A model generated the notes under the pieces. The model saw only the letters and a program-made list of their open reading frames with translations, searched no databases and was not told the origin of the DNA. From positions 1-64,000 of the forward strand of contig NTKI01000005.1 of assembly GCA_002457315.1 (NCBI GenBank): a stretch of DNA of 64,000 nt, written 5' to 3'. Origin of the DNA: Rhodothermaeota bacterium MED-G19 (lineage in GTDB: Bacteria; Bacteroidota; Bacteroidia; Cytophagales; MED-G16). A program made the position numbers and the translations under genes. Shown piece by piece: positions 1 through 64,000 of this stretch; the stretch's first letter is position 1; each line of letters begins with the position of its first letter.

Positions 1-71
1 AAAAATTTATATATTTGTGTACTCGTGAGGGGTTTTATTTTTGGTTTACTTTAGGGTTTACTTTTATAAAC
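1..71. other. Left-edge non-coding stretch with a short tandem repeat
   Basis: No gene is visible before the stop codon of the minus-strand tyrA. The stretch contains an imperfect tandem repeat of about 12 bases (ggtttactttag then ggtttactttta, about 42-66). Just inside the tyrA 3' end (about 98-125) is a sequence that resembles the antisense of a tRNA T-arm and acceptor end; this is treated as a separate finding. Function is unknown. Confidence 0.4.
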
Positions 72-941
72 TCACTCCTTATTTTTTGTGCGTTTTCTGG
101 GTGCTTGCGAGGATTTGAACTCTGCCATCTTATCTACTAAGAAATTACTTTGTTCTATCATACTTGGCATGTGTTTCTTTAGATATTTTCTATTTTCAAT
201 AAAATTTTTCTTAAAACTTTCATAGTCTTTATTATCTACTAATGATGATATCTCCTTAGATGTATCTAAATACATATCTATCACTTCTTTATTTATAGGA
301 TTATCCATTATGATATTAGTGTATAGATTCTCATCACCACCAGTTATTCTTGATGAAAAGGAAATATTTGACTGGTAAATAGGGCTACAGATATCCATGA
401 TTTTATCTAGGTCTAGATTCATTTTTTTCATAGCAGTTGTAAAACAGACGTGAGAGAAATGTGTCATTCCCTGAATTAGGCTCATATATCTATCATGCTC
501 TTCAAAATCTTTAAGCTGTGTTATTTTAAGGTCAAGTTTTTCAAAAATTTTATCAATATAGATATGCTTTTCTGAGGCATTAACTGGTATTGTCACAATA
601 TTTTGTCCATTGAAATTATTTAAAGGTCCAAATAGGGGATGGCAAGAAATAAATTCAAATTCACAGTCTTTAACCTGATCTGATAAGATTGATTTCACAG
701 AGGTGAAGTCACTAAATATCTGTTCTTTAGAAATATTATTTTTTATTCTATTATAAACTGATACTGTCTGATCTATAGGTACTGATAAAATTATCCAGTC
801 ACAATTGTCTAAAATATAGTCTTCTTTATCAGGGCTTCTTTCGTCTGAGACTGAAACTTTTAAGCCTATACCCTCAAAGGCATTTTTGAAAGCTGTCCCC
901 ATTTTTCCTGTGCCACCAATAATTCCAATATTATTTATCAT
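72..941 (-). CDS. tyrA: Prephenate dehydrogenase
   Basis: Oxidises prephenate to 4-hydroxyphenylpyruvate in cytoplasmic tyrosine synthesis. The N-terminus has a Rossmann dinucleotide-binding loop (GGTGKMG, residues 9-15), followed by a DWIILSVPI strand and the SCHPLFGP motif (about residue 99), which carries the family's active-site histidine. The helical C-terminal half fits the dimerisation domain. At 289 residues it is a monofunctional enzyme with no chorismate mutase or ACT domain. The last 15 or so residues form a basic, low-complexity tail (SSQAPRKRTKNKE) that is not part of the normal fold and overlaps the tRNA-like sequence at the left edge. The next gene upstream on this strand is the zinc-ribbon ORF, 37 bases away. 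Assignment is firm; I infer that the tail is an add-on. Confidence 0.9.
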   Translation of the reverse strand: MINNIGIIGGTGKMGTAFKNAFEGIGLKVSVSDERSPDKEDYILDNCDWIILSVPIDQTVSVYNRIKNNISKEQIFSDFTSVKSILSDQVKDCEFEFISCHPLFGPLNNFNGQNIVTIPVNASEKHIYIDKIFEKLDLKITQLKDFEEHDRYMSLIQGMTHFSHVCFTTAMKKMNLDLDKIMDICSPIYQSNISFSSRITGGDENLYTNIIMDNPINKEVIDMYLDTSKEISSLVDNKDYESFKKNFIENRKYLKKHMPSMIEQSNFLVDKMAEFKSSQAPRKRTKNKE

Positions 942-978
942 CAGATTCTATTATTTCTGGCAAATATATTCAAGAAAA

Positions 979-1170
979 TTATATGTTACATGACATATCT
1001 ACACCACAACATTGAGGTGATTTAATCATACCTTCACATTTAGGACACTTAGAAACTTGTACATTAGAACCGTCGTCAACAGTAATATTACCATTAACAA
1101 GAGGTTCGTCACACTTAGCACAACTAGCATTTACAGCCATCCCACATTTATCACATTTATATGTTTCCAT
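979..1170 (-). CDS. Small double zinc-ribbon protein
   Basis: A 63-residue protein with paired cysteine knuckles: CDKC (residues 6-9), CAKC (17-20), CPKC (42-45) and a final CCGVDMSC (54-61). This is enough for two zinc- or iron-binding ribbons. No signal peptide, so probably cytoplasmic. Similar tiny CxxC proteins are widespread in Bacteroidota and usually left as hypothetical; no function can be assigned from sequence. It lies just upstream of tyrA on the same strand and could be co-transcribed. A rubredoxin-like electron-transfer role or a nucleic-acid-binding role are both possible. Confidence 0.75.
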   Translation of the reverse strand: METYKCDKCGMAVNASCAKCDEPLVNGNITVDDGSNVQVSKCPKCEGMIKSPQCCGVDMSCNI

Positions 1171-1249
1171 AGTATTTATTTTAATGACATTTTTTTATGA
1201 TTTTAAATATGGTGAAAAAAATGTAATTTTAATAAATTAACCTAGACAA

Positions 1250-2887
1250 ATGTATTTTAATAAAAAATCTATTCTGGTAATATATTTCATATTAATTGCT
1301 GGAAATTTAATTTCTAAAGACCCTTATCCTAAAAATCCCAATATTGATATATTGAATTATTCATTTGAACTTCATCTTAATGATGCAAATGACATTATAC
1401 ACGGAATAACAAACATTACTCTTCACATAAAACCAAATGAAGATAATGTAAGACTTGATTTGATTTCAAAAAATAATGATGGGAAGGGCATGAGTGTAAA
1501 AAACATTTTATTTAATGGAAATAATATTCCATTTACACATACTGATAATGTAATAAATATTAACACTGAAGGTATAAAATATAATATCTCAGATGTTATA
1601 ACTGTCGAATATGAAGGTATACCTATCACCGGTCTAATAATTGGTCCTAATATGCATGGAGACAGAACTTTTTTTAGTGATAACTGGCCAAATAAGGCTA
1701 GAAATTGGCTTCCTCTTGTAGATCATCCTTATGACAAATCAACATCGGATTTTATAGTTATTGCACCAAATCACTACCAGGTCATATCAAATGGTCTTTT
1801 AGTTGAAGAAACAAATATTAATAAAGATCTTAAGAAAACTCACTGGAGACAATCAGTTCCAATTTCATGTTGGTTGTATGCGATTGGTGTAGCTCAATTT
1901 GCTGTTGACTATGTAGATTATTTTGATGGGAAGTCAATACAGACCTGGGTTTATAAACAAGATAGAGATAAAGGTTTCTATGATTTTAAAGTTCCGACAA
2001 AACATACATTAGAGTTTTTCTCAGACTATGTAGGTCCATTTGCTTACGAAAAGTTAGCCAACGTGCAAACTAATAGTGTAAAAGGAGGTATGGAATCTGC
2101 AACAGCTATATTCTATAGTGATGTGTCGGTGACCGGAGATAGAAGTGAAAGGTGGAGAAATGTAATTATTCATGAAGTTGCCCACCAGTGGTTTGGAAAT
2201 TGTGTTACAGAATATGATTGGGATGATGTATGGTTAAGTGAAGGTTTTGCTACATATTTCACTTTGATGTTTAGAGAACATGCTTACGGAAGAGATGACT
2301 TTGTTAAGGGTTTAAATAATGCTAAAGAGAGTGTTTATAATTTTTATAAAGACAATAAAGATGCTTCAATCATTCATGATAATCTTAAGGATATGAAAGA
2401 TGTACTAACATATAACATTCAATACCAAAAAGGAGCCTGGACACTTCATATGTTAAGAAATCTTATTGGTGAAGATGCATTTAGACAAGGAATTAGAAAT
2501 TATTATAAGAAATATTTTAATTTAAATACTACCACAGATCAATTTAAATATGAGATGGAAAAAGTATCTAATGTCGATTTAGATAAATTTTTTGATCAGT
2601 GGCTATATAAAGGAGGAATGTTAATTATTGATTCGGATTGGAAATATAACCAGAAGAATAATGAAATAGAGATTTCAATGGACCAGGTTCAAGATGATGG
2701 TTATCTATTTGACATGCCAATTGAGATTATGTTAACTTTTGAAAATAAATCTCCCCAGATAGAATCAATACATTTAGATAAGAAATCAAAGAAATTTATT
2801 ATATCTTCAGAAAATAAACCAAAAGAAATTAAAATAGATCCATCAGTTAAGTTATTAGCGAGGTGGTCTATTAATGAATTAAATTAA
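1250..2887 (+). CDS. Secreted M1-family zinc aminopeptidase
   Basis: Exported peptidase of the M1 (gluzincin) family, expected to remove N-terminal residues from peptides in the periplasm or outside. Residues 1-22 form a signal peptide. A beta-rich N-terminal domain leads to the substrate-binding motif GGMES (a variant of GAMEN), then HEVAH with H308, E309 and H312, and the third zinc ligand E331 in WLSEGF, 18 residues on. The YQKG tyrosine that stabilises the transition state is present near residue 399. At 545 residues it lacks the large C-terminal helical domain of PepN, as in other short bacterial M1 enzymes. First gene of a plus-strand run; the next starts 6 bases after its stop. Confidence 0.9.
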   Translation: MYFNKKSILVIYFILIAGNLISKDPYPKNPNIDILNYSFELHLNDANDIIHGITNITLHIKPNEDNVRLDLISKNNDGKGMSVKNILFNGNNIPFTHTDNVININTEGIKYNISDVITVEYEGIPITGLIIGPNMHGDRTFFSDNWPNKARNWLPLVDHPYDKSTSDFIVIAPNHYQVISNGLLVEETNINKDLKKTHWRQSVPISCWLYAIGVAQFAVDYVDYFDGKSIQTWVYKQDRDKGFYDFKVPTKHTLEFFSDYVGPFAYEKLANVQTNSVKGGMESATAIFYSDVSVTGDRSERWRNVIIHEVAHQWFGNCVTEYDWDDVWLSEGFATYFTLMFREHAYGRDDFVKGLNNAKESVYNFYKDNKDASIIHDNLKDMKDVLTYNIQYQKGAWTLHMLRNLIGEDAFRQGIRNYYKKYFNLNTTTDQFKYEMEKVSNVDLDKFFDQWLYKGGMLIIDSDWKYNQKNNEIEISMDQVQDDGYLFDMPIEIMLTFENKSPQIESIHLDKKSKKFIISSENKPKEIKIDPSVKLLARWSINELN

Positions 2888-2893
2888 TTAGTT

Positions 2894-4885
2894 ATGAAAG
2901 TATTATTAACATTTATGTTGCTATTTGCAACTATATTAACACAAGCTCAAGAAAAGTCTATAGTCTCAGATTTAGATAATTTAAAATTAAAAATTGGTGA
3001 AAGTTATACACCTTCAACATATGTGATTGATTCCAAAAGTAACACCTCAGATTGTGATAGAATGATTTATTATAATAAAAGGGGAGTATTCAGTACTGCT
3101 CAGTCTATAACTGTAGATAATAGCTCTGGAAAAATAACTGCTAATAAACCTGGGGTCCATGAAGTTGTAGCAATATGTTATGGTCAAGATAAGAAGAGAA
3201 TAAGTAGAACATTTCAGGTCAGTGTGGAATATCCAAAAGTAAAAGAAATTAAAGTATCTCTGAATATTGACAAAGTATATACAGGAACATATTTACCAAT
3301 CTCTTATGAGGTAATTGATGAGATGGGTTTTGTGAGAAATGATGTTAACTTCGATTTAACCTCTTCTGGAGGAATTCTAGAGATTGATCCAATTAATAAT
3401 ATTAAAGCTGTCAAATCAGGTAATACTACTCTTGAAGCTACATTTGAAGGGATCACGGGTAGGATTAATGTAGAAGTTATTAAAAATCCTGTGTCAAGTA
3501 TAAAATTAACATCAAATAATAACCAATTAAGAACTGGTGATGTTGCTCAGTTAACTGCTATCGCTCTAGATAAGAAAGGAAATGAAATTAGTGATATTCC
3601 TTTTGAATATACTTTTAAAGGAAAGTCATATGATAAGAGTAATACCGCATCAGGTTTAATAAATAATGAAGGTAGGTTTGTAGCTGATGTTGCTGGAGAG
3701 TATTTAGTTACTGCTTCAATTGGTAACATCACTAATAGTCAAGCATTCAAAGTATTTGAGAGAAATGTAAAAAGAGATGTTGTTAAGGTAGGCACAGGAC
3801 TTGTAAGCGATAAACACACATCAGATTTTTGGGTCTTTGAAGGTGTAGATGGAAAAGATTATGCTGTTACTGGAACTTGGGGAGCGGATGGCACTACATA
3901 CTTCTGGGATGTAACAGATCCTTCAAATATTATAAAGATTGATAGTGTACAAGTTGATGCGAGGACTGTTAATGATGTTAAGGTTTCTGAAGATGGTAGA
4001 ATCTGTATTATAGGTAGAGAAGGTGCTTCAAATAGAAAAAATGGAATTATTATTATAGATGTCTCAAATCCGCGTGATGTTCAAATTATTTCTGAATACA
4101 CGACTAACCTTACTGGAGGTGTCCATAATATCTTTATATATCAAAATCATGTGTATGCACTTAGTGGAGGTCAAAAATATTACATTTTAAATATCGAAGA
4201 TCCAAAGAATCCTAAAGAAGTAGGAATGTTTGAATTAGGTAAAGGAGGTCAGGCTATACATGATGTGTGGATAGAAGACGGAATTGCTTACTCTTCAAAC
4301 TGGAGAGATGGAGTTTATCTAGTTGATGTTGGAAATGGTATAGCAGGTGGTTCACCATCAAATCCTGTAGCATTTGGTAATTATAATTATGCAAGCGGGG
4401 CCCATCATGCAACATTTCCGTTTAAAAGTAAGTCAACGGGTAAATTTTATACTGTTTTAGGAGACGAGATTTTCCCTAAAGGAATTGATGTAAATTCTCC
4501 AAATGAAACTGCTGGTTTTCTTCATTTTGTTGATTTTTCTGATATAGATAACCCTAAAGAAGTTGCAAGATATGAACTTCCAGGTCATGGTTCTCATAAC
4601 TACTGGATAGATGGTGATATATTATACGTGGCAATGTATTCAGGAGGAATAAGGATAGTAGATATAAGTGGTGATCTTATGGGGGATCTCTATAAGCAGG
4701 GTAGAGAAATAGGGTATATTTTAACCGGTAGTAAAGATAGCTATATACCATTTGCAACCATGGCTTGGGGTGCACAATTATATAAAGGTTATGTTTTCTA
4801 TTCTGACTGGAACAGTGGTCTAGGATCTGCAAAGGTTATGCCTATAAAACCAGATAATTCTAAAGTAAATCAATATTTAAATTAG
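2894..4885 (+). CDS. Secreted LVIVD-repeat protein with Ig-like domains
   Basis: Signal peptide (MKVLLTFMLLFATILTQAQ) followed by about three bacterial Ig-like (BIG2-type) domains, roughly residues 25-290, recognisable by strands such as SGNTTLEATFEGITG. The remainder (about 300-650) is built of LVIVD-type repeats of the form DVSNPRDVQIISEY, DIEDPKNPKEVGMFEL, DFSDIDNPKEVARYEL and VDIS, which fold as a beta-propeller. The family is surface or periplasmic and of unknown substrate. It sits between an M1 peptidase and a second propeller protein with almost no spacing, so the three are likely one transcript and may act together outside the cell. Domain reading is good; function is unknown. Confidence 0.8.
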   Translation: MKVLLTFMLLFATILTQAQEKSIVSDLDNLKLKIGESYTPSTYVIDSKSNTSDCDRMIYYNKRGVFSTAQSITVDNSSGKITANKPGVHEVVAICYGQDKKRISRTFQVSVEYPKVKEIKVSLNIDKVYTGTYLPISYEVIDEMGFVRNDVNFDLTSSGGILEIDPINNIKAVKSGNTTLEATFEGITGRINVEVIKNPVSSIKLTSNNNQLRTGDVAQLTAIALDKKGNEISDIPFEYTFKGKSYDKSNTASGLINNEGRFVADVAGEYLVTASIGNITNSQAFKVFERNVKRDVVKVGTGLVSDKHTSDFWVFEGVDGKDYAVTGTWGADGTTYFWDVTDPSNIIKIDSVQVDARTVNDVKVSEDGRICIIGREGASNRKNGIIIIDVSNPRDVQIISEYTTNLTGGVHNIFIYQNHVYALSGGQKYYILNIEDPKNPKEVGMFELGKGGQAIHDVWIEDGIAYSSNWRDGVYLVDVGNGIAGGSPSNPVAFGNYNYASGAHHATFPFKSKSTGKFYTVLGDEIFPKGIDVNSPNETAGFLHFVDFSDIDNPKEVARYELPGHGSHNYWIDGDILYVAMYSGGIRIVDISGDLMGDLYKQGREIGYILTGSKDSYIPFATMAWGAQLYKGYVFYSDWNSGLGSAKVMPIKPDNSKVNQYLN

Positions 4886-4888
4886 GTC

Positions 4889-5992
4889 ATGATTAGAAAT
4901 TTTGTTTTAATATTTCTGCTAGCATCAAACTATTTATATTCATCTACAGATAACTACTATTTATATGTAGCCTCAGAGTCTGATGATGTTGTCTCTTTGC
5001 TCAGATTTGATGGTAATGAAATTAAAGAAATTGAAAGAATTGATGTTGGAATAATGCCAACTGAAATAGAGGGTCCACATGGAATTACAGTTGATCCTAG
5101 TGGAGATTTTTGGTATTTGTCTTTAGCACATGGAAGTCCTTTTGGAAGCTTGGTTAAATATTCTACTGAAACAAATAAAGCATTGTCAAAAACTAATTTG
5201 GGTCTTTTCCCGGCATCTATGCAGGTCTCACCATCTACGGGTTTATTGTACTGTGTTAATTTTAATTTACACGGAGATATGAAACCTAGTACTGTATCAG
5301 TTGTTGACCCTGAGTTAATGGTTGAAATCAAACAGATTACTACTGGTTCAATGCCTCATGGTTCTAGGCTATCTCCTGACGGATTATTTCAATACTCAGT
5401 GGCAATGATGTCTGGTGAATTGTTTGAGATTGATGCTATATCCCTTGAGGTTACAAGGAAACTAGATCTAGATAAAAAAATGGATCATTCATCTATGAAT
5501 CACTCTTCAATGGATCATTCATCTCATAATATGATGAACTCTATGAAACACTCTAAAGTTAAACCTACTTGGGTTATTCCTCATCCATCAGAAAATACTG
5601 CTTATGTAGCAGGAAATGGTTCTAATGAAATAATTGAGGTTAATCTTGATGATTGGTCAATTACTAATAGATTTAAAACTGGAAAAGGTCCATACAATGT
5701 TGAAATAACTCCTAATGGTAAATACTTAGTAGTAACTATAAAAGGGGAGGGAAGTACATCAATTTTTGATTTAGTTAATAAGAAAATGGTTTCAAATTTA
5801 AAAAACTCAACAAATGTTTCTCATGGTATTGCATTATCTCCAGATAATAAATATGCATTTATTTCAGTTGAAGGAGTAGGGGGAGAACCTGGGGTTGTTG
5901 ATGTTATTAACTTAGAAACTCTCAAATTAATTTCATCTGTAAATGTTGGAAAACAGGCTGGTGGAATAGCTTTTTGGAAAATATCTGACTAA
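4889..5992 (+). CDS. Secreted YncE-like beta-propeller with Met/His-rich insert
   Basis: Signal peptide (about residues 1-18) and repeats of the YVTN/YncE type, for example GPHGITVDPSGDFWY, GSMPHGSRLSPDG, GPYNVEITPNGKYLV and VSHGIALSPDNKYA, which predict a seven-bladed periplasmic propeller. Between blades (residues about 197-221) is an insert made of repeated MDHSS/MNHSS units and rich in Met and His, like copper-binding stretches of CopA/CopB-type proteins. I infer metal binding, most likely Cu(I), which is not proven. Only 3 bases separate it from the preceding LVIVD gene; the GH3 gene follows after 36 bases. Confidence 0.8.
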   Translation: MIRNFVLIFLLASNYLYSSTDNYYLYVASESDDVVSLLRFDGNEIKEIERIDVGIMPTEIEGPHGITVDPSGDFWYLSLAHGSPFGSLVKYSTETNKALSKTNLGLFPASMQVSPSTGLLYCVNFNLHGDMKPSTVSVVDPELMVEIKQITTGSMPHGSRLSPDGLFQYSVAMMSGELFEIDAISLEVTRKLDLDKKMDHSSMNHSSMDHSSHNMMNSMKHSKVKPTWVIPHPSENTAYVAGNGSNEIIEVNLDDWSITNRFKTGKGPYNVEITPNGKYLVVTIKGEGSTSIFDLVNKKMVSNLKNSTNVSHGIALSPDNKYAFISVEGVGGEPGVVDVINLETLKLISSVNVGKQAGGIAFWKISD

Positions 5993-6028
5993 ATTGCCAA
6001 AAAAAATTAATAATAAAATTTAGTTTCA

Positions 6029-8314
6029 ATGAGATTCCTATTTCTAATTCTTTTTATTGTGTCATGTAATATGAAAAATGATTTTTCAGAAATTGACGAA
6101 AGAGCTAATAAAATTTTATCATCACTATCATTAGAAGATAAAATTGGACAAATGACTCAAATTAATTTGACAGTGATTGCTAAAGGTCCAAACAAATGGT
6201 CTTCTTCATTTCCAATGGAGATTGATCCTAAAAAAGCTAGAAAGGCTCTTGTAGACTTTAAAGTTGGTTCTGTTCTTAATACAATTAATAATACTGCTCA
6301 AAAACCTGAGACCTGGTTCAATACTATAAGTGACATTCAAGAACTTGCTATGAACGATACTGAGTCCAAAATACCAGTAATATATGGTATTGATGCAATT
6401 CATGGTACTACATACACTGATGGAGCAACAATGTTTCCGCAACAAATAACTACAGCTGCAAGCTGGAATCCAGAAAATGCTTACAATATGGCACTAGTAA
6501 GTGCTTACGAAACAAGAGCTTCAGGTATTCCATGGAATTTTTCTCCAGTACTTGATTTAGGTATAGATCCAAGATTTTCTAGACAATTTGAGACTTTTGG
6601 TGAAGACCCATTATTAGTTGAAAGGTTTGGTGTTGAAATGATAAAAGGATATCAGGGATTAAACAATGATGTATCTAATAAATATAGTGTAGCCGCATGT
6701 ATGAAACACTTTGTTGGGTATCATGCAACGATATCAGGAAAGGATAGAACACCTGCTTATATACCTGATAATGTATTAAAAGAATTCCATATTGAACCAT
6801 TTAAAAAAGCTATAGAGGCAGGCGCTAAGAGTATCATGATCAATTCTGGACTTATAAACGGTGTCCCAGCTCATGCAAGCTATGATCTGATGATTAACAC
6901 TTTGAGAAATGAGTTAGGATTTGAGGGCGTAATCTTAACAGATTGGGAGGATATAAGAAAGTTACATGATAGAGATAAAGTTGCTGAAAGTCAAAAAGAA
7001 GCTGTAAAAATGGCAATAAATGCAGGAATAGATATGTCAATGGTACCTTATGAGTATGAACAATTTGTTAATGACTTATTAAATCTAGTAAGAGAAGGGG
7101 AGGTCAGTGAGTCGAGGATAGATGATGCTGTTTTAAGAATATTAAAATTAAAGTTAGAATTAGGGTTATTTGAAAATCCAGTTACTAATTATAAAGATTT
7201 TGATGATTTTGGATCTAAAAAGCATCATCAATTGGCTTATAAAGCAGCATCTGAGTCTATAACTCTTTTGAAAAACGATGATAAAATATTACCAATTACA
7301 GGCAAACCGAAACTTTTGGTAGTTGGTCCTAATGGTAATAATATGAGAACATTAAATGGAGCCTGGTCATATTCTTGGCAAGGTGATTTAACTGATAGGT
7401 TTGCTGGTGAATATAATACAATCTATGAGGCAATTAGTAATGTATATGGTAAAAGTAACGTGAAATACGTTTCTGGAGTATCTTATAAAGAAAATGGTGC
7501 TTACTATGAGATGGTAGAAGATGACATTGATTTAGCTTTAAATGAAGCTAAAAAATCAGATTATATTATATTATGTCTAGGCGAAAGTACTTATACTGAG
7601 AAACCAGGTGATTTAAATGACTTGAATTTACATAAACTTCAACTAAAGTTAGCTAAGAAAATGGCTCAATCTGGAAAGCCAGTTATATTAATTTTAAATT
7701 TAGGTAGACCAAGGTTAATCTCTGATATTGAGTCACTTATGAGTTCGGTAGTTAATGTTTATTTACCTGGAAATTTTGGTGGTGATGCACTTGCTGATAT
7801 TTTATCAGGTAAAGTAAACCCATCAGGAAAACTACCATATACTTATCCTTTATACCCAAATTCATTACTTCCATATTATTATAAACCATCAGAGGTTCAA
7901 AATAATGCTCAAGGAGCTTATAATTATATAGGTGAGGTAAATAACCTTTATAATTTCGGCTTTGGTTTAAGTTATTCTGATTTTAAATATGGAGACTTAA
8001 GATTAGACAAAGACACATATAACATTGATGATACTATAAAAGTTTCTATTTCTGTATCAAATACTAGTGATATTGATGGTTTTGAGACTGTACAGTTATA
8101 TTCATCTGATCTTTATGCGTCTATAACTCCAGATGTTAAGAGATTAAGAGAATTTAGTAAAATAAATATTAATGCTAGAGAATCAGTTTTAGTTGAATTT
8201 TATTTACCTGTGAGTGAATTAGCTTTTGCAAATGCTCAAAATGTATTTGTAGTAGAGCCTGGTAAGTTTAAAATATCAATATCTAACTTATCTAAAGAAA
8301 TTAGTGTTTTGTAA
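6029..8314 (+). CDS. bglX: GH3 family beta-glucosidase lipoprotein
   Basis: Exo-acting glycoside hydrolase of family 3, probably a beta-glucosidase anchored in the envelope and releasing glucose from oligosaccharides such as laminarin products. The N-terminus (FLFLILFIVSC) ends in a lipobox with Cys13. The TIM-barrel domain has the KHFVGY and GVILTDWED motifs; D305 is the expected nucleophile. The second alpha/beta domain and a C-terminal fibronectin III-like domain (about 650-761) complete the BglX layout at the usual length of about 760. The preference for beta-glucosides is inferred from resemblance to BglX. It follows the propeller genes on the same strand. Confidence 0.9.
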   Translation: MRFLFLILFIVSCNMKNDFSEIDERANKILSSLSLEDKIGQMTQINLTVIAKGPNKWSSSFPMEIDPKKARKALVDFKVGSVLNTINNTAQKPETWFNTISDIQELAMNDTESKIPVIYGIDAIHGTTYTDGATMFPQQITTAASWNPENAYNMALVSAYETRASGIPWNFSPVLDLGIDPRFSRQFETFGEDPLLVERFGVEMIKGYQGLNNDVSNKYSVAACMKHFVGYHATISGKDRTPAYIPDNVLKEFHIEPFKKAIEAGAKSIMINSGLINGVPAHASYDLMINTLRNELGFEGVILTDWEDIRKLHDRDKVAESQKEAVKMAINAGIDMSMVPYEYEQFVNDLLNLVREGEVSESRIDDAVLRILKLKLELGLFENPVTNYKDFDDFGSKKHHQLAYKAASESITLLKNDDKILPITGKPKLLVVGPNGNNMRTLNGAWSYSWQGDLTDRFAGEYNTIYEAISNVYGKSNVKYVSGVSYKENGAYYEMVEDDIDLALNEAKKSDYIILCLGESTYTEKPGDLNDLNLHKLQLKLAKKMAQSGKPVILILNLGRPRLISDIESLMSSVVNVYLPGNFGGDALADILSGKVNPSGKLPYTYPLYPNSLLPYYYKPSEVQNNAQGAYNYIGEVNNLYNFGFGLSYSDFKYGDLRLDKDTYNIDDTIKVSISVSNTSDIDGFETVQLYSSDLYASITPDVKRLREFSKININARESVLVEFYLPVSELAFANAQNVFVVEPGKFKISISNLSKEISVL

Positions 8315-8355
8315 TAATTGTTATATAATTTATATTATGTTAAATAGGATGTTTC

Positions 8356-8817
8356 ATGAATAGTTTAATAATACTGATGTTTATTTTAGTTAATACCAAT
8401 GATAAGAAGGAAATTAATAAGGTATTAGATGATTTACATTATTATGCTAGTAAGGCAGATGGTAAAAATTATTTTAATTTATTTGATGAAGATGCTGTCT
8501 TCTTTGGTACTGATTCAAAAGAAAGATGGCCAATAGCAGAATTTAAAACTTATACAACGGAAAGATTTTCTGATGGTATTGGTTGGACTTATTATCCAAT
8601 AAATAGAAATATTTATATTGATAAAGATAAAAACACAGCTTGGTTTGATGAAGAATTAAATAATGATAAATATGGTGTATTTAGAGGAACAGGTGTTTTA
8701 ATTAAGACTGAAAACGGATGGAAAATATCACAGTATAACTTATTATTACCTATACCAAATGAACTATTAATTGATTATTCTAACGAAATTAAAATGTTTT
8801 TAAGAAATGATAATTAA
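8356..8817 (+). CDS. SnoaL-like (NTF2-fold) protein
   Basis: Small protein of 153 residues with a hydrophobic N-terminus that may act as a signal, then an NTF2/SnoaL-type domain: helix HYYASKADGKNYFNLF, DEDAVFFGTDSKERW, and strands ending in GWKISQYN. Bacteroidota carry many such proteins (SnoaL_3/DUF4440 type), often next to hydrolases, without a known reaction. It follows the GH3 gene after 41 bases, and its end overlaps the next ORF by 11 bases, which suggests coupled translation. Confidence 0.7.
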   Translation: MNSLIILMFILVNTNDKKEINKVLDDLHYYASKADGKNYFNLFDEDAVFFGTDSKERWPIAEFKTYTTERFSDGIGWTYYPINRNIYIDKDKNTAWFDEELNNDKYGVFRGTGVLIKTENGWKISQYNLLLPIPNELLIDYSNEIKMFLRNDN

Positions 8818-9025
8818 AATAATTAGATGGGGACTTAGACTCCACTCATTTTTTCATTTATTTGAATTCTTTTCGGCATTATATGAAGAAGCTTATATAA
8901 CAGCTAGCATAGCTTTTACTGCGGCTGTTATTGAGATATTAGCTAGTATTTATTTACCAAAAGAGCATATACACCTCAAAGGATTAATATCGGATGTTCA
9001 CGAAGACTGTGATGATGACAAATAG
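8807..9025 (+). CDS. Small membrane protein
   Basis: A 72-residue protein with one clear membrane segment (about residues 31-49, ITASIAFTAAVIEILASIYL) preceded by an amphipathic aromatic helix, and a soluble C-terminus rich in His, Asp and one Cys (EHIHLKG, HEDCDDD). It starts inside the end of the SnoaL-like gene in another frame and is the last gene of the plus-strand run before a convergent minus-strand gene 8 bases away. I do not recognise the family. The acidic/His tail could bind metal, which is only a guess. Confidence 0.55.
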   Translation: MIIKIIRWGLRLHSFFHLFEFFSALYEEAYITASIAFTAAVIEILASIYLPKEHIHLKGLISDVHEDCDDDK

Positions 9026-9033
9026 TTGAAAAG

Positions 9034-10422
9034 TTACTCGAGCGCTAAGATCATTTGATATATTCTTTCAGCATTTTCATAATCTTTCTTCTTCATGTAT
9101 GCACCTCTTAAGACTTCTAAATACTCGATGTTAGTATTATCTCTTGATATAGAAATACTTAAAACCTGAATAAGGTTATCATAATCCTCTAATATAGAAA
9201 ATATTGGATATATAGTAGCAATATCTTCATTTGATATCTCCTCCCCTTTCATATCCATATAGCTTTGTGCATAGTCTTTTGCTTCAGAAATTCTTGAGTT
9301 TCCTTCATTTTTTAATCTATCTGATTCAGATTGGTACTTATTCTTTAATGCTAAAAAGTCAAGATTTCTTTCTAAATCATAGTATGGCTTTGCATTTGCT
9401 TTATATGCATCAAGTAAGTATAAAACTGCTCTATCGTTATTTGGATCAAATTGTAATGTGGTTTTATATGACTCAATAGAGCTTTTATATACAATATCCA
9501 TTGTGTCTAATTTTTCTTTTTCTGAAAAATCATTTCTTTCTGATAAAGCTAAACCAAGATTATAATAAAGAACTGCCCTATTAAAATGTAAGCTTGGGTT
9601 TTCTGGATCCATACTTAATTGTTCATCAATTTTAATTCTAGCCTCTTCTACTTTATCTAATTGCATTGCAATATTAATCTCTACTGATGGATAATAATTA
9701 TTATCTGGGAAAAGTACTTTTGCTTTTTCAATCAACCCTAAGGTTCTTTCATAAGATTCGCATTCTGTAAAGAGATCACAGTTTTTATATAAAATATTAA
9801 TAGAATTCTGAAAAATTGTATTTGTGTTTTTATCATTTAATATATTCATGCTCATTAACCTATCATAGTATGATAATGCAACACTATATTTTTGTAATTG
9901 TTCTGAAACATATCCCCCATATAATAAGCCTAAGGTATCGTTTGGGTTTACTCTTAATGAATTAAAAAAGGCATCATATGCAGACTCATAATCTGGCTCT
10001 CCTGTGCCTTGAAGAGACAGTATTGCATTGTTAACAAAATGAGATGACAAATTTTGTCTTCCAGCAGTCATATTTTGAATTATATTAAAATCTTTAGTTG
10101 GCACTTCAGTTCCAATTTTATCGTATGCTTCAATTGACTTTTCAATTGCTTCACTATCAATATCAGAATAACCTTTAGCTATTGCTGCATAGACATCTCC
10201 CCTTATCAACCATGTGTTTGGTTTTTGTTTTTGTTTATCTAATAATATTGCTGCATCTATCTCGCCTTTTGCATTAATCAACAACCCCCTTATCTCACTT
10301 TCATTTGATTTTAAAGCAGACTTGTCTAATAAGGATTTAGCTTTTCCTGGATTACCCTTGTACTGAGAAAAGCCTATAAATGATATATTGATTAGTAATA
10401 GTAGTAATAATAACTTTTTCAT
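9034..10422 (-). CDS. Secreted tetratricopeptide-repeat protein
   Basis: Signal peptide (MKKLLLLLLLINISFIGFSQ) followed by helical repeats of TPR type throughout, for example ALSYYDRLMSM, LHFNRAVLYYNLGLAL and SYKTTLQFDPNNDRAVLYLLDAY, ending with KKDYENAERIYQMIL. TPR solenoids bind other proteins; this family of periplasmic 460-residue TPR proteins is common in Bacteroidota and has no defined role. It lies downstream of gyrA with a 38-base gap and may be co-transcribed with it. Coding is certain; function is unknown. Confidence 0.8.
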   Translation of the reverse strand: MKKLLLLLLLINISFIGFSQYKGNPGKAKSLLDKSALKSNESEIRGLLINAKGEIDAAILLDKQKQKPNTWLIRGDVYAAIAKGYSDIDSEAIEKSIEAYDKIGTEVPTKDFNIIQNMTAGRQNLSSHFVNNAILSLQGTGEPDYESAYDAFFNSLRVNPNDTLGLLYGGYVSEQLQKYSVALSYYDRLMSMNILNDKNTNTIFQNSINILYKNCDLFTECESYERTLGLIEKAKVLFPDNNYYPSVEINIAMQLDKVEEARIKIDEQLSMDPENPSLHFNRAVLYYNLGLALSERNDFSEKEKLDTMDIVYKSSIESYKTTLQFDPNNDRAVLYLLDAYKANAKPYYDLERNLDFLALKNKYQSESDRLKNEGNSRISEAKDYAQSYMDMKGEEISNEDIATIYPIFSILEDYDNLIQVLSISISRDNTNIEYLEVLRGAYMKKKDYENAERIYQMILALE

Positions 10423-10460
10423 TCTTTAAATATTTTATATCTACAAATTTAAAAAAAAAA

Positions 10461-12926
10461 TTATTCTTCTTCATCTATGATCTCAATCTTTGCAACAGAT
10501 GATATTTCGTCACCATCAGATAATTTTATCAATTTAACACCTTGAGTTGCTCTACCCATAACCCTAATGTTCTCATCTGTTATTGAAGTTCTTATAGTTA
10601 TACCTGACTTATTGATTATCATTAACTGATCATTAGTTTTCACCTCTTTAATGGAGACTAAATTTCCTGTCTTTTCAGTAATTTTTAGTGTCATAACTCC
10701 CTTTCCTCCTCTTTTTGTAACTCTATAGTCACCAATTGAAGATCTTTTACCAAATCCGTTTTTAGATACAACAAGTAAATCAGAGTCATCTCTTGTGACA
10801 CATACCATACCTATTGCCCTATCATTATCATTTTCTAGTCTAACACCCCTTACTCCTGAAGCTGTTCTTCCCATAGGTCTCACATTACTTTCATGAAAAT
10901 TAATGGCTTTGCCAGATCTTTTAGCAATAATAATATGATTGTCACCATTAGTTAATTTAACATCTAATAATCTATCATTTTCTCTAATTGTTATTGCGTT
11001 AATTCCGTTTACTCTTGGTCTTGAGTATGCTTCTAATTTAGTTTTCTTTATTACACCACCCTCAGTACACATAACTATATAATTGTTTTCTAAATACTCT
11101 TCCTCTGAAAGGTTGTTTATATTTATTACAGATCTTATGGAATCTCCAGGCTCAATATTAATAATATTCTGAACAGCTCTTCCTTTTGATACTTTAGAAC
11201 CCTCTGGTATTTCCCATACCTTCTTCCAAAATACTTTACCAAATTCGGTAAAAATAAGTAAGTAATTGTGTGTTGATGCAATAAATAGATGCTCATTAAA
11301 ATCATCATCTTTAGTCTTAACTCCCCTAGCACCTACTCCACCTCTACTTTGAGTTCTATATTCATCTAATGAAGTTCTTTTAACATAACCCTGGTGAGAA
11401 AATGTGATTACCATATCTTCATCCGGAATCATATCTTCAACTGTAAATTCTGCAGCAGAGTGCTCAATTTCAGATCTTCTATCATCGCCGTAACGTTCTT
11501 TAACCTCTTTAAGCTCACTCTTAATTATTTCCATCCTTTTTCCTTTATCAGACAAGATGTCTTTAAGGGACTCAATAAGTTTATTAAGATCTTCATTTTC
11601 TTTAAGTATTTTATCTCTTTCTAATCCAGTTAATTTCTGAAGTCTCATTTCTAGGATAGCCTTTGCTTGAATTTCTGATAATTTATATTTAGAAATTAAA
11701 CCATTTCTAGCCTCTTCTGGACTTTTTGACTTTTTGATAAGATCTATTACGTCATCTATATTATCTAAGGCAATTATGTAACCTTGTAGGATATGGGATC
11801 TCTTTTCCGCTTCTTTTAGTTCATGCTCAGTTCTTCTTGTAACAACCTCATGCCTGTGTTCTACATAATATTGAATTAGTTCTCTAAGGTTTAATATTTT
11901 AGGTCTTCCCTTTACAAGTGCTACATTATTAACACCAAATGAAGATTGTAACTGAGTATACTTATATAAATTATTGAGAACGACATTAGGTATAGCATCT
12001 CTTTTCAGATCATATATAATTCTTAAACCATTTCTATCAGACTCATCTCTTATATCACTTATTCCTTCAATTTTCTTTTCATTAACAAGATAAGCAGTTT
12101 TTTCAATCATTGAGGCTTTATTAACCATATATGGTATTTCAGAAACAATAATTTGATCTTTTTCATTATCATTAATCTCAATGCTTGCTTTAGCTCTAAT
12201 TATAACCCTACCCTTACCTGTTTCAAAAGCAGACTTAACACCTTGATAACCATATATAATACCTCCTGTTGGAAAATCAGGTGCTTTTATGAATGTCATT
12301 AAGTCTTCGATAGAACAATCATTATTTTCTATGTAGTGAATAGTCCCGTCAATTACTTCTGATAAATTGTGAGGAGCCATATTTGTAGCCATCCCGACAG
12401 CAATACCACTAGATCCATTTACAAGTAAATTTGGAAATTTAGATGGCAAAACAGTTGGTTCTTTTAAGGTATCATCGTAATTTGGTTGAAAATCAACTGT
12501 ATCTTTATTTATATCAGACAGTAATTCATCAGAAATCCTTTGCAATTTAGCTTCTGTGTAACGCATTGCTGCAGGTGAATCACCATCAACTGAACCAAAA
12601 TTACCTTGACCATGAACCAAAATATATCTAAGTGACCAATGTTGCGCCATTCTAACCATTGTCTCATAGACAGATGAGTCACCATGTGGATGATATTTAC
12701 CCATCACATCACCGACTATTCTTCCTGACTTTTTAAAACTTTTATTATAATTAACTCCCATTTCAAGCATTCCATATAAAACTCGTCTATGAACTGGCTT
12801 TAAACCATCTCTAACATCTGGCAATGCTCTTGAGACAATAACAGACATCGAATAATCGATGTATGCACCCTTCATTTCCTCCTCAATATTGATTGGAATT
12901 ATGTTTTGATCTTTATCTTCTACCAT
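10461..12926 (-). CDS. gyrA: DNA gyrase subunit A
   Basis: Breaks and rejoins DNA strands in the A2B2 gyrase that introduces negative supercoils. The catalytic tyrosine is Y123 in AAMRYTE. The quinolone region reads HGDSSVYE, with S84 at the position of E. coli Ser83 (sensitive type) and E88 at the Asp87 position. The C-terminal pinwheel has the expected repeats ([32 protein letters not shown]). The GyrA box keeps RGGKG but has Thr-Lys instead of Gln-Arg before it. Length 821 is normal, with an acidic DEEE end. It stands 65 bases from rpe on the same strand. Confidence 0.97.
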
Positions 12927-12990
12927 TGAAAAAATTGATTGATTTTTATAATGTAAATATACTTATTTTTAGATCAAAAAAGTAAGATTT

Positions 12991-13632
12991 TCAATGAATT
13001 AAGAGTGATTTAATAGAGTGATTTAAATTATTAGATTTCACCAAATAACTCCCGGAAACTAAGATGTCTGCACCTGCATTTAATAAGTCTTTGGAGTTAG
13101 TGTTATTTACACCACCGTCAACAGAAATGAGAAAATTATTTTTATTTTTTCTTTCATTCAAAGCTTTAACCTTATCAACTGTATTAATTATAAATCTTTG
13201 ACCTCCTTGACCAGGATTTACAGACATTACTAATACAATATCTATCTCATCTAATATGTCATATATTTCTGATATTTTGGTGTCTGGGTTGATAGCTACA
13301 CCAACATTAATTTTATGTTTTTTTATCTTATTTATAGAAGCCATTAAGTTTGAATTATTTTCAAAGTGAATAGTAATGGTATCGGGATTATATTTTGTAT
13401 AAGAATCTATTTTGTCTAATGGATCATTAACCATGAGATGAATATCGTACTTAAGATCAGTTAAGAGAGATATTTTGTTTAAATCAAATAGCTTTTCAGT
13501 ATTATTTTCTACAAATTTTCCATCCATAATATCAATATGAATGAAATCAACTTTATTCTCATTAATTTTTTTAATTTCTGAGGTAATATTTCCAAAATCA
13601 CAATCGAGTATAGAGATAGAAACTTTAGTCAT
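12991..13632 (-). CDS. rpe: Ribulose-phosphate 3-epimerase
   Basis: Interconverts ribulose 5-phosphate and xylulose 5-phosphate in the pentose-phosphate pathway. TIM-barrel signatures are all present: SILDCDF at the start, HIDIMDGKFV, IHLMV, the SVNPGQGGQ phosphate region and the SVDGGVN metal/active-site strand. Length 213 is typical. Its start overlaps the end of mnmA by 8 bases, so the two are translationally coupled even though they are not related in function. The product works with the Zwf, Pgl and Gnd enzymes coded at the right end of this window. Confidence 0.95.
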   Translation of the reverse strand: MTKVSISILDCDFGNITSEIKKINENKVDFIHIDIMDGKFVENNTEKLFDLNKISLLTDLKYDIHLMVNDPLDKIDSYTKYNPDTITIHFENNSNLMASINKIKKHKINVGVAINPDTKISEIYDILDEIDIVLVMSVNPGQGGQRFIINTVDKVKALNERKNKNNFLISVDGGVNNTNSKDLLNAGADILVSGSYLVKSNNLNHSIKSLLIH

Positions 13633-14767
13633 GTGAAGATACTTTTCTGATGTTATTTAATTTATTCTGGTGAAAACTTGATTTAATCCATCCACCACCT
13701 ATCACGTCATTGTTTTCATAAAATACGGCAGCTTGGCCTGGAGAAATAGCACTCACCCCATTGCCAAAATATACTTTTATAGTATCATCAACCTGTTCTA
13801 TCACTGAAGGGTTACCAATATCATTATATCTAACCTTTGTATGGGAATCCATTCTATTAATTATTTTATCATATTTCATGAAATTTAACTTGTTTACGTA
13901 CATTCCATCTCTCTTCAACTCATCAAATGATCCTATAGTAACTTCATTTTTTTTACTATCAATTTTAGTAACATATGCTGGATATCCTAGGGCTAACCCA
14001 AGACCTTTCCTTTGACCGATTGTATAAAATGGGTACCCTTCATGTTCACCAATTACAGATCCATTTTCATCAATATACTTTCCTTTTCCAACTTTATCAT
14101 TTATGTTTTCTACCCTATTTTTTAGAAAGTTTCTATAATCATTATCTGGGACAAAGCAGATCTCATAAGATTCAGACTTTTTAACAAGATTATTATATCC
14201 AGCATTTTTCGCAATATTTCTTATTTCATTCTTTTTTAAATTCCCAAGTGGAAAAATAGTTCTAGAAAGATTTTTTTGACTTATACCCCATAGAGCATAT
14301 GATTGATCCTTATTTATGTCTTTGCCCTTAGAAACAAAAAATCTATTGTCATCTGATTTATTAATTTTAGCATAATGACCAGTAGCAATAAACTCACAAT
14401 CAAGTTTATCAGCTCTTTTGAGTAGTGCTTCCCATTTAATATGTGTATTACATAAAACACATGGGTTTGGAGTTCTTCCCCTCATATATTCATCAGTAAA
14501 ATAATCTATTACATAATCTCCAAATTCAGATCGGATATCTAAAATATTATGATGAAAACCTAAGTCAACAGCAATATTTCTAGCATCATTAATAGAGTCC
14601 AAGCTACAACACCCAGTTTCTTTATTAGAAGAACCCGAAGACTCGTAATCCCATGTCTTCATGGTTAGTCCTATAACTTCATAACCCTGTTCTTTTAAAA
14701 GTATTGCAGTAACAGAACTATCTATGCCACCACTCATTGCTACAAGAACTTTACCATGTTTACTCAT
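13625..14767 (-). CDS. mnmA: tRNA-uridine 2-sulfurtransferase
   Basis: Thiolates U34 of tRNA-Lys, -Glu and -Gln. The PP-loop motif SGGIDSS (residues 13-19) binds ATP; NPCVLCN contains the first catalytic cysteine, and YEICFVPD carries the second. The CCSLDSINDAR block typical of Bacteroidota MnmA is present, as is the C-terminal beta-barrel ending ISPGQAAVFYE. Length 380 is usual. It is transcribed from a compact divergent promoter that overlaps a perfect palindrome (14786-14801) and overlaps rpe downstream. Its partner in wobble modification, MnmE, is coded at 40304 in the same window. Confidence 0.96.
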   Translation of the reverse strand: MSKHGKVLVAMSGGIDSSVTAILLKEQGYEVIGLTMKTWDYESSGSSNKETGCCSLDSINDARNIAVDLGFHHNILDIRSEFGDYVIDYFTDEYMRGRTPNPCVLCNTHIKWEALLKRADKLDCEFIATGHYAKINKSDDNRFFVSKGKDINKDQSYALWGISQKNLSRTIFPLGNLKKNEIRNIAKNAGYNNLVKKSESYEICFVPDNDYRNFLKNRVENINDKVGKGKYIDENGSVIGEHEGYPFYTIGQRKGLGLALGYPAYVTKIDSKKNEVTIGSFDELKRDGMYVNKLNFMKYDKIINRMDSHTKVRYNDIGNPSVIEQVDDTIKVYFGNGVSAISPGQAAVFYENNDVIGGGWIKSSFHQNKLNNIRKVSSHD

Positions 14768-14785
14768 AATTGAACTCTTTGTGTT

Positions 14786-14801
14786 TATTTTTGCAAAAAT
14801 A
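14786..14801. promoter_or_regulatory. Palindromic divergent promoter core (mnmA / TrpF-like)
   Basis: The 16 bases TATTTTTGCAAAAATA form a perfect inverted repeat in the 58-base gap between the divergent genes. Each arm matches the Bacteroidota -7 element TAnnTTTG, one on each strand. On the minus strand a TTG lies 22 bases upstream, a fitting -33 element for mnmA. On the plus strand the -33 match is weaker. This is sequence reading only; start sites are not known. Confidence 0.5.
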
Positions 14802-14825
14802 ATTTATTTATAAACAGTTTAAACA

Positions 14826-15431
14826 ATGTCACTAAAGTATTTTGTACATGTTAGCTCAATTACTAACTTAAGTGATGCAAGATATTGTTCGGGAATGATG
14901 GTGAATTCTCTCGGATTTGATTTAGATGAAAACTCAAATAATAAACTTTCAACAGAAAATATTAATGAGATATGTGCATGGGTTAATGGTGTCGATTTTG
15001 TAGGTGAATTTAATAATTCATCATCTAATTACATCAACGATATACTTAATAAGATAAATTTTGAATATATATCAATAAATATTAATAAATCTATTAAAAA
15101 CATAGATTTTGACAATAAAAGAATATTAATATCAATACCTGATCCAAAACTTATAACAAGTAAGATAAATGATCATTTAATGAGTTTTTTTCCTGATTCA
15201 AGAACTATTATTATTGACAATATGAATAAAAAATCAATAAGCAAATTAGACATACTAGATAATAATTATGATATTATTATAAATCCACTTGATAATATTA
15301 ATACTACAAAATCTTTTTTAGATAAATTCAACTTAGGTTTATTATTAAAAGGATCTCAAGAAATAAAGCCTGGATATAAAGACTATGATTCAATTTCAGA
15401 TTATTTAGAAGCTATTGATGAATCATTTTAG
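14826..15431 (+). CDS. Phosphoribosylanthranilate isomerase-like protein lacking catalytic Cys
   Basis: 201 residues related to TrpF. The N-terminus reads VHVSSITNLSDARYCSGM, matching the TrpF start VKICGITNLSDAR but with Ser where the catalytic Cys should be. The C-terminal block (GSQEIKPGYKDYDSISDYLEAI) matches the TrpF phosphate region, while the GGTG phosphate loop is missing. The protein probably keeps the barrel fold but not isomerase activity. It is transcribed alone from the promoter shared with mnmA, and its end overlaps the convergent trmB by 9 bases. A binding or regulatory role is possible; none can be proved here. Confidence 0.7.
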   Translation: MSLKYFVHVSSITNLSDARYCSGMMVNSLGFDLDENSNNKLSTENINEICAWVNGVDFVGEFNNSSSNYINDILNKINFEYISININKSIKNIDFDNKRILISIPDPKLITSKINDHLMSFFPDSRTIIIDNMNKKSISKLDILDNNYDIIINPLDNINTTKSFLDKFNLGLLLKGSQEIKPGYKDYDSISDYLEAIDESF

Positions 15432-16070
15432 ACACTCACAGAATTTTATAGTTTTTCCCTGATTTAAAAATTTTTTCTCATATTTAGTTTTTACACCTTT
15501 TACATATTCGAAATCAGGAGAAGAATATAGATCATCTGTATACTTTAATTTTTTGAATTTAGAATCTTTAATCTGATCAATGGAATAATTAAATAAATCT
15601 TTATCATCAGTTTTTAACATAAGTTTTCCTCCATTTATTATTATCTCATGGTATGAGTCTAAAAATCTTAAGTTAGTTAGTCTTTTTTTAACATCTCTTT
15701 TCTTAGGTCTTGGGTCAGGGAATGAAACTATAATCTCTTCAACTTCATTTACTTCAAAATAATCAAGGATATTTTCTATTTGAATTCTTAAAAATAATGC
15801 GTTTTTAACATTATTTTTTTCTAAATACTTAGCTCCTTTCCATAATCTTGAACCTTTTATGTCTATTCCTATAAAATTACAGTTTTGGTGAACTGATGAA
15901 TTTGATAATGTGTATTCTCCATTTCCACAACCCAATTCTAAAAATATAGGATTGTTGTTATTAAAAAGTTTTTTCCAGTTTCCTTTAGTCTTATCAAATA
16001 ATGATTTTCCTTCTTGAATTATATAGTTTGAATTTTTATTGTACGCGTATCTCTCTAACTTATTTTTCAT
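15423..16070 (-). CDS. trmB: tRNA (guanine-N7-)-methyltransferase
   Basis: Methylates G46 of tRNA using S-adenosylmethionine. The SAM-binding motif LELGCGNGEY (residues about 43-52) is followed by FIGIDIKGSR, then the family signature SFPDPRPKKRDVKKRL with the catalytic Asp and substrate-binding Arg/Lys, and GGKLMLKTDD. Length 215 is normal. It is the last gene of the nine-gene minus-strand operon and overlaps folC upstream by 11 bases. Assignment is firm. Confidence 0.95.
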   Translation of the reverse strand: MKNKLERYAYNKNSNYIIQEGKSLFDKTKGNWKKLFNNNNPIFLELGCGNGEYTLSNSSVHQNCNFIGIDIKGSRLWKGAKYLEKNNVKNALFLRIQIENILDYFEVNEVEEIIVSFPDPRPKKRDVKKRLTNLRFLDSYHEIIINGGKLMLKTDDKDLFNYSIDQIKDSKFKKLKYTDDLYSSPDFEYVKGVKTKYEKKFLNQGKTIKFCECLK

Positions 16071-17334
16071 TTAATTCAGAAATTAAAAACAAACTTCCAC
16101 CAATAAAAATCAAATCATCTGATTTGGCTATTTTTCTGCAATGCTCAATTGACTCATTTATATTCCTATATACCTTACAATTAAATTTATTTTTTTTTAA
16201 CATTTTACATAATTCATTTTTATTTTTTGCTCTTTCTACGCTTGGCTCAGTAACTATGTAATTGTAGTTTTTTGGGAGAGTAGATATAATTTTTTCCCAA
16301 TCTTTTTCTTTCACCCCACCTATAATAAAATAAATAGTTTTAAAATCAAATGAATTAATTTCTTTTATAACTGCTTTAAAACCATCATAATTATGGCAGC
16401 CATCTGATATTATTGTAGGGTGTTTTGAGATAACATTCCATCTTCCCAACACTTTGAATTTATTATTAATTTTTAACTTATTATTAGTTTTTATATTAAA
16501 ATGCTTTTTAATATAAAAAAAGACTACTAGTGAAGAATAAATATTTTTTAAATAATATTCTGTAGGATTAGAAAGGTTGATTTTATAAGTGTCTTCTTTG
16601 TAAAAGACATTAATTTTTCTCTTTTTTAAAGACTTAGAGATGGTTTTTATTTGAATCTCATCGGAACTATAAATTAGTTTTGTGTTACTTTTAATACATT
16701 CATCTTCAAATATATTATCTATATTATTTTGAGTCTCCCCCTTAATAAAAGTCATCCCATTTTTTATAATCCCTGATTTTTCATGAGCTATTTCTGAAAG
16801 TTTTTTTCCTAAAATATTTTGATGATCATAACCCACATTTGTAACTAAACCAACCAATGGATCAATAATATTTGTAGAATCTAGCCTTCCACCTAAACCC
16901 ACTTCAATAATTGCTATGTCTACATTCTTTCTTTTAAAATATTCAAATGCCATTATGGTTGATGTCTCAAAAAATGAAGGTTTTAATTTATTGAAAAATT
17001 TAAAATTTGAGCTAATGAATTTCTTTATGAATTTCTTTTTAATTTTCTTTCCATTTACCTGGATTCTTTCTCGATAATCAAAGACATGAGGTGATGAGAA
17101 AAGACCAACTTTTAAGTTGATGTTTTCACATAAATTAGCAATTGTAGCGGAAGTAGTGCCCTTACCGTTAGTTCCTCCGATATGAATTGACTTAAACTTG
17201 TTTTGTGGGTTATTAAATTTATTACATAATAACTTAATATTATGAAGACCTGGCCTTATAGCTGAATCACCAACCTTTTGATAATTTGGTAAATTCTTTA
17301 ATAGAAACTCTAAAGCTTCATTATAATTCATCAA
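16060..17334 (-). CDS. folC: Dihydrofolate / folylpolyglutamate synthase
   Basis: Adds glutamate to dihydropteroate and folates. The P-loop GGTNGKGTTSA (about residues 53-63) is followed by the Omega-loop region FSSPHVFDYRERIQVNG, the IIEVGLGGRLDSTN and GLVTNVGYDH blocks, and a C-terminal ligase domain with SDGCHNYDGFKA. All are diagnostic of the Mur-ligase-like FolC family; length 424 is usual. It overlaps tonB by 4 bases and trmB by 11. The exbB-exbD-tonB-folC order is familiar to me from Flavobacteriia. Confidence 0.95.
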   Translation of the reverse strand: MMNYNEALEFLLKNLPNYQKVGDSAIRPGLHNIKLLCNKFNNPQNKFKSIHIGGTNGKGTTSATIANLCENINLKVGLFSSPHVFDYRERIQVNGKKIKKKFIKKFISSNFKFFNKLKPSFFETSTIMAFEYFKRKNVDIAIIEVGLGGRLDSTNIIDPLVGLVTNVGYDHQNILGKKLSEIAHEKSGIIKNGMTFIKGETQNNIDNIFEDECIKSNTKLIYSSDEIQIKTISKSLKKRKINVFYKEDTYKINLSNPTEYYLKNIYSSLVVFFYIKKHFNIKTNNKLKINNKFKVLGRWNVISKHPTIISDGCHNYDGFKAVIKEINSFDFKTIYFIIGGVKEKDWEKIISTLPKNYNYIVTEPSVERAKNKNELCKMLKKNKFNCKVYRNINESIEHCRKIAKSDDLIFIGGSLFLISELNEK

Positions 17335-18101
17335 TTATTCTTTATAAGAAATGTGATTTTGCCTTTTGATAATTCTGCAGGATTATTATTGTTTGTTGGG
17401 CTAAATGTTAACTTATAAATTTCTTCTCTATAAATATTTTCAACATTAGGGCTTAAAGTAGTCTCTAGTGTCTTTAATCCAACTATTTCACCGTAATAAT
17501 CAACAATTATCTCAAAAACTATTTTTCCACTTTCTCTACTATTATCTAATGGATTAGGTTCAATGTCCCACACCCAACCCTGCATCTCTAGAGAAGAGCC
17601 TTTTGAACCTGACGATGAATTGGGTTTTTTATTAAATAATGCTCTTTCATCAATAATTTTATCTTTTGATTCAGCTGTTTTATCATTATTCAAATCAGAT
17701 TCAGAATTTTCAGATGTCTTCTCTTCTATAATGTTTTCATTTTCATTAACTAGAGTTGGTTCAGATTCAAATTCATTTTCTACATCTGATTTTACGGTCT
17801 CAATCTCAAGTATTTCATCAGAATCATCAGCAGCAACAGCTTCCTCTGAAATTTCTTCTTCTATAATATCTTCATCAGATGGTTCTATTATATCTTCAAA
17901 ATCTTCATCAGATTCATTTAACAACTCTGTAGACTCTGATAATTCTGAGGTTTCAAAACCTAATTCTATCCCGTATTCTTCAGGAGGAGGATATGTTTCT
18001 TTCCAAGCAACAATTATCATCAGTAATAAAAAGAAAATTACATTAGTGGTTACAGTAAGCCAGAATGCCTTTCTTTTTAAATCCTTATTATTTTTCATCA
18101 T
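17331..18101 (-). CDS. tonB: TonB-type energy transducer
   Basis: One N-terminal membrane anchor (residues about 12-33), then a long Glu/Asp/Ser-rich linker (about 45-165) that replaces the usual Pro-rich spacer, and a C-terminal TonB domain (VIVDYYGEIVGLKTLET to ITFLIKNN). The C-terminal domain should reach across the periplasm and pull on an outer-membrane protein using force from ExbB/ExbD, coded just upstream with 4-base overlaps. The highly acidic linker is unusual compared with classical TonB. The partner is likely the barrel protein of the same operon, by inference from gene order. Confidence 0.85.
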   Translation of the reverse strand: MMKNNKDLKRKAFWLTVTTNVIFFLLLMIIVAWKETYPPPEEYGIELGFETSELSESTELLNESDEDFEDIIEPSDEDIIEEEISEEAVAADDSDEILEIETVKSDVENEFESEPTLVNENENIIEEKTSENSESDLNNDKTAESKDKIIDERALFNKKPNSSSGSKGSSLEMQGWVWDIEPNPLDNSRESGKIVFEIIVDYYGEIVGLKTLETTLSPNVENIYREEIYKLTFSPTNNNNPAELSKGKITFLIKNN

Positions 18102-18490
18102 TTTTTAGGTGTTGATGCGATTGATACTTTAGCCTCGAGAGAGGTTGCTATTCCAGCTACGTTAACCAAATGCTCAACAGGCACATCTTTATCACAGTGT
18201 AATACAACTAACCCTTCTTCCTCCCCTATCTCATTTCTCAAAACCATCTCAAGATTATCAATAGATGTTTCATTTTCATTAACAAAGTATCTTAAATCAT
18301 TTGTAATAGTAACTGATACCTTTTGAATAACGATTGAAGAAGATTTACTTGAGGGTAAATTTACTGGTAAACCGGATGGTGTTACGAAAGATGCTGTCAA
18401 CATAAAAAATATAAGTAAAAGAAAAATTATATCTGTCATTGATGACATACTAAACAAAGGATTAATTTTATTAGTGGTCTTTAAATTCAT
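18098..18490 (-). CDS. exbD: ExbD/TolR-type biopolymer transport protein
   Basis: 130 residues with an N-terminal membrane helix (MTDIIFLLLIFFMLTASF) containing the conserved Asp that carries protons, and a periplasmic domain ending ATSLEAKVSIASTPKK. The MSSMTDIIFLLLIFFML stretch is diagnostic. It forms the proton-driven motor with ExbB. It overlaps exbB and tonB by 4 bases each (start-stop overlap), which points to fixed-ratio translation. Assignment is firm at family level; whether the motor serves nutrient uptake or a Tol-like envelope task is open. Confidence 0.93.
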   Translation of the reverse strand: MNLKTTNKINPLFSMSSMTDIIFLLLIFFMLTASFVTPSGLPVNLPSSKSSSIVIQKVSVTITNDLRYFVNENETSIDNLEMVLRNEIGEEEGLVVLHCDKDVPVEHLVNVAGIATSLEAKVSIASTPKK

Positions 18491-19173
18491 TCTTTAGATT
18501 GTAATGTTTCAATAAACTCAATTGTCGTATATTCCATTTTGTGAATTAACTTTTCAACTCTAGAAACAAGATAATTATATGCTAGATAAGCTACAATTCC
18601 AACAAATAAGCCAGCAGCAGTAGTTAGCATAGCCTCATAAATACCACTTGATAATAGTTTAGGACTAACAGCTCCCTCTTCCTCTGCAATAGATATAAAT
18701 GCTTGAATCATACCAGTAACAGTTCCTAAAAACCCCATCATTGGAGCAGCTCCTGATATAGTTGCTAATAAACTTAAGTTTTTTTCTAAATTATAAATTT
18801 CAATTTTCCCGACATTTTCAATTGAAGATTCTATATTCTTAAGAGAAGTGTTGAGTTTATTTAAGCCTTTAAGAATCATTCTAGAAACTGGATTATTGGT
18901 GTCTTGACATATTAATTTTGCACCGTTAATATCATCATTCTTAACTCTATTTATAATTTCATCTGTAAATCCTTTAGGAGATTTAGATTCTCTGTTAATT
19001 ACCAATACTTTTTCTATTAAAATATAAATGCTTATCACAAACAGGAAAAGTATTGGAATCATCATGAAACCACCTTTAAATAATAACTCCATCACTGTTA
19101 TTTCTTCTTGAGATACAAGATTTAATGTTGAGTCACTGTTTAATATTTGTAGTATTAGTGTTTTAGAATCCAT
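18487..19173 (-). CDS. exbB: ExbB/TolQ/MotA-family proton channel
   Basis: Inner-membrane motor protein. Three membrane segments are visible: about residues 34-54 (MMIPILFLFVISIYILIEKV), 131-152 (LLATISGAAPMMGFLGTVTGMI, the family core) and 177-200. The GAAPMMGFLGTVTGMIQAF motif is diagnostic. Its start overlaps the SPOR gene by 19 bases. Length 228 fits ExbB. Works with ExbD and TonB from the same operon. Confidence 0.93.
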   Translation of the reverse strand: MDSKTLILQILNSDSTLNLVSQEEITVMELLFKGGFMMIPILFLFVISIYILIEKVLVINRESKSPKGFTDEIINRVKNDDINGAKLICQDTNNPVSRMILKGLNKLNTSLKNIESSIENVGKIEIYNLEKNLSLLATISGAAPMMGFLGTVTGMIQAFISIAEEEGAVSPKLLSSGIYEAMLTTAAGLFVGIVAYLAYNYLVSRVEKLIHKMEYTTIEFIETLQSKE

Positions 19174-19706
19174 AGTTCATCATTTATTTGTTTTTTGTAT
19201 GAAGGTAATTTTTCTTTAGCATCTTCGACATTATTAAATGTTTTAATTGCAACCCTATACTTGTTATTATAACTAACAGGAAAGATAATTATTGCACTAA
19301 AACCTTTATCTAATAAGTTATTAGCTTTATTTAAAGATAATTTATAATTTGAAAAGCTACCTGATATTATATAATAATTTCCTGTGATATGATTAATTTC
19401 TGTTATTGAATTATAATCATCATTATTTTCTTCAACAAATATATTTTCAATTGAGTCATTAGAATAAGGCTTAACATCTATATCAACTATTTCTTCTTTT
19501 ATTTCAGCAGTCACACTTTCAATTTCTATAGAGTCTAAAGGAATGTCTTTACTTATGAAAGTGTCTTTAAAATTAAATACTACTATTAAGAGCACTAAGA
19601 ATAGGATAGAAAATAGTGGAAAATTATTTTTCTTTAATTTATAATCTTTAACGTTAATTTCTTTTAGCCCAAAATCATTGTCAGCTTTGTTCATTAAAAG
19701 TTCCAC
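19155..19706 (-). CDS. Membrane-anchored SPOR-domain protein
   Basis: 183 residues: a short cytoplasmic tail, one membrane helix (about residues 31-46, LFSILFLVLLIVVFNF), an acidic periplasmic linker and a C-terminal SPOR domain (about 105-183: YYIISGSFSNYKLSLNKANNLLDKGFSA, then YRVAIKTFNNVEDAKEKL). SPOR domains bind peptidoglycan glycan strands stripped of peptides, typically at division sites. Its start overlaps the barrel gene by 13 bases, with a second Met at residue 5 as an alternative start. Placement between an outer-membrane barrel and ExbB suggests an envelope complex tied to the cell wall. Confidence 0.85.
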   Translation of the reverse strand: MELLMNKADNDFGLKEINVKDYKLKKNNFPLFSILFLVLLIVVFNFKDTFISKDIPLDSIEIESVTAEIKEEIVDIDVKPYSNDSIENIFVEENNDDYNSITEINHITGNYYIISGSFSNYKLSLNKANNLLDKGFSAIIIFPVSYNNKYRVAIKTFNNVEDAKEKLPSYKKQINDELWILKH

Positions 19707-21388
19707 TTTATTCCTCCCATAAAACTAGTTCCTTGATCAGGATACATGAAAAATCTTTCATTATACCTATTTAAAATATTATTTACTTTAATGTATACAT
19801 TTAGATTATCTGACACTTGATATGACAGATCAGAGAATATATCAATATAAGAACTCATTTTGAACATTTGACCATTAAAATTTAATCCGTAATTTTCTAT
19901 CTCAAAAATCCCTCCAAGAGTAATATCTAACTTCCCTTTAGAATAGTTGTTTACTTGTTCAATTATATAGAGTGGCATAAACACCTCTTTTTCCTCATAA
20001 ATATTATATATAAAGCTTAAAGAAGAATTAAAATTATTATTTACTGATGTGTTTATTTCAACAGAAATTTTATCAATCACTTCTTCTTCATCGTTTCTTT
20101 CTATACTATATAAATATAAAGGGTTGATTAACTCACCTCCAGAAATTTTCTCATTAGATAATATATAGTCTAGACTCCCCTTTATATTATAAGTTTCATA
20201 ACTAAAAGAGATATTTGTCTCATCATTTATTGATAAATCAATACCACCCATAAATGAGTATTTTATTTCATTCACATCAAATACATTTAATAAATAAGGG
20301 TCATATATAAATGGCAATGATTTAATTTCGTCATAATAAGTGATATGATTTAATCCTTTTGAAGCAGAAACTTTGAAAGTAATACCATCTAAATTATATT
20401 TTACTTTTAATGATGGAGACATTGAATTTTTTTTATTAGTCGATTTATATGATCTATTAATTATTTGATAATCAAAATTAAGATTGAACATAAAATTTTT
20501 AGAAAAATATTCATAAGAAAGAGGAAATGAGAGACTCTTAATATTAAGATGTATCTCATCTTTCACACCAGAATTAAAGTTAGAATTAGGATTATCTTTT
20601 AAGTTATATGATTTAAAGTAAGGAGAGAAACTTAAAATAGATCGAGAAATAGGAAGTGTGAACTTTCCTTTAAAAGAATGAGAATATTCATCAAATAGAT
20701 TATCAACGTATTCTTTTCCACTCCATGCTATTTCAGATATAAAGTTATCTGAAACATTTTCCCAATTTATATTATAAGAAAATATATTGTTTTTGAAACT
20801 ATAAACATCTTCTTGATCTTTTGTTAATGAACTAATGTTTTCAGAGTTTATAAATCCATAGTACCCGCTTGTATTATTTTGATATTTTAAATAAGATTTA
20901 AATGTGTTCTTATTGTCTAGTTTATAATTAAAGTTCAAATTAATATCTGAATGAGATTTGCCACTTAAATATGATAATTTAGCTCCTTTTGAGCTTGATC
21001 GATGTAAGATGTCAGAATAAATAGAAAATTTGTTAGATATAATATAAAATGGGTTAGAATGAATCAGAAAAGTACCATAATTACCATACCCTAGATTGAT
21101 AAACATAGTATGTTCATCTAAAATTTTCATTTCGTTTCTTAATATTCTATCAATTTTTTTCTTATCAGATTCAGATGTATATAATACATTGTCATAATCA
21201 AATTTTTTCATTTCAATATTACTTCCTTCAACTACAATCTTATTAATTGCCTTATCTGCTTTTGGTAAAATAATACTGCTATTTTTTTCAATTAATATCT
21301 GGGTGTCTTCAATTTCTCCCTCATTGTTTTGAGAAATAGATTGATGGTTAATTAGTATAAAAAGCAATAAAAATAATAACCTACTCAT
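19694..21388 (-). CDS. Outer-membrane beta-barrel (TonB-receptor-like, no plug)
   Basis: Signal peptide (residues 1-19), a short N-terminal region, then many alternating aromatic strands (for example YKLDNKNTFKSYLKYQNNT, FMFNLNFDYQIINRSYKS) and the closing strand SFMGGIKWNF with C-terminal Phe, as expected for a barrel recognised by the Bam machine. The C-terminal region (SDNLNVYIKVNNILNRYNERF) is like TonB-dependent receptors, but no plug domain of about 120 residues is recognisable. The gene overlaps its TPR and SPOR neighbours. The barrel call is solid; ligand and TonB dependence are inferred from the operon. Confidence 0.75.
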   Translation of the reverse strand: MSRLLFLLLFILINHQSISQNNEGEIEDTQILIEKNSSIILPKADKAINKIVVEGSNIEMKKFDYDNVLYTSESDKKKIDRILRNEMKILDEHTMFINLGYGNYGTFLIHSNPFYIISNKFSIYSDILHRSSSKGAKLSYLSGKSHSDINLNFNYKLDNKNTFKSYLKYQNNTSGYYGFINSENISSLTKDQEDVYSFKNNIFSYNINWENVSDNFISEIAWSGKEYVDNLFDEYSHSFKGKFTLPISRSILSFSPYFKSYNLKDNPNSNFNSGVKDEIHLNIKSLSFPLSYEYFSKNFMFNLNFDYQIINRSYKSTNKKNSMSPSLKVKYNLDGITFKVSASKGLNHITYYDEIKSLPFIYDPYLLNVFDVNEIKYSFMGGIDLSINDETNISFSYETYNIKGSLDYILSNEKISGGELINPLYLYSIERNDEEEVIDKISVEINTSVNNNFNSSLSFIYNIYEEKEVFMPLYIIEQVNNYSKGKLDITLGGIFEIENYGLNFNGQMFKMSSYIDIFSDLSYQVSDNLNVYIKVNNILNRYNERFFMYPDQGTSFMGGIKWNF

Positions 21389-24317
21389 CGTCTTGAATTT
21401 TATTTAATAATTCTTTTGCTTCAGATTGAATCTCAGAAATATCTGTATTTTCAAGAAGAGATTCAAATGTTGCTTTTGCCTGAAAACTTTCTCCCATTGA
21501 CAAAAATATTTCTCCTATTAATAGGTATGATTTTCCGACCCAATATTCATAATTAGAAAAGTTTTCGTTTAATGAATATAGAGTCTCAAGGGCTTGTGAT
21601 TCTTGAGATTGATCATAAAATATTTTTGCGAGTAGATAATTTGCCTCTACCGCACTTTCATCTTTCACAAGATTTATAGTAGTAAGAAGCATATCTATAG
21701 CATTTGAATAATTTTCTTTTTCTATAAAAGATTTAGCATTAAGAAGATTTATTTTATTTCTATTATTAAATGAAATCTTATCATAATTATTAATTAAAGT
21801 TGAATAATAGTGAACAGAATCATATTTTTTAAGAAAATAATAATTTGTCAAACTTCCAATGTAGGCCTCTACCCTTTCTCTGTTATTCTTGCTGTTTTCT
21901 TCTAGCTTTTTATAAAAATTAAGAGATTTTTCATAAACTTTTGATTTTAAATAAATATTTGCCAATCTGTTAATTGATCTAGAATAATATTTAGAGTTAA
22001 CACTATCTAAGAGTACCAGATAAGTGTTTTCTGCATTTTCCAATTCATTCAACTTATAAAATGATTCTGCTAAAAAATAATTAGTTTCATAAGCGTTATA
22101 AATATTCTCTTCTGAGAGGTTAATGTCATTAGCATAGTCTATTAACTCTTTATATTTTTGATTAAAATATAGGTTTCTAAAATTATCAAATTGTATTTTC
22201 ATGATATTATCATTATCAGGAAAATTATTTTTATACGTTTTTATTAAATTATTTAATTGAGAAAAATTATCTGTATACGAAACAGTTTTTTGTAAACCTA
22301 ATATTGACTGACTCTGAAGATCTGAATCTTTAATATTATATAAAATAAATAAGTAATCATTCTCAGCTTGTTCATAAGATTTTAAATTAAAATAAGAAGT
22401 AGCCCTGTTTAGATATGAATAAGACACATAATTACTAAATCTATAGTTTTCAATAATTTTAGTATGATTCTCGATTGATTTATCAAATTCAGAGTTTTCA
22501 AAATAGATTTGTGCTTTTCTAAAGGTAGCATCATCGTCTAATGACTTTTCAGAATTATTTATTACTTTATCCATATACTCAACAGACTTAGTGAAATTGT
22601 TTATTCCATAATAACATAATCCTATTTGATAATTAATATAATTTTTATTTGATTCATTTAGGTCAAGAAGTTTGTTGTATGTGTCAATAGATTTAACAAA
22701 TTGTTTTGAAGCATAATATGAATCTGCTAACCTTAAAAGTGGGTCAATATCATCAGATGAATAATTATTTGATTTAGCATCAATATATTTTTTTAAATAA
22801 AATGATGCGTTTTTGTAATCATTAATATTGAAATATGAATAACCTAACAATAAGTTAAATTCTTTTCTTTGTTTGGTTGGTAGTTTTTTATTTAAAACTC
22901 TTAATATTTCGTCTATCGAAGATTGGAAATCATTTCCAATAAAATAAGCTTCAGCTTTATTTTTAATAGATTTTAAATAAATATTATTATCTAAAATATA
23001 TCTCTGAGATAGATTAAAATAAATAATAGAATTCTTAAAATTCCCTCTGTTGAATTCATTTATCCCTTTCTGGAAAGTAACATATTGAAATTTAATTTTA
23101 TCATCATCTGATATATTCTTCTTTGAGTTTAAATATTTTATGATCTTGTTATAATTATTTGTCATAAAATAATTTTCACTTAACAAACTCTCTACTTCAT
23201 CACTTTTGAAATTAGGGTATAGATTCGTGATTTTTTCAAGCACAGCAATTGAGAGGTCATGATCACCTAATTCGTAGATTGTTTTTGCATAATTAAGTAG
23301 AGATCTTTTAGTATATGTTTCATCTAAATCATTCCGATAGGCAGCATAAAAGTAATTCTTAGCTATATTTAATTCACTTTCATTAAGGAAGATCATACCT
23401 AAATAAAAAGAAGATTTCTGAGAATATTTATTTCTTTTTTCAGAGAGAGATTTGAATAATATTTTTGATTTTTTATTATCTCCGAGCATGTAATTTGAAT
23501 AAGCATTAATAAAATGAATTTCATTATCTCTATCAATTTCATTATTTATTTTAGAAAAAACATCTAGAGTATTTTCATATTCCTTCAATTCAAAATAGGA
23601 TTTTCCAATATAATAATAACAGTAGTCTATGTTTTCTGTTTTGTCATCAATTAAATCTAGAAGCTTAATAACATCATTAAATTCACGATTTAGATACTGA
23701 ATACTAATCTGATACTGTAAGGACTTTCTTTGAATTTCTAGTTTATTAATAAGTTTAAAATATTCTAAAGCATCTGAAAGACTATTGTCTAAATACGCTA
23801 TGACACCTAATAAATAATTTTTATCATTTAAATATTTTTCATCTGATAATGCATCTAAATATAATTTAGATTTAGAATAAATTTTATCATTAAAATAGCT
23901 TAATCCTAACAAGTAGTTTGATTCTGGATCTTTATTTTGTAATTCCTCTAAAAATTTGATTGATGATTTATATCTACCTCTATTGAATTCAAACTTCCCA
24001 TACTCTTTTAATAAAAAAGACCTAGTAGAATTTCTATTTAAGAGTATATAATTTTCAATTTTTGGTTTTAATGGTTTTAATTTTCTTGATGGGAGATTTG
24101 ATTTAGAATTAAAATTTGAGTTCAGTAATGAAATTATATAATTTGAGACTTCATCTTTATCTAGTATCTCAAAATTATTGTTGTCATACAATTCCTCGAA
24201 ATAAGAAACATATAATGAGTAATTTCTTGATTCAAATATTCTTTCTAATTCATCTGAATTCTGTGAAAAAATAATGTTACTATTAATAAACAAAAGAATT
24301 ATTAAAATATATCTCAT
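21381..24317 (-). CDS. Large secreted TPR-repeat protein
   Basis: 978 residues: signal peptide (MRYILIILLFINSNIIFSQ) and then an almost unbroken TPR solenoid of about 25 repeats, with units such as SIKFLEELQNKDPESNYLLGLSYF, AIDMLLTTINLVKDESAVEANYLLAKIFYD and LIGEIFLSMGESFQAKATFESL. Probably periplasmic and a scaffold binding partners in the complex coded by the same operon (barrel, SPOR, ExbBD, TonB). It overlaps holA by 4 bases and the barrel gene by 8. TPR-plus-barrel gene pairs occur in Flavobacteriia; I know of no assigned function. Confidence 0.8.
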   Translation of the reverse strand: MRYILIILLFINSNIIFSQNSDELERIFESRNYSLYVSYFEELYDNNNFEILDKDEVSNYIISLLNSNFNSKSNLPSRKLKPLKPKIENYILLNRNSTRSFLLKEYGKFEFNRGRYKSSIKFLEELQNKDPESNYLLGLSYFNDKIYSKSKLYLDALSDEKYLNDKNYLLGVIAYLDNSLSDALEYFKLINKLEIQRKSLQYQISIQYLNREFNDVIKLLDLIDDKTENIDYCYYYIGKSYFELKEYENTLDVFSKINNEIDRDNEIHFINAYSNYMLGDNKKSKILFKSLSEKRNKYSQKSSFYLGMIFLNESELNIAKNYFYAAYRNDLDETYTKRSLLNYAKTIYELGDHDLSIAVLEKITNLYPNFKSDEVESLLSENYFMTNNYNKIIKYLNSKKNISDDDKIKFQYVTFQKGINEFNRGNFKNSIIYFNLSQRYILDNNIYLKSIKNKAEAYFIGNDFQSSIDEILRVLNKKLPTKQRKEFNLLLGYSYFNINDYKNASFYLKKYIDAKSNNYSSDDIDPLLRLADSYYASKQFVKSIDTYNKLLDLNESNKNYINYQIGLCYYGINNFTKSVEYMDKVINNSEKSLDDDATFRKAQIYFENSEFDKSIENHTKIIENYRFSNYVSYSYLNRATSYFNLKSYEQAENDYLFILYNIKDSDLQSQSILGLQKTVSYTDNFSQLNNLIKTYKNNFPDNDNIMKIQFDNFRNLYFNQKYKELIDYANDINLSEENIYNAYETNYFLAESFYKLNELENAENTYLVLLDSVNSKYYSRSINRLANIYLKSKVYEKSLNFYKKLEENSKNNRERVEAYIGSLTNYYFLKKYDSVHYYSTLINNYDKISFNNRNKINLLNAKSFIEKENYSNAIDMLLTTINLVKDESAVEANYLLAKIFYDQSQESQALETLYSLNENFSNYEYWVGKSYLLIGEIFLSMGESFQAKATFESLLENTDISEIQSEAKELLNKIQDDE

Positions 24318-25357
24318 TTATTGTAGAAAATTTTAAAAATCATCTCACCCATTAAATTCTTATTACCTGATTTAATTTGTTTAATCCCTTTAGAAATCAA
24401 ATCTAAATTTTTAATTGCGTTAATAATATTAACAATTTCATTTAGCTTATAGTTATTTGAAGCTTTTACATAGGACCTTGCCACATATGGATGAACGGAA
24501 ATTAGTGAAGAAATATTATTTGGATCAGAGAGTTTTTTTGTTTTAACAACTAATAATCTTGAGAAAAAGTTAAACATATAAACTATTAATTGTTGGATAG
24601 GGAATTTCTTTTCATTTGAAGAAAAATAATTTACGATTTTGCCACATTTTAATGAATTTTTTTCAGCAAGACTATCTTGAAATTCAAATAAATTATATTC
24701 TCTATTTATTCCAATTGATTTGATAACATCCTCAGTCTTTATATCCTTATCATCTTTATTTGTGAATATTTTATGCAAAGCATTGTCAATTTTTTCTAAA
24801 TTATTTCCAATACTCTCAGATAGTAATATAGTGGCCTCTTCACGAATATTAAATTTATTTCTTTTCACCTCATTAGATATAAAATTAGGTATTTGGTTAT
24901 CATATACTTTATTTTCTTTTGAACTAGAATCTAATACAGTAGATACTTCGAGAAATGCTTTAAATAATTTACTTCTTTTATCTAGAGACTTGTTATTAAG
25001 ACAAAAAATAAGAGTTGTCGTACTGTTTATATTATTAATATAATTGATCAACAAATCAATTTTAGAATTATTGGAGCTTTTAAAGACATCTAAATCTTTT
25101 CCCTCTTTCACTATAATTAATTTTTTATCCGACATCATCGGAAAGCTTTTAGCGGAGTTTATAATAGTCTCAATATTTGAATCTCTCCCGTAATGGATTT
25201 CAAGGTTAAATCCTCTATGTTCCTCTGATATGAAATTTTTTTCAAAAAAATTAGATATTTTGTTAATAAAGAAGGCTTCTTCTCCCATTAGAAGATAAAT
25301 TTTAGTGAAATTTTCTTCTTTCAAATTTTGAATAATTTGATTATAGGTTTTAATCAT
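24314..25357 (-). CDS. holA: DNA polymerase III delta subunit
   Basis: Clamp-loader subunit that opens the sliding clamp. The N-terminal block (IYLLMGEEAFFINKI, then SFPMMSDKKLIIVKEG) and the middle domain (LFEFQDSLAEKNSLKCGKIV, PIQQLIVYMFNFFSRLLVVK) match Bacteroidota HolA; length 347 is normal. First gene of the nine-gene minus-strand operon, facing tyrS across a 69-base gap that must contain promoters for both directions. A housekeeping replication gene leads an envelope operon. Confidence 0.88.
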   Translation of the reverse strand: MIKTYNQIIQNLKEENFTKIYLLMGEEAFFINKISNFFEKNFISEEHRGFNLEIHYGRDSNIETIINSAKSFPMMSDKKLIIVKEGKDLDVFKSSNNSKIDLLINYINNINSTTTLIFCLNNKSLDKRSKLFKAFLEVSTVLDSSSKENKVYDNQIPNFISNEVKRNKFNIREEATILLSESIGNNLEKIDNALHKIFTNKDDKDIKTEDVIKSIGINREYNLFEFQDSLAEKNSLKCGKIVNYFSSNEKKFPIQQLIVYMFNFFSRLLVVKTKKLSDPNNISSLISVHPYVARSYVKASNNYKLNEIVNIINAIKNLDLISKGIKQIKSGNKNLMGEMIFKIFYNK

Positions 25358-25426
25358 GTGAATATTTCATAAAAGTAGTTAGTTTTTTAATAATATTGTA
25401 TGTAAATAATTATTAAATAGACATAT

Positions 25427-26701
25427 ATGAAAAACTTTGTTGATGAATTGAAATGGAGAGGGATGATTCATGATGTTACTCCATCAACGAGTGAATTTTT
25501 ACAAAAAAATAAAACATCAGGGTATATTGGTTTTGATCCAACCGCTGACTCTCTTCACATAGGTAATTTAGTTCAGATAATGACTCTTGTTCACTTTCAA
25601 AAATCAGGTCACAAACCTGTCATTTTAATTGGAGGTGCCACTGGTATGATAGGTGATCCCTCTGGAAAATCTAAAGAGAGAAAGTTTTTAGATGAAAAAA
25701 TAATAATTGATAATCAAAATAAAATTCAAGTTCAATTTGAAAAGTTTTTAAATTTTAAAGGAGATAACTCAGCTTCAATACTTAATAATAAGACTTGGTT
25801 TGAAAACTTTAACCTATTATCATTTCTTAGAAGTGTTGGGAAGCACATATCTGTAAATTATATGATGGCTAAAGATTCTGTCAAAAATAGACTGGAAACA
25901 GGAATATCATTTACTGAGTTTAGTTATCAACTAATTCAAGGGTATGACTTCTATTGGCTATGGAAAAATAAAAATGTTAAAATTCAATTTGGCGGATCAG
26001 ATCAATGGGGTAATATTTTAACAGGAAATGAATTAATAAGAAGAATTGACGGAGGAGAATCTTTCGCTCTAACTACCCCACTTATCACCAAATCAGATGG
26101 TGGAAAATTTGGTAAAACTGAAGATGGAAATGTTTGGTTAGATGAAAAAAAGACAAGTCCCTATAAATTTTATCAGTTTTGGATTAATGTCAGTGATGAA
26201 GATGCAAAAAAGTTTATTAAAATTTTTACATTAAAAGAAAAAGAGGAAATTGAAACTTTAACTAAATCTCATGAAAAAGAACCACATTTAAGAATTTTAC
26301 AAAATGCCTTAGCAGAAGAAATAACTGAAAGAGTTCATGACAAGCAAAAACTTGAAATTGCTAAGTCAACATCTCAAATACTTTTTGGAAAATCTAAGAA
26401 AGATGATTTTGATAATTTAAAGGAAGATGTGATGAACTCATTGTCTACTGCTGTTCCATGTGTTAAAATAAAAAAAGAAGAGATTAACTCTGACTTCAAA
26501 AATCTACTTACTGAAATCACAAATTTTGAAATATTCTCCTCAAAATCAGAATTGATCAGATTAATTAAAAATAATGGTCTAAGCATAAATAAAGAAAAAA
26601 TATTGAATGATGATTATCAATTATCTAAGAACCTAAAATTTGACAAATACCTACTCTTACAGAAGGGTAAAAAGAATTATACTTTTATTATTGTCGAATA
26701 A
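25427..26701 (+). CDS. tyrS: Tyrosyl-tRNA synthetase
   Basis: Charges tRNA-Tyr. Class I motifs: HIGN within PTADSLHIGN (HIGH signature, residues about 42-45) and KFGKTEDG (KMSKS variant). The tyrosine-pocket motif FSYQLIQGYDFYWL and GGSDQWGNI are present. The C-terminal 70 residues form an S4 RNA-binding domain (SKSELIRLIKNNGLSINKEK). Length 424 is normal for the bacterial TyrRS with S4. Stands alone upstream of the prohibitin gene. Confidence 0.96.
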   Translation: MKNFVDELKWRGMIHDVTPSTSEFLQKNKTSGYIGFDPTADSLHIGNLVQIMTLVHFQKSGHKPVILIGGATGMIGDPSGKSKERKFLDEKIIIDNQNKIQVQFEKFLNFKGDNSASILNNKTWFENFNLLSFLRSVGKHISVNYMMAKDSVKNRLETGISFTEFSYQLIQGYDFYWLWKNKNVKIQFGGSDQWGNILTGNELIRRIDGGESFALTTPLITKSDGGKFGKTEDGNVWLDEKKTSPYKFYQFWINVSDEDAKKFIKIFTLKEKEEIETLTKSHEKEPHLRILQNALAEEITERVHDKQKLEIAKSTSQILFGKSKKDDFDNLKEDVMNSLSTAVPCVKIKKEEINSDFKNLLTEITNFEIFSSKSELIRLIKNNGLSINKEKILNDDYQLSKNLKFDKYLLLQKGKKNYTFIIVE

Positions 26702-26704
26702 ACT

Positions 26705-26712
26705 TATATTTG
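26705..26712 (+). promoter_or_regulatory. -7 promoter element for prohibitin gene
   Basis: TATATTTG is an exact match to the Bacteroidota -7 consensus TAnnTTTG, 19 bases before the ATG at 26732 and just after the tyrS stop codon. No good -33 TTTG is found at the right distance, so the promoter may be weak or use another upstream contact. Confidence 0.4.
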
Positions 26713-26731
26713 TGGTAAAAATTCAAATAAT

Positions 26732-27559
26732 ATGCAAAATTCAAAATTAGTTTCAGTAATTGTTTTCCTTTTATTCGGTCTTACAGTAATGTTTTCTTTT
26801 GCCTCAAGCATTTTCTATGTTATTGAGTCAACTGAGAGGGCTGTAATTTTTTATAAGTTTGGAAAAGGTCTAGATAAGGAAAATGTAATAAAACCAGGCT
26901 TTGGAATAAAAGCACCATGGAATGATATCTATAAATTTGATATCACTGATAATCTAGTAGAGGAAACAATTGATGTTTTAGACGGAAGTGGTCTTAGTAT
27001 TAACGTTGATGTTACTATGAACTTTCACCTAAGTTATGATAGTGTAGGTGAAATATATGAAACTTATCAGTTTGACTTCCTTAGGAGATTAGTTAGGCCA
27101 GTATTTAGGTCAACTGTTAGGGACGTAATGGGAAGATATACTGCTGAAGAAATATATTCTACTAAAAGAGCTGAGGTAGAAAATCTAATTCAAGATGAGG
27201 CAAGTGAAGTCTTAAAAAAGCCAGGAAATAATATTATATTGAAATCTCTACTAATTAGATCTATTACTCTACCAGCTCAAATAAAAGAAGCTATTGAGAA
27301 TAAACTTCAACAAGAACAAGAAGCACTGGCCTATCAGTATAGACTTGACAGAGAAAAAAGTGAAGCAGAGAGGAAAAGAATTGCAGCTAATGGTGAAGCT
27401 ACTGCAAATAAGATTATTAACAGTAGTTTAACTCCTGCCCTTCTTAAAATGAGAGGGATAGAAGCTACAACTTTATTAGCTGAATCTCCAAATTCAAAAG
27501 TTATAGTTATTGGCAGTGGAAAAGATGGACTCCCTCTAATTCTAGGTGGAAATAATTAA
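26732..27559 (+). CDS. Prohibitin / SPFH-domain membrane protein
   Basis: Membrane protein of the stomatin-prohibitin-HflC/K family. One N-terminal membrane helix (about residues 7-29), then the SPFH domain (ESTERAVIFYKFGKG, GFGIKAPWNDIYKFD, RPVFRSTVRDVMGRYTAEEIYS) and a coiled C-terminal segment (IENKLQQEQEALAYQYRLDREKS). Such proteins form ring-shaped membrane microdomains and often control FtsH-type proteases. Length 275 is standard. gltA begins 5 bases after its stop, so they likely form one transcript. Confidence 0.9.
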   Translation: MQNSKLVSVIVFLLFGLTVMFSFASSIFYVIESTERAVIFYKFGKGLDKENVIKPGFGIKAPWNDIYKFDITDNLVEETIDVLDGSGLSINVDVTMNFHLSYDSVGEIYETYQFDFLRRLVRPVFRSTVRDVMGRYTAEEIYSTKRAEVENLIQDEASEVLKKPGNNIILKSLLIRSITLPAQIKEAIENKLQQEQEALAYQYRLDREKSEAERKRIAANGEATANKIINSSLTPALLKMRGIEATTLLAESPNSKVIVIGSGKDGLPLILGGNN

Positions 27560-27564
27560 TTTAA

Positions 27565-28851
27565 ATGAGTAAGAAGGTAACACTAAATTATGAGGGTAAA
27601 GAAATTGATTTACCTATTATAACTGGTTCAGAAAATGAAAATGCTATTGACATTTCTAAAATCAGATCAGAAACTGGGTTAATAACACTAGATAAAGGAT
27701 ATAAAAACACAGGATCTACAACCAGTAAAATAACATATTTGGACGGGGAGAAAGGTATTTTAAGACATAGAGGCTATTCTATTGAAGAACTTGCATCTAA
27801 ATCTACTTTCACTGAGGTTTCATACCTCTTAATATATGGTGAATTACCAAACATCAAACAATTAGAAGATTTTGAAAATAGGATTCGTGTTCATACACTG
27901 GTTCATGAAGATTTTAAAATAATTCTTGAAGGATATCCTTCAAAAGCACACCCAATGGGGATATTATCTTCATTAATTACAAGTTTAACAGCGTTTTATC
28001 CAGAATCCCTTGATCCTAGTAGATCTAAAAACTTAGTTGATATAAGTATAGCAAGAATATTAGGTAAGTTTCCAACATTTGCTGCATGGTCATATAAGAA
28101 AAGGAACGGACATCCAATTATCTACCCAGATAACAAATTAGATTATTGCTCTAATTTTTTAAGAATGATGTTTGAGTTACCTTCAGAACCTTTCAAACAA
28201 AATTCTGTTATAACAGACGCTTTAAATAAATTATTGATTCTTCATGCAGATCATGAGCAAAATTGTTCAACATCTACCGTTAGAATTGTTGGCTCAGCTC
28301 AATCTAGTATATACCCATCAATATCCGCTGGAATTAATGCGTTATGGGGTCCATTACATGGTGGCGCTAACCAAGCTGTTATTGAGATGTTAGACAGGAT
28401 CACAAAAGACGGCAATAACATCGATAAATATATTAAGAAAGCTAAAGATAAGAATGATCCATTCAGACTTATGGGATTTGGTCATAGAGTTTATAAAAAT
28501 TTTGATCCTAGAGCTAAAATAATTAAAAAAGCTGCAGATAATGTCCTTGAGAAGTTAGGAGTTAATGATCCAGTTTTAGATTTGGCAAAAAAGCTAGAAA
28601 AGATAGCATTAGAAGATCAGTATTTTGTTGATAAAAAATTATATCCTAATGTGGATTTTTATAGTGGAATAATTTACAAAGCGTTAGGTTTTCCTCCTGA
28701 AATGTTTACTGTAATGTTTGCTTTTGGAAGATTACCTGGATGGATATCTCAGTGGAAGGAAATGAGAGAAAATAAAGAACCTCTTGGTAGGCCTAGACAA
28801 ATATACACAGGAGAAAATGCCAGGAAATATATTGATATAACTAAAAGATAA
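27565..28851 (+). CDS. gltA: Citrate synthase (type II)
   Basis: Condenses acetyl-CoA and oxaloacetate, first step of the TCA cycle. Contains the type II N-terminal beta domain (VTLNYEGKEIDLPI, GSTTSKITYLDGEKGILRHRGY), the histidine region LHADHEQNCSTST, GPLHGGANQAV with an active-site His, GFGHRVYKNFDPRA, and NVDFYSG with the catalytic Asp. Length 428 matches E. coli GltA (427). It follows the prohibitin gene closely and meets the convergent ORF at 28852 with no spacing. Confidence 0.97.
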   Translation: MSKKVTLNYEGKEIDLPIITGSENENAIDISKIRSETGLITLDKGYKNTGSTTSKITYLDGEKGILRHRGYSIEELASKSTFTEVSYLLIYGELPNIKQLEDFENRIRVHTLVHEDFKIILEGYPSKAHPMGILSSLITSLTAFYPESLDPSRSKNLVDISIARILGKFPTFAAWSYKKRNGHPIIYPDNKLDYCSNFLRMMFELPSEPFKQNSVITDALNKLLILHADHEQNCSTSTVRIVGSAQSSIYPSISAGINALWGPLHGGANQAVIEMLDRITKDGNNIDKYIKKAKDKNDPFRLMGFGHRVYKNFDPRAKIIKKAADNVLEKLGVNDPVLDLAKKLEKIALEDQYFVDKKLYPNVDFYSGIIYKALGFPPEMFTVMFAFGRLPGWISQWKEMRENKEPLGRPRQIYTGENARKYIDITKR

Positions 28852-29280
28852 TTAATACTTTCTATCTAGAATCTCTTTTAAAATCACAGCCTCTTTTAAT
28901 GAATTTTTATTTTTAAGTCTATCCCTTAATCTAGATAAGTTACTTTTTTTTGTTACAGAGTTATTAATGTTTTCTTTTTTTGGCTTATAGTTTCGATTTT
29001 TGAATTTTAAATCATTTTTGTTTACTTCAATATTTTCTGTTATTTCTTCTTTTTTATTTTCAATAATTTCTATTTCATCAATAGGTTTTTCTTCTATTTT
29101 ACTAGGTTTTAAATTACCAAAGATTATTTCTTTAAACTTATTTGGTTTATCACTTTTGTTTTTGAGGTTATTAGGGGTTTGTTGATTAGATTTTTTTTTC
29201 TTTGAAAAGTAATTAGATAACCAAGCTATAATCCCGAAAATTATAGGTCCTATAAATTCACTAAAATCAGAGAAATCCAT
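28852..29280 (-). CDS. Lysine-rich single-pass membrane protein
   Basis: 142 residues: an N-terminal hydrophobic helix (about residues 8-24, EFIGPIIFGIIAWLSNYF) followed by a long, highly charged Lys/Glu/Asn segment with no recognisable domain and a C-terminal helix rich in Arg/Lys (LSRLRDRLKNKNSLKEAVILKEIL). Likely anchored in the inner membrane with the tail in the cytoplasm. Divergent from smc and preceded by a good -7 element. I do not recognise the family. Confidence 0.6.
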   Translation of the reverse strand: MDFSDFSEFIGPIIFGIIAWLSNYFSKKKKSNQQTPNNLKNKSDKPNKFKEIIFGNLKPSKIEEKPIDEIEIIENKKEEITENIEVNKNDLKFKNRNYKPKKENINNSVTKKSNLSRLRDRLKNKNSLKEAVILKEILDRKY

Positions 29281-29303
29281 TGTTATATTATTATATTTAT
29301 CAC

Positions 29304-29311
29304 CAAATCTA
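29304..29311 (-). promoter_or_regulatory. -7 promoter element for the 28852-29280 gene
   Basis: On the minus strand this reads TAGATTTG, an exact TAnnTTTG match, 23 bases upstream of the start at 29280. It lies in the 46-base gap shared with the divergent smc gene. No clear -33 partner is visible. Confidence 0.4.
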
Positions 29312-29326
29312 AATCATTATATTTTA

Positions 29327-31855
29327 ATGAGATTAAATAAAATAGAAATAAAAGGTTTTAAAAGTTTTGGTGACAAAACAATCATAAATTTCAATAGTGG
29401 AGTTACTGGTATTGTAGGTCCAAATGGTTGTGGCAAATCAAATATTGTAGATGCAATAAGATGGGTGTTAGGTGAACAAAAAACTACCCTTCTGAGATCA
29501 GATAAAATGGAGAACATAATATTTAATGGATCCAAATCAAGAAAAAAACTTCAACTAGCAGAGGTCTCTATCTCATTTGATAATACTAAAAATTTAATTC
29601 CTACTGAATACTCAACTGTTACTGTTACTAGAAAATATTTTAGGTCAGGAGATAGTGAATATCTTTTGAATGACGTAAAGTGTAGACTTAAAGATATAAC
29701 TAACCTATTTCTTGATACCGGGATATCATCTAATAATTATGCCATAATAGAACTGTCTATGGTAGATAACATACTAAATGATAAAAACAACTCAAGACTT
29801 CATCTGTTTGAGGAGGCAGCTGGTATCTCAAAATTTAGAAAAAGAAAAAAGGAAACTTTCAATAAAATTAAACAGACAGAATCTGACCTTGATAGAGTTG
29901 AAGATTTAGTATATGAAATTGAGAAGAATCTTCGCTCATTAAAAAGACAAGCAAAGCAGACAGAAAAATATTATAATTATAAAGATGAATATAAAAATAT
30001 AAGTATAAATGTGGCTCTTGAAACATCTAAAAAGACTCGTAGCACATTAGAAACTCAAAAGAAAAAACTTGTTAAAATTGAAAATGACAATGTAAAAGTA
30101 GTTTCTGATTTAGCTAAAAAAAATTCTCAATTAGAATCTGCAAAATCATCTCTAATACCCCATGAAAAAAAACTCATAAGATTACAGAAGTCTTTGAATT
30201 CAGTACTAGAAGATATTAGAGGATATGAAGAGTCTAAAAGAATTAAAGCTCAAAAATCTAAAATGTTAATTGAGAAAGCTGAAGATTTAAAAGAAAGAAT
30301 AAAGTTTGATAGTGAAAGTAATAAAAGGTCTGAGTTTTCAATCTCAAGTATAACTAAAGAAATTGTTTCAAATGAAAAGGATTTAAAAAAGACTTTAAAT
30401 AGATTGGATTCAACTAAAAAAGACTATTTAAAATACGAAGAACAACTGAAAGACAAAAATGTTAAAATAACTGATATAAAGGAGGTGGAAGATTATTTTA
30501 GAGAGTTAAATCATAACATTGAGTCTATATCAAATAAGAGAAGTCAGCTTGAAAACCTTGTGAAAATTGATAAAATTGACAAGAAAGCTATTTTAGATAA
30601 AATAGAATCTCTAGATAATGAAATCAAAGAATTAAAAAAGGGATTTAAAGTAATTGAAAACTTATTTAAAACTGAAAATAAAGAAATTATAAGAATCAAT
30701 AAATTATTTACTGACAAGTCAAAGGAATTGTCTAATGATGAAATAACTTATAACAATATAAAAAGTAAGATAGAGTCATTAAAGAAGGAGGTAGAGTATA
30801 AAAACACTACATATGAATCAAATAAAAAAAGAATTCAAGAAAACATTAAAGATTTAGAAAATTCTGAGAAAGAGATAAGCAAAATTGATGTTGATTCTGA
30901 CTCAAAAGACAATTCTTTAATTAAACTTTATGATAAAAAGACCAAGTCAGAAAAAGACTTAGAGAAATTTGAAGATGAATATTATAAGTTAAAGTCTACT
31001 ATCGATCTTGATGATTCATCAATAAAAGATTTACAACAAAAAAAAGATTTAAATATTAGTTTAATAGACGAATTAAAAACGAGTATTCACGACAACGAGA
31101 TAGAGCTAAATTCAGTTGAACAGAGATTATCAATAGAATTTGATGTAGAATTAAAAAAATGTAAAATTGATAGATCTATATTTGAAAAGAATACACTTGA
31201 AGAACTTTCAGACAGAAGAGATAAGCTTAAATCTAAAATCGAAAAAATAGGTCAAATTAATCCATTAGCAATGGAGGCTTATAATGAAATACAGGAAAGA
31301 CATGATTTTATTGTAAAAGAAAGAAGTGATCTACTTGAAGCTAAAGATTCACTATTAAAAACAATAGAAGAAATTGATATTGTTGCAAAAAAATCTTTCT
31401 TAACGTCTTTTGATAAAATCAAGAATAATTTTAAAACAGTATTTAGGTCATTATTTACTGAAGATGATGATTGCGATCTTGTAATTAACGATGAAGAAAA
31501 CCCTTTAGAGTCATCAATAGAGATAATGGCTAAACCTAAAGGTAAAAAACCAATAACTATTAATCAGTTATCTGGAGGAGAAAAAACACTTACGGCTACG
31601 TCATTACTTTTTGCAATTTATTTATTAAAACCTGCTCCTTTTTGTGTTTTTGATGAAGTTGATGCCCCTCTAGACGATGCTAATATTGATAAATTCAATA
31701 AAATTGTAAATAAATTTTCAAATTATTCTCAATTTATAATTGTTACACACAATAAGAGAACAATGAACAATGCAGATATTATTTATGGAATTACTATGCC
31801 TGAGCAAGGTGTTTCAAAGGTAGTTCCTGTAGATTTAAGAAAATTAAAAATTTAA
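29327..31855 (+). CDS. smc: SMC-type chromosome segregation ATPase without a recognisable hinge
   Basis: Chromosome-organising ATPase. The N-terminal head has Walker A GPNGCGKS (G31-S38) and the SMC block GVTGIVGPNGCGKSNIVDAI; the C-terminal head has signature LSGGEK (L748-K753) and Walker B ending D776-E777 (FDEVDAPLDDAN). Bacterial SMC proteins are about 1,150-1,200 residues with a globular hinge of about 150-200 in mid-chain. Here only 842 residues exist, and the stretch between P278 and P646 is charged coiled coil with no proline and only three glycines, so no hinge fold fits. The reading frame is intact. It could be a reduced chromosomal SMC or a paralogue. ScpA and ScpB are not in this window. 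Confidence 0.9.
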   Translation: MRLNKIEIKGFKSFGDKTIINFNSGVTGIVGPNGCGKSNIVDAIRWVLGEQKTTLLRSDKMENIIFNGSKSRKKLQLAEVSISFDNTKNLIPTEYSTVTVTRKYFRSGDSEYLLNDVKCRLKDITNLFLDTGISSNNYAIIELSMVDNILNDKNNSRLHLFEEAAGISKFRKRKKETFNKIKQTESDLDRVEDLVYEIEKNLRSLKRQAKQTEKYYNYKDEYKNISINVALETSKKTRSTLETQKKKLVKIENDNVKVVSDLAKKNSQLESAKSSLIPHEKKLIRLQKSLNSVLEDIRGYEESKRIKAQKSKMLIEKAEDLKERIKFDSESNKRSEFSISSITKEIVSNEKDLKKTLNRLDSTKKDYLKYEEQLKDKNVKITDIKEVEDYFRELNHNIESISNKRSQLENLVKIDKIDKKAILDKIESLDNEIKELKKGFKVIENLFKTENKEIIRINKLFTDKSKELSNDEITYNNIKSKIESLKKEVEYKNTTYESNKKRIQENIKDLENSEKEISKIDVDSDSKDNSLIKLYDKKTKSEKDLEKFEDEYYKLKSTIDLDDSSIKDLQQKKDLNISLIDELKTSIHDNEIELNSVEQRLSIEFDVELKKCKIDRSIFEKNTLEELSDRRDKLKSKIEKIGQINPLAMEAYNEIQERHDFIVKERSDLLEAKDSLLKTIEEIDIVAKKSFLTSFDKIKNNFKTVFRSLFTEDDDCDLVINDEENPLESSIEIMAKPKGKKPITINQLSGGEKTLTATSLLFAIYLLKPAPFCVFDEVDAPLDDANIDKFNKIVNKFSNYSQFIIVTHNKRTMNNADIIYGITMPEQGVSKVVPVDLRKLKI

Positions 31856-31862
31856 TTGCTAT

Positions 31863-33656
31863 ATGACTAATAAAACAAAATCAGTAATTGGAGGTGAGTT
31901 TCTATTAAATGAAACAGAATTATCAAAAATTTTTATAATGGAAGACTTTAATGAAGATCAAAGGATGATGGCAGAATCATGTAATGACTTCCTAGAAAAA
32001 GAAGTTATTCCAATGACAGAAAAACTTGATTCTAAAGAAAATCCTGAGTTAATGCCTGAGCTTTTAACTAAAGCTGGAGATTTAGGTTTATTAGGATTAT
32101 CTATTGCCGAAGAGTATGGTGGAATGAATATGAGCTTTAACACTAGTATGTTAATTGCCGATATAGTCGGAATAACTGGTTCATTTTCAACTGCATACGG
32201 TGCACATACTGGTATAGCTACTCTACCAGTAAAATATTATGGTACAACCTCACAAAAAGATAAATATTTAAAAGGTTTAGTTTCTGGCAAGTTAAAAGGA
32301 GCATATTGTCTCACTGAACCAGATTCTGGTTCAGATGCAAACTCAGGAAAATCTAAGGCTACCCTTTCAAAAGATCAAAAAAAATACATTATAAATGGTC
32401 AGAAGATGTGGATATCAAATGGGGGTTTTGCAGATTTATTTATAGTATTTGCTAAAATAGATGATGATAAGAACCTTACTGCATTTTTAGTAGAAAAAAA
32501 TTTAGAAGGTATTAATATGAACCCTGAAGAAGAAAAGTTAGGAATTAAAGGATCATCTACAAGACAAATATTTTTTAATGATGTAGAAATTCCTTGTGAT
32601 AATATGCTTGGTAAAAGAGAAGAAGGATTCAAAATTGCATTAAATGTATTAAATATTGGTAGAATTAAACTTGGCGCTGGAGTACTTGGAGGTTGTAGAG
32701 GAGTTATAGATAGCTCAATTAGTTATTCTAAAGAAAGAGTTCAATTTAATGTGCCAATAGCATCATTTGGAGCTATAAAATACAAACTGTCAAATATGAT
32801 AGTCAAAACGTTTAGTTGTGAATCTATCTGCTACAGAGCCGGTGATGATATAGAACAAAAGATAAAAGAATTTCAGGTTGATGGTAAAAATTTAAATGAA
32901 TCTGAGTTGAGTGCAATTGAGTTATTTTCTGTCGAATGTGCCATATGTAAGATATATGGATCTGAAATTTTGGATTTTGTTGTGGATGAAGGTCTTCAAA
33001 TATATGGCGGAATGGGTTATTCAGAAGAAGCACCGATGGCAAGACCTTATAGAGATGCAAGAATATCAAGAATATATGAGGGAACAAATGAAATAAATAG
33101 GATGTTAATCGTAGGCACTTTACTTAAAAGATCATTAAAAAATGATATAAATCTTTTTAAAAAAGCTAAGAAAGTAATAAATGAAGAGAAAATTAAGAAA
33201 GTAGTTTATTCAAATGAAAATCATTTTAAGTCCTCATATGAGTTAGTAAAAAAACTAAAGGATTGCTTCTTATACATCTTTGGTAAGGCTGCAATGCATT
33301 TTAATGATAAAATTAAATCAGAACAAGAGGTAATGATGAATATTTCAGATGTTATCATATCTATATATGTACTTGAATCTACATTAAAAAGATGTGAGAA
33401 AATTTATAAAAAGACCCAGAACACTATAATGTTAGATATATCTAAATCATCTATATACACGAATCTTTCAACTATTAAACACCATTCAATTGAGTCAGTT
33501 ATTAGCTATATGAGTAGAGAAGATGCAAACAAGTCTATTGAATTTATAAATACATGTACAGAATTTGAAAATTTTAATATTAAGGAGATAAACAGGAATA
33601 TTGCAAATTATTTTTTAGAAAAAAAATCATATGGTTTATTTAATAACTTCAAATGA
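31863..33656 (+). CDS. Acyl-CoA dehydrogenase (long form)
   Basis: FAD enzyme that introduces the alpha-beta double bond in fatty acyl-CoA. Domains in order: helical N-domain (FNEDQRMMAESCNDFLEKEV), beta domain with CLTEPDSGSDANSG and KMWISNGGFADLFIVFAK, C-terminal helical domain with ISRIYEGTNEINR, whose YEGT Glu is the expected catalytic base, and an extra C-terminal helical region (about 420-597) found in the 600-residue type. The extra domain and MTNKTKSVIGGEFLL N-terminal segment match the VLCAD-like group common in Bacteroidota. The next gene starts in its stop codon. Confidence 0.92.
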   Translation: MTNKTKSVIGGEFLLNETELSKIFIMEDFNEDQRMMAESCNDFLEKEVIPMTEKLDSKENPELMPELLTKAGDLGLLGLSIAEEYGGMNMSFNTSMLIADIVGITGSFSTAYGAHTGIATLPVKYYGTTSQKDKYLKGLVSGKLKGAYCLTEPDSGSDANSGKSKATLSKDQKKYIINGQKMWISNGGFADLFIVFAKIDDDKNLTAFLVEKNLEGINMNPEEEKLGIKGSSTRQIFFNDVEIPCDNMLGKREEGFKIALNVLNIGRIKLGAGVLGGCRGVIDSSISYSKERVQFNVPIASFGAIKYKLSNMIVKTFSCESICYRAGDDIEQKIKEFQVDGKNLNESELSAIELFSVECAICKIYGSEILDFVVDEGLQIYGGMGYSEEAPMARPYRDARISRIYEGTNEINRMLIVGTLLKRSLKNDINLFKKAKKVINEEKIKKVVYSNENHFKSSYELVKKLKDCFLYIFGKAAMHFNDKIKSEQEVMMNISDVIISIYVLESTLKRCEKIYKKTQNTIMLDISKSSIYTNLSTIKHHSIESVISYMSREDANKSIEFINTCTEFENFNIKEINRNIANYFLEKKSYGLFNNFK

Positions 33657-35020
33657 ATAGAGGTTCATTCAATACAAGATTAGGATTTATATTAGCTGCT
33701 TCAGGATCAGCTGTTGGACTAGGAAATATATGGAAATTTCCTTTTGAAGTAAGTAATGGAGGTGGAGCAGCATTCTTAATAATGTATCTAATGTTTTGTT
33801 TTATTTTATGCTTTCCTGTAATTGTTTCAGAGATTGCCATAGGAAGAAACACAAAAAAAAATGCAATTGGTGCCTTTGAGAAGATGGGTAAAAGAAACTG
33901 GAATTTTATTGGTAAAATGGGGGTTTTGTGTGGTGTTTTAATTTTATCATTTTATACAATTGTTGCAGGATGGGTTCTAGGTTATGTAGTTGAGATGGTA
34001 AGTGGTAATTTTTCAATAGCTGATAACTTTGGGGTTTATGTTAATGATACAGGTAATGTATTACTTTATTCAGTATTATTTATGATCACAACTGCATTTA
34101 TAGTATCAAAAGGAGTAGAAGAAGGTATTGAAAAGGCAGCAAAAATATTAATGCCATCTCTAATAATAATAATCATAATTTTAATTGTATATGCCTTAAC
34201 TCTACCAAATTCTATCGATGGAATAATCTTCTATTTGGTACCTGATTTTTCACAAATTAACCTTACTGTAGCAGGTAATGCTTTAGGTCAAGCATTCTTC
34301 TCATTATCATTAGGTATGGGTATGTTAATCACATATGGTAGTTATATAGATGAAAAAAATAATATTATAAACTCGGCAGCATTAATTACATTAACTGATG
34401 TTGGAATTGCATTTCTTGCAGGACTTATAATTTTCCCTTTTGTGTTTTCCTCTGGAATTGAAACTCAAGGTGGGCCAGGATTAATATTTCAAGTTTTTCC
34501 TAAAATTTTTGAAGATTTAGGACCATTAACTGGCACTGTTATTGGATCAACATTTTTTATTTTATTATCATTTGCGGCAATTACTTCTACTGTATCATTA
34601 TTAGAAGTACCTGTCAGTTATCTTGTCGATGAATATAAAGTAGAACGTAAATTTTCTGTCTGGATAGTAGCTTTTATTATTTTATTAATTGGAATTCCTT
34701 CGGCCTTATCACAAGGTAAGGTCGCTTATTTTTCAGAATTTATTACATATTTTGGTCATGATAAACCAATTGATTTTATGCAATTTATTATTGATGTTTC
34801 AAATGATACTCTCCTACCCTTTGGTGGTTTTTTAATAACAATATATGTTTCTTTTGTATGGAAAAAAAGAAATTTATCAGATGAGATAAGTAAAGGGAAT
34901 CCTTCTTATAAAGGCTCATTAGTCGAAAAATATATTAATTTTTCTATAACGTATATTTGTCCACTGATATTGGGATCAATATTTATATTAACATTTCTAA
35001 ATAAATTTTTTGGGATATAG
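33653..35020 (+). CDS. Sodium-dependent transporter (NSS/SNF family)
   Basis: Inner-membrane symporter of the neurotransmitter:sodium family (LeuT fold), taking up amino acids or related solutes with sodium. Transmembrane helix 1 has the diagnostic LGFILAASGSAVGLGNIWKFPF with the unwound sodium/substrate site; about 11-12 membrane segments follow. Length 455 fits bacterial members. The exact substrate cannot be read. It overlaps the acyl-CoA dehydrogenase gene by 4 bases (ATGA), so translation is coupled. Sodium coupling suits a marine organism. Confidence 0.92.
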   Translation: MNRGSFNTRLGFILAASGSAVGLGNIWKFPFEVSNGGGAAFLIMYLMFCFILCFPVIVSEIAIGRNTKKNAIGAFEKMGKRNWNFIGKMGVLCGVLILSFYTIVAGWVLGYVVEMVSGNFSIADNFGVYVNDTGNVLLYSVLFMITTAFIVSKGVEEGIEKAAKILMPSLIIIIIILIVYALTLPNSIDGIIFYLVPDFSQINLTVAGNALGQAFFSLSLGMGMLITYGSYIDEKNNIINSAALITLTDVGIAFLAGLIIFPFVFSSGIETQGGPGLIFQVFPKIFEDLGPLTGTVIGSTFFILLSFAAITSTVSLLEVPVSYLVDEYKVERKFSVWIVAFIILLIGIPSALSQGKVAYFSEFITYFGHDKPIDFMQFIIDVSNDTLLPFGGFLITIYVSFVWKKRNLSDEISKGNPSYKGSLVEKYINFSITYICPLILGSIFILTFLNKFFGI

Positions 35021-36274
35021 TTATTCAAATCTTAATGATTCAATAGGATCTAGTGCACTAGCTTTTTTTGCTGGTATGTAACCGCTTAAAATACCGACCA
35101 AAGTGCTAATTAAAAGACCTGTCAAAACCCATAACCAAGGAATAATAAAACTACCACCTCCAATAAAAATAGTTACTACATTACCAAATAATATTCCCAG
35201 AGTCACACCTCCAAAACCTCCTATAAGACATATAAGAATTGACTCAATTAAAAATTGATCTCTTATTATTTTTGGTGTAGCACCAATAGATTTTCTTAAA
35301 CCAATTTCTCTAGTTCTTTCTGTAACTGAAACCAACATTATATTCATTAAACCAATTGATGCTCCTAATAATGTTATAAAGCCTATTGTGAAACCACCAA
35401 TTTTTAAGTAAGTTGAAATTTCATCAAGTTCAGAATTTAACGATTCGTTTTTTTCAATTTCAAAAGAATTTTCTGATCCTATCATGTCTCCCCTAAGTAT
35501 TTTAAATAGGTTTTGTGAGTAGCTCATGTCATCATTTACTCTTTCAATGTTATCTACAAAAATGGTTATTTCATAATTAGCTGTAGGTCTTAGTTTTCTA
35601 GAAGTCTCTATTGGTATAATTATTCTATTGTCTCCACCTCCACCGAATGAACTTCCCTGTTTTTCTAATATACCAATGACTTTAAATTTATTACCTCTAA
35701 CAGATATAAACTTATTTATCGGGTCTTCATTATTCTTAAATAGAGTTGATTTTACTCCTGATCCTATAATTGTAACATAGAGTCCCCTCTCGTTTTCTGA
35801 TTTAGTAAAAAATCTTCCTTGATTTATGTTTAATTTATTAACCTCACTAAGATTATGGTCTCCGGCTTCAACAAAAATATTTGGATTTGTTACTTCTGAT
35901 TTATACTTTAATTCAGCAATTCTAGTAACTGTTGTACTAGCAGTTGGAATACCATTTCCCTCGTAACGCTTTAAAAATTCAGAAATTTCTCTATACCTTA
36001 AAATAGGATAATTTTTTTTAACAACACCAGACTCTTTACCTCTGTCATTTCTAACACTTCTTATATAGTATGCATTTGAACCTAATTCTGAGAAACTATC
36101 AGATACTGACTTTTTAATACCATCTATAGAGGTTAGAATACCAACTAAAGAGGCGATGCCAATTGATATAATTGCAGCAGTGAGGAAAACCCTAAGCTTA
36201 TTTGATTTAATTGAGGAAACAGCCTCTAAAAGGTTCCAGTTAAGATTATTAAAATAGGCTAGTATTTTTTTCAA
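35021..36274 (-). CDS. MacB-like ABC transporter permease
   Basis: Membrane subunit of a MacB/FtsX-type ABC system. Layout: helix 1 (LRVFLTAAIISIGIASLVGIL), a large periplasmic MacB_PCD domain (about residues 45-270), then three helices, with the hallmark MLVSVTERTREIGLRKSIGAT coupling block and GFGGVTLGILFG near the end, closing ALDPIESLRFE. These permeases move proteins, peptides or lipids across the envelope, not small nutrients. The ATPase is not in this window. Its stop codon abuts that of the convergent transporter gene with no spacer. Confidence 0.9.
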   Translation of the reverse strand: MKKILAYFNNLNWNLLEAVSSIKSNKLRVFLTAAIISIGIASLVGILTSIDGIKKSVSDSFSELGSNAYYIRSVRNDRGKESGVVKKNYPILRYREISEFLKRYEGNGIPTASTTVTRIAELKYKSEVTNPNIFVEAGDHNLSEVNKLNINQGRFFTKSENERGLYVTIIGSGVKSTLFKNNEDPINKFISVRGNKFKVIGILEKQGSSFGGGGDNRIIIPIETSRKLRPTANYEITIFVDNIERVNDDMSYSQNLFKILRGDMIGSENSFEIEKNESLNSELDEISTYLKIGGFTIGFITLLGASIGLMNIMLVSVTERTREIGLRKSIGATPKIIRDQFLIESILICLIGGFGGVTLGILFGNVVTIFIGGGSFIIPWLWVLTGLLISTLVGILSGYIPAKKASALDPIESLRFE

Positions 36275-36307
36275 ATTTACGATTTATGCAAATGTAAAAA
36301 AGAATTA

Positions 36308-37321
36308 TTAAAGTGCCGATTTAGTGGTAGAAACTATTACAGATGCAATCTTGTATGGATCACCATTAGAAGCGGGTCTCCTGTCTTCTAATCTACCAAT
36401 CCAACCGTCTTCTACAGTACCAATCGGTATTCTTATAGAAGCACCTCTATCTGAAACACCATATGAAAACTTATCAATAGATTGAGTTTCGTGTAAACCT
36501 GTTAATCTCTCGTCATTATATGCGCCGTAAACATCCATGTGCTTTTTAATGTTTTTTCCGTCAAAAGCTTCACATATCTTATTAAAGATTTTCTCATCAC
36601 CGCATTTTCTCATAATTTCATTAGAGAAGTTAGCATGCATTCCTGAACCATTCCAGTCACCTTTAATTGGTTTAGGGTGTAGATTTATACGCACACCATA
36701 CTTTTCTGCATTTCTTTCACATAAGAATCTAGCAACCCATACCTGATCTCCTGCATTTTTAGCACCTTTAGCAAAAATCTGATATTCCCACTGACCTGTT
36801 GCAACTTCAGCGTTTATTCCCTCAACATTTAAATCTGCATCAAGACATTGGTTAAGGTGTTCTTCTACTATATCTCTTCCGAATGTTACTTCTGCGCCTA
36901 CACTGCAGTAATATTGACCTTGAGGTGCTGGAAAACCACTTTCAGGAAAACCAAGCGGTAAGTTTTTAATAGGATCCCATAAGAAATATTCTTGTTCAAA
37001 CCCAAACCAGAAGTCATTGTCATCGTCATCAATTGAAGCCCTTGCATTTGTTGCATGAGGTGTTCCATCTGCATTTAATACTTCTGTCATAACTAAGAAA
37101 CCATCTATTCTATCTGGATCTGGAAAGATTGCTACTGGTTTAAGGAGACAATCAGAGTCATTACCTTCAGCTTGTTTTGTTGAACTGCCATCAAAAGACC
37201 ATATAGGGCAGTCTTCTACTTTTCCAGTGAAGTCTCTTTCTATTCTAGTTTTACTTCTTAAATATTGTGTTGGTTTATAACCATCCAACCATATGTATTC
37301 TAATTTTGATTTATGTGACAT
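36308..37321 (-). CDS. glnA: Glutamine synthetase type II
   Basis: Makes glutamine from glutamate, ammonia and ATP. The N-terminal beta-grasp (LEYIWLDGYKPTQYLRSKTR, WSFDGSSTKQAEGNDSDCLL) and catalytic barrel (WFGFEQEYFL, GINAEVATGQWEYQI, NGSGMHANFSNE, RGASIRIPIGT) match the eukaryote-like GSII class, which occurs in many Bacteroidota; GSI proteins are about 470 residues and the GSIII class about 700, while this one is 337. It has a 172-base upstream gap with no clear promoter or riboswitch that I can identify. Confidence 0.95.
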   Translation of the reverse strand: MSHKSKLEYIWLDGYKPTQYLRSKTRIERDFTGKVEDCPIWSFDGSSTKQAEGNDSDCLLKPVAIFPDPDRIDGFLVMTEVLNADGTPHATNARASIDDDDNDFWFGFEQEYFLWDPIKNLPLGFPESGFPAPQGQYYCSVGAEVTFGRDIVEEHLNQCLDADLNVEGINAEVATGQWEYQIFAKGAKNAGDQVWVARFLCERNAEKYGVRINLHPKPIKGDWNGSGMHANFSNEIMRKCGDEKIFNKICEAFDGKNIKKHMDVYGAYNDERLTGLHETQSIDKFSYGVSDRGASIRIPIGTVEDGWIGRLEDRRPASNGDPYKIASVIVSTTKSAL

Positions 37322-37493
37322 TTTATAATAAAATTTGAATTAAATTTTTTCTAATTTATAAAAATAATTTATGGATATTTCAATAATTTAAATCAATTAT
37401 TAAAGAAGTCTTAAAAAAATACATTATTCATAAAATTCATATATAAATAACTGTATATATTTAAAATAATTTAAAATTTAGGTAAAGTTTTTA

Positions 37494-38072
37494 TTAATTT
37501 TTTAATAGATCAGAAAACACTTTTTTAAACTTGTCTACTTTAGGGGAAATAACATATGAACAATAACTATTATTAGGGTTAAGTTCATAATAGTCTTGAT
37601 GATAGTTTTCTGCAGGATAAAATACTTCAAATGCTTCTATTGATGTAACAATAGGACTTTTCCATGATCCAGATCTATCAAGTTTTTCTAAGGTTTTTTC
37701 GGCAAGTTCCTTTTGTTCGTCATCATGAAATAAAATTATTGACCTGTACTGTGTACCTACATCAGCCCCTTGACGATTAAGTGTAGTTGGATCGTGTGTC
37801 CTCCAAAATATTTCAAGAAGTTCTAGGTATGATATTTTCTTGGGATTATAAATAATATTAACTACCTCAGCATGATTTGTGTTTCCGATTGAAACATCTT
37901 TATATGTTGGATTGTCTGTATCTCCTGCAGCATAACCTGAGACTACATCTTCAACCCCATCAACAAGTTCAAATATAGCTTCAGTACACCAAAAGCATCC
38001 GGAGCCAAATGTAGCTGTCTTATTACTCATATCTATAATATTTAAGAAACTTAAAAGAATTAATATTTTCAT
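37494..38072 (-). CDS. msrA: Peptide methionine sulfoxide reductase MsrA
   Basis: Reduces methionine-S-sulfoxide in proteins. The catalytic GCFWC motif is at residues 24-28, followed by YKDVSIGNTNHAEVV and GTQYRS; the C-terminal resolving cysteine is in NSYCSYVISPK. Two starts are possible: the long form (38072) begins MKILILLSFLNIID and could give an exported enzyme; the shorter one starts at Met15 (38030, MSNKTATFGSG) and gives the usual cytoplasmic MsrA. The long start abuts the preceding gene's stop exactly, which slightly favours it. Protects against oxidative damage. Confidence 0.93.
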   Translation of the reverse strand: MKILILLSFLNIIDMSNKTATFGSGCFWCTEAIFELVDGVEDVVSGYAAGDTDNPTYKDVSIGNTNHAEVVNIIYNPKKISYLELLEIFWRTHDPTTLNRQGADVGTQYRSIILFHDDEQKELAEKTLEKLDRSGSWKSPIVTSIEAFEVFYPAENYHQDYYELNPNNSYCSYVISPKVDKFKKVFSDLLKN

Positions 38073-38654
38073 TTAATAACAATATTTTTTCTTGATTTTT
38101 GTTGCATCCGGATAATTTAACGATGATGCAATTGAAAAGTTTTTACAAGCAATTTTATCATTTTTAAGTTTTAGGTATACTAGTCCGAGGTAATAATAAG
38201 AATCAGGAAAATCTGCGTTTATTGATATAGAGGTCTTATATGATTTAACAGCATCAGAAAATAGACCTTGATACTGTTGAGATCTACCTAATAGATAATA
38301 AGAATTATGTAGATCTGGATTAATTTTGATGACTTTTTTTGCATACTGTTCAGCATCATCATAATTCTTTTCTCTTATACTATTTAATGCTAAACTTAGT
38401 ATAGCATTTGTATTATTTTTATCTAAGGCTATTACCTTATTGTAATCTTCCAGAGCTTTATCAAATTGTTTAGTTTCCTCATATGATCTACCTCTCCTGT
38501 ATAAAGATTTTGTGTCATTAGGCTTAAGATTAAGACTCTGAGAATAATATTCTATTGCTTTTATATAATTTTTATTAGAATAATAAGTGTCAGCAAGTCT
38601 AGATTCTTCAGATGCACATGAAATAAGAACAAAAAAGAATATGAATTTTTTCAC
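38073..38654 (-). CDS. TPR lipoprotein
   Basis: 193 residues; a lipobox signal (FFFVLISC, Cys at 13) followed by four to five TPR units (AIEYYSQSLNLKPNDTKSLYRRGRSYEE, ALEDYNKVIALDKNNTNAILSLAL, AVKSYKTSISINADFPDSYYYLGLVY). Probably anchored to the envelope and a protein-interaction adaptor. msrA begins at the base after its stop codon. It is divergent from the DtxR-type regulator and shares its 50-base promoter region, so it might be metal-responsive, by inference. Confidence 0.8.
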   Translation of the reverse strand: MKKFIFFFVLISCASEESRLADTYYSNKNYIKAIEYYSQSLNLKPNDTKSLYRRGRSYEETKQFDKALEDYNKVIALDKNNTNAILSLALNSIREKNYDDAEQYAKKVIKINPDLHNSYYLLGRSQQYQGLFSDAVKSYKTSISINADFPDSYYYLGLVYLKLKNDKIACKNFSIASSLNYPDATKIKKKYCY

Positions 38655-38675
38655 AATTAATATTATTTATCTAAA

Positions 38676-38691
38676 TTTAGGCTTACCTAAA
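38676..38691. promoter_or_regulatory. DtxR-type operator (TTTAGG-CTTA-CCTAAA)
   Basis: A near-perfect palindrome of six-base arms in the 50-base divergent gap upstream of the DtxR-family gene. It resembles DtxR/MntR-type boxes (core TTAGG...CCTAA). A -7-like TTTATTTG follows at 38695-38702, so a bound repressor would cover the promoter. I infer metal-dependent autoregulation of the regulator and ZIP genes, and perhaps of the divergent TPR lipoprotein. Confidence 0.65.
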
Positions 38692-38704
38692 AAATTTATT
38701 TGAT

Positions 38705-39373
38705 ATGGCTAATGTAAAGTTATCAAAATCTGAAGAAAATTATTTAAAATCAATATTTAATCTTTCAGAGTTTGGCAATAAACAAGTATCAACCAATTCA
38801 ATTTCAAAGGTATTAAATATTGAACCAGCATCTGTTACTGACATGATAAAAAAACTTTCAAAGAAAAATTTAATATATCATGAGAAATATAAAGGCAGCA
38901 CTATATCAAAATCTGGAATTAAGATAGCACTGCAGATAATAAGAAGGCATAGACTCTGGGAAGTGTTTTTACATGATAAACTAAATTTTAAATGGGATGA
39001 AATTCACAATATTGCAGAGGAATTAGAACATGTTTCTTCAGAAGAATTAATTGATAATCTTGATAAATTTTTAAAATATCCTAAAATAGATCCCCATGGT
39101 GATCCTATCCCTAACAAGCTTGGTGAAATAGACTTTGTTGATAAAATATCAATATCTGACTTAAATATTAATGAGAAAGGGATAGTCTCTAGAATTATAA
39201 ATGAAGACGAAGAATTTTTTAGTTTATTAAAAAAATTAAATATCGAAATTGGTACTGAAGTAAAGATTATTGATAAAATAGAATACGATCAATCACTTGA
39301 GATACATATAGATAATAAATCTGTTATTATATCAAAAGACATAGCAGACAACATTAAAATAACTAAAATTTAA
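38705..39373 (+). CDS. DtxR/MntR-family metal-dependent repressor
   Basis: 222-residue transcription regulator that senses iron or manganese. Winged helix-turn-helix at residues about 9-60 (LKSIFNLSEFGNKQVSTNSISKVL, ASVTDMIKKL), a metal-binding dimer domain (RRHRLWEVFLHDKL, AEELEHVSSEELIDNL, DPHGDPIP) and a C-terminal SH3/FeoA-like domain. It is preceded by a matching palindromic operator and followed after 1 base by a ZIP transporter gene, a classic manganese or iron uptake pair. Which metal it senses cannot be told from sequence alone. Confidence 0.93.
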   Translation: MANVKLSKSEENYLKSIFNLSEFGNKQVSTNSISKVLNIEPASVTDMIKKLSKKNLIYHEKYKGSTISKSGIKIALQIIRRHRLWEVFLHDKLNFKWDEIHNIAEELEHVSSEELIDNLDKFLKYPKIDPHGDPIPNKLGEIDFVDKISISDLNINEKGIVSRIINEDEEFFSLLKKLNIEIGTEVKIIDKIEYDQSLEIHIDNKSVIISKDIADNIKITKI

Positions 39374-39374
39374 A

Positions 39375-40223
39375 ATGGAAAGCATAATTGAATTTTTTGG
39401 TTCTCAAAAATCTCCTGTAATTCAAGCATTATATGCTGGATTGTTCACTTGGATACTAACTGCAATAGGTGCAGCATTAGTATTTTTATTTAAATCTTCT
39501 AATAGAAAAATTCTTGACACAGCTCTTGGTTTTACGGGTGGTGTTATGATAGCTGCTAGTTTTTGGTCTTTATTATCTCCTGCAATAGATGCTGTAGAGA
39601 TTCAAAATGAATTAGGACTATCTAATCTACCTTCATTTTTACCTCCTGCTATTGGTTTTTTTCTTGGAGCTATGTTTATGTTTATTCTAGACAAAACCAT
39701 ACCACACCTTCATATATTTGGTAAGATAGAAGAAGCTGAAGGTCCAAAAACTGATCTTAAAAAGACATCACTATTAGTATTAGCTATAGCAATTCACAAT
39801 ATACCTGAAGGTTTAGCAGTTGGAGTAGCATTTGGGGCATTAGCATCCCCCGAATTCTCATCAGTATTTACACTTGGATCAGCAGTAGCACTCGGAATTG
39901 GAATTGGAATTCAAAATTTCCCAGAAGGATTTGCAGTATCAATGCCATTAAGAAGAGCTGGTTTTAGTAAACTTAAATCATGGCAATGGGGTCAATTATC
40001 AGCAATTGTTGAACCAATATTTGCTGTTATTGGAGCAGCTTTTGTGATTTTAGTGTACCCTATACTACCCTACGCGCTTGCTTTTGCTGCAGGAGCTATG
40101 ATCTTTATTGTTGTTGAAGAAGTCATTCCTGAAAGTCAGAGAGGTGGTAATGTAGATTTAGCCACAATGGGACTCATTGTTGGCTTTATAGTGATGATGT
40201 CTCTTGATGTAGCTTTGGGTTAG
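39375..40223 (+). CDS. ZIP-family divalent metal transporter
   Basis: Inner-membrane importer of Zn, Fe or Mn. Eight membrane helices; the metal-path motifs HNIPEGLAVGVAFG (TM4) and QNFPEGFAVSMPLRRAG (TM5) are diagnostic. An acidic-rich segment with a His pair (IPHLHIFGKIEEAEG) lies in the loop between TM3 and TM4, where metal binds. Length 282 matches the GufA-type ZIP group. Co-transcribed with the DtxR-type gene (1-base gap), so probably iron or manganese uptake under that repressor. Confidence 0.92.
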   Translation: MESIIEFFGSQKSPVIQALYAGLFTWILTAIGAALVFLFKSSNRKILDTALGFTGGVMIAASFWSLLSPAIDAVEIQNELGLSNLPSFLPPAIGFFLGAMFMFILDKTIPHLHIFGKIEEAEGPKTDLKKTSLLVLAIAIHNIPEGLAVGVAFGALASPEFSSVFTLGSAVALGIGIGIQNFPEGFAVSMPLRRAGFSKLKSWQWGQLSAIVEPIFAVIGAAFVILVYPILPYALAFAAGAMIFIVVEEVIPESQRGGNVDLATMGLIVGFIVMMSLDVALG

Positions 40224-40264
40224 TTTATATTATCAAATAAAGATTTAATTGAAATATTTTATAG

Positions 40265-40297
40265 TTTGTAGTTATAAGTACTCTTTTAGTAGTTTTG
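40265..40297 (+). promoter_or_regulatory. Promoter of mnmE, TTTG-N21-TAGTTTTG
   Basis: The -33 element TTTG (40265-40268) is followed after 21 bases by TAGTTTTG (40290-40297), a match to TAnnTTTG. Only 6 bases separate it from the ATG at 40304, so the transcript should start at or next to the start codon (leaderless). The reading comes from sequence only. Confidence 0.6.
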
Positions 40298-40303
40298 CTT
40301 TAA

Positions 40304-41668
40304 ATGAAATTAAATGATACAATAGTAGCCCAATCTACTCCCCAGGGAAAAGGGGCTATAGCTATAATTCGTCTCTCAGGAAAAGATTCTATCAAAATAG
40401 TAAATTCATTATTTCCATCTAAAGATTTAACTAAAGTTGATACTCACACAATTCATTATGGAAACATTGAGTACAAAGATTCAATTATTGATGAAGTTCT
40501 AGTGTCAGTTTTTAAAGAACCCAACTCATATACAAAAGAAAACATCGTTGAAATATCATGCCATGGAGCAGATTTCATCATAAAAAAAATCCTTAGTCTT
40601 ACTATTAAACTTGGAGCAAGAGTTGCTGATAAAGGTGAATTCACATTTAGATCATTTTTAAGTGGAAATATGGATTTATCTCAAGCCGAGGCTGTATCAG
40701 ATTTAATTTCATCAAATTCAGAAAATTCACATAAAATAGCTATTAACCACATAAAAGGAGTTTTCTCTAATAAGATTAAGAAGTTAAGAAAAGACCTTAT
40801 TAATTTATCGAGCTTACTAGAACTAGAACTTGACTTCTCTGAAGAAGACGTAGAATTTGCTAACAGAAACCAACTCGAAAAGCTACTAAATGAAATTCTG
40901 TCATTTAATAATGTACTACTTGAGAGTTATAAGTTAAATAATGTAATTAAAGATGGAATTAATGTTCTTATTCTTGGAAAACCAAACGTAGGAAAATCAA
41001 CAATTCTAAATGGATTAATTGAAGAAGATAAAGCCATCATATCTGATATTCCAGGAACTACTAGAGATGTTTTAGATGATACTATTACAGTAGGTGGTAA
41101 TTTATTAAGGTTTATTGATACTGCCGGTATAAGAGAAACAGAAGATAAGATAGAGCAGATTGGGATAAAGAAAGCATTAAATCAAGTGGATAATGCATCT
41201 CTAATACTATATGTGATTGATTTAAATAATACAGATTTAAAATCTTTAACGTCTGAGAGTAATTCAAAATTTCTTAAAAATAAAAATGTTATTTATGTTG
41301 GAAATAAATCTGATCTTAAGATCGAAAAGGAAGTTAACAGTTATTTTAAGAAAAATGATTTACTAATGATATCAGCTAATAAATCTAATGATTTAAGCAA
41401 TTTGAAAGATAAAATAGACTTATTTATATCTAGAAACTTAGTCAATGAAGAGTCTTCTATTATGATAAACGAAAGGCATTTCACCTCATTAACAAATGTC
41501 AATGAATCAATAAATAATGTAAAGAAAAACCTTAATAATAAGTCTAATACTGATTTACTTGCAATGGATATAAAATATGCTCTTAATCATTTGGGAGAAA
41601 TTACAGGAGAAGTTACAAATGATGAAATCCTTGGTAACATCTTCTCAAAATTTTGTATCGGTAAGTAA
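40304..41668 (+). CDS. mnmE: tRNA modification GTPase MnmE
   Basis: GTPase that with MnmG adds the carboxymethylaminomethyl group to U34 of tRNA. N-terminal tetrahydrofolate-binding domain (TIVAQSTPQGKGAIAIIRLSG), a helical domain, an inserted G domain with P-loop GKPNVGKST (residues 225-233), IPGTTRD and DTAGIRETED, and the obligatory C-terminal CIGK, whose Cys is catalytic. Length 454 is normal. Its partner in the pathway, mnmA, is at 13625. Served by a leaderless-type promoter. Confidence 0.97.
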   Translation: MKLNDTIVAQSTPQGKGAIAIIRLSGKDSIKIVNSLFPSKDLTKVDTHTIHYGNIEYKDSIIDEVLVSVFKEPNSYTKENIVEISCHGADFIIKKILSLTIKLGARVADKGEFTFRSFLSGNMDLSQAEAVSDLISSNSENSHKIAINHIKGVFSNKIKKLRKDLINLSSLLELELDFSEEDVEFANRNQLEKLLNEILSFNNVLLESYKLNNVIKDGINVLILGKPNVGKSTILNGLIEEDKAIISDIPGTTRDVLDDTITVGGNLLRFIDTAGIRETEDKIEQIGIKKALNQVDNASLILYVIDLNNTDLKSLTSESNSKFLKNKNVIYVGNKSDLKIEKEVNSYFKKNDLLMISANKSNDLSNLKDKIDLFISRNLVNEESSIMINERHFTSLTNVNESINNVKKNLNNKSNTDLLAMDIKYALNHLGEITGEVTNDEILGNIFSKFCIGK

Positions 41669-41724
41669 TCAACTATTAATCATTTTTTTTAAATTGACAA
41701 CAAAAAGAACATAAACCATAATAA

Positions 41725-43170
41725 ATGAAGAATCTATTATTTCTCCTGCTCTTTTCGCCTTTTCTATGTAATTCTCAACTCTATAAGGTTAATGCAAAGG
41801 GAGGGTTAAATGTACGTGAAACATCTGGAGGAAAAAAAATTGCAACGCTTTTAAAAGATGACTATGTATATGTTTACTGGAAAAGTGATGAAACTTTAAC
41901 TGTTACTGATATTGATAAAAATACAGGTAAATCAAAAATTATAAATGGTAATTGGGTAAGCATTATTACTCTTAAACCTCCAAAGCTAAAAGGAGACAAG
42001 GTATTATGGGAAGATAACTATAATAATTCAAGAGGTGTTGTCTTTGATGGATTTTTACAAAAATTGAATGCTGAAGATTCTTATTCTAATTTAATTAAAA
42101 AAAATTATGTGCATTTTGATAAGGGAAATTTAGATATTCGAGATAAATGTTTTATTAAAAATAAAGACGGCACACCATTTACGGGAACAGCTTACTATCT
42201 TGATTTTAAATCTGGTTACGACTTACTTTGGAATAAAGATAATCCTGAGGAAATTTTATTAAAAACAATATCCTTTAAAAATGGCTTAAAAAATGGGATA
42301 AGCAGGATCATAAATTTAGAAAGTGGTAAAGTAATATATGAAAAAATTTGGGAAGAAAATATAAATATTTTAAGGGCCAACGATAATATTTCTAAAGATA
42401 AAAGAGTAATTGTTGAGTTTGATAATAATATTTCTGAAGTTACTATTAAGGGAATAATAAAGTTTGGTGGAATAGGTATTGATGAAGGAGGAGATACCTA
42501 CGAAGGTGGTAATTATATAACTGACGTGGAGTATATCTCATCAGAAAATATGGAAGAATTTAAGATGTTATTTAAAATGCAGGGATATCATAATTGGGCA
42601 AATAATGATTATATGGATAAAAAAATTTCAATCAGTTTAAAAGCAGTTTATGAAGAAGAGGTCACTCTGCTTGGTGATAATTATGAAGGAGCAATGGAAT
42701 ATTTTTATAGAACTATTGAAACAGATTTTTGTGTTATTACCTCTAAAATTTCTGAAATAAAGTTAGTAGAAACATTAGATGGAGAATTTAAATCTTACTA
42801 TGATAATGGACAGCTTAAATTATTACAAAATTATAAAAATGGAATAAAACATGGTGTTCATAAATCATTTGATGATGGAGGTGAATTAATATACTCAAGA
42901 AATTACATTAATGATAAATTAGATGGTCTGGAAATTTTTGAGGGTGGTTGGTATTACGATTCAGTTTACTGGAAAAATGGAGTCAAACATGGAATAGAAA
43001 AATCCTATAGATCAGAATACCCATTTACTCCATCAGATCAAAAATTCTTAAGATTTGAAAATCATTGGAAAAATGGAAAAAGTGAGCTAATAAGATGGTA
43101 CCATACAAACGGTCAGCTGGAAAGTGAGGAAGGTACTTCCCTAACGAGTAAAACTATAAATGAAAAATAA
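41725..43170 (+). CDS. Secreted SH3 / MORN-like repeat protein
   Basis: 481 residues: signal peptide (about 1-17), an SH3-like domain (YKVNAKGGLNVRETSGGKKIATLLKDD), an unassigned middle portion, and C-terminal MORN/YwqK-type repeats (GEFKSYYDNGQLKLLQNYKNGIKHGVH, DKLDGLEIF, WKNGVKHGIEKSY, WYHTNGQLESEEG). Such repeat proteins are often large families in Bacteroidota, sometimes misannotated as antitoxins. Exported, but no enzymatic motif found; function unknown. Confidence 0.75.
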   Translation: MKNLLFLLLFSPFLCNSQLYKVNAKGGLNVRETSGGKKIATLLKDDYVYVYWKSDETLTVTDIDKNTGKSKIINGNWVSIITLKPPKLKGDKVLWEDNYNNSRGVVFDGFLQKLNAEDSYSNLIKKNYVHFDKGNLDIRDKCFIKNKDGTPFTGTAYYLDFKSGYDLLWNKDNPEEILLKTISFKNGLKNGISRIINLESGKVIYEKIWEENINILRANDNISKDKRVIVEFDNNISEVTIKGIIKFGGIGIDEGGDTYEGGNYITDVEYISSENMEEFKMLFKMQGYHNWANNDYMDKKISISLKAVYEEEVTLLGDNYEGAMEYFYRTIETDFCVITSKISEIKLVETLDGEFKSYYDNGQLKLLQNYKNGIKHGVHKSFDDGGELIYSRNYINDKLDGLEIFEGGWYYDSVYWKNGVKHGIEKSYRSEYPFTPSDQKFLRFENHWKNGKSELIRWYHTNGQLESEEGTSLTSKTINEK

Positions 43171-43249
43171 AATACTTGAATATTTAAAAACCGTTCTATA
43201 TTTAATGTATTAAACGATTATAAAGATTATCAAAATTGTGTATTGGTAA

Positions 43250-43561
43250 ATGATTCATTATATGAAAATATTACTTGCCATATCTATTTTTTTCCTTAGC
43301 TGTTCTAACGATACTCAAACCTGGAAAGAATATTATAATAGTGGTCTTAAAAAACACAAAAATGGAGACTATTATGGTGCTATTGCTGATTATACTAAAT
43401 CCATTGAACTTAATTCTAATTTTGTTTATGCTTACTGGTTTAGAGGTGTTGCAAAAGAAATAATGAACGATAGAATGGGTGCGTGTGGAGACTACAAGAT
43501 ATCTGCAGAAATGGGACATAAAGGTGCAGAAGCAATTATTTGGGATGATCATTGTAAATAA
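43250..43561 (+). CDS. Short TPR lipoprotein
   Basis: 103 residues with a lipobox (ISIFFLSCS); the likely start is Met5 (43262), which gives a standard signal peptide. A TPR motif (GAIADYTKSIELNSNFVYAYWFRGVAKE) follows, plus a final MGHKGAEAIIWDDHC. A small outer-membrane or periplasmic adaptor. A strong hairpin terminator starts right after its stop codon. Confidence 0.7.
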   Translation: MIHYMKILLAISIFFLSCSNDTQTWKEYYNSGLKKHKNGDYYGAIADYTKSIELNSNFVYAYWFRGVAKEIMNDRMGACGDYKISAEMGHKGAEAIIWDDHCK

Positions 43562-43591
43562 AAAAACCCCTCATTACTGAAGGGTCTTTTA
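43562..43591. terminator. Bidirectional rho-independent terminator
   Basis: A hairpin (CCC-TCA, loop TTAC, TGA-A-GGG) flanked by a run of A on the left and TCTTTT on the right. It sits between convergent genes ending at 43561 and 43613 and can serve both strands. Confidence 0.7.
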
Positions 43592-43612
43592 AAAATTTAA
43601 TATTTATTTTAT

Positions 43613-44404
43613 TTATTCAACAAGCATAAGAACTTCGTCATACCATCCATTTGTGTATTTGGTAATAACATTTCCTATATCTCTTCTAAAAGAACCATAA
43701 CCATTAATTTTATCATATTTAGATTGAAAATTCTCTGGAAGACCATTCCCATTACTAAATCTTGTAAATGTCTTGAATGGATATACTAAGACTATGTCCT
43801 CTCTATTTTCACTTCTAAAAACACTCTCATAAACTCTTCTTGGATTCTCAGCATTCATTTCACTTAAAGCCTTTCCAATTTTAGTTACAGCATCTAAAAT
43901 TTTTCCATAACTATCCATGTCTTGTTTGATTTTAAATGTTCTCCATAATAAATACTTAGGGCTTCCCCATGACGGTGGTGTATAACTTGCTTCCCAGTTT
44001 AATTTTGCCATTTTAACTTCTTCGCTTGATATGTAGCTTCTTACATTTTTTTGCCAATCAGCCAAATGATTTTCATCTGGAAAATTATCATAATCAGAAA
44101 GTGTCATAGGACCATTTAACCATACATATTGACCAGAATGCGGGCCAATTAGCACAGAATAAAGTGAAGCTCTCGTTTCACCTTCACTATGATATTCTTG
44201 ATTATGTGCTTTTACTCCTTCTACTAAAAGAGCTTCATTATTCTTTTCAGGAACTAAAAAGATATTTTCATAAACTACTTCTTGATTTTGCGCAAATATT
44301 GGCTGCGAAAATAGAAGCATTAATAAATAAATTTTAATTTTTTTCATTTTCATTGATTTAGGGTTTATAAATAATAAGATAAATAAAATAAAGATCAATT
44401 GCAT
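43613..44404 (-). CDS. Secreted two-domain protein of unknown function
   Basis: 263 residues from the first Met, but Met18 (44353) gives a cleaner signal peptide (KMKKIKIYLLMLLFSQPIFAQ), so the shorter form is likely. The mature part has two similar halves, each a run of short strands and helices (VVYENIFLVPEKNNEALLVEGVKA; LWRTFKIKQDMDSYGKILDAV) suggesting duplicated ferredoxin-like (dimeric alpha-beta barrel) folds. The secreted protein coded at 45786 has the same overall plan. No catalytic residues known. Confidence 0.6.
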   Translation of the reverse strand: MQLIFILFILLFINPKSMKMKKIKIYLLMLLFSQPIFAQNQEVVYENIFLVPEKNNEALLVEGVKAHNQEYHSEGETRASLYSVLIGPHSGQYVWLNGPMTLSDYDNFPDENHLADWQKNVRSYISSEEVKMAKLNWEASYTPPSWGSPKYLLWRTFKIKQDMDSYGKILDAVTKIGKALSEMNAENPRRVYESVFRSENREDIVLVYPFKTFTRFSNGNGLPENFQSKYDKINGYGSFRRDIGNVITKYTNGWYDEVLMLVE

Positions 44405-44428
44405 ATTTATGAAGATTAACCTTACTCT

Positions 44429-44459
44429 TTTGATTTTTTCTTACGTAGTTGTAGATTTA
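44429..44459 (+). promoter_or_regulatory. Promoter TTTG-N19-TAGATTTA
   Basis: TTTG (44429-44432), 19-base spacer, TAGATTTA (44452-44459), then only 4 bases before the ATG at 44464. The element matches the Bacteroidota -33/-7 promoter apart from the final G. With a start site 4-5 bases after the -7 element, the transcript would begin at the ATG. Confidence 0.6.
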
Positions 44460-44463
44460 GTTT

Positions 44464-45399
44464 ATGAAAACCTTTTTTAATAAAATAGTTAAAAGGATCC
44501 TTACCTACATGTCTTTTTTAATATGTTTTATTATTATCTATTATAGTGACACATTTACCTTTTTTGTGTCTTTGAATGGGTTTTTGCAAATTCTACTTTT
44601 CATTTTAGTAGTCTGCATTCCTGCTTATATAACTAAACGTATGTCGTATGTTGATATTGGTTGGCCTTTTGGACTTGTTATCATTGGCATTTTAGTCTTA
44701 CTATTAGGTGAAGGTTATTGGCTAAGAAAGTATATTATTGGTGGAATGTATTTATTTGCTGGTTTAAGAATGGGTATAGGTTCCTTAATATTACTTATAA
44801 AAGGACATCTTAATACAGAACTATCTAGATATAAATATCAAAGAAAACGATGGAAAAAATCAGGATTTACTAATATTGATATTTCTCTTCAATATGAAAT
44901 AATGTTACAATGTTTTGCTAATATAACTTTTCTGTCAATTCCAGCAATTTTACAAGCATTTAATCCTCAAGAATATCTATCTGTATTAGAGATTTTAGGT
45001 TATTCATTTTGGTTATTATTTTTTGTAATGGAACATATTGCAGATATTCAGAAACAAAAATTTTTAAAGAAAGCTTTCTTAGAAAAAAGAAAAAAACAAG
45101 TTTGTAATATTGGATTATGGAAATATAGTCGTCACCCTAACTACTTTGCAGAATGGATGGTATGGAATTCACTCATTTTATCATCTCTACCATCATTTTT
45201 TTATTTCCAAATATCTGAAAGTAATCTAATATCTCTAGGGCTATTGATTTCTATTTTCTATTTATCTATAATTATGTACAATACATTAGTTTATTATACA
45301 GGTGCAATTCCATCAGAATATTACTCATTAAAAAAACGGCCAGATTATAAAAAATATAAACAAAAGACTAATATGTTTTTTTTTGGAATAAATCAATAA
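44464..45399 (+). CDS. DUF1295 membrane protein (steroid reductase-like)
   Basis: 311 residues with six or more membrane helices and the family motifs SYVDIGWPFG and WKYSRHPNYFAEWM. The latter is the NADPH-proximal motif shared with steroid 5-alpha reductases and isoprenylcysteine methyltransferases. Members probably reduce or modify lipids in the membrane; the exact reaction in bacteria is undefined. Divergent from the gene at 43613 and has its own promoter. Family call is good, reaction unknown. Confidence 0.85.
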   Translation: MKTFFNKIVKRILTYMSFLICFIIIYYSDTFTFFVSLNGFLQILLFILVVCIPAYITKRMSYVDIGWPFGLVIIGILVLLLGEGYWLRKYIIGGMYLFAGLRMGIGSLILLIKGHLNTELSRYKYQRKRWKKSGFTNIDISLQYEIMLQCFANITFLSIPAILQAFNPQEYLSVLEILGYSFWLLFFVMEHIADIQKQKFLKKAFLEKRKKQVCNIGLWKYSRHPNYFAEWMVWNSLILSSLPSFFYFQISESNLISLGLLISIFYLSIIMYNTLVYYTGAIPSEYYSLKKRPDYKKYKQKTNMFFFGINQ

Positions 45400-45446
45400 A
45401 CACACTCCTATTATGAATTTTTCTTGGATAGTTGTAGCTTGTAAAT

Positions 45447-45614
45447 ATGAAATATGAATTTAAAAAGAAATTTCTTGATAAAGGCATAATGAAATTTAGG
45501 TTTAATATGAATTATTGGTTTTTAAAAAAATTAGGACTTAATGGTTTTGCTTTTTTTGTATTTTTATGGGGCCTATTAGTTGCAATTGTTGTTTATGAAT
45601 TTTTTCTAAACTAA
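45447..45614 (+). CDS. Small single-pass membrane peptide
   Basis: 55 codons. A basic N-terminus (KKFLDKGIMKFRFNMNYWFLKK) is followed by one membrane helix (GFAFFVFLWGLLVAIVVYEFF). Internal Met15 or Met21 are alternative starts. Upstream lies a box (TTTTTCTTnnnTAGTTGTAG) also found before the DUF1295 gene at 44464. A very short single-pass protein; no family recognised. A short helix of this kind could be a small regulator or toxin-like peptide, which is a guess. Confidence 0.4.
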   Translation: MKYEFKKKFLDKGIMKFRFNMNYWFLKKLGLNGFAFFVFLWGLLVAIVVYEFFLN

Positions 45615-45662
45615 AAAAACGAATCATTTATGATAATTTGTTCTAATGTTATAAATTTAGTT

Positions 45663-45773
45663 ATGGAATCTTTATTAAAGGCATTAGCTACAATATTAAA
45701 ATTTGAAGTAATAACTAGAAAAACATCAGTAGTTAAAAAAAGAAGATTTATAAAAACTTACAAACCCAACTAA
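45663..45773 (+). CDS. Short basic peptide
   Basis: 36 codons giving an amphipathic start (MESLLKALATILKFEVI) and a strongly basic second half (KKRRFIKTYKPN). A -7-like TAAATTTA ends 3 bases before the ATG, but no -33 element is seen at the right spacing. It lies in the 386-base stretch between the DUF1295 gene and the gene at 45786, with the membrane peptide at 45447. Coding status is uncertain. Confidence 0.3.
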   Translation: MESLLKALATILKFEVITRKTSVVKKRRFIKTYKPN

Positions 45774-45785
45774 ACAAAAAATAAT

Positions 45786-46478
45786 ATGAAAAAATATATT
45801 TTTCTTCTAACATTTTTCTTTTCTTTTTCATTATCTGGTCAAGATTTATACTGGTATGATGTACTTCTTGATGTAAACCTTGGAAACGCAAAAGAATTTG
45901 AGAAAGCAGTTGATGATTTTTATTCATCTGTTGAATTTCCAGAGGATGTGAGTATGACTTTCTCTAATATTGCTATGAAAGGACAAGACTTTAAAGAAAC
46001 TCATATTTTGAGTTTTGTTAGTCCATCATCAAATTCTCTTGCAAACCTTAGAGCTTCTTTAAGCGGTGATAACTGGGAAAATTACTTAGACATTGTAAGG
46101 CCATATATTAATACTGCTAGAACTGCTGCAGGCAATGCATCATTGACTTATAACCAGGAGGAAATGAACCCTATTGGTCAGGCTTGGGTATTTAAAGTAA
46201 AAAGCAAGAATATACCTGCTTTTTCACAGGGTTTCAGTACTCTTATGGAAACTTTTGATTTTCCAGGTTTTGTTGGATTAGCTCAGGTTGCCCATGGCAC
46301 AAGTAATGGTGAAAATGTCATCATTTATGGAACTTATAAAGACTTAAATGATGCTTTTACTTTTGGTCCAAAAAATGATGCTGAAGCAAAAGCTTTTGCT
46401 GAATTTGGTAATTTAATTGGTGACATCTCTGATTTTACTCAGACATGGACTAGAGTAAAAATTAAAGACTATAATTAA
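45786..46478 (+). CDS. Secreted two-domain protein of unknown function
   Basis: 230 residues: signal peptide (MKKYIFLLTFFFSFSLSGQ), then two similar halves beginning LYWYDVLLDVNLGNAKEFEKAV and AWVFKVKSKNIPAFSQGFSTL, each with a strand-helix-strand pattern like the protein at 43613, whose halves share this plan. Probably periplasmic or surface-exposed, and a paralogue or remote relative of that gene. No enzymatic motif is seen. A strong terminator hairpin follows the stop. Confidence 0.6.
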   Translation: MKKYIFLLTFFFSFSLSGQDLYWYDVLLDVNLGNAKEFEKAVDDFYSSVEFPEDVSMTFSNIAMKGQDFKETHILSFVSPSSNSLANLRASLSGDNWENYLDIVRPYINTARTAAGNASLTYNQEEMNPIGQAWVFKVKSKNIPAFSQGFSTLMETFDFPGFVGLAQVAHGTSNGENVIIYGTYKDLNDAFTFGPKNDAEAKAFAEFGNLIGDISDFTQTWTRVKIKDYN

Positions 46479-46509
46479 AAGAAACCCCTATCCTATCTAG
46501 GGAGCTTTT
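46477..46509 (+). terminator. Rho-independent terminator
   Basis: Stem CCCTA (46486-46490) with TAGGG (46498-46502), loop TCCTATC, extended by AAAAG/CTTTT on the flanks. Lies at the 3' end of the 45786-46478 gene. Confidence 0.75.
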
Positions 46510-46523
46510 ATTTAATAACTAAT

Positions 46524-46928
46524 ATGAAAAATAATACAATAGTATTTGTTATTGGCTTTTTAATTTTATTCACTACATATGGTTTAATATTTGGCTTGTT
46601 TCTTAATGATTATTCTATGTCATTGATTGCTAAATACCCATCTGTATTTAGAAATACTCCATCAATACCAATAATTGCATTAGGTCATTCATTACAAACT
46701 ATATTACTCATCTTTTTATTTAAAAAAATGAATGTTAATACACTGATGAAAGGTGTATATTCAGGTTTTATTGTATTTCTATTATTTGAGGCAATTTTTT
46801 CCATTTTTATATATGCTACATTGTCAATTATCCCAATAACTGATATTTTATTTAATATTTTTCTCAGTTCGATGATTGGTATTATTGGTGGTGGATCAAT
46901 AGGTTTTTTACTCGGAAAATTTAATTAA
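46524..46928 (+). CDS. Four-helix membrane protein of unknown function
   Basis: 134 residues with about four hydrophobic segments (FVIGFLILFTTYGLIFGLF; IPIIALGHSLQTILLIFLF; GVYSGFIVFLLFEAIFSIF; SSMIGIIGGGSIGFLLG). A glycine-rich last helix is notable. No family is recognised. It begins 22 bases after a terminator, and the next ORF starts 5 bases after its stop, so the two form a pair. Confidence 0.55.
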   Translation: MKNNTIVFVIGFLILFTTYGLIFGLFLNDYSMSLIAKYPSVFRNTPSIPIIALGHSLQTILLIFLFKKMNVNTLMKGVYSGFIVFLLFEAIFSIFIYATLSIIPITDILFNIFLSSMIGIIGGGSIGFLLGKFN

Positions 46929-46933
46929 TACGA

Positions 46934-47137
46934 ATGTCTGCAAAGAAAATTTATCTGTTATTTTCTCTTGCTTTCGTATTTTATCTTATTGGTCATATAC
47001 TCTGGTCTATTTCATTAATTTACAATCAGACATTTTTTTTTGATGAATCAACTCAAATATGGATTATAAACATCCCATTTGGTTTATTTGCTTTGTTAGG
47101 TTTAATAGGAAGTATTAAATTATATCAAAATTCTTGA
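46934..47137 (+). CDS. Small two-helix membrane protein
   Basis: 67 residues with two membrane segments (IYLLFSLAFVFYLIGHILWSIS and IINIPFGLFALLGLIGSI) joined by a short acidic loop. Begins 5 bases after the preceding membrane-protein gene, probably the same transcript. No family recognised. Confidence 0.5.
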   Translation: MSAKKIYLLFSLAFVFYLIGHILWSISLIYNQTFFFDESTQIWIINIPFGLFALLGLIGSIKLYQNS

Positions 47138-47208
47138 ATTGAAGTAAACAACTAATTATTATTGCTTTATTAACACCATGTATATAAATTCTATTAATAA
47201 ATAATACT

Positions 47209-47613
47209 ATGAATAAATTCAAAACACTTTTTATAATCACTGCAGTAATTGACTTATTAGCTGTAGTTCCTCTAATTCTTTTTGCATTTAATCCTGAGAT
47301 GATGGAAGAAATGGTTTTCAGTCAATTCCCAGGTATAAATGATGCTGGCAAAGAGGCTCTAGAATTAATTCACTATGTTTTTGGTGTTATTGGTGTTTCA
47401 ATGTTATTGGCAGTATTAGTATCAGTAAATATTAAGGTCAAAGAGTCTGCACAAACAGCAGCACAAATACTATCAATTATTCACATGGGATGGGTTCTTC
47501 CTGATTGGTTTAATTTATTTATTGGAAATGCACACCCACCAATTTTCTTTATGTTATTAAGTGTTGCATCAGTAATAGCATTACTTTATGCATGGAAGAA
47601 AGGTGAAATTTAA
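47209..47613 (+). CDS. Four-helix membrane protein
   Basis: 134 residues with four membrane helices, an acidic loop (NPEMMEEMVFSQFPGINDAGKEALEL) and a HMGWVLPDWFNLF motif in the third helix region. The pattern resembles small integral membrane proteins of Bacteroidota that lack assigned functions. Ends convergent with the yhhQ-like gene 6 bases away. Confidence 0.55.
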   Translation: MNKFKTLFIITAVIDLLAVVPLILFAFNPEMMEEMVFSQFPGINDAGKEALELIHYVFGVIGVSMLLAVLVSVNIKVKESAQTAAQILSIIHMGWVLPDWFNLFIGNAHPPIFFMLLSVASVIALLYAWKKGEI

Positions 47614-47619
47614 GAGTAT

Positions 47620-48231
47620 TTAATATCTACTTTTTTGGATTTTTTTTAAGATAAAGCTTAGTATAATACCATAAAAAGGTAAGAAGAATAAAAGACCAAT
47701 TATTATTTTAATTATAGACTGACTTGCAGATATCTCAATCCAATTTGCAGACATATATTCATCAGATGAATTAGAGAATGCTGTAAAGAAGAAAACATAT
47801 GTATCAATTATATTTGCAAAAACAGTAGATATAGAAGGTGCAAGCCACCATGCCTTGTATCTTTCTCTAATAATTTGAAATAAGTAAACATCTAATAATG
47901 TACTTACTCCGTAGGCTGTTGCACTTGCAAAACCAATACGAAATGCTAAAGATTCTGAGGTGCCCTCAATTAATAAGACTCCAATAGAAGAAATAATAGC
48001 AAGAGGATAGGATAATGTAATAGTTGCCCTTGCAATAGATTTACCTAGAACTCTTATAGTTAGGTCTATTGCTAATACAACTAAAGGAAATGAGAAAGCA
48101 GACCAAGTAAGTTTAAAACCATAAATTTCAAGAGGAATAGAAACTAAAAAATTAGATACAGTTATTATGAAAATCTGTAATAGAACTAAAGAAAATAGTA
48201 GTTTTTTATTTATATTTTTAAACATTTCCAT
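47620..48231 (-). CDS. yhhQ: YhhQ-family queuosine-precursor transporter
   Basis: 203 residues, six membrane helices. Family signatures: ARATITLSYPLAIISSIG, AYGVSTLLDVYLFQIIRERYKAWWLAPSISTVFANIIDTYVFFF, typical of the VUT/YhhQ group. In E. coli the homologue imports 7-cyano-7-deazaguanine (preQ0) and preQ1 for tRNA queuosine. Other members may take other purine-like compounds. It overlaps the phosphoribosyltransferase gene by 1 base, suggesting that uptake of a nucleobase and its conversion to a nucleotide go together. Substrate choice is inferred. Confidence 0.85.
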   Translation of the reverse strand: MEMFKNINKKLLFSLVLLQIFIITVSNFLVSIPLEIYGFKLTWSAFSFPLVVLAIDLTIRVLGKSIARATITLSYPLAIISSIGVLLIEGTSESLAFRIGFASATAYGVSTLLDVYLFQIIRERYKAWWLAPSISTVFANIIDTYVFFFTAFSNSSDEYMSANWIEISASQSIIKIIIGLLFFLPFYGIILSFILKKIQKSRY

Positions 48232-48680
48232 TATTCAGAGTCAATACTTTCCCAAGGAAAAACTATCCATGAGTTATCAACTGTTTTATCTATTTTTTTA
48301 CTGTAATAATTTACATTAAATGAGCTTGCATTGTTATCAATTAAAACAGCAAATTTGAATTTATTTATATAATTTTTATAGATATTTGATATATCAGCCA
48401 GAGTATTTCCTGTGTCATTTATATCATCTACAACTAAAACAGATAAGTGTTTATCTATAATTTTGTTTAAATAAATAGAGTTATTTCTATCATCCTTTTT
48501 ATTTAAACATATGACTTCATGTTTAACATCTCTTAAATGAGATAAATAAATTCCAGGAACGCATCCTCCCCTATTTATACTCAGAATAAGATCAGGATTC
48601 CATTTAGATATAGTGATCTGTTCATTTAAGTTTTTAACGTATTCTTTAACTTTTTTGTATGGTATAAACTTTTTATTCAT
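48231..48680 (-). CDS. Purine-type phosphoribosyltransferase
   Basis: 149 residues with the PRPP-binding motif VLVVDDINDTGNTL (about residues 81-94) and the N-terminal block WNPDLILSINRGGCVPGIYLS, both typical of type I PRTases such as xanthine or hypoxanthine phosphoribosyltransferase. It converts a free base and PRPP to a nucleotide. The exact base cannot be read; xanthine or guanine type is most likely by resemblance. Paired with a transporter of purine-like compounds by a 1-base overlap, which supports salvage of an imported base. Confidence 0.82.
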   Translation of the reverse strand: MNKKFIPYKKVKEYVKNLNEQITISKWNPDLILSINRGGCVPGIYLSHLRDVKHEVICLNKKDDRNNSIYLNKIIDKHLSVLVVDDINDTGNTLADISNIYKNYINKFKFAVLIDNNASSFNVNYYSKKIDKTVDNSWIVFPWESIDSE

Positions 48681-48795
48681 TTAAATATACTTTTGATAAT
48701 TAATTGACAAATATATAATATTAAAAATCCTCATATATAGAAAACTTGAACCACATCATTTTTGAATTTTTATTTGATAGTAGCATATTAATAAT

Positions 48796-48858
48796 ATGAA
48801 AAAATATTTTCAAAAAGAATTTTATTTTTTTAGGAGAAACAATAAAGGATTTATATAA
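48796..48858 (+). CDS. Candidate 20-residue basic aromatic micropeptide
   Basis: A short reading frame of 20 codons, rich in Lys/Arg and Phe/Tyr, in the 354-base gap between the phosphoribosyltransferase and the gene at 49035. TTTG at 48761 and a weak -7 (CATATTAA, 48784-48791) sit with the same 19-base and 4-base spacings as the promoters at 44464 and 58302, and a strong hairpin terminator (48873-48890) follows 14 bases after the stop. The transcript could instead be a small RNA. The rest of this gap shows no other gene. Confidence 0.3.
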   Translation: MKKYFQKEFYFFRRNNKGFI

Positions 48859-48865
48859 AAGATAA

Positions 48866-48895
48866 AAAAAAACCACCTTACCATAGGTGGCTTTT
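48866..48895 (+). terminator. Rho-independent terminator
   Basis: Perfect stem CCACCT/AGGTGG (48873-48878 with 48885-48890), six-base loop, A-run before and CTTTTA after. It stands alone in the gap before 49035, so it ends the micro-ORF transcript or an unknown RNA. Confidence 0.7.
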
Positions 48896-49034
48896 ACTGC
48901 CTCTATTATTTGCACAATAGAATTAGGTGAAGTCAAATTTACTCAATCAAAAAATCAAATCAAAAATCACCTCTAATTTTTATTTATATTAATTAGGAAT
49001 TAATAAATTTAATAAATAACTAAAATCAGAAAAC

Positions 49035-49277
49035 ATGAAAAAATGGATAAATAAAATAACGGGATCATTAGCATTAATAGGTGTCATTATTGTATTAATG
49101 GGCACTCAAAATAAACAATCCTCAAATGAAAATTGGATGATTGCTGTAGGTGCAGCAGAAAATAATCAAGAATTAATTCTTAAAATGAATACTGAAAATG
49201 GCGATGTGTACAGATGGGATAAAAAAGGACTTAGAAGGTTTGAGGGAAAATGGGTAAAGCTAATAGAAGTCAGATAA
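49035..49277 (+). CDS. Small membrane-anchored protein
   Basis: 80 residues: basic N-terminus, one membrane helix (SLALIGVIIVLMGTQ, about 11-25) and a short soluble domain outside (ENWMIAVGAAENNQELILKMNTENGDVYRWDKKGLRRF), which looks like two or three beta strands. No family recognised. It is isolated by more than 100 bases on both sides. Confidence 0.5.
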   Translation: MKKWINKITGSLALIGVIIVLMGTQNKQSSNENWMIAVGAAENNQELILKMNTENGDVYRWDKKGLRRFEGKWVKLIEVR

Positions 49278-49392
49278 TTCATATCTACTATTTAATCCAT
49301 TAATTTAATAATTATGATTGTTATTAATTAAATTATTAAGAAGTCAGATAAAGTCTTTCTTAAAAGAAAATTAACATCTAATTTTATTTATT

Positions 49393-49887
49393 ATGTTATT
49401 ATATCACTATACTCACATAACAACTGCTCTAGATAAGATAAATGAGGATGCTATACTAAAAGTTCAGAAAGAAAGTCAAGATAATACACTAAAGCCAGCA
49501 TTATGGTTTTCCGCTAACAAAAAATTTGAAACTAGCGCATTAAAGGGATTTATAAATCAAGAAACCGGGAAATTTAATCAATTTAAAACCTTTGAAGATC
49601 AATTAACTACAATAGGTTGGGTAAGATATGTGGCAGAAACTAATACTATTCCATTTCTAAGTTGGAAAGATTACACCCATGTTTCAGGTATAGAATTATC
49701 TGATATTAAGAAAATGGAAAAAATACACAAAGATTTGGGATCTGATACTAGTGAGTGGCACTGTAGTTTTGAAGATATACATTTTGATAAATTATTAAGA
49801 GCTGAGGTTTATACTAATAATTGGGTTGATTTAAATGAAAAAAATTTAATTGATGCTATTAAGAAAGCTAAATGGCTAAATGAGTAA
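49393..49887 (+). CDS. Unknown protein with YHYT N-terminal motif (ART-fold candidate)
   Basis: 164 residues with no signal or membrane helix. The start LLYHYTHITTALDKI, then KPALWFSANKKFETSALKG, resembles small bacterial proteins in which LYHYT is the first strand of an ADP-ribosyltransferase-like (ART) fold. The active-site triad of ART enzymes (often H-Y-E or R-S-E) is not clear beyond the HYT and a WFS block. I give this only as a structural suspicion. Preceded by a 115-base gap and followed by a small basic ORF; if toxic, that neighbour would be the antitoxin candidate. Confidence 0.5.
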   Translation: MLLYHYTHITTALDKINEDAILKVQKESQDNTLKPALWFSANKKFETSALKGFINQETGKFNQFKTFEDQLTTIGWVRYVAETNTIPFLSWKDYTHVSGIELSDIKKMEKIHKDLGSDTSEWHCSFEDIHFDKLLRAEVYTNNWVDLNEKNLIDAIKKAKWLNE

Positions 49888-49918
49888 TATTATTTATTTT
49901 ATATATTAAATTTTATTT

Positions 49919-50113
49919 ATGAAAAAAGTATTAAGAATGTTTAAATCTTTTTTTGCTAGAAAAAGGAGAAAACAGACAAAAGAAGTTATTGATACGCTAG
50001 AAAAAAGAAAAAGAGCTCACGCAAAACATCAAAAAGAAAAAATTGAAAAGTATCCTAATAAATACTCAGAAAGAGCAAAAGAATCACTTTATAAGAAGTT
50101 AAAAGTTGAGTAA
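49919..50113 (+). CDS. Small highly basic protein
   Basis: 64 residues, about 40% Lys/Arg, no hydrophobic segment after an amphipathic start (MKKVLRMFKSFFARKRRKQ) and a helical, repeat-free remainder (EKRKRAHAKHQKEKIEKY). It overlaps the start of the rluF gene by 8 bases, so the two are probably translated from one transcript. Nucleic-acid or ribosome binding is a reasonable guess, given that RluF modifies rRNA. Confidence 0.55.
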   Translation: MKKVLRMFKSFFARKRRKQTKEVIDTLEKRKRAHAKHQKEKIEKYPNKYSERAKESLYKKLKVE

Positions 50114-50822
50114 AGAAAAATTAACAAGGATTAATAAATTTCTTAGTGAGAAAGGTTCTTACTCAAGAAGAGGTGTCGATAAATTAATCGAAGAGAACAG
50201 AGTTACTGTAAATGGTAAAAATGTAAAATTAGGTCTTAAAGTATCTTATGATGATGAAATAAGAGTGGATGGAGAATTAATTTTTAAACCAAAAAAGAAA
50301 AAAAAATCAATCTACTTGTTATTTAATAAGCCTATTGGGATTGAATGTACTACCAATCAAAATATTAATAATAATATTATTGACTTTATAGGATACCCTA
50401 CTAGAATTTTTCCAATAGGGAGGTTGGATAAAGATAGTGAGGGACTTATATTCTTAACTAATGACGGTGAAATAGTTAATAAAATTTTAAGATCTGAGAA
50501 TAATAATGAGAAGGAATACCTAGTAAATGTGAACAGAAAAATAACATCAGATTTTTTATCAAAGATTTCAAAAGGTGTGATGTTAAAAAACATAAGAACT
50601 AAACCTTGTACGGTTAAAAAAATAACAAATTACTCTTTTAAAATTATCCTAACTCAAGGACTTAACAGGCAGATAAGAAAGATGTGTGGTTTATTTGATT
50701 ACAAAGTAAAAAATCTAATCAGGACAAGAATTATTAATATAAAATTAGGAACTTTAAAAGTTGGTAAATTCAGAAAATTCTCAAAAATTGAACTTGATGG
50801 ATTACTTGATAATGTCAACTAA
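50106..50822 (+). CDS. rluF: 23S rRNA pseudouridine synthase RluF
   Basis: Converts a uridine in 23S rRNA (position 2604 in E. coli) to pseudouridine. N-terminal S4 RNA-binding domain (TRINKFLSEKGSYSRRGVDK), then the catalytic domain with FPIGRLDKDSEGLIFLTND (catalytic Asp in GRLDKDS) and TQGLNRQIRKMCGLFDYKV. The alignment with E. coli RluF is continuous over its length. The start is TTG (50106), overlapping the basic ORF; no ATG gives the full N-terminus. Length 238 is short because the E. coli C-terminal extension is absent. Confidence 0.93.
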   Translation: MSKEKLTRINKFLSEKGSYSRRGVDKLIEENRVTVNGKNVKLGLKVSYDDEIRVDGELIFKPKKKKKSIYLLFNKPIGIECTTNQNINNNIIDFIGYPTRIFPIGRLDKDSEGLIFLTNDGEIVNKILRSENNNEKEYLVNVNRKITSDFLSKISKGVMLKNIRTKPCTVKKITNYSFKIILTQGLNRQIRKMCGLFDYKVKNLIRTRIINIKLGTLKVGKFRKFSKIELDGLLDNVN

Positions 50823-50838
50823 AATTTAAACTAAATAA

Positions 50839-51675
50839 GTGAAGAATTTTAAATTTTTAATTTCTTTATTTTTAATCTATTCCTGTAATAATAAAGAACC
50901 CCTACCCTCAATTATTGATACACCAGATGATGAATCATGTCCAACGTGTATATGGAATGAAGAATTCAATGAATCATCATTAAATTCTGACAATTGGAAT
51001 TTTGAAGTTGGATATGGTGACAATGGTTGGGGTAACAATGAATGGCAATTATACACAAGAAATAATGCTAATGTTGTAGATGGCAACTTAATCATTACAG
51101 CAAAAAAAGAATCAGGATCCATAGGAAAGAGAGATGGAAGTATTACCTCATCCAGACTCACATCTCAAGGAAAAGTCACTATAGGTCCAGGAATGAGAAT
51201 TGAAGCTAAAATAAAAGGACCTTGGGGTCAAGGTATTTGGCCAGCTTTTTGGACTATAGGTGCTAATTTTCCTAATGTTGGTTGGCCTGCTTGTGGTGAA
51301 ATAGATTTATTAGAATATGCTGGAGCTAATCCCAAATCACATATTAATAACAGAACAAATAAATCAACAAATCATTGGTCTCATGAAGGTTCTCATGCTG
51401 AATATGGGAACACAATTACACTAACTGAACCATTATCTGATAATTTTAATATATATGAGTTAATATGGAGCAATGACTATATAGAAACAAAATTAAATGG
51501 AAAGAGTTATCATATTATTGATATTAAATCTGGAAGCGTATACGACCCATTTCACGGCAAACATTTTTTTGTTATAAATTTAGCTGTAGGGGGTAATTTT
51601 TCTGGTAACCCAAATGATGAAACTGTTTTTCCACAAATGTTAATGATAGATTATATAAGAGTTTATAATTTATAG
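50839..51675 (+). CDS. GH16 family endo-beta-glucanase lipoprotein
   Basis: Endo-acting enzyme expected to cut beta-1,3-glucan (laminarin) or related polymers. GTG start; lipobox (SLFLIYSC, Cys16) marks a lipoprotein. The jelly-roll domain shows WNEEFNESSLNSDNWNFEVG at its start and the catalytic box GEIDLLEYAG with E154 and E159 as nucleophile and acid/base and D156 between them. The closing strand MLMIDYIRVYNL is typical. Length 278 fits GH16_3 laminarinase-like enzymes. Together with the GH3 gene at 6029 it could degrade laminarin, an inference from family. Confidence 0.9.
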   Translation: MKNFKFLISLFLIYSCNNKEPLPSIIDTPDDESCPTCIWNEEFNESSLNSDNWNFEVGYGDNGWGNNEWQLYTRNNANVVDGNLIITAKKESGSIGKRDGSITSSRLTSQGKVTIGPGMRIEAKIKGPWGQGIWPAFWTIGANFPNVGWPACGEIDLLEYAGANPKSHINNRTNKSTNHWSHEGSHAEYGNTITLTEPLSDNFNIYELIWSNDYIETKLNGKSYHIIDIKSGSVYDPFHGKHFFVINLAVGGNFSGNPNDETVFPQMLMIDYIRVYNL

Positions 51676-51738
51676 TTTTTAAATTTACTTTATGAAAAAT
51701 AATACTAGCAATTTAATTTTAACTGAGTCTAAATAATT

Positions 51739-51930
51739 ATGTACGGTCCACTCGCTATTTCATACCTATATCTTATTTTGAGTCTTATATGTATTATAGT
51801 TTATTTTAACTTACCAGAAAAAATAAATTCTTCATCTATTTCTCATTGGTTATTAATTTTAAGTTTAATTTATTTTATTCTTGGAGGTAATCGCCTAAGA
51901 AAATATTTTAAAAATAAAAATAATAACTAG
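51739..51930 (+). CDS. Small two-helix membrane protein
   Basis: 63 residues with two membrane segments (AISYLYLILSLICIIVYFNL and WLLILSLIYFILGGNRL) and a basic C-terminus (RKYFKNKNNN). It lies between the GH16 and zinc-peptidase lipoprotein genes; 21 bases separate it from the latter. No family recognised. Confidence 0.5.
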   Translation: MYGPLAISYLYLILSLICIIVYFNLPEKINSSSISHWLLILSLIYFILGGNRLRKYFKNKNNN

Positions 51931-51951
51931 CCATTGATAAATTAGATAAAC

Positions 51952-52812
51952 ATGAAAAAAATATATGTTTTTCTTTTTATTATACTAATTTCATCTTGTG
52001 AAAAGGAGTCTGATAATGTAATCCCTGATGAATTTAAATTTAATCTCAATGTCCACAACAGCCTAAACTCTTCATGGCAAAATGAATTTGGTATTATAAT
52101 GGATAATTTAAATCAATTAATTCCAGTGCAAGCTCATAATTATTTGTATGAATTAGATGTGTATGCGTGGAATGATAATGTGTCTTCACCATATAAAAGT
52201 GAGATTGGAGATTATTCAGGTGCTTGCATATGTGGTAATGATAAAAGAATATTCATGGTATTAGAAATTCCAAATGATGAATTTACCTGGAACTCAATGC
52301 ATAGGTTTTCTGTAGTAGCTCATGAATATTTTCACGTGTACCAAATGTCCTTATCCAAAGAATTTTATGATGGAAATATAGAATTAAAATGGCTTTCTGA
52401 GGGAACTGCCGCATCGTTTGAATCTCTTTATATACAACAATTTTATTCTAATAATTACTTTCTTGAAGCACAGACAGAGGTTGATATATCAGCCATAAAC
52501 AACACTAAAATTTATGAAAAATTTTCCTCATCCAGTACAGTTGACAGAAACTATTCTTCTTCTGTATTCATTGCGCTTGCTCTTGTAAAGGAACTTCAAA
52601 AACTAGGAAAGTCCGAAGAAGAATCTTTTAAACTTATTTATAAAGATTTTTGGGAAAAGAATCCTACAGATAACAATTGGAAAAATAAATTCCAGGAAGT
52701 TTTTGGTATTAGTGTAGACATGTTTTATAATGAACTTTTAAATTATTCTGCAAACATTAATGATGTTTTACCTAGTGAAACACTAAAAATTGAAAATATA
52801 TTTAATGATTAA
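51952..52812 (+). CDS. Zinc-metallopeptidase-like lipoprotein
   Basis: 286 residues with a lipobox signal (IILISSC, Cys16). A gluzincin core is visible: AHEYFHVYQ gives H124, E125 and H128, and WLSEGTAASFE gives E150 as probable third zinc ligand, 21 residues further on. The surrounding sequence has no relation I know to M1 or thermolysin, but the SEG motif after HExxH is characteristic of secreted metallopeptidases. Expected to act at the outer membrane or surface on proteins. Peptidase status is inferred from motif only. The next ORF begins inside its 3' end. Confidence 0.65.
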   Translation: MKKIYVFLFIILISSCEKESDNVIPDEFKFNLNVHNSLNSSWQNEFGIIMDNLNQLIPVQAHNYLYELDVYAWNDNVSSPYKSEIGDYSGACICGNDKRIFMVLEIPNDEFTWNSMHRFSVVAHEYFHVYQMSLSKEFYDGNIELKWLSEGTAASFESLYIQQFYSNNYFLEAQTEVDISAINNTKIYEKFSSSSTVDRNYSSSVFIALALVKELQKLGKSEEESFKLIYKDFWEKNPTDNNWKNKFQEVFGISVDMFYNELLNYSANINDVLPSETLKIENIFND

Positions 52813-53062
52813 CTTTTTTAGATCATTTCTTGACGAAATAACTTTAGAAGCCCTTAAGATAAATTTAATATTTTGGATGTTATTATGGTTTGCAGTTAAA
52901 GCGGCGTATGTATCTAAATTCAGAGACAAAATTAAGAAGATAGAATCTGTATATTTAAAAGATATATACCTTATTGTTCTCTTCCTAATATCATTTTTTG
53001 TGATCAAATACTATATTAAGTTTAATTTTATTGAAAAATTTCTAAATATTGGACCAAATTAA
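52805..53062 (+). CDS. Small two-helix membrane protein
   Basis: Start ATG at 52805 (a TTG in frame at 52790 is less likely). 85 residues with two membrane helices (LIFWMLLWFAVKAAYV and IYLIVLFLISFFVIKYY) and a charged loop between them (SKFRDKIKKIESVYLKD). It overlaps the 3' end of the metallopeptidase-like gene by 8 bases, suggesting translation coupled to it. No family recognised. Confidence 0.5.
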   Translation: MINFFRSFLDEITLEALKINLIFWMLLWFAVKAAYVSKFRDKIKKIESVYLKDIYLIVLFLISFFVIKYYIKFNFIEKFLNIGPN

Positions 53063-53115
53063 TTTTTTCAATTATATTTTAAGTCAATTTTTATTAAAAC
53101 TAAATAATTAAAACA

Positions 53116-53541
53116 ATGAAAAAAATCATATTATTATTACCAATGTTATTAATAGGTTTTATTTCTTTTTCACAAGACATAAAATTTGGTGAGGGTGAGT
53201 TTGAAGTAAAAACAACTATTGATGCAGTATATACTGAAAATGGAGATAATTATAAATTAACTTCTTCTGGTGATGCAGGTGAATACGGCAAGGTATATTT
53301 ATCATATTTATTTACAAGTCTTTTAGATACAGATGGACAAGGTGAGTTCACAGGTCATGCTTGGGCCCAACAAGGAGAAGATGTTCAAAAAGCAACTCTT
53401 CAAGGAGTATGGAGAAAGGAAGGAAAAGTATTTAAATTATATTCCCTTGATGCGGTAACTGATGGTAATTTGATGATGGTTAGTGGAATATTAGACCTAG
53501 TCAATCAAACACTTAACTTCAAAGTATCACCTATTAAATAA
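53116..53541 (+). CDS. Small secreted beta-rich protein
   Basis: 141 residues; signal peptide (MKKIILLLPMLLIGFISFSQ), then regular strands (YKLTSSGDAGEYGKVYLSYLFTS, GEFTGHAWAQQGEDVQKATLQGVW, VFKLYSLDAVTDGNLMM) that resemble a small beta-barrel. No enzyme motif. A strong terminator follows directly. Function unknown; secreted and probably abundant, given the terminator and monocistronic setting. Confidence 0.6.
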   Translation: MKKIILLLPMLLIGFISFSQDIKFGEGEFEVKTTIDAVYTENGDNYKLTSSGDAGEYGKVYLSYLFTSLLDTDGQGEFTGHAWAQQGEDVQKATLQGVWRKEGKVFKLYSLDAVTDGNLMMVSGILDLVNQTLNFKVSPIK

Positions 53542-53555
53542 GGTTATTTAAATTA

Positions 53556-53583
53556 AAATAAAGGTCCTTCTGGGCCTTTATTT
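53556..53583 (+). terminator. Strong rho-independent terminator, 12-bp stem
   Basis: AAATAAAGGTCC pairs with GGGCCTTTATTT over 12 base pairs (one G-T wobble) around a TTCT loop. It ends the small secreted protein gene and has A and T runs on both sides. Confidence 0.85.
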
Positions 53584-53632
53584 ATATATAAACATATCAA
53601 TTATGTATATTTAATAATAAAATAAATTATAA

Positions 53633-54610
53633 ATGATTAAAACTAACTTCGTTTTACTTTTCATAATTATATCATTAAATAATGTCTTATCTCAAAACAA
53701 TGAAGAGTTAATATCATTTGAAAGTGCTAATCCTTTTTCTTTAAATGATATAATTGATAACCTTGATAATCAGGAAAAACAGAATGTTTTCGGAAAACTA
53801 GTATTACCAAATGATTCATTGGATCCTAATAAAAAATTTCCTTTAGTAATAGGAGTTGCAGGTAGTCTTGGGTGGGCTAAACATCATTTCGAATATCTCC
53901 AAATGTATAGAGATATGGGAATTGCTACATTTGAACTCAATAGTTTTAAAAGTAGAGGCATATCCTCTACAGTAGGCACCCAAAATGAGGTAACTATAGC
54001 TGCAATTATTCTTGATGCATACAGAGCATTTGAGGCATTAGAGAGTCACCCAAATATCGATAGAGATAATATATCAATAACTGGATGGAGTTTAGGAGGA
54101 GGAGTTACATTATTCTCTGCATGGTTACCTATTAATAATGCAATAAATAAAAATGTTAAATTCAAATCTCATCTAGCATTTTATCCGCCATGTTTTTTTG
54201 AACCTGAAAACATTCAATTTTCAGACTCCCCTATCCGTATTCTTATAGGAGAACTGGATAATTGGACACCAGCAAAACCATGTGAGAATTTTGTCAGTAA
54301 ATTAACAAACAACAATAATATAGAATTGACTGTATATAAAGATTCTTATCATTCTTTTGATAAAGACTCACCTGTTATAAGAAATGAAAATGCTTATAAT
54401 TTTAGTGATTGCCTCTTTAAACTTTCAGAAGATGGAGATGTATTAATGAATTATCTAAATATTCCAATGTCAAATTCATTTCTTCAGAAGATGGGTTTTA
54501 TGTTTTGTGTGTCTAGAGGTGTAGATTTCGGAGGTAACCCTGAGTCTAGAAAAAAATCATTTCTTTCTGCACGAGATTTTATGAAAAAAACCCTATTAAA
54601 TAAACTATAA
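53633..54610 (+). CDS. Secreted dienelactone-hydrolase-like esterase
   Basis: 325 residues; signal peptide about 1-20 (LLFIIISLNNVLSQ). Alpha/beta-hydrolase fold: FPLVIGVAGSLGW (oxyanion region), nucleophile elbow GWSLGGG (Ser about 153), then GELDNWTP with the catalytic Asp and a late YKDSYHSFD with the His. Looks like the dienelactone hydrolase (DLH) family. Substrate unknown; likely an ester or lactone in the periplasm. Confidence 0.8.
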   Translation: MIKTNFVLLFIIISLNNVLSQNNEELISFESANPFSLNDIIDNLDNQEKQNVFGKLVLPNDSLDPNKKFPLVIGVAGSLGWAKHHFEYLQMYRDMGIATFELNSFKSRGISSTVGTQNEVTIAAIILDAYRAFEALESHPNIDRDNISITGWSLGGGVTLFSAWLPINNAINKNVKFKSHLAFYPPCFFEPENIQFSDSPIRILIGELDNWTPAKPCENFVSKLTNNNNIELTVYKDSYHSFDKDSPVIRNENAYNFSDCLFKLSEDGDVLMNYLNIPMSNSFLQKMGFMFCVSRGVDFGGNPESRKKSFLSARDFMKKTLLNKL

Positions 54611-54638
54611 TATTGATATTAGCTTAAAATTTATTAAA

Positions 54639-54707
54639 ATGAATCCTTGTAATTGTACTAATTGTGATTGCGAAACAACTTGTAGTTGTGACTGTTGTAA
54701 TTGCTAA
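54639..54707 (+). CDS. 22-residue cysteine-rich peptide, metallothionein-like
   Basis: An ATG reading frame of 22 codons with cysteines at positions 4, 6, 9, 11, 15, 17, 19, 20 and 22, giving CxC and CxxC pairs and nothing hydrophobic except Met1. Nine Cys in 22 residues is the composition of metallothioneins, though far smaller than the 50-60 residue bacterial type. The ORF stands alone between the DLH-like and ATE-like genes, and is followed by a hairpin at 54732-54758. Very likely binds Cu, Zn or Cd if translated. The codon set is AT-biased like its neighbours. Coding is inferred, not tested. Confidence 0.6.
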   Translation: MNPCNCTNCDCETTCSCDCCNC

Positions 54708-54731
54708 TTGATGTTTTTTATTCTATTTAAA

Positions 54732-54758
54732 TAGAACCTACCCATATAGGGTATTCTA
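54732..54758 (+). terminator. Hairpin, probable terminator of the Cys-rich peptide
   Basis: TACCC-ATATA-GGGTA (54739-54753) with outer TAGAA/TTCTA pairs and a CC bulge. It starts 24 bases after the Cys-rich ORF stop. Without a clear T-run the terminator role is less certain. Confidence 0.5.
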
Positions 54759-54794
54759 ATTCTATTATTTATATTCGCAAAAATTTAATTTTTA

Positions 54795-55511
54795 ATGAAA
54801 ACAATTCTATCTGAGGGAAATATTGACTATAAGAATTATAAATTTGGTTATACAGTTAACTGCGTCTTAGAAAAGACTGATAATATAGAAAAGGTGTTTT
54901 CAAGAGGTTTTTTACCATATACTGGTGATATTAATAATTCTAAAGAGGTCTACTACATGGCCAGAAGTATTAGAATTAACCTAAATCATTATGAAAGATT
55001 ATCTGAAAATAAAAGGATAATAAAAAATGTAAAATCAAAATTTAATATCAAGTTTGAACTTCAAGAAAAGAAAACGTTTAATCATGATAAAGATTTCAAA
55101 GATTTTTGCATTAACTATTCCCGAGAAAGATTTATAAATGAACCTCTATCTTCAGAAAGATTTGAGCTAATAATTCAAAGAAATAACTATAACAGATTAT
55201 TTAAATTTTCTATTAGTGATAACCCAATTGGATACGTTTTAACTTATCTAAGTGATAATATAATTCACTACTGGTTCTCATTTTATGATGTCAATTACCT
55301 TAATGACTTTGCTATAGGTAAGTTTATAATGGAAAAGGTAATATTTTATGCAAAAAAAAACAATATGAGATATATATACCTTGGAACTTGTTATGGTGAA
55401 AAGGCCTTATATAAGGTAAGGGATTTTAAAGGAATAGAATATTTTGATGGAGTTAAATGGAATAATAATATAAAAAGCCTGAAAGAACTCTGTAAAAATG
55501 ACAAGATTTAA
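54795..55511 (+). CDS. ATE/Bpt-like aminoacyl-tRNA-protein transferase
   Basis: 238 residues. The layout follows Bpt/ATE1-type transferases, which attach an amino acid to protein N-termini for degradation: SRGFLPYTGD, a YMARSIRINLNHYERLSENKRIIKN block similar to the family's PVRVPVARFRPSRSQRRV, ERFELI, KFSISDNPIGYVLTYLSDN, YWFSFYDVNYLND and MRYIYLGTCYGEKALYKVRDFKGIEY. The N-terminal Cys cluster of the family is absent. A GNAT-type fold is likely. Function as N-end rule transferase is inferred; a plain acetyltransferase is possible. Confidence 0.65.
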   Translation: MKTILSEGNIDYKNYKFGYTVNCVLEKTDNIEKVFSRGFLPYTGDINNSKEVYYMARSIRINLNHYERLSENKRIIKNVKSKFNIKFELQEKKTFNHDKDFKDFCINYSRERFINEPLSSERFELIIQRNNYNRLFKFSISDNPIGYVLTYLSDNIIHYWFSFYDVNYLNDFAIGKFIMEKVIFYAKKNNMRYIYLGTCYGEKALYKVRDFKGIEYFDGVKWNNNIKSLKELCKNDKI

Positions 55512-55566
55512 TAACAGCTTTTTCTTTGAAATTTAAAATGATCTTTATAGATTGAAAATAGTTGAC

Positions 55567-55665
55567 ATGAACGATTCAATTAAAACCATATTATACATTA
55601 TCTTCTATTTCGGTGTAGGAATACTCTTAGGCTATATAATTGGTGAATTTTTTCTTGATATCTAA
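55567..55665 (+). CDS. Micro membrane peptide
   Basis: 32 codons; a single hydrophobic helix (ILYIIFYFGVGILLGYIIGEFF) ending FFLDI. Similar in size and style to the peptide at 45447, which also ends in an EFFL motif. Lies in a gap of 246 bases between the ATE-like and DUF2892 genes, where I see no other gene. Coding is uncertain. Confidence 0.35.
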   Translation: MNDSIKTILYIIFYFGVGILLGYIIGEFFLDI

Positions 55666-55757
55666 CATTTTATTTTAAAATTTTCTCTATTTATTTAATT
55701 AAGATTGATTTATTTGAAATATTAATTAATGTATTTATATTCATAAAAAAAACTATT

Positions 55758-55994
55758 ATGAGAACTATAAGATCTGAAAGAGATATAATCAAAGTTAGGG
55801 TACATGACGGTATTGTCGGACTACTTTATATCGGCTCTATGATGCTTACAAATGAATATGGTTTTAATTACATATATATAGCATTAAGTGTTGCCATATT
55901 ACAAATTTTAAGTCCAATTACTAAATTTTGTCCTGTATACACAATTCTTAATAAATTAATGCCAGATACTGAGCCTATACAGAATGGAAAATGA
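55758..55994 (+). CDS. DUF2892 (YgaP-like membrane domain) protein
   Basis: 78 residues with two membrane segments (GIVGLLYIGSMMLTNE and YIYIALSVAILQILSPI) and the motif TKFCPVYTIL typical of the DUF2892 family, a two-helix domain also found fused to rhodaneses, with a conserved Cys near the second helix. Role unclear, possibly sulfur-related by association in other species. Its stop overlaps the start of the next gene by 4 bases (ATGA), so they form an operon. Confidence 0.75.
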   Translation: MRTIRSERDIIKVRVHDGIVGLLYIGSMMLTNEYGFNYIYIALSVAILQILSPITKFCPVYTILNKLMPDTEPIQNGK

Positions 55995-56668
55995 CTAAGA
56001 AGATTTTTAGTCATCAAATTTGGCATGCATTATGTTTATTAATACTATTTATTGGTGTTAGTAAATCAATTGAAAATTATCCTTCTATATTAAATGGCTC
56101 CTTATTTGGGTATAGCACATATACTTGGTTAATAATTTCCATGCTATCACCAATTGTTCATCAGTTGTATGTACTTTTTTGTTGGAGGTCAGAGCTATAC
56201 TATAAATACCTGTCAAAAAATTATGGGAAGAATGCTTTTATATACTACAAAAAAATATTTACTGTTCTAATATTATCTAGACCTATTTTCATATTATTAC
56301 TGTCCATATCAAACTCCAATTCATTATATATATGGCCAGTATTTTATTGGGCAATAATAATATTACTACTTATTCCTGGAATTTATTCACAATATTCTGT
56401 CGCCAAATATTTTGGTTATGATAGGGCCTTTGGAATAGATCATTTTGAACCAGAAATATATAATAAAATCCCCCTCGTAAATGAGGGAATCTTTAAGTAC
56501 ACATCAAATGGGATGTATGTCTATGCTTTTTTTTTAATTTGGTTACCTGGTATAATTTTTGAATCACAAGCTGGAATATTATTAGCTTTATTCCATCATC
56601 TGTATATTTGGGTCCACTACTATTTTACAGAGCTCCCTGATATAAGATATATTTATGGAAAACAATAA
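55991..56668 (+). CDS. Membrane methyltransferase-like protein (PEMT/ICMT type)
   Basis: 225 residues, five or six membrane helices. The C-terminal part (KYTSNGMYVYAFFLIWLPGIIF, then LLALFHHLYIWVHYYFTELPDIRYIYG) resembles the methyl-donor-binding end of phospholipid and isoprenylcysteine methyltransferases. It may methylate a lipid head group in the membrane. Overlaps the DUF2892 gene by 4 bases and the next small ORF by 14. Substrate unknown; the family call is moderate. Confidence 0.6.
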   Translation: MTKKIFSHQIWHALCLLILFIGVSKSIENYPSILNGSLFGYSTYTWLIISMLSPIVHQLYVLFCWRSELYYKYLSKNYGKNAFIYYKKIFTVLILSRPIFILLLSISNSNSLYIWPVFYWAIIILLLIPGIYSQYSVAKYFGYDRAFGIDHFEPEIYNKIPLVNEGIFKYTSNGMYVYAFFLIWLPGIIFESQAGILLALFHHLYIWVHYYFTELPDIRYIYGKQ

Positions 56669-56789
56669 AAATAATAATACTTTTGATAATAAATACCCGA
56701 AAAGAGTCTTTGAGGTAATTCTTGAAAAAACTCATCATAAAGAAGAATCCGATTATTTTTTTTATACCGACCCCTCATTTTATAACTAA
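56655..56789 (+). CDS. Short acidic/polar ORF overlapping the methyltransferase-like gene
   Basis: 44 codons; starts inside the end of the preceding gene in another frame, Asn/Lys-rich at its start and DPSFYN at its end, with no hydrophobic helix. May be coupled to the upstream gene or be a chance frame. About 110 bases then follow without any gene before the minus-strand GH29 gene. Confidence 0.3.
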   Translation: MENNKNNNTFDNKYPKRVFEVILEKTHHKEESDYFFYTDPSFYN

Positions 56790-56897
56790 TTATGTTAAGA
56801 CGTTTTATTCTAGATAATTAGAAATTAATATTTAGAGTAACAGTGATTTATATTGTGATAACAATCATATACCATAAAATACCTATAACACCAATAA

Positions 56898-58223
56898 TTA
56901 ATTAGTTTCTACAACTAAGACAGTACTTATAGAATCTAACTCTATATCTTGAAGGTCTATAACTAAGGTATTCTTTTTTACTTTAAATGAAATTTTATCT
57001 TTATTAATAAAATTTTTAATAGAATTTACTTTACCATTAAAATTTGTTATTTCTAATTTATCATCAATAATCTCTAGTAGATGTAAAAAAACAACACCAT
57101 CCTTCTGTGTTGAGACTAGAGAATCATTAGGTGGAATTGGACCCTTACTTGAACCATAAATAGTTTCACCATATACATCTAACCAGTCACCTACTCTTAG
57201 AAGAGAAGAAAGATGTTTTGGTTGAATTTTTCCGTTTGGCATAGGACCAACATTTAGTAAAAAATTACTCCCATATCCTGCTGATTTTATTAAATAATGA
57301 ATTAAATCTTTATCTGACTTATGCTTTCTATCTTTTAAATTGAATCCCCAAGAACCATTAATTGTCTCACATACTTCTAATGGTAAATTACCAATTTGAT
57401 TTTCAGGTGTTCCCCATCCAGTAGTATTCCCACCAGGTAAGTCCTTTTCAAACATTTGAAAATCCTCACCATCAATCACTCCAATATGATGATTATTTCC
57501 GATAAGAGCTTGTGGTTGTAGCTTATGAATGAGAGAATAAAGTTCATCATAATGCCAATCTACCTTCAAATTACCAAATTTTTTACCATCCCATTCCTTC
57601 TGGTCCCAATGACCATCTAACCAGATTCCACCTATCTCACCATAGTTAGTTAACAATTCTGTTAATTGTACTTTCATAAAATCAATGTAGTCCTCCCATT
57701 TTCCTTCTTTTCTTCCTGGTATATCATTTCCAGTTCTTCCTCTAGGAAAATAATCATCATTGTGCCAGTCAAGTAATGAATAATAAAAAAATAGTTTTAT
57801 TCCTTCTTTCTTACATTCCTCAGCTAACATTTTAAGTATATCTCTCTTGTAAGGACTACTATCAATAATATCATAGTCTGTAATTTTAGAATCAAACATC
57901 GAAAAACCATCGTGGTGTCTACTTGTTATAGTGATATATTTCATGCCAGCATCTTTTGCCATTTTTACCCATTCTGAAGGATTGTAATCAATTGGATTAA
58001 AAAATGATGGTAATTTTTCATACTCTTCAATAGAAATATTTTGATTGTTCATAACCCACTCTCCGTCACCAAGAATACTGTATACACCCCAATGAATAAA
58101 AAGTCCAAATTTTGCATCAGAAAACCACCTCCTAGCCTCAAGATTCTCTTGTGAAGGCACATAACTTTGGGGAAATGACTTAATTGAAAATATCAAAAGA
58201 AAAAAAAGGATTGTTTTTTTCAT
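56898..58223 (-). CDS. GH29 alpha-L-fucosidase
   Basis: Secreted enzyme releasing alpha-linked fucose, for instance from fucose-rich algal polymers. Signal peptide about residues 1-18 (MKKTILFFLLIFSIKSFPQ). Family 29 barrel motifs: FGLFIHWGVYS, YITITSRHHDGFSMFDS and the nucleophile D203 in GGIWLDGHWD; the His pair in RHHDGF contacts substrate. A C-terminal beta-domain closes the protein. Length 441 is usual. It stands alone, facing a short ORF with a good promoter on the other strand. No SusC/D or sulfatase neighbours are seen. Confidence 0.93.
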   Translation of the reverse strand: MKKTILFFLLIFSIKSFPQSYVPSQENLEARRWFSDAKFGLFIHWGVYSILGDGEWVMNNQNISIEEYEKLPSFFNPIDYNPSEWVKMAKDAGMKYITITSRHHDGFSMFDSKITDYDIIDSSPYKRDILKMLAEECKKEGIKLFFYYSLLDWHNDDYFPRGRTGNDIPGRKEGKWEDYIDFMKVQLTELLTNYGEIGGIWLDGHWDQKEWDGKKFGNLKVDWHYDELYSLIHKLQPQALIGNNHHIGVIDGEDFQMFEKDLPGGNTTGWGTPENQIGNLPLEVCETINGSWGFNLKDRKHKSDKDLIHYLIKSAGYGSNFLLNVGPMPNGKIQPKHLSSLLRVGDWLDVYGETIYGSSKGPIPPNDSLVSTQKDGVVFLHLLEIIDDKLEITNFNGKVNSIKNFINKDKISFKVKKNTLVIDLQDIELDSISTVLVVETN

Positions 58224-58266
58224 AAAATGAATTTACATAAATAAACACATATTAATTAACAGTTTA

Positions 58267-58297
58267 TTTGATTTTATAAATCTATACTGTACGTTTA
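58267..58297 (+). promoter_or_regulatory. Promoter TTTG-N19-TACGTTTA
   Basis: TTTG (58267-58270), spacer 19, TACGTTTA (58290-58297), then 4 bases to the ATG at 58302. Same arrangement as the promoter before 44464 and consistent with a leaderless transcript. Confidence 0.6.
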
Positions 58298-58301
58298 TAA
58301 T

Positions 58302-58439
58302 ATGATCAAATGTAAATTAATTGAAGAATATATCGAAAATAAAACTTATGTAATAAAACGATACAAACTAAAAATAATTTGGAGAGATGCTTTAAACAAA
58401 AAAGTATATGAATCGTTATATATCCATAAAAATTATTAA
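58302..58439 (+). CDS. Small basic protein upstream of SemiSWEET
   Basis: 45 residues, Lys/Tyr-rich (ENKTYVIKRYKLKIIWRDALNKK), with no membrane segment. Strongly supported as a real gene by the consensus promoter ending 4 bases before its ATG and by the SemiSWEET gene starting 2 bases after its stop. No family recognised. Confidence 0.5.
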   Translation: MIKCKLIEEYIENKTYVIKRYKLKIIWRDALNKKVYESLYIHKNY

Positions 58440-58441
58440 CT

Positions 58442-58696
58442 ATGGAAACTATAGATTTAATTGGTCTTTTTGGTGCATTCTTATCTGGATTTACATTTTT
58501 TCCTCAAGTCTATAGGACATGGAAACTGAAGTCTGCTAGAGATTTATCATTGTCAATGATTTTAATTATACTATTGAGCAATGTTGTTTGGTTAACTTAT
58601 GCCTTTAACAAACAAGACATTGCTATTATTGCGGCTAATTTTTTTGTTGGAGGATGCGCAATTACAATTCTATATTTCAAAATAAAATTCAAATAA
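58442..58696 (+). CDS. SemiSWEET sugar transporter
   Basis: 84 residues: a single triple-helix bundle with the PQ-loop signature (FFPQVYRTWKLKSARDLS), as in bacterial SemiSWEETs, which work as dimers to pass sugars down a gradient. Three helices: about 6-24, 38-53 and 60-80. It probably moves glucose or sucrose. Co-transcribed with the small ORF upstream and, after 7 bases, a lipoprotein gene. Confidence 0.9.
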   Translation: METIDLIGLFGAFLSGFTFFPQVYRTWKLKSARDLSLSMILIILLSNVVWLTYAFNKQDIAIIAANFFVGGCAITILYFKIKFK

Positions 58697-58703
58697 TATA
58701 TAA

Positions 58704-59108
58704 TTGAGACTAATACAATTTCTATCTCTTCTTTCTTTTTTAGCCTGTAATAAATTAATAGAAGAAGACAACATGTTGTTAAATTATGAAAATTGTGATT
58801 TCATAGAAGAAAATATCCATGAAATAGATCTCTTTGAAGGTTTTTTTACCTTAAAACTAGATTATGCCTATGTACCAGATATTGACCTAAGGGATTCTCT
58901 TATGAATGATTATCACTACATAAAGTTTAATAATAAAAACTTAAATGGAACTTACGTGATCAAAGATGCTAACGTTAGATATAAAGTAAATAAAATCGAA
59001 CCCTATGATAGTATCTCAAAAAAAGAATATCCATTTAGCTATAACTTAGTTAATGAAAAAGCTTGTGTTTTTCTTGATTTATTAAAATCACAAGCATGTG
59101 ATTGTTAA
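58704..59108 (+). CDS. Small lipoprotein
   Basis: 134 residues from a TTG start; lipobox signal (FLSLLSFLAC, Cys15). The mature part has beta-strand character (FTLKLDYAYVPDIDLRDS, INKIEPYDSISKKEYPF) and two or three further Cys (DFIEEN, KACVFLD, ACDC) that may be disulphide-bonded or bind metal. Its last 4 bases overlap the convergent DUF1080 gene. No family recognised; sits in the SemiSWEET transcript. Confidence 0.55.
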   Translation: MRLIQFLSLLSFLACNKLIEEDNMLLNYENCDFIEENIHEIDLFEGFFTLKLDYAYVPDIDLRDSLMNDYHYIKFNNKNLNGTYVIKDANVRYKVNKIEPYDSISKKEYPFSYNLVNEKACVFLDLLKSQACDC

Positions 59109-59695
59109 TTAATAGGTATTAATTTAAAATTCTTCCATCTTACCTTAATCCCTCCCCCATCATGAATTTGCAAAGCAATTGAACCATTAGCTTTTCCTAT
59201 AACAGAATCTGTTATTTCAATCATCTTCTGAGCATTTATCCATGTTTTAACATTATCTCCGTTTACCATGACTTTCATCGAATTCCACATATTCATTTTA
59301 ACAATATTATCGTATTTTGGATCTGGTTTAATAAGCCAACCTCTCCCATAAGATTCATATATTCCACCAGAATTATTTCCTGGTGGCGCTACTTCTACTT
59401 GCCATCCAGATATTTTAACTCCATCAATAGACGATCTAAAAAAAACACCACTATTACCATCTGACTCTTGATAAAAATCAAGGGTTAATATGAAATTTTT
59501 ATATGAATTAATTGTTGATAAGTAACCATATTGCTCGTCTGGACCACTTTCACAAATAAGTTCTCCATCATTCACGTACCATTTCTCAGTCCCATGAATT
59601 TTCCATCCATCTAAATTTTTACCATTAAATAATGATACAGTATCTGTCTGTAAAAGAACATTAAATAATATTGAAAGAATAATTTTTAAAAACAT
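59105..59695 (-). CDS. Secreted DUF1080 (3-keto-disaccharide hydrolase-like) protein
   Basis: 196 residues, signal peptide about 1-16. Concanavalin-like domain with SLFNGKNLDGWKIHG at its start, GELICESGPDEQYGYLST, then DGNSGVFFRS and WQVEVAPPGNNSGGIYESYGRGW, which are hallmarks of the DUF1080 family. Relatives cleave 3-keto-glycosides; many are uncharacterised. The enzyme would act on sugars in the periplasm. The 3' end overlaps the convergent lipoprotein gene by 4 bases. Good family call; activity inferred. Confidence 0.85.
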   Translation of the reverse strand: MFLKIILSILFNVLLQTDTVSLFNGKNLDGWKIHGTEKWYVNDGELICESGPDEQYGYLSTINSYKNFILTLDFYQESDGNSGVFFRSSIDGVKISGWQVEVAPPGNNSGGIYESYGRGWLIKPDPKYDNIVKMNMWNSMKVMVNGDNVKTWINAQKMIEITDSVIGKANGSIALQIHDGGGIKVRWKNFKLIPIN

Positions 59696-59726
59696 ATATG
59701 AATATACAAAAATAAATAATCTGCAC

Positions 59727-60614
59727 TTAGAAGTTTACATTGAAACTTACACCAAAAACTTCTTTAAGTTGAATTTCAGGAATAGCATTATCATCATATA
59801 ATATCTGTAATAAGATATTAGTTGAGAAAAATTGATTGATAGTAAACTCTAAACTAAGTGTGTAATCAACATCAATATTTAATGGGTCTTCAAGATAATT
59901 TTGAAATAAATTCAACTTATTTTCCATGAGCATATTCTTCATTATTTCTTTCTTATAATAAGCAGAAATCATTCCCCCAGCTTCAAATCTTCCAGACTCA
60001 CCTTTTTCGACACCAAAGTAATTTTCACCATCAAGTAAAGTCTCCGTGAAGACAGGGTTTACCATAATATATCTAGCAGATAACAAACCATAATTAAACC
60101 AAAAATTATCATCTTTTTTATAGAACATACCTACACCTACTTGAGAATATGCAGGAGATAAAAATTTTGTAGTTAGTGTTCTGTCGACTACACCATTAGC
60201 TCCTTGGGAGTATTTATAACCATTTGACCACTGTGATTTTAAATTAAAAAAAGCTGAGTATGACCATCTGCCTTTATTTTTAAGGGCAATAAGAGAGTAA
60301 ATTTCTATTCTATCTTCATTTTTTTTAATATCCTCGTTTTGATTTTTTACCAGACCATATGCTCCATCTAATCTATTAATCCACTCTAAATCCCCTTTTT
60401 TTAATGTAAAATCATAGTCTAATATTAGTGTCAATGATAAATTGTTAACTCCTCCAGCTATCCAATTACTATATTGTGATTGATTTAATAATGTTGTGAT
60501 TTTTCCTTTTGATAGATAATATGAGTTTGGAGAAGTCCAAACAGAATCTAATCTGAGATTTGAGTAGGAATTAAAAGATAAAAATAAGAGAAGTAGAATT
60601 ATAATCTTTTTCAT
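59727..60614 (-). CDS. DUF3078 family secreted protein
   Basis: 295 residues: signal peptide (MKKIIILLLLFLSFNSYS), then a beta-rich chain with QSQYSNWIAGGVNNLSLTLILDYDFTLKKGDLEWINRLDGAYGLVKNQ, diagnostic for the Bacteroidota DUF3078 family, thought to be outer-membrane barrel proteins. It ends LKEVFGVSFNVNF with the C-terminal aromatic of outer-membrane barrels. Preceded by a -7 element and followed by a 31-base gap to the DUF1080 gene on the same strand. Confidence 0.85.
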   Translation of the reverse strand: MKKIIILLLLFLSFNSYSNLRLDSVWTSPNSYYLSKGKITTLLNQSQYSNWIAGGVNNLSLTLILDYDFTLKKGDLEWINRLDGAYGLVKNQNEDIKKNEDRIEIYSLIALKNKGRWSYSAFFNLKSQWSNGYKYSQGANGVVDRTLTTKFLSPAYSQVGVGMFYKKDDNFWFNYGLLSARYIMVNPVFTETLLDGENYFGVEKGESGRFEAGGMISAYYKKEIMKNMLMENKLNLFQNYLEDPLNIDVDYTLSLEFTINQFFSTNILLQILYDDNAIPEIQLKEVFGVSFNVNF

Positions 60615-60621
60615 AATTACG

Positions 60622-60629
60622 CAAAAATA
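60622..60629 (-). promoter_or_regulatory. -7 promoter element of the DUF3078 gene
   Basis: On the minus strand this reads TATTTTTG, exact TAnnTTTG, 7 bases before the start codon at 60614, so the leader is very short or absent. No clear -33 TTTG. Confidence 0.45.
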
Positions 60630-60659
60630 TAAATTATTGACATTTATTAAAAATCAGAT

Positions 60660-62054
60660 CTATTGCCACCTGTCATAATGAAATGTACCATCTTTGTCAA
60701 TTCTCTCAAATGTGTGTTCACCAAAGCAATCTCTTTGTGCCTGAACAAGATTCATAGGTAACCTTCCAGTTTTCAGTGAATCAAAATAACTGATTGATGA
60801 TAGTAATCCTTGAGCAGGTATCTGATTATTAATACAGTATATAGATACTTTCCTAGAGGCGCTTATAGAATTAGTTATGATTTCAGATATACCATCATCA
60901 AATAATAAGTTATCTAAATTTTTATCTTTTCGATAAGCATTCATAAAATTCTCAAGAAGTTTTGCTCGGATAATACATCCTCCCCTCCATATCTTACATA
61001 TTTCTTCAAAATTTAAATTATAAGATTTTTCTTTTGAAGCAGTCTTTAACTGTGATAATCCCTGGGCAAAAGATACTATAAAACTAAATAAAAGTGATTT
61101 TTCTACGTCCTCAACTGATATAGATTGATCATTAATTTTAAAATCACCATAAATTTTCTCACCTTTTAACCTCATCTCTTTAAATGAAGATATGATTCTC
61201 ATAGAAACTGCTGAGTCTATTGTGGGAATACTTACACCAAAATCCATAGCACTCTGAGAGGTCCATTTTCCTGTACCCTTCTGCTTTGCCTTATCCAAAA
61301 TAAGATCTACAATATAATTATCGGAATCATCGTCTTTTGCTAAAAATATATCACGAGTAATTTCAACAAGATATGAATTCAATAGGCCTTCATTCCATTT
61401 CTTAAAGACATTATGAATGTCATTATTTTCTAACTTCAAACCATATTTAAGAATGTGGTAATTTTCAGAAATTAATTGCATTATAGCATATTCTATACCA
61501 TTATGTATCATTTTAACGTAATGACCGGATGAAGTATTACCTAGGTAAGTAACACACGGATCTCCATTTACTTTTGCAGAAGCAGACTCAAAAATTGGCC
61601 TAATTTGCTCATAAATATCTACATCACATCCTGGCATAATGCTAGGACCAAGTCTTGCTCCTTTTGATCCTCCAGATACACCTGCCCCAATGAAATTGAT
61701 ATTTTTATCTTTTAAAAAACTATATCTTCTATCTGTATCATCATAGTGTGAATTTCCACCATCTATAATAATATCTCCTTCTTCAAGATAGGGTAAGAAC
61801 CTATCTATTACAGAATCAACAGGTTTGCCTGCAGGAACTAATAGCATTATTTTTCTGGGTCTTTTTAATTTTTGAAAAAAATCTTTATCGTCTAATGTGC
61901 CATCAACCTCATATGATTTACCATCACTTTTTAATAAATTAATTGAATTCTGGTTTGAAGATAATCCAATAGATGAAAACCCATTCTGAGCAACATTTAG
62001 AATAAAATTTCTGCCCATTACTCCTAAGCCAACTAGACCAAAATCATACGTCAT
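60660..62054 (-). CDS. gnd: 6-phosphogluconate dehydrogenase (decarboxylating)
   Basis: Converts 6-phosphogluconate to ribulose 5-phosphate with release of CO2 and NAD(P)H. Rossmann loop GLGVMGRNF (residues 8-16), GGNSHYDDTDRR, GAGVSGGSKGARLGPSIMPG, KMIHNGIEYAIMQL (catalytic Lys and the HNG motif) and the closing AQRDCFGEHTFERIDKDGTFHYDRW. Where most enzymes have GGEEGAR, this one has GGSKGAR, and the usual AQRDYFG reads AQRDCFG. Length 464 is normal. Divergent from zwf across an 89-base gap; supplies Rpe with ribulose 5-phosphate. Confidence 0.95.
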   Translation of the reverse strand: MTYDFGLVGLGVMGRNFILNVAQNGFSSIGLSSNQNSINLLKSDGKSYEVDGTLDDKDFFQKLKRPRKIMLLVPAGKPVDSVIDRFLPYLEEGDIIIDGGNSHYDDTDRRYSFLKDKNINFIGAGVSGGSKGARLGPSIMPGCDVDIYEQIRPIFESASAKVNGDPCVTYLGNTSSGHYVKMIHNGIEYAIMQLISENYHILKYGLKLENNDIHNVFKKWNEGLLNSYLVEITRDIFLAKDDDSDNYIVDLILDKAKQKGTGKWTSQSAMDFGVSIPTIDSAVSMRIISSFKEMRLKGEKIYGDFKINDQSISVEDVEKSLLFSFIVSFAQGLSQLKTASKEKSYNLNFEEICKIWRGGCIIRAKLLENFMNAYRKDKNLDNLLFDDGISEIITNSISASRKVSIYCINNQIPAQGLLSSISYFDSLKTGRLPMNLVQAQRDCFGEHTFERIDKDGTFHYDRWQ

Positions 62055-62122
62055 ATCAATAATTTTGACAAATATGAAATAAATTTTTTAATAATAAATA
62101 CAATAAGATTTTTTTGTTTAGA

Positions 62123-62140
62123 TATGTTTGTAAAAACATA
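62123..62140. promoter_or_regulatory. Inverted repeat TATGTTT-N4-AAACATA in the gnd/zwf promoter gap
   Basis: Seven-base arms around GTAA just upstream of the zwf ATG (62144). The left arm and centre read TATGTTTG, which also matches the -7 consensus TAnnTTTG for zwf, so a protein bound here would cover the promoter. A regulator binding to it is inferred and unidentified. Confidence 0.5.
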
Positions 62141-62143
62141 TTA

Positions 62144-63586
62144 ATGAAAAAAGATTCTTGTAATATCATAATAATTTTTGGGGCAACGGGAGATCTTACA
62201 AAAAGAAAATTATTCCCATCATTAAATGCTATTTTTAATTCAGAAAAATTACCTGAAAATTTTAAAATCATTGGCTGTGGAAGGAAAGAATTAGAAGTTG
62301 ATATCTTTAATCAATTACACGATGAAATCTCTAAATCTTCCGAATATTTTAAGGTAGACCCCTCAGATAATACTGACTTCTTAAAGTTATCTGCAAAAAT
62401 TAATGATCTAAAATCAAATCATAAAGCTGTAAATATCATTTACTACCTCTCAACACCACCTAGAGCATACTCTCCAATAATCAAAAACCTAATTGATAAC
62501 AACCTCAATAAAGAAGATGCGGGTTTCAGGAGAATAATCATAGAAAAACCATTTGGCAACGATCTAAATTCATCAAATGAGTTGAATAATCTACTTAGTT
62601 CAGGATTTAATGAAAGTCAAATATTTAGAATTGATCATTATCTTGGAAAAGAAACAGTTCAAAATATATTAGTCTCAAGATTCACAAATTATATATTTAA
62701 TGCCTTATGGAGTAGAGAACACATTAGTTATGTAGAGATTACGGCCGCAGAGAGTATAGGAATAAAGGGTAGAGGTGAGTATTATGATAAATCTGGCGCA
62801 ATTAAAGACATGTTTCAAAATCATTTGTTAGAGCTCCTATGTCTTGTATCTATGGAAGAACCTAAAGTCAAATCAGCTGAATCTATTAGAAATGAAAAAA
62901 TAAATGTTCTTAAGAGTATCAGGAAAATTAATTGTAAGGAAGATGTCATAAGAGGTCAATACCTAGCATCAGAAACAAGTTATAAAAAATTCAAAAGTTA
63001 TAAAGAAAATAAGGGTGTTGATAAAAATTCTAAGACTGAAACTTTCTTTGCATGTAAACTCTTTATTGACAACAAGAGATGGGAAGAGGTTCCCTTCTTC
63101 ATCAGAACAGGAAAAAGACTTCCTACCAAGGTGACAGAGATTGTTGTGAATTTTAAAAAGAGCATAAACATATTTGGTGATAATAATGAAAGTAACACAT
63201 TAATATTTAGACTTCAACCTGACGAAGGAATGTTAGTGAAATTCAATTTAAAGAAACCAGGAAATAAATCTGAAATAATCAATAAAAATCTTGAGTTCCA
63301 CTATAAGAAATTAGGAGATAATATCATAAATAATGCATACGAAACTCTTATTCTAGATGTTTTTAAAGGTGATACAATGTTATTTTCAAGAAGTGATTTT
63401 GTTGAGAAGGCATGGAAAATTGTTGATCCTATCTCAGAAGCAATAAAATCTAATAAGATTAAAATTTATGGATACAAGGCTGGAACATGGGGTCCAAAAA
63501 AATGTAATGATCTGTTTAGAAATGATAATACCTGGAGATACCCATGTAAGAATCTTGTAAACGATGGAGAAATATGTGAATTATAA
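62144..63586 (+). CDS. zwf: Glucose-6-phosphate 1-dehydrogenase
   Basis: First step of the oxidative pentose-phosphate pathway. ATG at 62144 chosen over an in-frame TTG 30 bases upstream because the inverted repeat and -7 element lie between them. FGATGDLTKRKLFPS is the nucleotide-binding loop; RIDHYLGKETVQNIL carries the catalytic His/Lys region; FFIRTGKRLPTKVTEIVV and the closing YKAGTWGPKKCNDLF are typical. About 480 residues, usual size. pgl starts 2 bases after its stop, so the two are one transcript; gnd is divergent. Confidence 0.95.
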   Translation: MKKDSCNIIIIFGATGDLTKRKLFPSLNAIFNSEKLPENFKIIGCGRKELEVDIFNQLHDEISKSSEYFKVDPSDNTDFLKLSAKINDLKSNHKAVNIIYYLSTPPRAYSPIIKNLIDNNLNKEDAGFRRIIIEKPFGNDLNSSNELNNLLSSGFNESQIFRIDHYLGKETVQNILVSRFTNYIFNALWSREHISYVEITAAESIGIKGRGEYYDKSGAIKDMFQNHLLELLCLVSMEEPKVKSAESIRNEKINVLKSIRKINCKEDVIRGQYLASETSYKKFKSYKENKGVDKNSKTETFFACKLFIDNKRWEEVPFFIRTGKRLPTKVTEIVVNFKKSINIFGDNNESNTLIFRLQPDEGMLVKFNLKKPGNKSEIINKNLEFHYKKLGDNIINNAYETLILDVFKGDTMLFSRSDFVEKAWKIVDPISEAIKSNKIKIYGYKAGTWGPKKCNDLFRNDNTWRYPCKNLVNDGEICEL

Positions 63587-63588
63587 TT

Positions 63589-64000
63589 ATGGACATAAAT
63601 ATTTATAAGACATCTGATGAGTTAGCTGAAAACTTAGCTAATCATATAATAAGTAATTATCTAAATAATAATATAGCATTATCTGGAGGAAGTACTCCCC
63701 TTAAATTATTCAAAGTATTATCAAAAAAACTTGACAAGTTAGAAAATAAAATGAAGTTCTACTGGGTAGATGAGAGGTGTGTCCCCCCTGAATCAGATGA
63801 AAGCAATTACAAAATGGCAGAATCTTTTTTGTTTAATTCAAAAAAAATTAACAGAGAGAATATATACAGAATAAAAGGTGAAAATCAACCTTCTGAGGAA
63901 GTTACAAGGTATTCTAAAACTCTTAGAAATAACTTAGATATTGTTGGCAATTTCCCATGTTTTGATCTTGTAATTCTTGGTTTAGGAGATGATGGTCACA
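63589..64000 (+). CDS. pgl: 6-phosphogluconolactonase (truncated by window end)
   Basis: Only the first 137 residues are inside the window. Motifs: IALSGGSTPLKLF, VDERCVPPESDESNYKM and LGLGDDGH at the very end, the diagnostic DevB/Pgl elements. It hydrolyses 6-phosphogluconolactone, linking Zwf with Gnd. The usual length is about 240 residues, so the last 100 or so lie beyond the window. Nearly contiguous with zwf. Confidence 0.93.
   Translation, partial: MDINIYKTSDELAENLANHIISNYLNNNIALSGGSTPLKLFKVLSKKLDKLENKMKFYWVDERCVPPESDESNYKMAESFLFNSKKINRENIYRIKGENQPSEEVTRYSKTLRNNLDIVGNFPCFDLVILGLGDDGH

Follow-up and report, generated by a model that had tools for sequence, protein, structure and literature searches.

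In most models of how SMC proteins act, the hinge has a part to play, whether in ring entrapment, as a hinge gate or in hinge-to-head segment capture. Experiments in Bacillus subtilis showed that Smc tolerates replacement of the hinge fold, and the substitute used, a zinc hook, was still a dimerization domain (PMC5344682). In the same study, Buermann et al. found that shortened B. subtilis Smc works with arms of 253–267 residues, and measured a functional arm period of 91 residues, a value close to the superhelical repeat (PMC5344682). A metagenome study reported a hinge-less SMC clade in oceanic actinobacteria on the basis of sequence and AlphaFold models, without mention of ScpA or a kleisin in its text and without proposing a mechanism (Sussfeld et al. 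2025, PMC12153180). This report makes outdated the statement, in an earlier sequence-only reading of the locus described here, that no hingeless chromosomal SMC had been described. We found no report of a bacteroidotal hinge-less SMC in the literature searched, which excludes most subscription journals and all preprints.

The window, the whole stretch of 64,000 nucleotides that we analysed, contains an uninterrupted open reading frame at 29327–31855 on the forward strand that encodes a Smc of 842 amino acids. The protein scored 810.4 bits against TIGR02168 (SMC_prok_B; cut-off 567.35), matched in two stretches, and is assigned to Smc at the equivalog level by this score. Its ABC ATPase head is split and carries the Walker A, signature and Walker B motifs, and solved Bacillus Smc heads (5xg3/3zgx) align gap-free to residues 2–218 and also to residues 632–841. 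The N-terminal half of the head (residues 1–165; 29327–29821) carries the Walker A motif GPNGCGKS (residues 31–38; 29417–29440), of which G31, N33, G34, G36, K37 and S38 are invariant across 49 aligned SMCs. The C-terminal half (residues 693–842; 31403–31852) carries the signature LSGGEK (residues 748–753; 31568–31585) and the Walker B residues DE (776–777; 31652–31657), which are likewise invariant. The translation bore out what the sequence-only reading had said of these three motifs and the unbroken frame, as well as its description of a 367-residue coil without proline: the only coil prolines are P278 and P646, and the three coil glycines are at 299, 439 and 642. Divergent from smc, at 28852–29280 on the reverse strand, we noted a small lysine-rich open reading frame with a hydrophobic N terminus, and its position is kept in a second genus (locus L044, 5440–5949, reverse strand).

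The absence of a recognizable hinge, which was the central claim of that reading, held up. The SMC hinge profile PF06470 had no match in the 842-residue protein at E ≤ 1, nor anywhere in its own genome or in the 14 other genomes of the family; the same profile was found in 34 other genomes of the same order, within frames of 1,069–1,225 amino acids. A zinc hook was also absent, with no cysteine between residues 120 and 611 in any of seven hingeless proteins.

The gene is conserved. We found it at full length in eight genomes of the family from two genera, each copy having exactly 842 codons and no indels. Identity to the window protein is 73–84% for copies from the same genus and 62% for the second genus; partial copies are present in four further genomes. 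This identical length excludes the joining of fragments by sequencing error that had been named as a possible refutation. A codon comparison of the eight orthologues gave a dN/dS of 0.05–0.21 that was lowest in the heads, and by this measure the hingeless smc is under strong purifying selection.

Hinged Smc proteins of other Bacteroidota families have about 1,180 residues. In a tree of head domains the hingeless proteins form one clade (100/100) nested among hinged Cytophagales SMCs, which places a single loss of the hinge at the root of this marine Cytophagales family. The loss can be dated since more distant relatives have a normal hinge; a normal hinge at this locus, the other named refutation, occurs in none of the close relatives. 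The host does not belong to Flavobacteriia, the suggested reference group, but to a marine Cytophagales lineage with relatives labelled Marinoscillum or Flammeovirgaceae (the habitat of named relatives was read from assembly titles and isolate names). Overlapping surveys at the level of the order (291 genomes), the class (295) and the phylum (395) gave, among the matches listed, no further protein outside the family that spans residues 1–840 in one match, and genomes beyond these matches were judged by best E-values of half-length size. The small genomes of the family suggest streamlining.

We next consider what stands in place of the hinge. AlphaFold2 models of the window protein (pLDDT 77.6, pTM 0.43) and of its L044 counterpart, 62% identical to it (pLDDT 75.5, pTM 0.37), both showed two long antiparallel helical arms joined by a turn, at residues 413–418 and 415–418, respectively; confidence is modest in both models, and low at the turn and in parts of the heads. 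A fold-back at a minimal turn, one of the options raised from the sequence, is thus predicted in both, with a turn of four to six residues. In the window protein, the N-terminal arm helices (residues 168–412; 29828–30562) lead into the predicted turn KIDKID (residues 413–418; 30563–30580) and on to the C-terminal arm (residues 419–692, including a joint region at about 606–647; 30581–31402). The structures retrieved with the model in a PDB fold search were SMC heads and low-TM coils, which told us nothing further about the tip.

Measured from residue 165, the N-terminal arm has 247 residues to the turn, compared with exactly 333 to the hinge in 35 of the 35 measurable canonical Bacteroidota SMCs (alignment A1), an unusually rigid length; the C-terminal arm has 274, compared with about 361 in canonical relatives. 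The loss per arm is 86–87 residues and the mean arm falls from 347 to 260.5, values that rest on the modelled turn. On the B. subtilis scale, on which the wild-type arm has 344 residues, the arm would have about 258, or up to 268 when the larger grafted hinge unit (487–684) is counted. It is striking that the modelled loss of about 86 residues per arm is close to the period of about 91, and that an arm of about 258–268 residues would lie near the functional window.

The register of the coil gave an independent check on the position of the turn. Residues 246–379 and 793–929 of B. subtilis Smc form one coiled-coil segment (PMC5526789), in which paired residues sum to about 1172–1175. Using the C-terminal offset of about 344–345 residues from our alignment, and a B. 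subtilis Smc length of 1,186 taken from construct names (PMC5344682), the turn ends correspond to B. subtilis residues of about 412 and 764. Their sum is about 1176, indicating that the canonical register is kept. Register-preserving shortening of this kind would be natural support for the arm-phase rule that was derived from engineered B. subtilis proteins.

The partner proteins, for which a search had been recommended, were both found. ScpB is present in all 15 family genomes and ScpA in 13, the two genomes without ScpA being 54% and 72% complete, and both are single-copy where kept. The ScpA of the window's genome is collinear with its counterpart in a hinged relative; the two share 59% identity and align gap-free over 240 residues, so its N-terminal and C-terminal parts are both kept. 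ParB was found in 11 of the 15 genomes, all of which are incomplete. A parS-like palindrome, GTTCCACGTGGAAC, occurs exactly once per genome in ten of the 15 (for example, L157 and L158) with 0 occurrences of a reversed control pattern, and this single site is likely to be parS; there is no match in the window's own genome, which is 87% complete. With ScpA, ScpB, ParB and a single parS-like site retained, the system looks like a working Smc–ScpAB condensin.

No SbcC/MksB-type Walker B ATPase (PF13558) was detected above cut-off in the family, leaving no obvious back-up of that class, and such ATPases are common in the rest of the order. The SbcC-type proteins are apparently absent from all the genomes of family f1 (G000–G014), unlike in many relatives. 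Separately, we observed that Smc, ScpA and ScpB are jointly missing from seven genomes of other families in the same order (G023, G025, G029, G041, G042, G056 and G057), which are near-complete, large and have SbcC/MksB-type Walker B ATPases; in these, Smc–ScpAB has probably been lost or replaced.

The explanation that we favour, and consider reasonably probable, is that this only detected Smc of the organism is the ATPase of an otherwise ordinary Smc–ScpAB condensin, loaded by ParB at parS, with subunits that pair without a hinge. On the branch to the family the hinge was lost, along with about 86 coil residues per arm as judged from the modelled turn, and the two arm helices would meet in a tight turn to make one antiparallel hairpin in canonical register, as modelled. 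Conservation of the heads, neck and ScpAB implies an ordinary head cycle. Two Smc copies could pair through ATP-dependent head engagement, through ScpA, with ScpB, connecting one head at its neck to the other at its cap, and through residual arm–arm 'rod' contacts, possibly with weak tip–tip contacts. Shortening by roughly one superhelical period would keep the arm tip oriented as the head cycle needs. Our best guess, by analogy, is that arm–arm contacts and ScpAB account for the pairing. The rod model of B. subtilis Smc has seven arm contact regions over 330 residues, and these rod contacts are said to contribute to dimerization of hinge-less Smc (PMC5526789). Hinge-less Smc5/Smc6 sub-complexes still engage via their heads with ATP (PMC8327961). 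Function without any dimerization domain goes beyond what the B. subtilis precedent would establish.

A different way to close the ring would be for the hairpin tip to act as a new dimerization element, with tips pairing end to end or side by side, in the manner of a hinge or zinc hook. Positions 414, 417 and 423 are hydrophobic in seven of seven hingeless proteins compared with 5%, 26% and 21% of canonical ones, positions 442 and 446 behave similarly, and dimerization folds can be swapped for one another in B. subtilis Smc (PMC5344682). However, hydrophobic gains run along the whole coil, the enrichment at the turn is weak and post hoc (permutation p ~0.04), conservation of the tip is no higher than that of the rest of the coil, and the tip has neither cysteines nor a globular insertion. 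We therefore treat the hydrophobic cluster as suggestive at most of a dimer site, and regard a tip dimer as unlikely, though worth keeping in view.

The protein could instead have ceased to be a dimeric condensin and taken another role, for example as a monomeric or repair-type ATPase. A hinge is regarded as indispensable to SMC assembly, and Sussfeld et al. speculated that the actinobacterial variants function differently (PMC12153180). Retention of ScpA, ScpB, ParB and the parS-like site, together with heads that are the most conserved parts of the protein, makes such a change of function improbable.

Even less probable is that a second gene supplies the hinge in trans or that a normal smc sits in sequence missing from the assembly. 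The 15 family genomes are 54–93% complete, but joint absence through incompleteness is very unlikely: besides the lack of any PF06470 match, a Marivirga hinge used as query against the 15 genomes turned up nothing credible as a separate hinge gene (its best match had an E of 0.02 and contained stops). The sequence-only reading had also asked for a second full-length smc in the same genome, and we rejected this candidate, as that genome (1.32 Mb in 25 contigs, 87% complete) has a single smc match. A hinge could conceivably have diverged beyond the reach of both the PF06470 and the Marivirga searches. A degenerating gene or an assembly artefact can be dismissed: the genomes are incomplete environmental assemblies and one smc copy is spread over separate frames around runs of N, but eight full genes of equal length in two genera, with dN/dS of 0.05–0.21 and intact motifs, already contradict it. 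That split copy (L046; G004:C56:4082–6608) lies in two overlapping frames and most likely reflects an assembly error.

Returning to a hinge-less condensin, if this explanation is true, translocation needs no ring that is permanently closed at its far end. A broader statement, which we find plausible but hold tentatively, is that a complete ParB/parS-loaded Smc–ScpAB condensin can organize chromosomes while lacking any distal dimerization domain, that at least two marine lineages lost the hinge independently of each other and that the loss was here constrained to take away about one superhelical period of the arm. If so, SMC motors need no topologically closed SMC–kleisin ring. Whether a hinge is needed becomes directly testable with a natural family in which the loading and kleisin machinery stayed and the hinge was dropped.

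Compared with known systems, the protein resembles canonical Smc–ScpAB (B. subtilis Smc; TIGR02168) in its head motifs, neck, joint region and coiled-coil register and in its ScpA and ScpB partners, ParB and parS-like site, and is orthologous by tree; it differs in having no hinge, arms that are each about 86 residues shorter and 842 rather than about 1,180 residues. With regard to MukB and MksB, the family has no PF13558 hit above cut-off, and the protein itself scores as TIGR02168. ABC heads, a coiled-coil hairpin and the lack of an SMC hinge are shared with Rad50/SbcC and the archaeal ASRP family (coalescin, Sph), for which we know of no kleisin partner; their CXXC zinc hook (PMC9389158) is absent from the hingeless Smc. 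The engineered B. subtilis mini-Smc and Smc(zinc hook) proteins likewise have an arm near the 253–267-residue window and a dispensable hinge fold, but keep a dimerization domain, of which none is recognizable in the natural protein (PMC5344682). The actinobacterial clade is also marine, with an SMC head and coiled coil and without a hinge, a CXXC zinc hook or an ordinary smc in tandem; it belongs to a different phylum, and the study that described it covered neither the ScpAB/ParB context nor the length and register of the arms (PMC12153180). As the hingeless clade nests in Bacteroidota by tree, the bacteroidotal loss appears to be an independent second origin, the two groups being placed separately and compared by description.
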